A stretch of 34,395 nt of DNA from Fluviicola sp. (GTDB lineage Bacteria; Bacteroidota; Bacteroidia; Flavobacteriales_D; Crocinitomicaceae). The stretch is from positions 39,584 through 73,978 of the forward strand of contig NVXV01000001.1 in assembly GCA_002734085.1 (NCBI GenBank), written 5' to 3'. Of the stretch, positions 1 to 34,395 are shown in pieces. Below the pieces are notes generated by a model that was given only the letters and a program-made list of their open reading frames with translations, was not told the origin of the DNA and made no database searches. Made by a program: the position numbers and the translations under genes. Each line of letters starts with the position of its first letter. Position 1 is the first letter of the stretch.

Positions 1-297
1 TCCCAAGTCGTTAAAAATGGTTTTAATCTCATTAAAAATAGGGAGCGATTTATCATTAAACAACCCGTCTAAAATATCGAGGTGAAACTGCTTCCGATCC
101 TGCACTAATTCTCTAAAAACGTCAAAATTTTTCTCGTAGAGTGCATCGACAATGCTTTCCATTGCATTGGTTGTTTTCCCCATAGCCGAAATGACAACAA
201 TCAATTTTTCATTTTGAAATCGATTTAAAATTGATTGTACATTTTTTACAGCTTTAGCATCCTTTACTGAAGCTCCACCGAATTTAAAAATTTTCAT
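1..297 (-). CDS. Aspartate kinase, N-terminal part (cut by window edge)
   Basis: Reading the minus strand from an ATG at 297 gives 99 residues with no stop up to the window edge. The product starts MKIFKFGGASVKD, the KFGGxS nucleotide/aspartate-binding signature of aspartokinases, and continues with a VVISAMGKTTN stretch typical of the family. The enzyme phosphorylates aspartate as the first step towards lysine, threonine, methionine and diaminopimelate. Only the start of the amino-acid-kinase domain is visible, so a monofunctional LysC and a ThrA-type kinase-dehydrogenase cannot be told apart. It is divergent from the 122-residue gene at 354. A one-mismatch -7 box on the minus strand (TAAATTCG, 324-317) lies about 20 bases upstream, which is weak support for a promoter. 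Confidence 0.9.
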   Translation of the reverse strand, partial: MKIFKFGGASVKDAKAVKNVQSILNRFQNEKLIVVISAMGKTTNAMESIVDALYEKNFDVFRELVQDRKQFHLDILDGLFNDKSLPIFNEIKTIFNDLG

Positions 298-353
298 TCC
301 TAATATATTTACACTGCGAATTTAATTTTATTAATTTAGTTGTGAACTAAACG

Positions 354-722
354 TTGAGAAACTTACAAGATTTGAATAAAAAAGAAATAATTAAACGTTT
401 TGCGGAAGAATCTTTCGCTAGTGCAACTTTTGAACAGGTTAAAAACGACTTTCTTAAAGTCGGTATCGAAATACAGTTTAAAGATGAACACTATGTAACA
501 AAAGAAGCCTTTACTCAACAACTTGGTGGTGAAATTGATGCCATTATGCGGGAAGCTCCTCATATATTAACTCAATTATTTTATTTAGTGGATCTGCCCG
601 AAAATCAAGTCGATATAATGCTTAGCGAGGCAAACAATCCTGCATTAGAGCTTGCTGATGCACTACTTATTAGAGCTGGTCAAAAAGTCTATTTTAAACA
701 AAAGTACAAGTTGAAACATTAA
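354..722 (+). CDS. Hypothetical protein, 122 residues, TTG start
   Basis: I do not recognise this family. The reading frame is closed upstream by a stop at 348-350 and has no ATG until well inside the gene, so the TTG at 354 is the earliest possible start. TTG at 369 is an alternative. The product is soluble-looking, with no signal peptide or membrane segment, mixed charge and a likely alpha-helical fold, and it ends in a basic tail (FKQKYKLKH). It lies divergently from aspartate kinase and 139 bases upstream of sucA. A one-mismatch -7 box (TAATTTAG, 332-339) precedes it. I judge it real because the frame stays open and the composition looks protein-like, but the exact start is uncertain. Confidence 0.6.
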   Translation: MRNLQDLNKKEIIKRFAEESFASATFEQVKNDFLKVGIEIQFKDEHYVTKEAFTQQLGGEIDAIMREAPHILTQLFYLVDLPENQVDIMLSEANNPALELADALLIRAGQKVYFKQKYKLKH

Positions 723-801
723 TAATGAAAGTTTAAAGTAAAGCTTACGACCAAATATAGAGTTTAAGAAAACGGAAAAGACAAAAACAATTTCATTGAT
801 T

Positions 802-835
802 TTGGTGTAATAAGTCGAAGAAAATTGTAGTTTTG
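802..835 (+). promoter_or_regulatory. Predicted Bacteroidota-type promoter for sucAB
   Basis: A perfect TAnnTTTG -7 box (TAGTTTTG, 828-835) is preceded by TTG at 802-804 with a 23-base spacer, at the long end of the range reported for Flavobacterium promoters. The transcript would start roughly 20 bases upstream of the ATG at 862. Confidence 0.5.
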
Positions 836-861
836 TTATTCCATAAATGTTAAACAATAAC

Positions 862-3585
862 ATGGATAAAATAACATATGTAGGTAACGCAGATGTCAAT
901 GCTATAGACGATTTATATGAATCGTATAGGAAAGACCCAGAGAGCGTTGATGAAGGGTGGAAGAAGTTTTTTGAGGGATTCGAATTCGCTCAAACAAATT
1001 ACGAAGAAGGCGGAGCAGTTCCCGAAAACTTTCAAAAAGAGTTTAAAGTAATCAATCTAATTGAAGGCTATCGTTCACGTGGACATTTGTTCACAAAAAC
1101 GAATCCTGTAAGAGAACGCAGGAAGTATAGCCCAACACTTGATATTGAGAATTTTGGACTTTCAGAAGAAGATCTCGAAAAAGAATTTCAAGCAGGTTCA
1201 GAAATTGGTTTAGGTACCGCTAAACTCAAAGACATCATAGCTCATCTAAAAGATGCTTATTGCGAAAGTATTGGACTTGAATTCCATTACATTCGTGACC
1301 CTGAACGCAAAAAATGGTTCATGAATAAGCTAGAACTCAACAATCGTCCTAAGTTTAGTACATACGATAAAAAGAAGATCTTTAGAAAACTGAGTGAAGC
1401 CACTCTATTCGAACAATTCTTGCAGAAAAAATATGTTGGTCAGAAACGTTTTTCCGTTGAAGGAGGTGAGGCTTTAATCGCTGGTCTGGAAAGATTAGTT
1501 AGAAAAGGAGCTAGTCTAGGTGTAGAAGAGTTTGTAATGGGAATGGCTCACAGAGGTCGTTTAAATACGCTAGTAAATATTTTTGATAAGGATATAGAAG
1601 AATTATTCGGTGAATTTGAAGGAAAAGAATTTGACGACGATGATTCGTTTGACGGAGATGTAAAATATCACTTAGGACAAACACGAAACATTGACGTGGA
1701 CGGTAAAAACCTTCAATTAACTTTAGCTCCAAACCCTTCACATCTTGAAGCTGTGGATCCAGTTGTTGAAGGAATCGTAAGAGCTAAAATTGATGATTAT
1801 TTAAAATCTGAAGATAAAATTGTTCCTGTCTTAGTGCATGGAGATGCTGCAATCGCTGCCCAAGGCGTAGTTTATGAAGTAATTCAGATGGCACAATTAG
1901 ATGGTTACAGAACAGGGGGTACAATTCACATCGTGGTAAATAACCAAGTTGGATTTACAACAAATTATTTAGATGGAAGGTCGAGTACATACTGTACTGA
2001 TGTTGGTAAAACAACGTTAAGTCCTGTGTTCCACGTTAACGGAGATGATGTTGAAGCTGTTGCTCAAACTTTTTTAATTGCTTTGGAGTACCGTCAAAAA
2101 TTCCATCAAGACATTTTTATTGATTTATTGTGCTATAGAAAATATGGTCATAACGAAGGAGATGAACCAAAATTCACACAGCCAAAACTATATAAAGCGT
2201 TAGCTAAACATCCAAATCCAAGAGAGATTTATAGAGATGTACTTTTAGAAGAAGGGGTGATTGACGAAGCATATGACGAAGATTTAACGTCTCAGTTAAA
2301 TAATAAATTGAACGATCGTTTTGACGCTTCGAAGAAACAAGAGAAGATCAATGTTACAAATTTCTTAGGGGACTTATGGAAGGATTTTGATTATGCTACT
2401 GAGGAAGATTTTAAAAATCCTCACGTTACCGGAGTTCCAAAGAAAAAACTACTTGAGCTCGGTAAAAAACTAGCGTCGCTTCCTGAAGACAAAAAGATTT
2501 TTAGAAAAGTCCAAAAGCTTTTCAAAGATAGAATCGACATGTTGGAGAAAAATGAACTTGACTGGGGTATGGCAGAAATGCTTGCCTATGCAACGCTTCT
2601 TGTAGAAGGACATCCGGTTAGGATTTCTGGTCAAGATGTTGAACGTGGAACTTTCTCACACCGCCATGCCGTTGTTAAGACAGAGGATGATGAAGAGGAA
2701 ATTATTCCTTTAAATCTTTTGGAAGAAGGTCAAGCTGAAATGACTATTTACAACTCTCTACTTTCAGAATATGGAGTTCTAGGTTTTGATTATGGTTATT
2801 CACTGGCTCAACCAAAAGGGTTAACCGTTTGGGAGGCACAATTTGGTGACTTCATGAATGGGGCTCAAATCATGTTTGACCAATTTATTACTGTTGGAGA
2901 AGATAAGTGGAATATTCAGTCTGGATTAGTGGTTCTTTTACCTCACGGGTATGAAGGTCAAGGTTCTGAGCATTCTTCTGCCCGCATGGAACGATTCTTA
3001 CAAAGTTGTGGAGATTTGAATATGCAAGTCATTAATCCTACCACTCCAGCGAATCAGTTTCACGCATTGCGTAGACAATTGAAACGTGATTTTAGAAAAC
3101 CATTAATTGTATTTAGTCCAAAATTACTTCTACGTTATCCAAAAGCTGTTTCTACTTTAGAAGATTTAGAAGAGGGTTCATTTAATGAAGTAATTGACGA
3201 TCCAAATAACTTACATAAGACTGCTACAAATGTGGTTTTATGTACAGGTAAAGCTTACTATGATTTCATTGCTGAAGCGGAAAGAAGAGAAGTTAAGAAC
3301 ATGGCATTTGTTCGTGTAGAGCAACTATACCCGCTTCCAAAGGATCAGATTAATGAAGTCTTAGGTAAATACAAAAAAGTAAAAAACATAATTTGGGGTC
3401 AGGAAGAGCCTGAAAATATGGGCGCTTGGACGTATATGGCGATGAATTTGAGACATATTGATTTAAAATGTGTTTCTCGAGCAGCTTCTGCAGCACCAGC
3501 CGCTGGAGCTAAAGAAATTCATTTGCGTAGATTGAACAAACTTTACAATAACTTATTTGAATACGCAGCAGTAGCTGTTAAATAA
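862..3585 (+). CDS. sucA: 2-oxoglutarate dehydrogenase E1 component
   Basis: SucA is the thiamine-diphosphate-dependent E1 subunit that decarboxylates 2-oxoglutarate and passes the succinyl group to the lipoyl arm of E2 in the TCA cycle. From the ATG at 862 the product is 907 residues, the usual family length. It shows the N-terminal E2-binding segment (LYESYRKDPESVDEGWKKFF), GMAHRGRLN around H230, the ThDP/Mg motif HGDAA (D328) followed by NNQVGFTT near 360-367, and the C-terminal transketolase part with HGYEGQGSEHSSAR. An in-frame ATG at 847 would add five residues. I prefer 862 because family members from Bacteroidota usually begin MDK-, and because TTAAACAATAA lies just before this ATG and recurs before sucB. 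The stop is 19 bases before sucB, so the two are cotranscribed. No E3 (lpd) gene is present here. Confidence 0.96.
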   Translation: MDKITYVGNADVNAIDDLYESYRKDPESVDEGWKKFFEGFEFAQTNYEEGGAVPENFQKEFKVINLIEGYRSRGHLFTKTNPVRERRKYSPTLDIENFGLSEEDLEKEFQAGSEIGLGTAKLKDIIAHLKDAYCESIGLEFHYIRDPERKKWFMNKLELNNRPKFSTYDKKKIFRKLSEATLFEQFLQKKYVGQKRFSVEGGEALIAGLERLVRKGASLGVEEFVMGMAHRGRLNTLVNIFDKDIEELFGEFEGKEFDDDDSFDGDVKYHLGQTRNIDVDGKNLQLTLAPNPSHLEAVDPVVEGIVRAKIDDYLKSEDKIVPVLVHGDAAIAAQGVVYEVIQMAQLDGYRTGGTIHIVVNNQVGFTTNYLDGRSSTYCTDVGKTTLSPVFHVNGDDVEAVAQTFLIALEYRQKFHQDIFIDLLCYRKYGHNEGDEPKFTQPKLYKALAKHPNPREIYRDVLLEEGVIDEAYDEDLTSQLNNKLNDRFDASKKQEKINVTNFLGDLWKDFDYATEEDFKNPHVTGVPKKKLLELGKKLASLPEDKKIFRKVQKLFKDRIDMLEKNELDWGMAEMLAYATLLVEGHPVRISGQDVERGTFSHRHAVVKTEDDEEEIIPLNLLEEGQAEMTIYNSLLSEYGVLGFDYGYSLAQPKGLTVWEAQFGDFMNGAQIMFDQFITVGEDKWNIQSGLVVLLPHGYEGQGSEHSSARMERFLQSCGDLNMQVINPTTPANQFHALRRQLKRDFRKPLIVFSPKLLLRYPKAVSTLEDLEEGSFNEVIDDPNNLHKTATNVVLCTGKAYYDFIAEAERREVKNMAFVRVEQLYPLPKDQINEVLGKYKKVKNIIWGQEEPENMGAWTYMAMNLRHIDLKCVSRAASAAPAAGAKEIHLRRLNKLYNNLFEYAAVAVK

Positions 3586-3604
3586 ACATTAAACAATAAA
3601 AATT

Positions 3605-4900
3605 ATGTCAGTTATAGAAATGAAGGTGCCAAGTCCTGGAGAATCGATTTCAGAAGTTGAGATCGCGGAATGGTTGGTGTCTGATGGTGACTACGTAGAA
3701 AAAGACCAAACAATTGCTGAGGTGGATTCTGATAAAGCTACATTAGAGTTGCCAGCTGAAGCTGCTGGAACAATCACATTGAAGGCAGAAGAAGGTGACA
3801 CTGTTGAGGTTGGACAAGTGGTTTGCTTGATTGATACTTCGGCTGAAGCTCCTAAAAAAGAGAAAAAAGAAGCTTCTAAGAAGGAAGAAAAAAAGGAGGA
3901 GAAATCAGAATCTAAAGAAGAGAAAAAAGAATCTTCAACATCAGAAGAAAAAAAGGAAACAACTTCAAAACCAGACCCAGGACCTTCAGAAAAAACATAT
4001 GCTTCAGGAGTGGCTTCACCGGCTGCCTCTAAAATAATGAAAGAAAATAATGTTTCTTCAAATCAAGTGAATGGAACTGGAAAAGATGGTAGAGTAACAA
4101 AGCAAGATGTTGTTAGTGCAATGGCTGCAGGCTTTGATACATCCGCAACTGCTGGGTGGGGAGGTACTAGAGATAAAGAGCCGAAGAAAATGTCTATGTT
4201 GCGCCGTAAAGTAGCAGAAAGATTAGTTTCTGTGAAAAACGAGATGGCAATGCTCACAACTTTCAACGAAGTGGACATGAAACCTATCATGGATCTTCGA
4301 ACGAAATACAAAAAAGCATTTGCAGATCATCATGAAACGAATCTTGGATTCATGTCATTCTTTACAAAAGCAGTTACAGAAGCATTAAATCATTTCCCAG
4401 CAGTGAATGCTCAAATTGAAGGAAAGGATATGATCATGCACAATTACGCAGATATCGGAATCGCGGTTTCTTCTCCAAAAGGACTAATGGTACCCGTTGT
4501 TCGCAATGCAGAACAAATGACATTAGCAGAAATCGAGAGAGAAATCAAACGATTAGCAATCAAAGCAAGAGATGGAAAAATTACTCCGGACGAAATGGCG
4601 GGCGGAACCTTCACTATCACTAACGGTGGTGTTTTCGGTTCAATGATGTCAACGCCAATCATCAACCCACCGCAATCTGCGATTTTAGGTATGCACAATA
4701 TTGTTGAGCGTCCCGTTGCAATTGATGGAAAAGTTGAAATTCGCCCTATGATGTATTTAGCACTTTCTTACGATCACAGAATAATTGACGGAAAAGAATC
4801 CGTTAGTTTCTTAGTGAAAGTAAAAGAAATGCTTGAAAACCCTGAAAGAATGATTTTTGGAGGGAAAGATCCTTATGAAGTATTGCTAGGGTTGCAGTAG
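3605..4900 (+). CDS. sucB: 2-oxoglutarate dehydrogenase E2, dihydrolipoyl succinyltransferase
   Basis: SucB is the core E2 subunit that carries the succinyl group from E1 to coenzyme A. Domains in order: an N-terminal lipoyl domain (1-78) with the lipoylated lysine K44 in DSDKA; a very lysine/glutamate-rich linker (about 84-135); a peripheral subunit-binding domain (about 137-172, [11 protein letters not shown] then [13 protein letters not shown]); and a C-terminal acyltransferase domain (about 195-431) with the catalytic DHRIIDG motif (H391, D395). The length of 431 residues fits the family. The linker is unusual, since E2 linkers are usually alanine/proline-rich. The leader repeats TTAAACAATAA (3589-3599). 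The gene ends about 30 bases before a strong terminator, so sucAB is a two-gene unit. A pyruvate dehydrogenase E2 is less likely because of pairing with sucA and the single lipoyl domain. Confidence 0.95.
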
Positions 4901-4929
4901 GATAAATTTATAAACTGAAATTTATATAA

Positions 4930-4956
4930 GGAGCGTCTTGAGATGCTCCTTTTTTT
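4930..4956 (+). terminator. Rho-independent terminator of sucAB
   Basis: GGAGCGTC (4930-4937) pairs with GATGCTCC (4942-4949) around a TTGA tetraloop, giving 8 pairs including one G-T. A run of seven T follows at 4950-4956. It lies 30 bases after the sucB stop. Confidence 0.9.
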
Positions 4957-5057
4957 GTATCATTTTAAAATCAACCCAAAATGATATCAGTCTGATAAAA
5001 AGTAAATTTTTCAACCTATTTTCCTATATTAGTTGGCTAATTGTGAAACTATTACTT

Positions 5058-5284
5058 ATGAGGAGGAATTCTAACTATTGGTTTAGTTTATTCTTTTTAT
5101 TTCTTTCATTGCCAATTTTAAAAAATTACTTCTAGAAATCTATGATAAAAATATGAATAAGCAAAAAGAACTCATCAATAAAGAGTTTGAGGATTGGAAA
5201 GGTGATACCGATCAAGTTGACGATGTTTGTATAATGGGGGTTCACATTACCAACAAAGACGCAGAAAAAAATAACGAAGTATAA
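5058..5284 (+). pseudogene. Remnant of a SpoIIE-type phosphatase gene (signal peptide plus C-terminal tail)
   Basis: This fills the only gap longer than 300 bases between intact genes (4901-5286). The frame from 5114 to the TAA at 5282-5284 encodes NFKKLLLEIYDKNM... to QVDDVCIMGVHI, closely matching the last 45 or so residues of the intact TPR/SpoIIE protein (NFKKLLLSIYDKDM... QVDDVCVIGVRI), with a short extra tail. Similarity stops abruptly upstream of 5114. Just before it, in another frame, ATG at 5058 opens a 17-residue signal-peptide-like stretch (MRRNSNYWFSLFFLFLSLP) that runs into a stop at 5133-5135. My reading is that a paralogous gene lost its middle by deletion, leaving both ends out of frame. 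A 43-residue product from the ATG at 5153 is possible but unlikely to be functional. Confidence 0.75.
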
Positions 5285-5286
5285 GT

Positions 5287-7455
5287 ATGAGATTACTAAT
5301 ATCCATATTGCTGCTCTTTCCGCTATTTACTGCGGCTCAATCGACCCTCCCTGAACAAAAATCTGATTCGCTTTGGCAGGTATGGCAAGATGACTCCAAG
5401 CCTGATACGAGTCGTTTAAAGGCAATTCAAAAGTTTACTTGGAATGGGTATCTCTTCACTCAACCCGACAGCGCATTTTATTTTGCCAATTTACAATACA
5501 ATTTTGCCAAGGCAAAAAAGCTAGATAAACAAATGGCGATTGCCCTAAATACAAAAGGTATTTCTTATGTCCTTAGAGGTAAATACTCCCAAGCTATTCA
5601 ACACTTTACTGAAAGTCTTGAAATTCAAAAGAAAATTGGAGATCGTAAAGGAGTCGCAGATGTTTTAAACAACATTGGAAACATCTATAATGAACAAGGA
5701 GATTATGTCAAAGCTATCGATTACTATATAAAAAGCTTACAAGTAAAGGAAGAAATTGGGGATAAAAAGGGTATTGCGACCTCTCATAATAATATTGGTA
5801 ACATTTATAATGTCCAAGGTGATGACGACAAAGCGCTTGAAGAATATACCCAAAGTTTAAAGATTAGAGAAGAGATTGGGGATAAAAAAGGAATTTCTGC
5901 TGCATCAAATAATGTTGGAATCATATATGCACGTAAGGGTGACTATGATAAAGCTATTGAACATTATACAAGGAGTATAAAGATTGGGGAGGAAATTGGA
6001 GATAAAAAAGGGGTTTCAAGTTCGTTAAATAACCTTGCTCTCATTTATGTAAAACAAGGTGATTATAAAAAAGCCATAGAATACAATACCGAAAGCTTAA
6101 AAATAAAAGAGGAGATTGGAGATAAAAAAGGCATTGCTACGTCATTAAATAATCTAGGTAACATATATCAAGACCTCGGTAATTATAAATTGGCTATTGA
6201 CTATAGTACGAACGCACTCCAACTGGCAAAAGAAGTTGGATCTATTATTGAAACCCGTAATGCAGCGGAATCACTATGGAAAGCAAATAAAAAATTAGGT
6301 GATTTTCAAGAAAGTCTTAAGATGCACGAGCTTTACATCAAAATGCGCGATAGTGTCCAATCAAAAGAAAGCGAAAAGGAAATTATTCGACAGGAATATA
6401 AGTACAAATATGAAAAACAGGCTACAGCCGACAGCGTAGCTTTTGCTAAACAGCAAGAAATTAAAGAAGTAGAAATAGCCAAACAGCAAGCTGAAATTAA
6501 AGTACGTCAAAACCAACAGTACGCCTTATTCGGTGGGCTGTTTCTATTGGTTATTTTTGCTGCGTTCATGTACAATCGTTTTAGAGTTACTCGTAAACAA
6601 AAAAGTATTATTGAAACACAAAAAGAAATAGTTGAAGAGTCACACAGAGAGATCAAAGACTCCATTACTTATGCCAAAAGATTACAAGATGCTATACTTC
6701 CTTCAAAGACGTATATTAATGAAAATTTAGAAAATAGCTTTGTCTTTTTTAAACCTAAAGATGTAGTAAGCGGCGATTTCTATTTTATGGATGTGATAGA
6801 AGAAAAGAATAAAAAACTAGTGTACTATGTCGCTGCAGACTGTACTGGTCATGGTGTTCCTGGTGCAATGGTAAGTATTGTTGGAGCAAATGGTTTAAAA
6901 CGTTGTATACAAGAGTTTGGACTTCGCGATCCTGGTCGAATATTAGATAGGCTTGCAGAACTCGTAACAGAGAACTTTGCCCAAAGTGAAGAACGCATAC
7001 GAGACGGAATGGATTTGGCGCTTTGTTGTTTAGAAATAGAAAAAGGTAAAACCACTAAAATACATTATGCAGGTGCCAATAATCAGCTTTGGGTGATTAA
7101 TCCGAATCGCAAAGACATCCCAGTAAATGGAGTTTCATTTAAACAAGGTGGTGGTTTTGAAATTAAAGCGAATAAACAGGCTATTGGATATACTGAAACC
7201 ATCACGCCATTTGATACACATACTTTTGTTCCGGTTCAAGGTGATACATTATACGCCTTTTCGGATGGTTTTGTAGATCAATTCGGTGGAGTGAAAGGTA
7301 AGAAATATAAAAGCCCTAATTTTAAAAAGTTACTCTTAAGTATCTACGATAAAGACATGGATACTCAAAAACAGATGATCAATAAAGAGTTTGAATCTTG
7401 GAAAGCTGAATTGGAACAGGTGGATGATGTTTGCGTGATTGGTGTGAGAATTTAA
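5287..7455 (+). CDS. TPR-containing membrane SpoIIE-family serine phosphatase
   Basis: This is a likely sensor phosphatase: a periplasmic TPR sensor linked through the membrane to a cytoplasmic PP2C-type domain that dephosphorylates an unknown partner. Layout: signal peptide (1-17, ending TAAQS); about six TPRs (roughly 85-330); a charged helical region; one transmembrane helix (about 413-432); a short coiled coil; and a SpoIIE domain (about 460-722). Metal-binding acidic residues are all present: D497 in VSGDFYF, D518 in ADCTGHG, D660 in AFSDG and D713/D714 in QVDDV, so the enzyme should be active. Five TPRs are near-identical 40-residue units, each with EIGDKKG, repeating every 120 bases at DNA level. 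The start ATG lies two bases after the stop of the upstream remnant. No two-component or anti-sigma partner gene is nearby. Confidence 0.9.
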   Translation: MRLLISILLLFPLFTAAQSTLPEQKSDSLWQVWQDDSKPDTSRLKAIQKFTWNGYLFTQPDSAFYFANLQYNFAKAKKLDKQMAIALNTKGISYVLRGKYSQAIQHFTESLEIQKKIGDRKGVADVLNNIGNIYNEQGDYVKAIDYYIKSLQVKEEIGDKKGIATSHNNIGNIYNVQGDDDKALEEYTQSLKIREEIGDKKGISAASNNVGIIYARKGDYDKAIEHYTRSIKIGEEIGDKKGVSSSLNNLALIYVKQGDYKKAIEYNTESLKIKEEIGDKKGIATSLNNLGNIYQDLGNYKLAIDYSTNALQLAKEVGSIIETRNAAESLWKANKKLGDFQESLKMHELYIKMRDSVQSKESEKEIIRQEYKYKYEKQATADSVAFAKQQEIKEVEIAKQQAEIKVRQNQQYALFGGLFLLVIFAAFMYNRFRVTRKQKSIIETQKEIVEESHREIKDSITYAKRLQDAILPSKTYINENLENSFVFFKPKDVVSGDFYFMDVIEEKNKKLVYYVAADCTGHGVPGAMVSIVGANGLKRCIQEFGLRDPGRILDRLAELVTENFAQSEERIRDGMDLALCCLEIEKGKTTKIHYAGANNQLWVINPNRKDIPVNGVSFKQGGGFEIKANKQAIGYTETITPFDTHTFVPVQGDTLYAFSDGFVDQFGGVKGKKYKSPNFKKLLLSIYDKDMDTQKQMINKEFESWKAELEQVDDVCVIGVRI
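5639..6240 (+). repeat. Five tandem 120-base repeats encoding TPR units
   Basis: A GGAGATAAAAAAGG-like block recurs at about 5638, 5758, 5878, 5998 and 6118, an exact 120-base period. Each unit encodes a 40-residue TPR containing xNNxGxIY. Similarity between units is visible at nucleotide level, which points to recent duplication or gene conversion. Confidence 0.8.
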
Positions 7456-7556
7456 AATAAACAATAGTACAGGATAAAATACCAATCAAAATATTAAAGT
7501 GTTTAATCCACTGCTTCAATGGTTACTGAAATTTAATTTTGGTGATTTCATTTACT

Positions 7557-7564
7557 TATCTTTG
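7557..7564 (+). promoter_or_regulatory. -7 box (TATCTTTG) of the TPR lipoprotein gene
   Basis: This is a perfect TAnnTTTG match 22 bases before the ATG at 7587. A TTG at 7539-7541 is only 15 bases upstream, shorter than usual. The box lies inside the longer open frame that begins at 7539, which argues that the true start is the later ATG. Confidence 0.45.
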
Positions 7565-7586
7565 TGTTACACATAATAAATATAAG

Positions 7587-8633
7587 ATGATGCGAATTGG
7601 GTATAATTTTTTTTTCTTAGTCGGCATGACTTCTATTTTGATTTCCTCTTGTAATAATGATGAAGAGGTTCAAAGCGACCAGTACTATACCGATTCAACT
7701 GATGAGCAAGAAACAAACAGACTTGAATTATTGGCCGATAGCGTTGAGAAAAATCCAGATAATGTTGAACTTTGGATAGAGTTAGGAGAGCTATGCAAAG
7801 AAGACTTGAATTTTAAATGTGCCTTAGATGCTGGAGCGAGAGCCTATATATTGGACTCAACAAATATTGACGCTAGAAAGTTATATGCCTGGTCTTTAAT
7901 CAACAAACCTAATCCTCCCTTGGCAGATATTGAGCGCTCTAAAAAACATTATAAATATGTGCTTTCTGTAAATAAAAATGACCCTGCAATATTGGTAGAA
8001 TTAGCAAATACATATTCCTTAACTGGTGATTTCAAAACAGCAATCAAATATATTAATGATGCCCTTAGAATTGACGAAGAATATCGTGATGCTTATGTTT
8101 TGAAAGGATCTATTTATAAAATGACAGAAAAAATGGATCTTGCTCTTTCGAGTTATCAAACAGCAGTTCAATTAGACCCAGATTATTTTATTGGTCATTT
8201 ACAAATTGGCTGGTTACTTACTGAAATGGAGAACCATAAGCTTGCATTAGAATATTACGAAAATGCCGCAGAATTAAAGCCTGACAATCTCAATGCTGCA
8301 TACGGTATTGCTAAAAGCCTTCAAGACTTAGAAAAGTTCGATGAGGCTTTAAAGGGATATAGAAAACTATTGGACATTGATTCTTCTGCATACGTTGCAT
8401 ACTTCAATCAAGGATTTATCAAACACTATCATCAAGAACAGTTAGATAGCGCAATATATTTTTATAATGAATTACTTGAGATTAAACCTGATTATATTGA
8501 CGGTTGGATTCAACTTGGTGAGGCTTATTATGCTGAAGATAGAAAAACAGATGCTGCAAGGGCATTTTCTGAAGCGCTCAGAATAAATAAGAACTATCAG
8601 CCTGCAATTGATGCATCACAGAAGTTAAGATAA
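7587..8633 (+). CDS. TPR-repeat lipoprotein
   Basis: The product is a predicted outer-membrane or periplasmic lipoprotein made mostly of tetratricopeptide repeats, likely a protein-protein interaction scaffold. From the ATG at 7587 (348 residues) the N-terminus is a hydrophobic signal ending in the lipobox LISSC, with the acylated cysteine C22 followed by NND. At least six TPR units follow from about residue 35 to the end, with typical A-x-x-Y-x-x-A-x-x-L-x-P spacing. The frame can be extended to 7539, but that adds 16 residues in front of the signal peptide and overlaps the -7 promoter box, so I reject it. The stop codon is directly followed by the ATG of the next gene. The binding partner is unknown. 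Confidence 0.85.
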   Translation: MMRIGYNFFFLVGMTSILISSCNNDEEVQSDQYYTDSTDEQETNRLELLADSVEKNPDNVELWIELGELCKEDLNFKCALDAGARAYILDSTNIDARKLYAWSLINKPNPPLADIERSKKHYKYVLSVNKNDPAILVELANTYSLTGDFKTAIKYINDALRIDEEYRDAYVLKGSIYKMTEKMDLALSSYQTAVQLDPDYFIGHLQIGWLLTEMENHKLALEYYENAAELKPDNLNAAYGIAKSLQDLEKFDEALKGYRKLLDIDSSAYVAYFNQGFIKHYHQEQLDSAIYFYNELLEIKPDYIDGWIQLGEAYYAEDRKTDAARAFSEALRINKNYQPAIDASQKLR

Positions 8634-9230
8634 ATGAATAAATTAAAGTTCATTCAAGCAATTGGAGAAGCAGTTATACCACTTCTTGGTTTCTTTTATT
8701 TTGAATGGAACTTGTATTTCATAATTCTTTTTTACTTTATTGATTTAGTAACTACTGAAGTTTTTCTGCATTTAAAAGTAAATCAAATCCTGAAGTTTCA
8801 GTCCGTAAGAAGCTATCCTAAGAAATGGAAAGTCAATACCTTGGTTAATTCATTTCTTGTGTTAATCATATTAATAAGTACACATATTGTAATTGTTTTT
8901 CTATACCCAGAGATTTCTTTTAAACAGGAGTTTGTAGACTTTGTAATGTATGAAGAAGCTGGCATTCCAATACCTCAAGGGTTTATTTTGTTGCCGATTG
9001 TCGTTTTTGGAAATTATCAGCAATATAAAACGATGTTCTTAAGGCCGAAGCTGTATCAAAGACAAAGTTGGAGTTTCTTACTTTATTCAAGAAGAAGAGC
9101 ATTGATGATTACGCTAACAGGAACAATTATCTGTGTTATTACTAGCTCATTAGTTAATCTGCCGATTGTGGTTTATTTGTTGGGGATTGTTATAGTCAAG
9201 TTTGGCATTGATTATAAGTTTAGTCCTTAA
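8634..9230 (+). CDS. Multi-pass membrane protein of unknown function
   Basis: This 198-residue, strongly hydrophobic protein has about four or five membrane helices (roughly 10-48, 70-98, 115-135 and 155-195) separated by short basic loops. I do not recognise a named family with confidence. The N-terminal pattern (PLLGFFYFEWNLYFIILFYFIDL) resembles uncharacterised membrane proteins of the DUF6498 type, but that is only an impression. Its ATG immediately follows the TAA of the TPR lipoprotein gene, so the two are almost certainly translated from one message and may act together. It ends just before the GC-rich hairpin element and converges on the saccharopine-reductase-like gene. Confidence 0.75.
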   Translation: MNKLKFIQAIGEAVIPLLGFFYFEWNLYFIILFYFIDLVTTEVFLHLKVNQILKFQSVRSYPKKWKVNTLVNSFLVLIILISTHIVIVFLYPEISFKQEFVDFVMYEEAGIPIPQGFILLPIVVFGNYQQYKTMFLRPKLYQRQSWSFLLYSRRRALMITLTGTIICVITSSLVNLPIVVYLLGIVIVKFGIDYKFSP

Positions 9231-9320
9231 CTGTAGGGTGCTGAAGACGGGGAGAAATGCGACGTCTCTGAAGGGCATGAGAGAGTTAAGCACTGCGCCG
9301 TGACGCAGTGCTGGAAAGCT
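9231..9320. repeat. GC-rich intergenic element with hairpins (possible REP/MITE remnant and terminator)
   Basis: These 90 bases between convergent genes are about 57% G+C by hand count, far above the A/T-rich surroundings. They contain a perfect 9-bp hairpin (AGCACTGCG, 9289-9297, with CGCAGTGCT, 9304-9312, loop CCGTGA) and a weaker AGACG/CGTCT pair (9245-9249, 9263-9267) ending in GACGTCTCT. No T-run follows on either strand. It could be a degenerate mobile repeat or a structured RNA, and may also stop transcription from both sides. Confidence 0.55.
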
Positions 9321-10694
9321 TTAACTCCAAGATTCTTCAACATTATAAAGTCGGGGAGGATTTATTTCTCTTTCAATAAACTTAATTCCATAATCTTCTA
9401 GTTCATCTAAAATAGGATCGTAGACTTCTTTACTGGTTGGGATATGTACTCCTTTTAGCTGGATTGTACCGTTAAGAACAAGTTTCACACAGATACCTAA
9501 AGGCAGACCAACTGTATTACTCATAGAAGTAAAAGTTTGATCCTCACCAATATTTACCATTTCCGATGTTATTTCATGGAATTGATTACCCATTTTGTAT
9601 ACAAATTTATGATACATGGCGATCATATCCTTATCATCAGGCTTTAATGCCCATTTTTCTTCTAGAATTTTTTGTAGCATTTGGGCAGGTGTAGCGTTTT
9701 TCAGACCTATTTTTTCCTTACCGTCAAAAATTCCTAACCACACTAGTTTATCCCAAAGGGTGTCATCTAAGTCAATTTTTAAATAATGACGTAATTTCAA
9801 TTCAACTGAGTCATTTTCGTTATACGGTAAAAATGAATTAATGAAATCACGATTTGTCATGTGTTCACTACCTTCTAATGTATATGTATCATCTGTAGCA
9901 CCTAGTTGAACAAATACATCCCATGCGCGAGAAAAACCTTTACGCCTCAAGGTTCCTCGGTATATTGTTGGAATATCATCCAATCCATAAAGGGCTCTAT
10001 ACATCAAAGAATTTCTATTAGCATATCCTTCAAACAAGCCGTAGCCTTCAATATTTATAATTTCTGTTCTTCTAAACAATTTAGTGTAAGGAATATATTT
10101 GTACATCCCTTCTTGTATAAACTGTGCTGCACCACCTTGTCCGGCCAATACAACGTTTCTGGGATTCCACGTAAACTTGTAGTTCCATGGATTATCATCA
10201 CTTTCTGGAGCGACTAATCCGCCTGTAAATGATTCGAAGATATGCATTTTCCCTCCTTCTTCACGAACCTTGTCTATAACGCGCATTGCGCTCATGTGGT
10301 CTATCCCAGGATCAACACCAATTTCATTCATGATTACAATTCCTGCGTCCTCTGCTTTTTGATGCAACTCCTTCATTTGAGGAGATACGTAAGAGGGAGT
10401 TATTAAGTTTTTTTTCAATTCAATACAGTCTTCTGCTACATCAACATGATAACGAGCTGGAAGCATACTTATGACTAAATCAGCCCATTCCATTTCTGGT
10501 CTGCGTTCCTCTGATTTTAATGCATTAAATACAAGTGCTTCAGCATGTGAAGATCCATTGATTTTTTTCTCAATAACTTCTTTGTTTTGATCTACAATTC
10601 TTAAATGCCATTTATTCTCTTCAGCATTTTGTAAAAGGTAACGGATCAAAGACGATGATGAAAGACCTGCCCCTAGAATTAAAATATTTTTCAT
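9321..10694 (-). CDS. Saccharopine dehydrogenase/reductase family enzyme
   Basis: This 457-residue cytoplasmic oxidoreductase has an N-terminal Rossmann domain (ILILGAGLSSSSLIRYLL, glycine motif near residues 8-12) and the family block NEIGVDPGIDHMSAMRVID near 142-160. The rest is the C-terminal alpha/beta domain of LYS9-type saccharopine reductases. These enzymes interconvert saccharopine with aminoadipate semialdehyde plus glutamate, using NAD(P). In bacteria the family is mostly associated with lysine degradation, or with related reductive condensations such as carboxynorspermidine formation, so the exact substrate is not settled by sequence. The gene stands alone, convergent with the membrane protein gene and divergent from the M48-like gene across 227 bases. 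I found no clear -7 box upstream. Confidence 0.85.
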   Translation of the reverse strand: MKNILILGAGLSSSSLIRYLLQNAEENKWHLRIVDQNKEVIEKKINGSSHAEALVFNALKSEERRPEMEWADLVISMLPARYHVDVAEDCIELKKNLITPSYVSPQMKELHQKAEDAGIVIMNEIGVDPGIDHMSAMRVIDKVREEGGKMHIFESFTGGLVAPESDDNPWNYKFTWNPRNVVLAGQGGAAQFIQEGMYKYIPYTKLFRRTEIINIEGYGLFEGYANRNSLMYRALYGLDDIPTIYRGTLRRKGFSRAWDVFVQLGATDDTYTLEGSEHMTNRDFINSFLPYNENDSVELKLRHYLKIDLDDTLWDKLVWLGIFDGKEKIGLKNATPAQMLQKILEEKWALKPDDKDMIAMYHKFVYKMGNQFHEITSEMVNIGEDQTFTSMSNTVGLPLGICVKLVLNGTIQLKGVHIPTSKEVYDPILDELEDYGIKFIEREINPPRLYNVEESWS

Positions 10695-10764
10695 TGCGGT
10701 TTATTTGTTTGATTTATCATATGTGAAATACTAACAAGTTCACTCGAATCATTGGAAATTTATT

Positions 10765-10792
10765 TTTCACAAAATAATCAAAAATTGTGAAA
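10765..10792. promoter_or_regulatory. Inverted repeat TTTCACAA-N12-TTGTGAAA, possible operator
   Basis: A perfect 8-base inverted repeat (10765-10772 and 10785-10792) lies in the divergent region between the saccharopine-reductase-like gene and the M48-like gene. An extra TGTGAAA half-site occurs at 10722-10728, nearer the minus-strand gene. The arrangement suggests binding of a dimeric regulator, but no regulator gene is nearby. Confidence 0.35.
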
Positions 10793-10866
10793 CAATGCAA
10801 GTAGAATAGACCCTTTCTTTCAAGAATTTTTAAGCAAAAGCATATATCTGAATAAAATATATTCTT

Positions 10867-10874
10867 TAACTTTG
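10867..10874 (+). promoter_or_regulatory. -7 box (TAACTTTG) upstream of the M48-like gene
   Basis: This perfect TAnnTTTG match lies 47 bases before the ATG at 10922. I see no TTG at the expected upstream spacing. Confidence 0.4.
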
Positions 10875-10921
10875 ATTTCTAATTTCTAATAGATAAATCA
10901 ATCTAGTTTAAATCATTTTTA

Positions 10922-12928
10922 ATGCGTCTTTTAATTTTTACTTTAATCGTTTGTAGTCAGTCCTTAGGTCAAGTTCATAATAGTATTTCTTCATTACTTG
11001 TTTCAAAAGGTAACCCGCCTGAGTTTTTAACCGAATACAGTTCACGTTTCTATATTCCTCAAAGCGAGCTTTGGATAAAAGGAATTAAAAACGACAAAAA
11101 AATGTTTTACCTGGATCAGGTTTATGCTTCAAAAATGGTTGTTTTTGGAGATCCCGTATCACAATATTGTACAGAGTTAATAAAGGAAATTACACCCCAT
11201 CAATATTCCGTTTTCCTAGTAAGAAGTGACGTCGTTGCTACATTTTCAGATTCCTCAAGCATATTCATTACATCTGGTCTAATTAGTCGGTTAAGTAATG
11301 AAGCCCAATTGGTGTTTTTTCTTTCGAGGGAAATTGAAGTTATCAAGGGGGGTTATGTTCCATTTTTTGAAAAAACAGAAAGTAAGACTTCTTTAAATAA
11401 TGCTATAACTGAATTATCTACTTATTCAGAAGAAGTAGATATTAAATTAGATAAAAAATCATTTGAGACTATAAAAAGTAAAGGGCTACATAGTAACAAA
11501 GAATTAATTAGTGCATTTGATGTATTAAAGTTTCAAAACAGACCTTTTTACGAATATAATTTCGATATAAAATACTTTAACAGCCAGTACTCATATATAC
11601 CAGAATCAAAGTTTTTTTTAATACATAAACCCAATCCTGAATATTATAATTATAAAAAGGAATTTCCACAACTTGCGAAGAGGATAAGCAACTTCGAGAG
11701 CTCAAATGAACCTTCTACAAGTTTTACCCTTCTCAATAGCAAGAAGAATTTTGAGCACATAGTAAATATTAGCCGCCACGAATCTGTGGTTATTAATATT
11801 CTGAAAGCTCGCTTTGTAGAAGCAATCTATGAAATTTACATGCTTGAAAAACTTGGTCATAACTCGCCTTTTTTAGGAAAATTAAAAGCTTCTGCGTGGT
11901 GGGGTTTTGTCAACCAATACACAGGAAATATTGAATTGAAAAACTATACTCCTTATGAAGTGTCAGACAGCAAAGGAGCCGTATTTATGCGTTTTCTTCG
12001 TATGCAGACAACAACAGCAAAAATCACTCTTGGATTGCGAACATTAAAAGATCTTCAAACTCAATATCCGGAGGATAGAGCTATTTCAAGGATGTTTGAT
12101 GATTTAATTTTAATATCTGCAGAATCTGTCGAATTTGAACTGGAATCATTTTACAAGACAGATCTAGTTTCATCAATTGAACAGTTTCGTTTAAAGGACT
12201 CTATTAAGTTAGATAATGATAATCTATTAGATGTAGACACACAGATAATTAATGCGAAAGGTGTAGACTCAGTAAATTATCATTTTTTCATGATTTCCGA
12301 TTTAATGAAAAGCAGTTCTTTCATTGAGAAATATAATTCATTCAAGACCGCTGAAAAAAGTAATGCAAAAACATCTCCTACCTCAGTTTCAATAACTGAA
12401 TTTGGTCTTGTCAATTATAAGAGTAATAAAATCAAACATGTCAATGATTATAATGAAATTGTTGAGGGAGCTTATAAAGTTGCAAACAGCAAAACAGAGA
12501 TTCAGGTATCACAATATAAGGCGGCAGAACAGTACAATCTAAATTATTTAATAAACTCCGTTTACATTCAAAATTATCATTACAGTAATTACAAGAAAGT
12601 TATGCACTCTCCTTTTTCCGAAGAGATTTCCAATTTATTAAATACCTGTGATACTGAAGTGGTGGGGGTTTGTATTTTCGAACAATCTTATGAGCCAAAA
12701 TATAGGCCTTTTCATTTGCTTGGATTATTAGGGATAACCCTACCCTATATCATACCAGAATTTTTCTTTTCTGGAAACAAAACTATTTACTCTTCTCTAT
12801 ATTTTAATGTTGTTAATGGAACAACTGAAGGTCTTATCTACAATCAATTTAATGATCCTTTCAATAAGCGTATCATCCAAGACTTATTCCTTAAATCATT
12901 ATTAAACACTTTTCCAAAACATGACTAA
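10922..12928 (+). CDS. Secreted protein with degenerate M48-peptidase-like domain
   Basis: This 668-residue exported protein has an N-terminal signal peptide (about 1-16, ending SLGQ). Residues about 96-142 follow the core of M48 peptidases: a strand (VFLVRSDVVATF), then SSSIFITSGLISRLSNEAQL, then a helix where the zinc motif HExxH should be. Here that motif reads REIEV (136-140): the glutamate is kept but both histidines are gone. On this evidence it is probably a catalytically dead homologue. The remaining 500 or so residues are polar, partly helical and unrecognised. The last 8 bases overlap the start of the barrel gene, implying coupled translation and a joint envelope role. An unrelated fold with chance similarity remains possible. 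Confidence 0.6.
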   Translation: MRLLIFTLIVCSQSLGQVHNSISSLLVSKGNPPEFLTEYSSRFYIPQSELWIKGIKNDKKMFYLDQVYASKMVVFGDPVSQYCTELIKEITPHQYSVFLVRSDVVATFSDSSSIFITSGLISRLSNEAQLVFFLSREIEVIKGGYVPFFEKTESKTSLNNAITELSTYSEEVDIKLDKKSFETIKSKGLHSNKELISAFDVLKFQNRPFYEYNFDIKYFNSQYSYIPESKFFLIHKPNPEYYNYKKEFPQLAKRISNFESSNEPSTSFTLLNSKKNFEHIVNISRHESVVINILKARFVEAIYEIYMLEKLGHNSPFLGKLKASAWWGFVNQYTGNIELKNYTPYEVSDSKGAVFMRFLRMQTTTAKITLGLRTLKDLQTQYPEDRAISRMFDDLILISAESVEFELESFYKTDLVSSIEQFRLKDSIKLDNDNLLDVDTQIINAKGVDSVNYHFFMISDLMKSSSFIEKYNSFKTAEKSNAKTSPTSVSITEFGLVNYKSNKIKHVNDYNEIVEGAYKVANSKTEIQVSQYKAAEQYNLNYLINSVYIQNYHYSNYKKVMHSPFSEEISNLLNTCDTEVVGVCIFEQSYEPKYRPFHLLGLLGITLPYIIPEFFFSGNKTIYSSLYFNVVNGTTEGLIYNQFNDPFNKRIIQDLFLKSLLNTFPKHD

Positions 12929-13730
12929 ATCACTATTAATTTACTTTGTAATCTTATCCTCAACCTCCTCTGCATTGGCTCAAAAAGGTTATATGGATCA
13001 TAAAAATTATTTTGATTTCAGCGCCTTCGGTAATGTACCGCTAGCGTCAGGCTCGTTCAATCAAACCGAATTTAAACCGAGTGGTGATAAAATGATAAAA
13101 TCTAGAGATTGGCTTGATTATGGTGCTTCTTTCAGTTATTACAGAGCAATGTCTAAATCGTTTAGTATGGGACTTATGTCTTCCTTTAAACACTATGAAT
13201 TATCTTTGCCTTCAAACTATACGTCTATCTATTCTTCACAGCACAACAGTTCTGTAGACACGACTTTAATACGATTTGAGTCATTAAGATATAGAAACTA
13301 CTACTTCGGCCCAACTTTTGAGTTTGCAAGCAAAAATGGCTCTTCTGGAATAGGCTTTACTTATGATTTATCTGTTGGTGCATCTATCTCTGTATTTAGA
13401 GATGGGGCTTACGGTTACTCTTTGAATGAATTTTCATTATCCGACAATGATGAAAATTGGACCAATTTGGATTACTATGAAACAGGGTTTGACTGGAAGA
13501 GTATTTACGGAGTATTTCTCCAAACAGGATTTAAAATAAGATATCCTTTTTCAGATTTCATGTCTTTTTATACGGGTTTTAGGTACACATTATTAGTTAA
13601 TTATAAACCAAAATCATTCATAGATAATGCCGATAAAAATATATTTAATGCGGAGGATGTATATTTTCAAATTCAAAGAGAAAATTTCTTTACGACTACA
13701 TTAGATTTTGGTCTTACATTTTACTTATAA
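12921..13730 (+). CDS. Probable outer-membrane beta-barrel protein
   Basis: The 269-residue product has a cleavable signal peptide (about 1-20, ending ALAQ) followed by alternating aromatic/polar segments typical of small outer-membrane barrels (GASFSYYRAMSK, YYFGPTFEF, TGFRYTLLVNY). It ends in FFTTTLDFGLTFYL, an aromatic beta-signal-like terminus. No family can be named. It overlaps the 3' end of the M48-like gene by 8 bases, so the pair forms an operon. It converges on the imelysin-family gene, with only 24 bases between the stops. Whether it is a channel, receptor or assembly factor cannot be told from the sequence. Confidence 0.75.
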   Translation: MTKSLLIYFVILSSTSSALAQKGYMDHKNYFDFSAFGNVPLASGSFNQTEFKPSGDKMIKSRDWLDYGASFSYYRAMSKSFSMGLMSSFKHYELSLPSNYTSIYSSQHNSSVDTTLIRFESLRYRNYYFGPTFEFASKNGSSGIGFTYDLSVGASISVFRDGAYGYSLNEFSLSDNDENWTNLDYYETGFDWKSIYGVFLQTGFKIRYPFSDFMSFYTGFRYTLLVNYKPKSFIDNADKNIFNAEDVYFQIQRENFFTTTLDFGLTFYL

Positions 13731-13754
13731 GAAAAACCAAGTTGAAGATTAAAG

Positions 13755-14891
13755 TTATAAATTGAAATAATTCTCTTTTAAGGTACTTAAAACAGATTTA
13801 ATATTATTTAATTCGCTCACCACTGTACTCAACTTTTCACTCATAGAAGTATTTTGGATAGCATTCTCGAATGAAATAGTTATTTGACTTAAGGATGCAT
13901 CTATCCTGTCTAAAGAATTCAAAATGTTCTGTGCCGACTCATTATCAACCTCTGAAATAAAATCTATCATAAAATACCCGTCAGTTTCAGATTCAATAAA
14001 TAATTCTGATCCATCCAACGCATACTTAAGTCCTTGCACCTTGGATTTAATATTTGCCAATGTATTGTCAGAAAAATTGCTCAATTCTTCAAAAGGGTCT
14101 TGACTATTTAAAGGTTTTAAAATTGTCTTATCAATTAAATCTTCTTGAATAAAACGATTATATCCTTCAAGGATATATGTAAAAGATTCATCCGCATCTG
14201 ACTTTAGAAAATTCTTTTTGTAAGAAGAGCTAACATTTAAGTCATTAACTATTAGTTTGAGATAGCTTGAAGCATCAAGCAAGTAATTCATTCTTCTTTG
14301 ATTTTCAGAGTTTGTCTGCAGATAATCTGAATTGTCTCGAATGCCGGTTGAACTAAGAGATAAATCCTCCCCCCATAATAAAAACTCGAGAACATGAAAC
14401 CCTAATGAAGCATTTTTTTCATCTCCTAATTGGTGCCACGAAATCATTCCAACTTGATTGATATTTGGATAATTAACTGGATCCTTTATTATACCTCCGT
14501 TTGGTTGATTGACAGTGTAGTCAACGTATCCATAATTTATTCCCGATAAATCAAAGTAGCTTTGGTTTTCATCGAAACCAATATTAAACTCACTATCAAT
14601 GTAACGATATGGAGTTAGTAGGAGAAATTGATTATACCAGATTTTCCATGTGCTTTGGCAATCTTCAAGAGCGTATTGAGCTGGAAGATTACTAAAAAAA
14701 CTAACTTTATTCATATAGGCACCACCTGAAGAGTTAATTATTGCAAGTAATTCTCTTTGAGTTTCAATAAATGAATACTTTAATTTTGATTTTTGGTAGG
14801 TGAGATTAGACTCAATATTCTTCTCACACCCCAGAAGGAGTAAAAAAAACAAAACAGATAATAGGTTTTTAGGTAGCTTCATTTTTAACAT
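13755..14891 (-). CDS. Imelysin-family (M75-like) lipoprotein
   Basis: This 378-residue lipoprotein has a hydrophobic signal ending LLLLGC (acylated C22) and the imelysin hallmark GxHxxE (G164, H166, E169 in GFHVLEFLLWGEDLS), followed by a GIRDNSDY block. The imelysin fold is a helical bundle. Family members (IrpA, and EfeO C-terminal domains) are linked to iron uptake, and proteolytic activity is doubtful. The C-terminal half is helical and less conserved. A second in-frame ATG at 14882 (MKLPKN) would also give a good signal peptide. A well-formed promoter lies just upstream. Imelysin genes usually sit beside an outer-membrane or DUF4856/c-type-cytochrome partner. Here there is only the convergent barrel gene, so the gene appears isolated. 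Confidence 0.85.
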   Translation of the reverse strand: MLKMKLPKNLLSVLFFLLLLGCEKNIESNLTYQKSKLKYSFIETQRELLAIINSSGGAYMNKVSFFSNLPAQYALEDCQSTWKIWYNQFLLLTPYRYIDSEFNIGFDENQSYFDLSGINYGYVDYTVNQPNGGIIKDPVNYPNINQVGMISWHQLGDEKNASLGFHVLEFLLWGEDLSLSSTGIRDNSDYLQTNSENQRRMNYLLDASSYLKLIVNDLNVSSSYKKNFLKSDADESFTYILEGYNRFIQEDLIDKTILKPLNSQDPFEELSNFSDNTLANIKSKVQGLKYALDGSELFIESETDGYFMIDFISEVDNESAQNILNSLDRIDASLSQITISFENAIQNTSMSEKLSTVVSELNNIKSVLSTLKENYFNL

Positions 14892-14904
14892 CTTTAATGA
14901 CTAA

Positions 14905-14935
14905 CAAAATTAATAGTATATCGTACGAATTCAAA
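14905..14935 (-). promoter_or_regulatory. Predicted promoter of the imelysin-family gene
   Basis: On the minus strand a TTTG -33 box (14935-14932) is followed after 19 bases by a perfect TAATTTTG -7 box (14912-14905). This is the best full match to the Bacteroidota promoter consensus in the window. It lies 13 bases before the ATG at 14891 and 22 before the alternative at 14882. Confidence 0.65.
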
Positions 14936-14987
14936 TAAAAGCCACCAAAAATAAAAAAAGTATAACGCAAATTCAAAACGCTATTTC

Positions 14988-15023
14988 AAAAAAAAAAGAG
15001 GCTGTCCATTAAGAACAGCCTCT
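14988..15023 (-). terminator. Terminator of the large T9SS cargo gene
   Basis: Read on the minus strand, AGAGGCTGT (15023-15015) pairs perfectly with ACAGCCTCT (15005-14997) around a 9-base loop, followed by a run of ten T (14997-14988). It lies 29 bases past the stop codon of the 1469-residue gene. Confidence 0.9.
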
Positions 15024-15051
15024 CCAAGCCTAAGCTTATATTTTCGACTCA

Positions 15052-18000
15052 CTATTGAATCACAACTTTGAAAGTCTTTTGACCTTCTTCATTGTAAACT
15101 CTAAGTGTGTACATTCCTTTCACTAATTGACTAACATCAATTGAACCTTCTGTTGCATTAGCAAGTGCTTTTGCATCAGTAAGAACAACTCTACCATTCA
15201 TATCAAGGATCTCTACTCTTAAAGATTCTGAATTTGAAGGGTTCGCAATGTTAATCACGTCTGTTGCAGGGTTAGGGAATACTGTTAACTCATTGAGTTT
15301 TTCTTCTCCTAACGATAGATAATCACAATCTGGAGCTACAATCACTTCAACTAAAGCAGTATCTGCAGGACAAACACCATTAGAAGTAATGTAGTCAAAA
15401 TTGAAACTACCAGGTATTGATGATGCCACTGGCTGAGAACCTGCAATTGGGTTGTCAGATGGATCATACCAAGTACCTCCTAAGTCAACGTTTCCATTTA
15501 AACCATCAAACAAGTTTACAGGTTCATTTTGACAAACGTTAAGAGAACCATTTTGACCTGCCGATGATGGTGGGAAAACATTAATAGTAGCAAAAGCCGT
15601 ATCTTCCTCACAAGCACCTGGCACAATATAGTATGCCTGATAAGAATCAGTTGGTAATAATAATACATACAACATTGTATCATCAACTACTAAACCTTGG
15701 TCAAGTGGGAATTCCCATCGACCTCCAAGCGTTTGGTTAATCGTGATAACATCATTTAAATTAACTAATGTATCAAGACGACAAACATCTTCTGATCCAT
15801 CTGTACCTGCATCTCCTATACAAGGAAGTATTGAGAACTCATCTATTGCAAGATCTGAATTAAAGTCAGCTCCTTTTGTATTAAGGAATGCAATAGAAAC
15901 AATGTCATTCGCATAGGCAGAAAGTGATAATGAAGTGTCTAACCATGCATCTGCATTAGCTGTTTGTTGTTCACCATAAATGTTCCCAATTGTATTCCAA
16001 GTGGACCCATTGTCATTTGATGCATAAACAGTGAGAGAATCAATGTCTTCTCCATACATGTGATATGAGAAAGTTAAATATGGATCGGTTACTGTTGATA
16101 AATCTACTCGTTCAGAGTAAACATAGGCACTATCACCTGTAGATCCATTAGATCCTTCTGTGAATAAGTAGTTTCCACTTCCAGAAACATCTGAACTTGG
16201 TCCAGTAGAACCTGAACCTGTTGTACCTGTTCTTACTCCCCAGAAAAAGTCTCCTGTACCTGGGTTTCTATCCCAACATCTGCTCAATGTATCTCCTGTG
16301 TTTCCAAATCCAGTACCTGAAACCCAAGTAGATGGATTATCAAAATTCTCAATCATTGGAGCTAAAGTTACACTACAGTCAGTAATGAAAGAAGTTGATC
16401 CCCATTCATTGGTAGTACCTGATCCACAATCTGCAGACACATAAACATCGTATTCAGTATTAGACATCAAGCCTGTAATGATTGCAAAAGTATCAGATAC
16501 TGATGTTGAACCAATTTCAGCACCTGTTCCTGGCGTAAATCCAGGAGCACCCCATTCAACAATCCACTGTGTTTCAGAAGCACCAGGATTCCATCCTACT
16601 TCACCTCCTTGATCAGTAGTATAGTTCACCATTACATCTTGAGGTCCAGGAACATCAGTTACAGTAAAGTTGTAAGACACACTCTGGTCACCGTTATCAT
16701 CCTCGACAATAACTGAATACTGTCCCGGTAAAAGATCCGTTGGGATTGATCCGAAAGCACCTCCATCAACTGAATAAGAGAAAGGAGTAGCACCACAAAG
16801 TGTATCTGTTACCACAAATGAACCAGTAGCTGATCCATTACAAGTAGTTTCCAAACCTTCAATTATAACATTTAAAGGAGAAACCACCACTTGAACTAAA
16901 GTACCAGTATCACTATAACACCCATTCAAGTATGAGTAAGCATAGAAGTCATATGTCCCATTAACTGCAGAAGGCATTACACCTGTACCAACAGTTTCAA
17001 ATGGATTTCCTGTTCCTTGTGAGTTAGTAGCAGTTGACGTATCAAACCACTCAACAACTGTTGAGGCAGCAGCTACATAATGAATTGTACCATTAAATGC
17101 GCGACCTGCTATACCTCCTGAAAAAGAAGAACAATGTCCAGCACCAACAGTTAGTGTTAAGTCTGGTGAAGAATATAATGTTCCAACAGGCTCATTTGTG
17201 TACTGTGCGTCGTACTCAACATAAACTCCATATGTAGTTCCGTTTGGAATAACAAAGTCATCAATGTCAACCATTGTTGGCGCACCTGCCGTCCCATTAA
17301 TTGGATAAGATCCAATAAGCGTCCAGTCACCTGGCGCATTCTCACTACCAGCGTAACCACCAGTTGTTTTAATATAAACAGTAACATTTTGACTACTCGT
17401 AGCATTTGGATATACTGTAATATCTGTAACAGTAACTTCGTTCGTATTTGTAGTCAAATCGAACATGTTTCCACTACCACAACCGTTTCCACCAGCTGAA
17501 GTCGTTGGTAAAGAATCTGCTGTTGCTGGTCCTAAAACCTCAACTTCGACAGATGCATCACCTGTACATGCTGGAAATTCTTCCTGAATATATTGAGGCG
17601 AACCAGGGATAACCGTACCCATAGTGTCAACTTCCACCGTGTAAGTTGGACTTTGATCACCGTTATCATCTTGTACAATAACGTTATACGTTCCTGCCGA
17701 TAAACCTGTTAAGTCATTAGAAAATGAGCTTCCGCCATCAATAGAAAACTGAAAAGGAGCAACTCCACAATTAACGTTATCAATAACAATTTCTCCATCT
17801 TGATAATCAGTACAAGACTCATCAATTGCTAATAAATCAACATCTACAGAAGAGACAATAACAGTTACAAGTACACGATTACTTACACAGCCATTTGATT
17901 GCTCTACATAAAACTCATAAGTTCCAGTTGTAGCAGAGGGCATTACCGAGGTACCAACAGCCTCTAAAGTATTACCTGAGCCAAGTAGATTACCACCTGA

Positions 18001-19461
18001 AGCAGCATCATACCAGTTAAAGTCATAAGATGCTAACGGCGCCATATATGGTGTAATCTCAGAACCACCAGATGAAGTAGCAACTACATTAGAGTTTTCA
18101 TCTAAAATTTCATAAGAACACTCTCCATCGAAAGAGCCAGATGTCCAAACTGAAGTAATTGTTGACCCTTCTAAAACAGCAAAAGTTTCTGAATTAGTAG
18201 TCGCAGCCACATCAAATACAATAGCAGAAGTTCCATCTACAAAAATTTCAACACTTGCTCCATTCCAACCATCACCAAAAGAATCATCCCCTGATATAGT
18301 ATATGTATAAGAGCTACTTGGAGTAGCTGTTGCTTCTAAAAGAATACTAGCATCACCAGAACAAGCTGAAATATTATCATTAATAACAGTTGGCTCTAAT
18401 GGTACTGAGTTCGACATTGAAACTGTAACTGAAGAAGTGTTAGACCAACATTGTGTAGCCGGATCATAAGCTGCTACATAATATGTTCCTGAAGTTGTTG
18501 CAGGGTAAGGGGCAGTTGCTGGATCTGCTTGAGAAGTACCAGACATATTCGTACCTTGCCAGTAATATTCAATTCCAATTGGAGCAGCAGCAACAGTTAA
18601 ATTCGTTCCACCCGTCAATTCACAAGATGGATCTTCGTCCGGAACTGGTGCAGGAGGATCACTTGGAAGTACAAAGTTAGAAACTGTAATAGAAGAAGCT
18701 TCTGACCATGCATCAAGTGCTGGATCGTAAGCTCTAGCATAATAAGTTCCATTTGTAAAAACTGTATATGGAGCCGTTCCATCATCTGCAGTTGAAGTTC
18801 CAAACTCATCAGTACCTTGCCAATACCATTCAATTCCTGCAGGAGGTGTTCCTGCTAACGTCAAATCTGAACCTGTAGCACAAGATGGTGCTGCTGGGTC
18901 TTGATCAGGAGTTGGAGGAGTTGCTGGTTGTGCAATCACATTTACAGTGAAGTCAACAACTGAACCAAAAGCAAAGTTTGCACAAGGATCTAAAGGGTTT
19001 GTCCCCCCTTCTTCCTGAACAAATCGAACTCTCGTATTTCCAACTGTTGCAGTTTGTGGAATCGTGAATGTAAATGTCACAGGAGCATCCCATGGTGCTG
19101 TGCCTGGTGTTCCAGACGATTGTCCAATCGATTCAACTGCATCAAATACTTGATCTTGATTGTAATCGATCCAAACCTCACCTGCTCCATCATAATCAAA
19201 TCCGCAAGTTCCGAAAGTAACATCCACTGTATACTCTTGGCCAATGACCAAATCAACAGTAGTTGCCGTTTGATCTTCTACACCGAGAACCCCAGGGCAT
19301 CCAGTATAACTTATCGAGGTCGCATTCACCCCATTTAACGTAATACCTTCAATATTAGAATCTGCAGTGCTGGATGGCCCTCCCTCACAATACTGTGCGT
19401 TGACCACAAAACCACTACTCATCATCACAATTGAAAGAAATGATAGTAATTTTTTCTTCAT
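15052..19461 (-). CDS. Large multidomain secreted protein with T9SS sorting domain
   Basis: This 1469-residue cell-surface or secreted protein is exported by Sec and then the type IX system. Domains in order: signal peptide (1-22); a GEVED-type domain (about 25-175, with GEVWIDYNQDQVF); two tandem Ig-like repeats (about 185-355) with WYWQGT/YYWQGT and YYxxAYDP motifs; a DGWNGASVEIFVDG segment; then two copies of an Ig-like plus SprB-repeat module (SprB near 545-610 and 870-935, each with QDDNGDQS/EDDNGDQS); a fibronectin type III domain (about 936-1025); a MAM-like domain (about 1035-1185); two further Ig-like segments; and a T9SS type A sorting domain (about 1390-1469, FPNPATDVINI to FKVVIQ). 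Such proteins serve in adhesion, gliding or polymer binding. No enzymatic domain is visible. Its own terminator and -7 box suggest a single-gene unit. Confidence 0.9.
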   Translation of the reverse strand: MKKKLLSFLSIVMMSSGFVVNAQYCEGGPSSTADSNIEGITLNGVNATSISYTGCPGVLGVEDQTATTVDLVIGQEYTVDVTFGTCGFDYDGAGEVWIDYNQDQVFDAVESIGQSSGTPGTAPWDAPVTFTFTIPQTATVGNTRVRFVQEEGGTNPLDPCANFAFGSVVDFTVNVIAQPATPPTPDQDPAAPSCATGSDLTLAGTPPAGIEWYWQGTDEFGTSTADDGTAPYTVFTNGTYYARAYDPALDAWSEASSITVSNFVLPSDPPAPVPDEDPSCELTGGTNLTVAAAPIGIEYYWQGTNMSGTSQADPATAPYPATTSGTYYVAAYDPATQCWSNTSSVTVSMSNSVPLEPTVINDNISACSGDASILLEATATPSSSYTYTISGDDSFGDGWNGASVEIFVDGTSAIVFDVAATTNSETFAVLEGSTITSVWTSGSFDGECSYEILDENSNVVATSSGGSEITPYMAPLASYDFNWYDAASGGNLLGSGNTLEAVGTSVMPSATTGTYEFYVEQSNGCVSNRVLVTVIVSSVDVDLLAIDESCTDYQDGEIVIDNVNCGVAPFQFSIDGGSSFSNDLTGLSAGTYNVIVQDDNGDQSPTYTVEVDTMGTVIPGSPQYIQEEFPACTGDASVEVEVLGPATADSLPTTSAGGNGCGSGNMFDLTTNTNEVTVTDITVYPNATSSQNVTVYIKTTGGYAGSENAPGDWTLIGSYPINGTAGAPTMVDIDDFVIPNGTTYGVYVEYDAQYTNEPVGTLYSSPDLTLTVGAGHCSSFSGGIAGRAFNGTIHYVAAASTVVEWFDTSTATNSQGTGNPFETVGTGVMPSAVNGTYDFYAYSYLNGCYSDTGTLVQVVVSPLNVIIEGLETTCNGSATGSFVVTDTLCGATPFSYSVDGGAFGSIPTDLLPGQYSVIVEDDNGDQSVSYNFTVTDVPGPQDVMVNYTTDQGGEVGWNPGASETQWIVEWGAPGFTPGTGAEIGSTSVSDTFAIITGLMSNTEYDVYVSADCGSGTTNEWGSTSFITDCSVTLAPMIENFDNPSTWVSGTGFGNTGDTLSRCWDRNPGTGDFFWGVRTGTTGSGSTGPSSDVSGSGNYLFTEGSNGSTGDSAYVYSERVDLSTVTDPYLTFSYHMYGEDIDSLTVYASNDNGSTWNTIGNIYGEQQTANADAWLDTSLSLSAYANDIVSIAFLNTKGADFNSDLAIDEFSILPCIGDAGTDGSEDVCRLDTLVNLNDVITINQTLGGRWEFPLDQGLVVDDTMLYVLLLPTDSYQAYYIVPGACEEDTAFATINVFPPSSAGQNGSLNVCQNEPVNLFDGLNGNVDLGGTWYDPSDNPIAGSQPVASSIPGSFNFDYITSNGVCPADTALVEVIVAPDCDYLSLGEEKLNELTVFPNPATDVINIANPSNSESLRVEILDMNGRVVLTDAKALANATEGSIDVSQLVKGMYTLRVYNEEGQKTFKVVIQ

Positions 19462-19490
19462 AAACCTAGTTTTAATTTATTGTTAACACA

Positions 19491-19498
19491 CAAAAGTA
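19491..19498 (-). promoter_or_regulatory. -7 box (TACTTTTG) of the large T9SS cargo gene
   Basis: This perfect TAnnTTTG match on the minus strand lies 29 bases before the ATG at 19461. No TTG is visible at the expected upstream distance. Confidence 0.4.
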
Positions 19499-19627
19499 AG
19501 TCATATGCACTGAACATAAAAATAAATAAGGTGTTTATTTTATTCAAAAATAACTTTCGGTGATAAAAAGACAATCTATATTTAATGATTCTTCTATTCT
19601 TTACCAGAATAAAAAAACCTTAACTCA

Positions 19628-19661
19628 TTGATGTTAAACTACTCTTTTTTTACTAACTTTA
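19628..19661 (+). promoter_or_regulatory. Possible promoter of the 398-residue T9SS cargo gene
   Basis: TTG at 19628-19630 and the one-mismatch -7 box TAACTTTA at 19654-19661 are 23 bases apart, about 33 bases upstream of the ATG at 19695. The remainder of the 233-base divergent region is A/T-rich and otherwise featureless. Confidence 0.3.
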
Positions 19662-19694
19662 CTTTTATATTTAATTACGCTATATTCTACTATT

Positions 19695-20891
19695 ATGAAA
19701 ACATTTTTTATTTTATCTCTGATTCTATTTACGTTTGGCGCATATGCCCAGCAAAATATCACTTCGGTAAGTAACGGTCTAGCAACAGACCCATTTGTAT
19801 GGGACTGCACTTGTATTCCGCTTACTGGTGACAATATCACGATAAATCACGATATTCAAATGAACACCGATTGGTTGGTAAATGGCAGTGGGTCTATAAC
19901 AGTTTCGAATTCGGGAAGTTTAGTTGAAGATTCCGAACATAGAGGAATTCTTTTCGATGGTGGCGTTGTTTTTACAAATCATGGAACAACTGTAATGACC
20001 AATTTTGCTTTTGCTAATGGGGCTGAAGCACATAATCATGGTGCTTTGAGTTTGGATTCGGGGCTGTATGTTGATCAAAACTCAACCTTTATGAACCATG
20101 GTTTAGTGGAAGATATCGATAGCACTTATACTCAAGGAATGTTTATGAATGAAGGTACTTATGGCCCAGGTGACTTTTTAAATGAAGGAATGATGACAAA
20201 TACTGGTTATATCACCGCTGATTCTCTTTTAAATACTGGAACACTAAATACTAGCGCAGGAAATTTGACGATTTTAGATTTCGGAAACACAGGAACTCTT
20301 AATGTGACGGGTAGCTCTTACATTATAGTGACAGACGATTTTTGGAACTCGGGTCATCTTTATCTTGCTGCTGGAAGAGATATTAGAGTGGCGAACGACA
20401 TGTCTAATGCACATCAGTCTGGAACTGCTTCAATAGATAATGATGGTTTAATTGAAATAGCAAATGATTTTACTAACACAGACACGCTCAGAGGATCAGG
20501 CGTATTTTGTATTGCAAATAACAGCTTAAATACTGGAGATGTAAAAGAAACACTTGATATTTGTGATAACACAAGTGTGAGTCATTTTGATGCGAATACA
20601 GGTAATATTGAGCCAACTGTTACAAATTGTACCTCTGGTTGTTCCGTAGGAGTGGATGAAAACATTATAGCTAACAATGAAATATCTATATATCCTAATC
20701 CAGCATCAACTGTTCTAAACATTGAATCAAATGATGATTATCAAATGATGGTGGTTGATGTGATGGGCAACATCGTTTTAAATCAAAAAGTGGTAGAAAA
20801 GATTGATGTTAGTCATTTGAAGACGGGGGTATACTTTATAAGGTTTACTGGAAAAGCCGACACAAAAACGATGAAATTTATTAAAAAGTAA
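19695..20891 (+). CDS. Secreted beta-helix-like protein with T9SS sorting domain
   Basis: This 398-residue secreted protein has a signal peptide (about 1-18, ending GAYAQ). A repetitive middle (about 50-300) is built from short units with recurring N-x-G (LNTGTLN, GNTGTLNV, FMNEGTYG, FLNEGMMTNTGY), which suggests a right-handed beta-helix or solenoid. A C-terminal type A sorting domain (about 325-398, IYPNPASTVLNIE to KTMKFIKK) directs export through T9SS and surface attachment. No catalytic motif is evident, so it may bind carbohydrate or act as a surface structure. It is divergent from the large T9SS cargo gene and ends inside a hairpin that probably terminates it. Confidence 0.85.
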   Translation: MKTFFILSLILFTFGAYAQQNITSVSNGLATDPFVWDCTCIPLTGDNITINHDIQMNTDWLVNGSGSITVSNSGSLVEDSEHRGILFDGGVVFTNHGTTVMTNFAFANGAEAHNHGALSLDSGLYVDQNSTFMNHGLVEDIDSTYTQGMFMNEGTYGPGDFLNEGMMTNTGYITADSLLNTGTLNTSAGNLTILDFGNTGTLNVTGSSYIIVTDDFWNSGHLYLAAGRDIRVANDMSNAHQSGTASIDNDGLIEIANDFTNTDTLRGSGVFCIANNSLNTGDVKETLDICDNTSVSHFDANTGNIEPTVTNCTSGCSVGVDENIIANNEISIYPNPASTVLNIESNDDYQMMVVDVMGNIVLNQKVVEKIDVSHLKTGVYFIRFTGKADTKTMKFIKK

Positions 20892-20920
20892 GAACTCATA
20901 GAGTTGTTCTCCTTACTTTT
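20884..20920. terminator. Hairpin terminator between convergent genes
   Basis: AAAAGTAAG (20884-20892) pairs with CTTACTTTT (20912-20920), with an inner AACTC/GAGTT pair. T and A runs on opposite sides make it plausible in both directions. The 5' arm overlaps the stop codon of the 19695-20891 gene, and the hairpin lies 26 bases past the stop of the minus-strand gene. Confidence 0.6.
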
Positions 20921-20945
20921 CTAATAACATTGAGCTGATAAATCT

Positions 20946-22628
20946 TTACTTGCTTAATAGCTTGAAGTCAATTCTACGATTCACTTCTTTGCCGTACTGA
21001 TACTTATTAGACATAATCGGAAATTCTGAACCGTATCCTTTAAAAGATATTTGATTCTTAGAAACACCTTTTGTAATCAAATAATTATAAATCGCTTCAG
21101 ATCTCTGCTCGGAAAGTAAGAGGTTCAACTCTTCTAAGCCTGATTTATCCGTATGGCCTTGTATCTCCCCTTTTACCCTGGGATTTTCTTTTAAGAATTT
21201 TACCAGTTTGTCTAAATCCGACTGTGCCTCCTCTGGGACATCCACCATGTTTGGTTCATAATCTACAGAAGATATTGTCAAACTTGAACCCGTCTCGACA
21301 CTTTCTATATCATCAAACAACACCTCCAAAGTTTGTTGTTTATTCAAGTTATCCCCGTCCTCAGTAATTGGTTCACCGCCCGACTCTTCTATTAGCTTAG
21401 AATAATCCTCTTTCGCTTTATCAATAATCTTTACCTCTATCCTACGGTTTCCTTCTCGAGTAGAACTATACCTATTACTATATAAAGGTCTTTTTGGCCC
21501 ATAACCTTTGTATGTTATTCTATCTTGGTCTATCCCCTTACTTAGTAAAAAATCATATACGAATTTTGCTCTCTTTTTGGATAGTTCAATATTTTTTGAT
21601 GTAGAACCTACGTTATCCGTATAACCACCAAGCTCTACTTTTAATTCTGGTTGATCATTTAACGCTTTCAACAAATTGATTAAATCAACGTTTTCTTCAG
21701 GTCTTGAGAATGATGTTTGTCCAGAACCAAAGCTTACATTATGCAATACAATTGAAAAACCTACTGGCAAGCTCTCTGGAACATATACCAAATGTTCAAC
21801 ATCAACATACAATTCCGCTGAATCAATGTCTTTAGGCATCGGTGGACAAATGGCATTACCCAATGAGTCTGTAATCATCAGGTCTTCATAAGGTTCAAAA
21901 TCTTTGATCATTTCACGAATCTTCTGATATCTTGGGGAATTATTCGCACCATCTGTACCAAGGTCCCAATAGTTGATCGCTTCCCATTTGTCATAACCAC
22001 AAAACTGACGTAATGTTAGAGCTGCAAAAAGTCCTGACGCATGCCACCCATTCCAACAATGCATATAAACAGGACCAACTGTGTCATTAGTAGCAGCATT
22101 ATAAACTAATTTTAATGCTTCATAAATATGTTCTTTATCGAAATAATCGAGCTGATAATAATCTAAATCATTCCAACCTCCGTGTATACACCCACAAGTA
22201 TCGTTTAAAGGTGCTGTATCAAAGTTTTCTCGATATAGATAAATTGAAGCTGAAAATCCTTCTTGACATAAGTTTCGGATGCCATCATCAGGCAGTGGGT
22301 TGTGATTATTCCGTTTATTCTCTTTGTGAAAGTAATTATTTCCCCCTCCTCTATAAGCAACACCATGTAGAATAGGTCTTAAATTTCTTGTTCCGTACAA
22401 TGAATCGAAACCGTTTCCATAATTGTCCGTTATTTTATACATCAAGTCCTCCTCGACATATCTTTTTTTGTAAAACTCGGGAGTCAAATAAAAATCTGGA
22501 TCCAATGAAAGGATAGAATCTTTAAACTTTTCAGCTGGAGACTTTTCATCAATGCTAAGCGAATCATCTTGCGCAAATAACGTAAAACTTAATACTATCG
22601 GTAATAAAACAATTTTGAATTTCTGCAT
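20946..22628 (-). CDS. Phosphatase-like domain fused to two OmpA domains
   Basis: This 560-residue envelope protein has a signal peptide (1-20, ending LFAQ). Residues about 80-245 look like a dual-specificity/tyrosine phosphatase fold: LHGVAYRGGGNNYF, then GIRNLCQEGFSASIYL, then the P-loop VYMHCWNGWHASG. The cysteine (C191) is present, but the arginine expected at C+6 is alanine (A197), so normal phosphatase chemistry is unlikely. Two OmpA-type peptidoglycan-binding domains follow (about 285-402 and 448-560), each keeping the diaminopimelate-binding Asp and Arg (D338/R395 and D494/R551). It is likely periplasmic and bound to the cell wall, perhaps sensing or binding a phosphorylated ligand. 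It appears monocistronic, with a -7 box only four bases before the ATG. Confidence 0.75.
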   Translation of the reverse strand: MQKFKIVLLPIVLSFTLFAQDDSLSIDEKSPAEKFKDSILSLDPDFYLTPEFYKKRYVEEDLMYKITDNYGNGFDSLYGTRNLRPILHGVAYRGGGNNYFHKENKRNNHNPLPDDGIRNLCQEGFSASIYLYRENFDTAPLNDTCGCIHGGWNDLDYYQLDYFDKEHIYEALKLVYNAATNDTVGPVYMHCWNGWHASGLFAALTLRQFCGYDKWEAINYWDLGTDGANNSPRYQKIREMIKDFEPYEDLMITDSLGNAICPPMPKDIDSAELYVDVEHLVYVPESLPVGFSIVLHNVSFGSGQTSFSRPEENVDLINLLKALNDQPELKVELGGYTDNVGSTSKNIELSKKRAKFVYDFLLSKGIDQDRITYKGYGPKRPLYSNRYSSTREGNRRIEVKIIDKAKEDYSKLIEESGGEPITEDGDNLNKQQTLEVLFDDIESVETGSSLTISSVDYEPNMVDVPEEAQSDLDKLVKFLKENPRVKGEIQGHTDKSGLEELNLLLSEQRSEAIYNYLITKGVSKNQISFKGYGSEFPIMSNKYQYGKEVNRRIDFKLLSK

Positions 22629-22632
22629 ACAA

Positions 22633-22640
22633 CAAATTTA
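22633..22640 (-). promoter_or_regulatory. -7 box (TAAATTTG) of the phosphatase-OmpA gene
   Basis: This perfect TAnnTTTG match on the minus strand ends four bases before the ATG at 22628, implying a leaderless or near-leaderless transcript. No -33 TTG is visible at the expected distance. Confidence 0.4.
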
Positions 22641-22710
22641 TAGAGAAGATAATGTCATTTCTGTAAGAAACAGATTAGTTTTTCACACTGCAGCATTGAT
22701 AGTACAATTA

Positions 22711-23223
22711 TCAGTCCGCAAAAAGTGCTTTTAATTCAGTCGCCTCGCTTGGTTTCATTTTACCCGCTAAAATCAAACTCAACTGCTTCCTACGCAAAGC
22801 TCCTTCATACCTCTTTTTTTCCTCTTCAGTTTCTGGGGTTAGTTTAGGTACACTAATCGGCCCTCCATTTTGATCAACAGCTACAAACGTATAGATGGCT
22901 TCATTTCTCTTAACTCGTTTTCCAGAAACTTGATTTTCTACAAAAACATCAATGAAAACTTCCATAGAACTATTAAAAGCTCTGGAAACTTTAGCCTCTA
23001 ATGTCACAATTGAAGATTCTTTAATTGGTCGCCCGAATGAAACATTGTTCACAGACGCCGTAACTACGACCCTTCTACAGTGTCGCTGTGCTGCAACAGC
23101 AGCTGTAACATCCATCCAAGCTAATAATTGCCCACCAAATAAGTTTCCGTGGGGGTTTGTATCGTTAGGTAAAACAACCTTAGTAGCAATAGTTAGTGTA
23201 TCGGAAGGTGTTTTTGTATTCAT
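22711..23223 (-). CDS. Acyl-CoA thioesterase, hotdog fold (YciA/BACH type)
   Basis: This 170-residue cytoplasmic enzyme hydrolyses acyl-CoA thioesters to free acid and CoA, buffering CoA and acyl-CoA pools. The hotdog core carries the family signature NPHGNLFGGQLLAWMD (24-38), with the catalytic aspartate D38 at its end. It continues with VNNVSFGRPI and a YTFVAVD strand, and a charged helical tail follows. Length and motif match YciA/BACH-type thioesterases. Chain-length preference cannot be read from the sequence. The gene is divergent from hemJ across 136 bases and has its own -7 box. It is 82 bases upstream of the phosphatase-OmpA gene on the same strand, which has its own predicted promoter. 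Confidence 0.9.
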   Translation of the reverse strand: MNTKTPSDTLTIATKVVLPNDTNPHGNLFGGQLLAWMDVTAAVAAQRHCRRVVVTASVNNVSFGRPIKESSIVTLEAKVSRAFNSSMEVFIDVFVENQVSGKRVKRNEAIYTFVAVDQNGGPISVPKLTPETEEEKKRYEGALRRKQLSLILAGKMKPSEATELKALFAD

Positions 23224-23239
23224 TACAATCTTTTTTTTG

Positions 23240-23247
23240 CAAAGTTA
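23240..23247 (-). promoter_or_regulatory. -7 box (TAACTTTG) of the thioesterase gene
   Basis: This perfect TAnnTTTG match on the minus strand lies 16 bases before the ATG at 23223. No clear -33 box is seen. Confidence 0.45.
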
Positions 23248-23346
23248 AGGTTTAATCTGTAGCCGTTAAATTTTTAGATGTTAAATAGTCTCAAATGTAA
23301 ACAGGTCACCCTAAAGGGAGATAGCTTTTATTTCGATAGTTTTCTG

Positions 23347-23354
23347 TAGATTTG
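23347..23354 (+). promoter_or_regulatory. -7 box (TAGATTTG) of the hemJ-tatD-ansA operon
   Basis: This perfect TAnnTTTG match ends five bases before the ATG at 23360, so transcription would start at or next to the start codon. No -33 TTG is seen. Confidence 0.45.
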
Positions 23355-23359
23355 CACCC

Positions 23360-23899
23360 ATGAGCTTTGCAGTATTTAAGTCTTTGCATTTAATCTTTAT
23401 GGTGAGTTGGTTCGCTGGACTCTTCTATATTGTTCGCTTATTTATTTATCATACAGAAGCTCAGTTGAAACCAGAGAAAGAAAAGGAAATTCTATCAAAG
23501 CAATTTACCATCATGGAAAAGAAACTTTGGTGGATTATTACTACTCCTGCGATGATTTTAACGATCGCCTTTGGTGTTACCATGTTAATTTTACAGCCCT
23601 TTTACTTAAAAATGGAGTGGATGCAAATCAAACTTTCATTTGTTTTATTGCTTTTAGTTTATCATTTTGTTTGTCAACGAATTCTTTTCCAATTTAAAAA
23701 TGACACATTTAAATGGACATCAAATGGTTTGCGTGTCTGGAATGAAGTGGCAACTTTAGCATTGGTAGCGATTATTTTCTTGGCCATTATGCAAGATAGC
23801 ATGAATTGGATTAAAGGAACAGTTGGGTTTTTTGCAGTAGCGATTGCTTTAATGATAGGCATTAAAATATACAAAAGAATTAGAAAAAGAAATCTATGA
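23360..23899 (+). CDS. hemJ: HemJ-type protoporphyrinogen IX oxidase
   Basis: HemJ is the membrane enzyme that oxidises protoporphyrinogen IX to protoporphyrin IX late in haem synthesis, in organisms lacking HemG/HemY. The 179-residue product has four to five membrane helices and the family signature near the N-terminus (KSLHLIFMVSWFAGLFYIVR, with the haem-ligand candidate H10, then LFIYH). A second conserved block (NEVATLALVAIIFLA) lies towards the C-terminus. Length and topology fit HemJ. A more general CopD-like membrane protein is the alternative but is less likely given the signature. Its last four bases overlap the tatD start (ATGA), so the genes are cotranscribed, though tatD and ansA have no known haem role. 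Confidence 0.82.
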   Translation: MSFAVFKSLHLIFMVSWFAGLFYIVRLFIYHTEAQLKPEKEKEILSKQFTIMEKKLWWIITTPAMILTIAFGVTMLILQPFYLKMEWMQIKLSFVLLLLVYHFVCQRILFQFKNDTFKWTSNGLRVWNEVATLALVAIIFLAIMQDSMNWIKGTVGFFAVAIALMIGIKIYKRIRKRNL

Positions 23900-24672
23900 C
23901 CTATATTGACACACACGCACATTTGTATTCGGAACAATTTGATGAAGATCGCGACGAGATGATTCAACGTGCTTTTGATAGTGGTGTTAATAAACTTTTT
24001 TTACCGAATATCGACTTAGATTCAATAGAAGGAATGGAGGCTTTGGTGAAAAAATATCCTGGTCAATGTTACTCAATGATGGGAGTTCATCCATGTGATG
24101 TTGTAAAAGATTGGGAAGCTCAATTGGCCGAGACCAAAAAACATTTTATTAAAGGACATCATATTGCAATCGGTGAAATTGGAATAGACCTCTATTGGGA
24201 TAAAAGTTTACAGAAAGAGCAAACAGATGCTTTTACTGCTCAAATTCGATGGGCTAAAAGTGAGAAATTGCCAATCGTTATACATTGTCGCGATGCTTTT
24301 GATGAAATCTTTGACGCCATAGATAGAGAAAATGATGAAGAGTTATTTGGTGTATTTCATTGTTTTACTGGGTCTGAAGAACAAGCAAAAAGAATAATCA
24401 ATTACGGCGGTTTCAAACTCGGAATTGGCGGTGTTGTCACCTTTAAAAATAGTGGTTTGGATAAGAGTATTAAAAATATTTCATTGGATCATTTGGTTTT
24501 AGAAACAGATGCTCCCTACTTGGCTCCCGCTCCCTTTCGAGGCAAAAGAAATGAAAGTAGTTATATCCCAAAAATAGCTGAGAAACTTTCAGACATTCAT
24601 GGTATTAGTGAAGAAAAGGTGGGTGAAATTACAACAAAGAACGCATTAGAAATCTTCCAAATTAAGAATTAG
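23896..24672 (+). CDS. tatD: TatD-family metal-dependent hydrolase (DNase)
   Basis: This 258-residue cytoplasmic TIM-barrel hydrolase belongs to the TatD family, known as Mg-dependent 3'-5' exonucleases acting on DNA and in some cases RNA. Metal-binding motifs appear in order: DTHAHL (H7, H9), the GEIGIDLYWD block (Glu ligand), PIVIHCRDA, FHCFTGS and ETDAPYLAPAPFRGKRNE near the end (Asp ligand). Length matches the family at about 260. It starts inside the last codons of hemJ with an ATGA overlap and ends one base before ansA, so it is the middle gene of a three-gene operon. The exact nucleic-acid substrate is not evident. Confidence 0.93.
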   Translation: MTYIDTHAHLYSEQFDEDRDEMIQRAFDSGVNKLFLPNIDLDSIEGMEALVKKYPGQCYSMMGVHPCDVVKDWEAQLAETKKHFIKGHHIAIGEIGIDLYWDKSLQKEQTDAFTAQIRWAKSEKLPIVIHCRDAFDEIFDAIDRENDEELFGVFHCFTGSEEQAKRIINYGGFKLGIGGVVTFKNSGLDKSIKNISLDHLVLETDAPYLAPAPFRGKRNESSYIPKIAEKLSDIHGISEEKVGEITTKNALEIFQIKN

Positions 24673-24673
24673 A

Positions 24674-25696
24674 ATGGCACAGTCAAAAGTACTCATGATA
24701 TATACTGGAGGGACAATTGGAATGATTGAAGATCCAGAAACTGGGGTTTTAACTGCTTTCGATTTTAAACATCTCAACAATCAGATTCCTGAATTAAGCA
24801 GAATTAAAGTGGATTTGACCGCCATCTCTTTAGGCATGCCAATTGATTCATCAGATATGAATCCAACGATATGGCAAGATTTAGCCGAATTAGTAGCAAA
24901 CAGTTATGACCAATATGATGGTTTTGTAATACTTCACGGTTCCGATACAATGGCATATACGGCAAGTGCTTTAAGCTTTATGCTTCAAGGACTCCAAAAA
25001 CCAGTCATATTAACGGGGTCACAGCTACCCATTGGAACAATTCGAACGGATGGAAAAGAAAATTTAATCACATCTATCGAAATAGCAGCCAATAAAGACA
25101 AAAACGATGAGTCTATTGTTAAAGAGGTCGCTATCTATTTTGAATATGCCTTATATAGAGGAAACAGAACAACTAAAGTATCAGCGAACGCGTTTGAAGC
25201 CTTTTTATCTCCAAATTATCCTGAGCTTGCGGTTGCTGGTGTTGAAATTAATTACAAAACGAACGCTTTATTTCAATCCAGCCAAAAGGAACTTACACTT
25301 AATTGTGAGATGGATGATCGTGTAGCCCTACTAAAGATTTTCCCCGGATTTTCTACTAAAGTGTATAAAAGTCTTTTCGATAACAATAATGTGAAAGCAA
25401 TTGTACTCGAAACATTTGGTTCTGGAAATGCTCCAAACAATTCAGAATTTCATACAATCATAGAAGAGTATATCGAATCAGGTGGAATTGTGGTGAATAT
25501 AACACAGTGCTACACCGGCAGTGTTGAACAAGGAAAATATGCAAACAGCACTGTTTTTAATAAACTAGGCGTTATTAGTGGTAAAGATATGACTACTGAA
25601 ACAGCGATTACTAAAATAATGCATCTATTGGGAAATTTTACGGACAGAGATGAAATTATCAATCGTTTTAAAAATAATATAGCGGGAGAAATTTAA
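24674..25696 (+). CDS. ansA: Type I (cytoplasmic) L-asparaginase
   Basis: AnsA hydrolyses L-asparagine to aspartate and ammonia. The 340-residue product lacks a signal peptide, matching the cytoplasmic type I enzymes. The nucleophile motif YTGGTIGM gives T14. The second catalytic block reads LHGSDTMAYTASALSFML, with Ser90 where E. coli enzymes have threonine, and D91. The downstream TGSQLPIGTIRTDGKEN block supplies the catalytic lysine. Ser for Thr in the second motif is a conservative change and should allow activity. The C-terminal domain has the usual ETFGSGNAPN and TQCYTGSV motifs. The start lies one base past the tatD stop, so it is the last gene of the hemJ-tatD-ansA operon. No obvious terminator follows. 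Confidence 0.93.
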   Translation: MAQSKVLMIYTGGTIGMIEDPETGVLTAFDFKHLNNQIPELSRIKVDLTAISLGMPIDSSDMNPTIWQDLAELVANSYDQYDGFVILHGSDTMAYTASALSFMLQGLQKPVILTGSQLPIGTIRTDGKENLITSIEIAANKDKNDESIVKEVAIYFEYALYRGNRTTKVSANAFEAFLSPNYPELAVAGVEINYKTNALFQSSQKELTLNCEMDDRVALLKIFPGFSTKVYKSLFDNNNVKAIVLETFGSGNAPNNSEFHTIIEEYIESGGIVVNITQCYTGSVEQGKYANSTVFNKLGVISGKDMTTETAITKIMHLLGNFTDRDEIINRFKNNIAGEI

Positions 25697-25823
25697 GCTA
25701 AACGAGCTGCATTTAAACACTTAACTCAACAACTTTAACATATTATTAAGTTCGTTATCTTAATAATACTCAGATTAATATTTTTTTGTACTTTAGCCCA
25801 CCGAAAAGGAGTAAGTCCTTTAT

Positions 25824-25916
25824 GGAGAGGTGCAGGAGTGGCTGAACTGGCTCGCCTGGAAAGCGAGTGTTCCGATTGTATCGGAACCGAGGGTTCGAAT
25901 CCCTCTCTCTCCGCCA
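25824..25916 (+). tRNA. tRNA-Ser (anticodon GGA)
   Basis: The 93 bases fold as a class II tRNA. The acceptor stem GGAGAGG pairs with TCTCTCC (one G-T), the anticodon stem CTCGC/GCGAG has loop CTGGAAA (anticodon GGA, reading UCC/UCU), a long variable arm (TTCCGAT...ATCGGAA) is typical of serine, and the T arm is GAGGG-TTCGAAT-CCCTC. The discriminator is G and CCA is encoded. A one-mismatch -7 box (TACTTTAG, 25789-25796) lies upstream. Confidence 0.96.
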
Positions 25917-25980
25917 TTGGACTTGTAAATTTTTGCTTATTTTTGAATATTTAATAATTTTATTTAACGATTAATTTAAT

Positions 25981-25988
25981 AATCTTTG
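25981..25988 (+). promoter_or_regulatory. Near-consensus -7 box before the ExbB gene
   Basis: AATCTTTG matches TAnnTTTG at all but the first position and ends four bases before the ATG at 25993. If used, the transcript would be nearly leaderless. Confidence 0.25.
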
Positions 25989-25992
25989 GAAC

Positions 25993-26856
25993 ATGAAAAA
26001 AATAGTTAGTTCTTTAGTTGTAGCCGGAATGTTGACGTTCGGTTTTAGCTCTGTATCATATGCAGATCAAGATCCCACAAAAGAGGATTCAATTGAAAAT
26101 GTTGAAGACACTATGGCAGGGTCTTCCAGTAACATGGTTGAAGAACCAAGTTTACAAGAGACAGAAAACGTTGTTGCAGCTACAGAAGAGGCAACAGAAG
26201 AGGAAAGTAAAAAAGAAGTAGGTTTTACTTCTAAGTTGAAACAAAAGTTCATTGAGGGTGATCCTTTCTGGATGGGTATTGTATTGATCGCTTTGATTAT
26301 TGGTCTTGCACTATGTATCGAGCGTATCGTATACTTAAACCTTTCTTCAATTAACACTAAAAAATTCATCAGAGATGTTGAAGATGCTTTAGCTAGTGGT
26401 GGGGTTGAAGAAGCAAAAGAGATTTGTAGAAATACACGTGGCCCTATTGCTTCCATCTATTACCAAGGACTTGACAGAGTAGACGAAGGTGTAGAAGCTG
26501 TTGAAAAAACAGTTGTTGCTTACGGTGGAGTTCAAATGGGACTATTAGAAAAAGGGATTTCTTGGATTTCTTTATTTATCGCATTGGCACCAATGCTTGG
26601 ATTCATGGGTACAGTAATCGGTATGATTCAAGCCTTCGAAAAAATCGTTGAAGATGGTCAAGTATCTCCAATTACAGTTGCAGGTGGTATTCAGGTAGCA
26701 CTTTTAACAACAGTATTCGGTTTGATTTCTGCAATTATTCTTCAAATCTTTTACAACTACATCGTTGCGAAAGTTGACGGTATTGTAAACGAAATGGAAA
26801 ACTCATCTATCACATTGGTTGATATGTTGTTGAAGTACAAAATTGCAGCTAAGTAA
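25993..26856 (+). CDS. ExbB/TolQ/MotA-family proton channel protein
   Basis: This is the inner-membrane motor subunit that, with ExbD, uses the proton gradient to drive TonB- or Tol-like transport. The 287-residue protein has a signal-peptide-like N-terminus (1-25, ending SYADQ), then an unusually acidic periplasmic stretch (about 26-75), then three membrane helices (about 93-113, 190-215 and 228-255). The ExbB/TolQ core includes LAPMLGFMGTVIGMIQAF and ITVAGGIQVALLTTVFGL, the conserved glycine/threonine-rich helices lining the channel. It is the first gene of a four-gene set. The next gene starts 36 bases downstream. An N-terminal extension is common in Bacteroidota ExbB proteins, though its job is unknown. 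Confidence 0.92.
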   Translation: MKKIVSSLVVAGMLTFGFSSVSYADQDPTKEDSIENVEDTMAGSSSNMVEEPSLQETENVVAATEEATEEESKKEVGFTSKLKQKFIEGDPFWMGIVLIALIIGLALCIERIVYLNLSSINTKKFIRDVEDALASGGVEEAKEICRNTRGPIASIYYQGLDRVDEGVEAVEKTVVAYGGVQMGLLEKGISWISLFIALAPMLGFMGTVIGMIQAFEKIVEDGQVSPITVAGGIQVALLTTVFGLISAIILQIFYNYIVAKVDGIVNEMENSSITLVDMLLKYKIAAK

Positions 26857-26892
26857 AAAAGAAATTATTCACTCAAATAATATCCATAAATT

Positions 26893-27375
26893 ATGGAAAA
26901 CGAGAAAAAATTAAATATCATTGGTATTGTTATCAAGGTGCTAATTATCGCTCCTGCATTGATTGCTGGATTGATGGTTATGTCATCGGGAGTTAATGCT
27001 GATAGCCCAGTGCCGGAACAACAAACCTTCATGGACAGCCTTTCATTTAGTGCTGCTATGAACATTAGTTTCATCACTATCATTGCGGCGGTTGTATTGA
27101 TTTTAATATTCTTTGCACTTTTATTGATTAGTCGACCAAAGACGGCTATCAAATCAGTTTTAGGAATTATTGCTGCTGCAGTTGTCTTCTTTATTCTTTA
27201 CGGAATAGGATCTAGTGACACTGAGCAATCGCTTCAGCTTCCAAAAAACATATCGGCAACAGACGCTACCATTGACTTTACCCAAGCAGGAATTTATACT
27301 GCACTAATTGCTTTAGTGATTTGTTCAGTTCTTGCATTTTTTATGGGATTCATTGTAAAATTAATTAGAAACTAG
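26893..27375 (+). CDS. Unknown four-helix membrane protein between ExbB and ExbD
   Basis: This 160-residue protein has four predicted membrane helices (about 10-30, 55-80, 85-103 and 128-155) and a short polar loop between helices 1 and 2. I do not recognise a named family. It starts 36 bases after the ExbB gene and stops two bases before the first ExbD gene, so it is surely cotranscribed with the motor proteins and may be an accessory subunit of the complex. No signal peptide or catalytic motif is visible. Confidence 0.8.
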   Translation: MENEKKLNIIGIVIKVLIIAPALIAGLMVMSSGVNADSPVPEQQTFMDSLSFSAAMNISFITIIAAVVLILIFFALLLISRPKTAIKSVLGIIAAAVVFFILYGIGSSDTEQSLQLPKNISATDATIDFTQAGIYTALIALVICSVLAFFMGFIVKLIRN

Positions 27376-27377
27376 GT

Positions 27378-28181
27378 ATGGCAAAGCGAGAAGCACCGGA
27401 AATAAACGCAGGTTCGATGGCGGATATCGCCTTCTTGCTGCTAATCTTCTTCCTTGTTACTACAACAATGGATAAAGATTTAGCCTACCTGCGTACGATT
27501 CCAAAAAAAGTAGAAAATCAAGAAAAACAACCTCCTGTTCAAAAGAAGAATATATATAAGATAGTTATAAACAGTAAACAGGTAATTCAGGCGCGTGACT
27601 CTTTGATAAAGCCAGAAAATATTGAGAGTCTTAACAGTCGTATAAAGCACTTTTATCTTGTAAACAGAGATAAAAAAGAAAACAGAGCTCTAGATTATCC
27701 TTATTATGCATTCGGAACCAAAGCAGCATTCCAACAAAAACTGGATATTGCTTATAATGGATTGGATGCCTACGAAAGTAAGGATGTGCTAACCGAGAGA
27801 GACGAGAAAATCATTGAACAGTTCAACAATGAAATCCAAGAGTGGAATAAAAAAATCGAAATGATTGAGTTGTATACGAAGTTCAGCGGTAAAAAAGAAA
27901 TGCCTGAAATAGCACTTCAAGCTCACGTTCGACTCGAATCCTTTATTAAAACTGACTATAGCGCTTACGTTGCTGTTCAGTCTGAGGTTGAAAAAGCAGT
28001 TACAGAATTGCGTGATGAAGAATCGGAAGCACTATTTAATATTACGTATACTGCAATGAAGAAGTATTACCAGCAAAACAAATTGGAAAACACGCCGAAG
28101 GTTCGTGAATATAGAAAATACATGGATCTTATTGAATTGCTATATCCACTTCGTTTAATTGAAGTTAAACCAAATCGATAG
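27378..28181 (+). CDS. ExbD/TolR-family protein 1, long form
   Basis: The single N-terminal membrane helix (about 16-33) carries the proton-relaying aspartate D16 in MADIAFLLLIFFLVTTTMD. The rest of the 267-residue protein is periplasmic. It is much longer than the usual 140-200 residues: after a short ExbD-like strand region (NIYKIVINSKQVI) there is a long, charged, helix-rich insertion (about 85-200) before a tail with the rest of the domain. The partner should be ExbB at 25993, together with the second ExbD encoded six bases downstream. Having two different ExbD proteins suggests a hetero-ExbD motor. Confidence 0.9.
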   Translation: MAKREAPEINAGSMADIAFLLLIFFLVTTTMDKDLAYLRTIPKKVENQEKQPPVQKKNIYKIVINSKQVIQARDSLIKPENIESLNSRIKHFYLVNRDKKENRALDYPYYAFGTKAAFQQKLDIAYNGLDAYESKDVLTERDEKIIEQFNNEIQEWNKKIEMIELYTKFSGKKEMPEIALQAHVRLESFIKTDYSAYVAVQSEVEKAVTELRDEESEALFNITYTAMKKYYQQNKLENTPKVREYRKYMDLIELLYPLRLIEVKPNR

Positions 28182-28187
28182 TTAACT

Positions 28188-28706
28188 ATGTCAAAGTTTA
28201 GAAAAAATGATGATAAGAAGGCACCGGGGATAAATACATCCTCATTACCTGATATCGTTTTTATGTTGTTGTTTTTCTTCATGGTTGCGACAACTACAAA
28301 AGAAGTAGATCCTCTTGTTAAAGTTGATCCGGCTCAAGGTGTTGGTTTAAATGATTTGACTCCTTTTAAACAAAGGTCGGAAGTTGACTTTTTGTATTTA
28401 GGAGAACCGCTCTCTGGGGATGATGAAAAATTTAAAGATGGGATAGCTGTTCAATATGACGGCATCATTCACAAAGATGGTATCGAGCATATAGGAAAAT
28501 GGAAAAATGATAAGTTTTCAAGTAAGCCAGAAGAATTTACTGCTCCTAAGGAAGAAGTAATTACTTGTTTTAAAGCAGATGAAAAGGTTCCAATGGGAAT
28601 CATCTTCCAAGCAAGAGACATCCTTCAGGAAGAGAATTTCAATTCAATTGGCTATTACGCAAGAGAAAAAGGAAATAAAAACGGATACAACATTCGACAA
28701 CAATAA
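28188..28706 (+). CDS. ExbD/TolR-family protein 2
   Basis: This 172-residue ExbD homologue has the membrane helix at about 22-39 and the proton-relaying aspartate D22 in LPDIVFMLLFFFMVATTT. The periplasmic part is distinct from ExbD 1, ending with the PMGIIFQARDILQEENFNSIGYYA stretch that matches the end of the ExbD fold (the helix-strand that follows a VPMG-like turn). It lies six bases after ExbD 1 and closes the operon. No TonB gene follows, and the next gene is convergent. The 99 bases after it hold no clear terminator. Confidence 0.9.
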   Translation: MSKFRKNDDKKAPGINTSSLPDIVFMLLFFFMVATTTKEVDPLVKVDPAQGVGLNDLTPFKQRSEVDFLYLGEPLSGDDEKFKDGIAVQYDGIIHKDGIEHIGKWKNDKFSSKPEEFTAPKEEVITCFKADEKVPMGIIFQARDILQEENFNSIGYYAREKGNKNGYNIRQQ

Positions 28707-28805
28707 TTAGTTAACATAATAGATTTTAAGACGTTAAAACATTAGACACACTACGTTATAAGAATTTATATAGACGGTCTTAATATCTCAAAGTCTAGCA
28801 CTCTT

Positions 28806-29666
28806 TTATTGTTTTTTTAAATATTTAACCCATATTAATCCCATCAATAGTAATGTTGATGGGATTGTTATTTCAGAATGTACCGATTCCATCCACTCTG
28901 GAAAGTTCTCGTTTCTTAACCAATATACATTTAGAGCGTTATTTAAAGAGTGTAATACAACTCCTGGCCAAACACTCCCAGAAACATGATACATCAGAGC
29001 TAGCGCTATTCCAAATGCCATTATCGGAATGAACTGGATGTAATTAAAGTGGAGTAAAGCAAAGACAAAAGCGCTTCCTAAAACACTAAGCCATAGTTTA
29101 TTCGTATGCACCAACATATGACGAAATAAAAACCTTCTAAACGCAAATTCTTCAGCTATTCCGGTTACAACTCCAATAACGATAATTGCAATTACATACG
29201 CCTCAAATGAAGCATTCTTGCCAATTAATCGCACCAGTTGTGCGTCTGAAAACTGTTTTTCTTGTACCAAAACTTCATAAACACCTAAATACTGTGTTAT
29301 AGACTCATTTATTAATTCAAAAAATGGCAATAGTAAAAATGCCGATATGAAAAGGAGAATCGACCAAGCCACCCATATGAATGATCGAGTTTGGAAAAAG
29401 ATAGAATGTTTATTTCTGGTTATCAGGAAATAAATTAATCCAGGCGTCAGTAAAAATCCCAATTGAAAAGGTAGGAAATATAAAAACATAAACTGTACTG
29501 GGTAATTGTCATACAGAACATCCAGGTTATTTGTCGGGATTTCTGGGTAGACTGCCGTAACGACCAGAATTGAAATAATGTTAATTAACACAAAAGAAAT
29601 TCCTCCGATCAGGATAAAAACAATGATTTGAGTAAAAGGAGTAAGACTATTAATTCTATCTTTCAT
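28806..29666 (-). CDS. CPBP-family intramembrane metalloprotease
   Basis: This 286-residue multi-pass membrane protein belongs to the CPBP (CAAX protease and bacteriocin-processing, Abi) family. The catalytic motifs are complete: EExxxRR (E172, E173, R177, R178 in GIAEEFAFRRFLF), FxxxH (H206 in VFALLHFN) and HxxxN (H239, N243 in VLHSLNNAL). About eight membrane helices are predicted. Its start overlaps the rodA stop by four bases (ATGA), so it is the last gene of the mreBCD-mrdA-rodA operon. Family members cleave prenylated or membrane-bound substrates or act in bacteriocin immunity. A role in cell-wall elongation is only suggested by position. Confidence 0.9.
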   Translation of the reverse strand: MKDRINSLTPFTQIIVFILIGGISFVLINIISILVVTAVYPEIPTNNLDVLYDNYPVQFMFLYFLPFQLGFLLTPGLIYFLITRNKHSIFFQTRSFIWVAWSILLFISAFLLLPFFELINESITQYLGVYEVLVQEKQFSDAQLVRLIGKNASFEAYVIAIIVIGVVTGIAEEFAFRRFLFRHMLVHTNKLWLSVLGSAFVFALLHFNYIQFIPIMAFGIALALMYHVSGSVWPGVVLHSLNNALNVYWLRNENFPEWMESVHSEITIPSTLLLMGLIWVKYLKKQ

Positions 29667-31063
29667 AATAGTACTTCTTTTCTTTGACTATCTAATTTCA
29701 AAAGAATAAAAATCATCATTAAAAACGCCATCATAGAAGAACCTCCATAACTAAAAAATGGCAGTGGGATCCCAATCACTGGAATCACACCTATATTCAT
29801 TCCAATATTTATTGCAAAATGATAAAAGATAATCATCAGAACTGAATAGGCGTAAACCCGGGCAAACCTACTTTTCTGCCGTTCCGCAATTATGACGAGT
29901 CGGATAAGTAACAATGTGAAAATGAATACAAGTGCAAAAGAGCCCATAAAGCCCCATTCTTCAGCATATACAGAGAAAATAAAGTCTGTTTCACTTTCAG
30001 GAACGTGTTGACTTCGGGGGCTAGAAAGTATTGCTTCTTGATAACCAATTCCAGAAAACCCTCCTGAACCAACTGCTGCCAAGGCACGATTTCTATTATA
30101 GTCTTTACCGTCTTTATCCTCAATTTTCCCCAACCAAAGATCAATTCTAACTTTTTGATGAGACTGTAATACATTTAAATATGTGTAAGAAATTGCACCT
30201 ACGAGGCTAACAGTTGAAAGGTAGACGATCAGTAAAATAGATGTAATTTTTCTTCGACTTCTCTGACCCAAAAGATTTCTACCCAAAACGAAACTAACGA
30301 CAAACAATAAACTTAATATGATCAATAACAAGCCCCACCCTGGTAGGTCGAATCCAGGTAAAAATGAAAAAGAGTGAGTCGATTCCGAAAAATAAAGTGT
30401 AATAATAGAAAAGAAAAGTACTACAAATAATACGGGGATAAAGTGTACCCCAACCCACGTTTGTTTAAATCTAAATCCTAACAAATTATTCAGTACATAA
30501 AGAATAATTGGATCAAATGTGATGCCCTCTCTATACATTACAAAGAAAAAAGCAGTAAACACCAAAAAGGTTCCAGTATCATTTTGAAGCAATATTAAAA
30601 ACATGGTAGAAAAAACCAGAGTAAGCACATAAAACACTGTCTTTTTTGACACTGTTTTTACCCTGCCTTGTGCAATTAAAAAACTCAGCATAAGCGCCGT
30701 AGTTAATTTAGAAAACTCGGATGGTTGAATTCCAAATGGTCCAATTCCCAACCAAGATCGAGCTCCATTTATCGGTTTTGTAAAAAGCACTGCTATCAAT
30801 AAAATAACAACAACAATAAAGGCTATGGGTGTTAGTTTTCTAATATACTCTCCATCAATCAGTGAAGCCACGATTCCTAAGAACAATCCAAAGCCAATCC
30901 ACATCAGCTGTTTCCCATACAAAGTACCAAAATCAAAAAGAAATGGTCTTTCAGGATTATAAGCCGCCGAATACAAATTAGTCACACCCATAACTATCAT
31001 CACAAGAACAATAATCGTTGTCCACCAATCCCACTGTATCTCTTTTGTTAAACTTCTACTCAT
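29663..31063 (-). CDS. rodA: Peptidoglycan glycosyltransferase RodA (SEDS)
   Basis: RodA is the SEDS-family polymerase that builds glycan strands from lipid II for lateral wall growth, paired with PBP2. The 466-residue protein has about ten membrane helices. Key motifs: GARSWLGIGPFGIQPSEFSK (the SEDS substrate-site block), LLQNDTGTFLVF (ND in place of the PD seen in proteobacteria), VPESETDFIFSVYAEEWGF with the putative catalytic aspartate D360, and IPLPFFSYGGSSM at the end. It is longer than E. coli RodA (about 370) because of an enlarged periplasmic/cytoplasmic middle (about 205-275). Its start overlaps mrdA by eight bases. FtsW is unlikely given the mre/mrd context. Confidence 0.95.
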   Translation of the reverse strand: MSRSLTKEIQWDWWTTIIVLVMIVMGVTNLYSAAYNPERPFLFDFGTLYGKQLMWIGFGLFLGIVASLIDGEYIRKLTPIAFIVVVILLIAVLFTKPINGARSWLGIGPFGIQPSEFSKLTTALMLSFLIAQGRVKTVSKKTVFYVLTLVFSTMFLILLQNDTGTFLVFTAFFFVMYREGITFDPIILYVLNNLLGFRFKQTWVGVHFIPVLFVVLFFSIITLYFSESTHSFSFLPGFDLPGWGLLLIILSLLFVVSFVLGRNLLGQRSRRKITSILLIVYLSTVSLVGAISYTYLNVLQSHQKVRIDLWLGKIEDKDGKDYNRNRALAAVGSGGFSGIGYQEAILSSPRSQHVPESETDFIFSVYAEEWGFMGSFALVFIFTLLLIRLVIIAERQKSRFARVYAYSVLMIIFYHFAINIGMNIGVIPVIGIPLPFFSYGGSSMMAFLMMIFILLKLDSQRKEVLL

Positions 31064-32924
31064 TTATAAAATCTCCTTCAAGTATTCTTTGTTCCTTGCG
31101 TTTATCTGAAATTTCACCTTTCAAATATTTTTCTATCATCAAGCTTGCAATTGGTGCTGCCCAAGTACCTCCAAAACCAGCATTTTCAACAAAAACGGCT
31201 ATTGCTATTTGTGGATTATCTAAAGGAGCAAATGCCATAAAAACAGAATGATCCTCTCCATGTGGATTTTGAGAAGTTCCTGTTTTTCCTGAGACAACAA
31301 TATCTTTAAGCCTCGCTCTACGCGCCGTTCCTCCTGGTTCATTCACAACTCGTCGCATTCCCTCCACAATAACGTCAAAATGCTTTGAATTTACCATGGT
31401 TTTCTTCTTCACATTGAACTGAGGTAAAGGTCCTGAATGTCCAATACTACTTACCAGATGTGGCTCATAATAATATCCTCTATTTGCAATAATTGCAGCG
31501 AGATTTGCCATTTGTAAAGGCGTAACTTTAACCTCTCCCTGACCAATACTATTTGACCGAATTGTTGAAAAGGCCCATCTGTATTCCCCATACCAGCGAT
31601 TGTAATACGCAACATTTGGAATAACTCCCCCTCGAAGCCCATAAATGTCTGTCTCAGGCTTTACACCAAGACCAAAACTATTCATATATCTTTCCCAAAC
31701 GGATAAACCTATAGCAGCATCCTTGTAAATACTAGGGTCTTTCCCTTGCTGAATAATTCTTTTGGCTTCGTAATAAAAATAAGGATTACAGGAAAATTGG
31801 ATCGCTTGCTGAATATTCTGTGCGGTTGGGTGATTATGACATCCCACCAAATTCTTATTGCACGGAAAACTCGTATTCTCAGTGATAACTTCTTCCTGAA
31901 GACCTATTAGCGCTTGAACTGTTTTAAATATAGAGCCAGGCGGGTATTCTGCTGCCAAGGGTCTGGGATAAAAAGGTTTCAATGTATCTTTATTCAACTC
32001 CTGATAATTTTTTCTAATATTTCGGGTTCCCACCATTAAATTAGGATCGTAAGATGGTGCACTAACCATAGCAAGTATTTCCCCAGTTGAAGGTTCTATT
32101 GCTACAATTGCTCCTAATTTATTTTGCATCAATAACTCTCCATAAGCCTGAAGCTCTATATCAATACCCAGATAAAGTGCAGGACCTTGTATGGCCGTTG
32201 TGTCCATTTTACCTTCTGCAAAATTATCGACTACTTTACCCCTAGCTGAAGACAGAATAAATCGAGTTCCCTTTTGACCTCTAAGTTCTTTTTCGTAATA
32301 ACGTTCCAATCCCGCACGTCCTATAAAATCTCCTACATTATAAAAATTTCTATCTGCATTTAGCTCGTGTGGTCTTATCTCATTTAAATAACCAAAAATG
32401 TTTCCACCATGTGGGTGGGGATAATCTCTCATACTAATAGGTTCCTCAAAAAATCCAGAGAAATTATTTAAATCAATTGCCATTTTCGCGATTTCGTCAG
32501 CAGAAAGTTCTCTTAGGAATGCATAAGGTAAATACGAGCGGTAGTCGTTAACAACGGTATCGTTTCCCGTAGCTTTACTTTTGGTTTTACGGTCAAGGCT
32601 TTTCCGAATTTCTTCAAATCTAACTTCAACAGAATCAGGATGTATTCCAACAAGTTCAGCAAATGCTATTGTATCTAGGTCCTCAATATCATCTTCTACA
32701 AACATCAGATTGTAGTACGTTTTATTTGCTACGATTTTTTTTCCATTACGATCATAAAGAATTCCGCGAGGTGGTTTAATCTCAATTTTCTTTTTAGAAA
32801 CCTCAGCAGCTCGTTCAATCCACTTATCATCAACCACCTGCATATAGAAAAGACGAGCACTGAAAATAATTCCAACAATGACAAACATTACTAGAAATAC
32901 AATGCGACGACCCTCAAGATTCAT
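31056..32924 (-). CDS. mrdA: Penicillin-binding protein 2 (elongasome transpeptidase)
   Basis: PBP2 is the monofunctional class B transpeptidase that crosslinks new peptidoglycan with RodA during elongation. The 622-residue protein has an N-terminal membrane anchor (about 7-27), the PBP dimer/pedestal domain (about 45-235, with PPRGILYDRNG) and the transpeptidase domain (about 255-605). Active-site motifs are complete: SIFK (S331 nucleophile, K334), SCN in QFSCNPYFYYE, and KTGT (K547-T550). It overlaps mreD by four bases upstream and rodA by eight bases downstream, giving tight translational coupling. Length and motifs match MrdA rather than FtsI, and there is no PASTA domain. Confidence 0.95.
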   Translation of the reverse strand: MNLEGRRIVFLVMFVIVGIIFSARLFYMQVVDDKWIERAAEVSKKKIEIKPPRGILYDRNGKKIVANKTYYNLMFVEDDIEDLDTIAFAELVGIHPDSVEVRFEEIRKSLDRKTKSKATGNDTVVNDYRSYLPYAFLRELSADEIAKMAIDLNNFSGFFEEPISMRDYPHPHGGNIFGYLNEIRPHELNADRNFYNVGDFIGRAGLERYYEKELRGQKGTRFILSSARGKVVDNFAEGKMDTTAIQGPALYLGIDIELQAYGELLMQNKLGAIVAIEPSTGEILAMVSAPSYDPNLMVGTRNIRKNYQELNKDTLKPFYPRPLAAEYPPGSIFKTVQALIGLQEEVITENTSFPCNKNLVGCHNHPTAQNIQQAIQFSCNPYFYYEAKRIIQQGKDPSIYKDAAIGLSVWERYMNSFGLGVKPETDIYGLRGGVIPNVAYYNRWYGEYRWAFSTIRSNSIGQGEVKVTPLQMANLAAIIANRGYYYEPHLVSSIGHSGPLPQFNVKKKTMVNSKHFDVIVEGMRRVVNEPGGTARRARLKDIVVSGKTGTSQNPHGEDHSVFMAFAPLDNPQIAIAVFVENAGFGGTWAAPIASLMIEKYLKGEISDKRKEQRILEGDFINE

Positions 32925-33436
32925 ATTGTTTTTGGTTTTTTAAAGAATAATATCTGAATTATTAGCAATATAAACATTGTTACGATAACACTCAAAACTG
33001 TTTTTCGTAAAATGATCAACCAGTCAGACCAACTAAAGTGTTCCAATAAGAAAAACCAAGCATGGTGAATAGTTATAGCGATTCCAGCAACTGATAAAAA
33101 CCATTTATATCCATATTCAGATGCAGTAGGCTCTTTTAAAACATCATATCCATCACGTGGAGCGAACAATCGAAATAATTCTGGCCGGATATAAGCTACT
33201 AAAACTGCAGCACTCGCATGCAATCCAAAAGTATTCATAAAAAAGTCAACACTAATACCCGTAATAAAAGCCATCACTATAAGTAGTATTGGACTTATAT
33301 CAAAAGGCAATAACAAGATAAATAATGGATAAATCATTGGGTGGATCCCAACGCCAAACTCTAGTTGACCAAAGATTAGTCCCTGTGCAAGAACAAAGAC
33401 AATTAATCGGATGATATGGATTAATAAGTTATTCAT
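32921..33436 (-). CDS. mreD: Rod shape-determining protein MreD
   Basis: MreD is a small inner-membrane protein that links MreC, PBP2 and RodA in the elongasome. The 171-residue product has five or six membrane helices and family-like features: a GLIFGQLEFG start, PMIYPLFILLLPF and GISVDFFMNTFGLHASAAVLVAYIRP. Sequence alone is weakly conserved in this family, so the assignment rests on topology, length and position between mreC and mrdA, with four-base overlaps on both sides. Confidence 0.9.
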   Translation of the reverse strand: MNNLLIHIIRLIVFVLAQGLIFGQLEFGVGIHPMIYPLFILLLPFDISPILLIVMAFITGISVDFFMNTFGLHASAAVLVAYIRPELFRLFAPRDGYDVLKEPTASEYGYKWFLSVAGIAITIHHAWFFLLEHFSWSDWLIILRKTVLSVIVTMFILLIIQILFFKKPKTI

Positions 33437-34266
33437 TCTAGTTGATCAACATTCTTTTCTAATTCTTCTAGTTCAGGTTTCAAGAAATTCTTAATCACAT
33501 AAACATAGTGTAATCTTCTCATATCTTGTTCCAACCGTACTATAATATCCCACCTTGGTTCACCTTCAATTGGATTTAACTTTTCAACCTTTCCAATTAG
33601 AGAACCATGCGGAAAATACCCACCCTTTCCCGTGGCAAATACTTTTGAATGCTTTTTAATTTTTATATCATTTGAAACACCCGTTAAGGTTACTCTCCTT
33701 GGATCATTTTCAATATACTTTATTAATCCATACGCATTTGACTCACCAACATAAGCACTAATATTGATTGTTGAAGTTAAAATTGACTGCACAATTGCGT
33801 AGTGTTCTGAAACATCATAAACAATTCCGACAACACCTTCAGAGGAAACAACTCCCATTTTTCTTTCCACTCCTTTTAATCGGCCTGCATTAATTGTAAA
33901 ATAATTATTCTTGTGTGAATATGATGAGTTGATCACAGTTGCGGGAATTTTTTCAATCGTCAACTCTCTAATTGTATCGTTGATGATCGTAGTTTTTGGA
34001 TCTACAGGAATGTAATTAATCAATTCCTTTTTTGATAATTCTGCGTTCTCCGCTTGTAATTTTCTATTTTCCCGATCTAAAAACAAATATTTTGTCACTT
34101 CTCTTTCCCAACTCAGAAGAGTTCCAGTAACATTATTGGCTGAATTAAAAAACTTTGTTCTTGGATAACTAACTACAGAGAAATAAGATGTTAAAGCGAT
34201 CAATTGCAAGAGCACAAAGATGAGGAAAACTCTAAATCTTCGAAAAAATGCAATTAAATTACGCAT
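33433..34266 (-). CDS. mreC: Rod shape-determining protein MreC
   Basis: MreC is the periplasmic scaffold that activates PBP2/RodA. The 277-residue protein has one N-terminal membrane helix (about 12-31), a coiled coil (about 55-82, RENRKLQAENAELSKKEL) that mediates dimerisation, and two beta-barrel domains (about 95-265) with SSYSHKNNYFTINAGRLKGVERKMGVVSSEGVVGIV and GKGGYFPHGSLIGKVEKL blocks typical of the family. It begins 21 bases after the mreB stop and overlaps mreD by four bases. The C-terminal tail is short and charged. Confidence 0.95.
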   Translation of the reverse strand: MRNLIAFFRRFRVFLIFVLLQLIALTSYFSVVSYPRTKFFNSANNVTGTLLSWEREVTKYLFLDRENRKLQAENAELSKKELINYIPVDPKTTIINDTIRELTIEKIPATVINSSYSHKNNYFTINAGRLKGVERKMGVVSSEGVVGIVYDVSEHYAIVQSILTSTINISAYVGESNAYGLIKYIENDPRRVTLTGVSNDIKIKKHSKVFATGKGGYFPHGSLIGKVEKLNPIEGEPRWDIIVRLEQDMRRLHYVYVIKNFLKPELEELEKNVDQLE

Positions 34267-34287
34267 GAACTCAAGGTTTCTCTATTT

Positions 34288-34395
34288 TTAGTCTCTAATA
34301 AGGAATTGGAATCTCTCAATATTCTTCAACGCGATACTTGTACCTCTGGCCACAGCCCTTAATGGATCTTCAGCTATATGTACAGGTAATTTTGT
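34288..34395 (-). CDS. mreB: MreB, C-terminal end (cut by window edge)
   Basis: The last 35 codons of a gene enter from the right edge on the minus strand and stop at TAA (34290-34288). The tail PVHIAEDPLRAVARGTS followed by IALKNIERF is the characteristic MreB C-terminus. MreB is the actin-like cytoskeletal protein that guides the elongasome. It is the upstream gene of mreC, 21 bases away. The rest of the protein lies outside the window. Confidence 0.9.
   Translation of the reverse strand, partial: TKLPVHIAEDPLRAVARGTSIALKNIERFQFLIRD

Follow-up and report, generated by a model that had tools for sequence, protein, structure and literature searches.

A cysteine-retaining, arginine-less phosphatase-fold domain fused to OmpA domains in Fluviicola sp. 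and its association with CotH-family genes

The window analyzed here is a stretch of 34,395 nucleotides from Fluviicola sp. (contig NVXV01000001.1), whose genome (G000) comprises 4.03 Mb in 36 contigs. According to the ORF list and its translation, an open reading frame at positions 20946..22628 on the minus strand encodes a protein of 560 amino acids with a signal-like start, a domain resembling dual-specificity phosphatases (DSP), and two OmpA domains. Residues 1-19 (22572..22628, minus strand) were read from the translation as a signal-peptide-like N-terminus; the sequence MQKFKIVLLPIVLSFTLFAQ resembles a cleavable signal peptide when examined by eye, in agreement with the initial annotation, and suggests that the protein is exported. 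The first OmpA domain covers residues from about 296 to 401 (21426..21743, minus strand) with the ligand residues D338 and R395, and the second covers residues 458-551 (20976..21257, minus strand) with the ligand residues D494 and R551. Both domains had been described as intact, and the positions are confirmed by Pfam and by alignment: the OmpA model matches two stretches, and the protein as a whole scores 122.2 bits (cut-off 27.2). Each of the four ligand residues is kept in 25 of the 26 aligned proteins of the window's set, the sole exception being L036, which has LysM instead. The intact ligand residues suggest that the protein is anchored to the cell wall.

Elsewhere in the window, genes for an Rce1-like protease, RodA/FtsW, and a PBP-type transpeptidase follow each other at 28806-32924 on the minus strand and form a cell-shape cluster. 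Two adjacent genes at 10922-13730 on the plus strand, encoding 668 and 269 amino acids, have no Pfam match.

The phosphatase-fold domain was delimited to residues 44-268 (21825..22499, minus strand) from alignments, an AlphaFold2 model, and Foldseek. On its own, the N-terminal half of the window copy matches no such domain in Pfam, and none was found among the 25 of 40 NCBIfam matches that were listed. The AlphaFold2 model of the domain, based on 53 sequences, has a mean pLDDT of 87.6 and a pTM of 0.84, and places the P-loop between a strand at 168-172 and a helix at 178-191 (model numbering, to which 19 is added to obtain protein numbering). A Foldseek search against the PDB gave 892 matches with E<=10, 18 of them with E<=0.001. 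The top entries were Cdc14, TpbA, DUSP23/VHZ, and PFA-DSP1, and the best 50 of the 892 matches were all PTP/DSP-type entries. The TM-score reached 0.68 over the target but only 0.44 over the query, which indicates that the common core does not cover the whole domain. When 53 relatives were scanned with Pfam, Y_phosphatase2 was matched in 24 and DSPc in 10 at E<=0.01 (best 2.7e-6), and one family member scored 17.8 bits against the DSPc cut-off of 33.5. Profile matches in the PDB were weak, with E-values of 0.057 or worse with alignment A2 and 0.031 or worse with alignment A1. The domain is thus predicted to have the PTP/DSP fold, as the initial annotation had proposed with the reservation that an unrelated structure would speak against it.

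The P-loop, H190-C191-W-N-G-W-H-A197-S-G199 (22032..22061, minus strand), was identified from the sequence and from alignments of homologs. The motif HCWNGWHASG begins at residue 190, and the residues of the previously noted MHCWNGWHASG, with the cysteine at C191 and A197 in the place of the arginine, are found at the positions given for them. HCWNGWH is identical in all 26 proteins located by whole-domain similarity in the relatives and the window; the next residue is A in 25 of them and Q in one. It is also identical in the five further proteins located by domain similarity in the phylum sample, where it is followed by Q in four and M in one. The arginine is consequently absent at position 197 in 31 of 31 Bacteroidota proteins that were located by domain similarity and not by the motif. 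Among the 25 Bdellovibrionota matches that were fetched, 21 have HCWNGWH, three have HCWYGVH, and one (L210) has no P-loop in the open frame; all 24 readable loops keep the C, W, and H and have no R. Position 197 is Q in 32, A in 20, and S in one of the 53 rows of the alignment, and over all sets the residue was seen as Q, A, S, or M and never as R. C191 is invariant in every set located by domain similarity, S198 is present in 52 of 53 rows, and W192, W195, and H196 are nearly invariant across the relatives. The homolog alignment that had been called for thus shows a cysteine conserved throughout and an arginine consistently absent.

Five weak matches in Bdellovibrionota (E 4.0e-5 to 5.9e-4) are Arg-bearing DSP-like proteins, and two of these (L211 and L212) read HCYGGMHRTG, which shows the expected place of the arginine in the loop. 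A long branch in the tree divides the Arg-less rows from four of the five Arg-bearing rows. The fifth, L215, which is 40% filled and has a very long branch, falls among the Arg-less rows, a placement that we judge to be an artefact. Three Bdellovibrionota proteins (L218, L208, and L209) are paralogs with HCWYGVHAS replacing HCWNGWHAS, all of which keep the cysteine and lack the arginine. From the conservation of these residues, the site appears to be retooled, not decayed. An ordinary active DSP was rejected because the arginine was never seen.

A second region of high conservation is located upstream of the P-loop. The motif Y92-R93-G-G-x-N97-N98 (22335..22355, minus strand) was recognized in the 53-row alignment as part of a conserved basic and polar patch, to which R81, N82, R84, K105, R106, N108, and N110 also belong. 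R81, N82, Y92, R93, G94, G95, N97, N98, R106, N108, and N110 are present in all 53 rows, R84 in 50, and K105 in 48. The far relatives L036, L042, L208, L209, and L218 preserve the patch only in part, with L036 carrying a Y at position 106. The HCWYGVH paralogs retain little of it, and L209 lacks R93. Further downstream, Q208, C210, Y220, and W221 are each found in 53 of 53 rows, and the alignments show that C210 and C261 are invariant besides C191.

The acid loop was placed at residues 160-164 by strand order in the AlphaFold2 model. Over the 53 rows, position 161 is S in 22, D in 15, and G in seven, and position 164 is D in 18, S in 12, and N in nine, so that the acid is not conserved over the whole alignment; the differences run along the clades. 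D161 is found in none of the 32 rows with Q at position 197 (Q-type) versus 15 of the 20 rows with A (A-type). In the window's own set, 25 of the 26 proteins have an aspartate at 161 as well as at 164, and the window protein may therefore retain a general acid. The aspartate pattern at the two positions suggests that the A-type and Q-type subfamilies may differ in chemistry.

For the family as a whole, 98 relatives were searched with residues 1-268, which located the domain in 25 (26 of 99 counting the window genome). The closest row to the window copy in the domain tree is from Lishizhenia tianjinensis (Crocinitomicaceae), with 81% identity. In a phylum sample of 395 genomes, the domain is present in six, the window genome included, and a profile search of the same sample gave nine genomes at E<=0.01, three of which (G126, G382, and G180) are weak Bacteroidota matches with E 2.5e-4 to 0.0095. 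Of 191 Bdellovibrionota genomes, 22 contain the domain at E below 1e-19, with 28 matches in all. A scan of the whole collection gave 163 pattern matches, 141 of them relatives, and 80 of these relatives were kept (L043-L122); the scan pattern was HCWNGWH itself, and these sequences are therefore uninformative on the invariance of the motif. Thirty-seven of the 80 are short-tailed, stand-alone proteins with Q in 30, A in six, and S in one at position 197, 41 are long-tailed with A in 26 and Q in 15, and two are intermediate. An OmpA profile built from the window protein matches all 43 tailed relatives, twice in 40 of them and once in three. Where OmpA is missing, a relative is either stand-alone or carries LysM, as in L036/L154, where CotH, LTD (below its cut-off), the domain, and LysM follow each other in one protein.

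A few individual loci deserve separate mention. In L114, the domain-OmpA frame ends early and a second OmpA-like frame follows directly, possibly because of a frameshift in the gene or in the assembly. The neighbors of L105 (labelled Saccharospirillaceae) and L059 (Desulfobulbaceae) resemble Bacteroidota/Ignavibacteria loci, suggesting that both may be mis-binned: L105 adjoins a gene like the RidA-like neighbor of L089, and the neighbor sizes of L059 equal those of L057. A fragment of the family (L123:20-217) lies at the extreme edge of one contig of the viral collection; spread by viruses was considered and set aside, this edge fragment being its sole trace.

The genes surrounding the domain point to a partner. 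Each of the 15 Q-type OmpA fusions is followed directly downstream by a CotH-family gene that adjoins it or shares 4 to 65 bases with it, with gene starts and overlaps approximate as they derive from simple ORF calls. Among these CotH frames, two measure just 193 and 210 amino acids, their contigs ending nearby; those of L077 and L083 are 606 and 612 amino acids long. The partner in L068, the only one of the 15 in which LTD was looked for, has Pfam CotH (2.7e-41), LTD, and a C-terminal hydrophobic segment. In G211, a CotH frame (Pfam 3e-41) in which Pfam found no LTD overlaps the start of the domain frame, and in G035, CotH and the domain are joined in the CotH-LTD-domain-LysM protein. The domain and CotH are thus found in three arrangements: as downstream neighbor, as overlapping upstream neighbor, and as fusion. 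CotH is next door in none of the 26 A-type OmpA fusions, which are of the window's type, and weaker CotH-like genes are present in the flanks of L090 and L096. No CotH-type gene was present in the examined flanks of the 30 Q-type stand-alone copies, and the stand-alone copies in Kapabacteria and Ignavibacteria showed no link to CotH. Twelve neighbors of nine loci in the stand-alone clade revealed no conserved neighbor, and, judged by their N-termini, these neighbors resemble housekeeping genes.

The window genome contains four CotH genes, none of which is beside the window ORF. One of them, at C25:436651-438954, matches the partner profile nearly full-length (Pfam CotH 2.6e-43) and is located about 360 kb from the window, after genes for an ECF sigma factor and a CHU_C-domain protein. 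The run at G000:C25 434963-439665 (L153:4964-9666) contains the ECF sigma factor, the CHU_C-domain protein, CotH-LTD, and a protein of 224 amino acids without a Pfam match in series. Judged by the protein ends, a similar run is found in three genomes of the same genus (L149-L151); the gene of 224-225 amino acids is separate in two of these, and in one a single frame of 998 amino acids seems to hold both.

Across genomes, the domain and the partner CotH also occur together. Among the 98 relatives, 24 have both, four have CotH only, one has the domain only, and 69 have neither (Fisher 1e-17), with the partner CotH defined at E<=1e-150, a cut-off picked after the values were seen. At the alternative cut-offs of 1e-165 and 1e-185, the corresponding numbers are 22/3/3/70 and 17/2/8/71, and by genus the table reads 15/1/1/30. 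The Fisher P values for CotH and the domain are inflated by kinship, and the partner profile includes the CotH of the window genome itself. The single domain-only genome is G035, the bearer of the CotH-domain fusion protein. The CotH gene without the domain is found in G001, G006, and G008, which are of the same genus, and in G024, which is 79% complete. The CotH matches in G072 and G079 span positions 7-573 and 8-583 of 757, the C-terminal part being absent, and in family f44 of the phylum sample only two of four genomes have a CotH match at E<=1e-60.

A different neighbor was identified in Bdellovibrionota, where four of the seven loci of the whole-collection scan adjoin a gene of one exported family (A4), which is present in all six Bdellovibrionota genomes tested. 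Among 191 Bdellovibrionota genomes, this family is present in 30, the domain in 22, and both in 17 (Fisher 2.7e-12). The two matches are 102-595 bases apart in 13 of the 17 genomes having both; since G491 and G493, two of the 13, supplied the A4 profile, 11 of 15 is the fairer figure. The family (A4/A5) consists of L157, L155, and 32 other Bdellovibrionota frames, with 18 aligned in A5, and its members are about 460 amino acids long with conserved Q-x-D-R-x-G-N and D-N-D-x-G motifs. D319-R320 and D373-N374-D375 are kept in all 34 aligned members, G322 in 32, and N323 in 33. These motifs resemble the D..GNIR and YDxDxG of CotH, which according to a review keeps residues equivalent to D166, N171, and D184 of PKA (PMC12189002). 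Profile searches against Pfam, NCBIfam, and PDB gave nothing convincing, and comparison with the CotH profile brought D..GNI and a DxDxG-like motif into register without significance (E 0.3, with 0.23 elsewhere). AlphaFold2, run on four rows, returned no usable fold (pLDDT 41.7). As no search gave a significant match, the kinase identity of this family is a lead based on motif resemblance.

Taking the predicted fold, the residue conservation, the gene link, and the co-occurrence together, we give an even chance to what we regard as the likeliest explanation, namely that the family represents Cys-dependent envelope enzymes that work with CotH and have a P-loop rebuilt on the DSP fold. The window protein would be exported and held to the peptidoglycan by its OmpA domains. 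In the rebuilt loop, C191 as the nucleophile, S198, and the frame of the loop are retained, A, Q, S, or M takes the place of the phosphate-binding arginine, and W192, N193, W195, and H196 would form a new, nearly invariant site with R81, N82, R93, N97, N98, R106, N108, and N110. D161 and D164 remain at the general-acid place in the window's clade, with the Q-type lacking Asp at 161. The activity would most likely be Cys-based envelope chemistry, directed either at a group other than phosphate or at a phosphoryl group that the upstream arginines hold. The enzyme of Flavobacteriales-type hosts would act together with an exported CotH-family kinase, and its substrate is probably what CotH modifies; the wall tether would keep it where the inner-membrane CotH and the substrates meet. 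Several results speak against this explanation: CotH is adjacent neither to the A-type OmpA fusions nor to the Q-type stand-alone copies, three genomes of one genus carry CotH but not the domain, the CotH counted in G072 and G079 is shortened, the Q-type has no Asp at 161, and the HCWYGVH paralogs preserve little of the upstream patch.

A tentative alternative, which we think could apply but doubt, is a non-catalytic reader or scaffold, in which a modified envelope protein, peptide, or sugar is bound in the pocket and the wall-held domain positions CotH or its products. In line with this, the arginine is gone everywhere and the general acid is gone in the Q-type, and the fusion to two kinds of wall-binding domains, OmpA and LysM, fits a tether. 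A link to kinases is also common among pseudoenzyme regulators (compare PMC10211241). However, no variation at C191 was seen in any set collected by domain similarity, and the Cys is missing from MK-STYX and the Arg is retained in STYX-domain proteins (PMC8269279), which is the reverse of what is seen here and makes the label pseudophosphatase of the initial annotation tentative. This reversal, together with a strictly conserved loop and several upstream arginines conserved in most members, favors Cys chemistry that acts on another group or uses a relocated cation, and the retained Cys and lost Arg fit altered chemistry better than a role in reading phosphate.

It is rather improbable that the protein is an envelope ligand-binding or redox protein independent of CotH, with the gene link reflecting shared regulation in some lineages. 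Stand-alone copies without a nearby CotH would agree with this, as would the invariant C210 and C261, which may pair in an oxidizing compartment, but the three different CotH arrangements and the near one-to-one co-occurrence with CotH argue against it. A decayed phosphatase or a chance likeness of the P-loop is very improbable: by itself the window copy gives no Pfam match for the domain and the PDB profile matches are weak, but the fold is predicted and the P-loop is nearly identical throughout Bacteroidota and Bdellovibrionota. Chance resemblance was ruled out by the predicted fold and the P-loop conservation, and the concern in the initial annotation that the motif might be a coincidence is answered by the predicted DSP fold, the Pfam matches in relatives, and HCWNGWH in 26 of 26 proteins.

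Returning to the Cys-dependent enzyme, it may possibly be part of a wider extracytoplasmic modification system, which we propose with some doubt, comprising an exported CotH-type kinase and a wall-tethered, Arg-independent Cys enzyme that would remove, transfer, or remodel what CotH installs. In Bdellovibrionota, the pairing would be with the other exported family with kinase-like motifs. A gene that travels with a kinase-like gene in several lineages hints at an undescribed envelope signaling pair. No paper with the HCWNGWH motif or the domain-CotH pairing was found among the open papers searched. PTP/DSP chemistry is regarded as dependent on the arginine of C-x5-R. A widespread family with the Cys in place, in which the Arg was never seen, is therefore a natural test of the fold without it. 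The tie to CotH would make protein modification in the Gram-negative periplasm testable with two genes, often in one operon, in marine hosts.

Compared with known systems, the domain shares the predicted fold and the order of elements with the DSP/PTP families (DSPc PF00782, Y_phosphatase2 PF03162, and Y_phosphatase3 PF13350), including the periplasmic TpbA and the plant and fungal PFA-DSP/Siw14. It also shares the HC..G...[ST]G frame of the P-loop, in which a His precedes the place of the Arg, as seen in HCYGGMHRTG. Unlike these families, it has no P-loop arginine, a general-acid Asp in only part of the family, W/N/W/H in the loop, and a large conserved upstream patch. STYX-type pseudophosphatases likewise have the PTP/DSP fold with an altered HCX5R motif. 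However, they are recognized by a lost Cys and an Arg kept to bind phosphate, and MK-STYX is described without the Cys and STYX proteins with the Arg (PMC8269279); in the family studied here the Cys is kept and the Arg is absent. With OmpA_C-like proteins (PF00691), the window protein shares two intact domains with the Asp/Arg ligand residues, but it differs from the others in that OmpA is fused to a phosphatase-fold domain. The partner gene belongs to the CotH atypical kinases (PF08757). In Bacillus, coat phosphorylation may be irreversible, with no phosphatase known late in the mother cell (PMC7821199), and in Gram-positives CotH-like genes are also described beside pel clusters, with other partners (PMC7112168). 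The partner CotH described here is exported, has LTD and a C-terminal hydrophobic segment, is found in Gram-negative hosts, and is paired with a phosphatase-fold protein.
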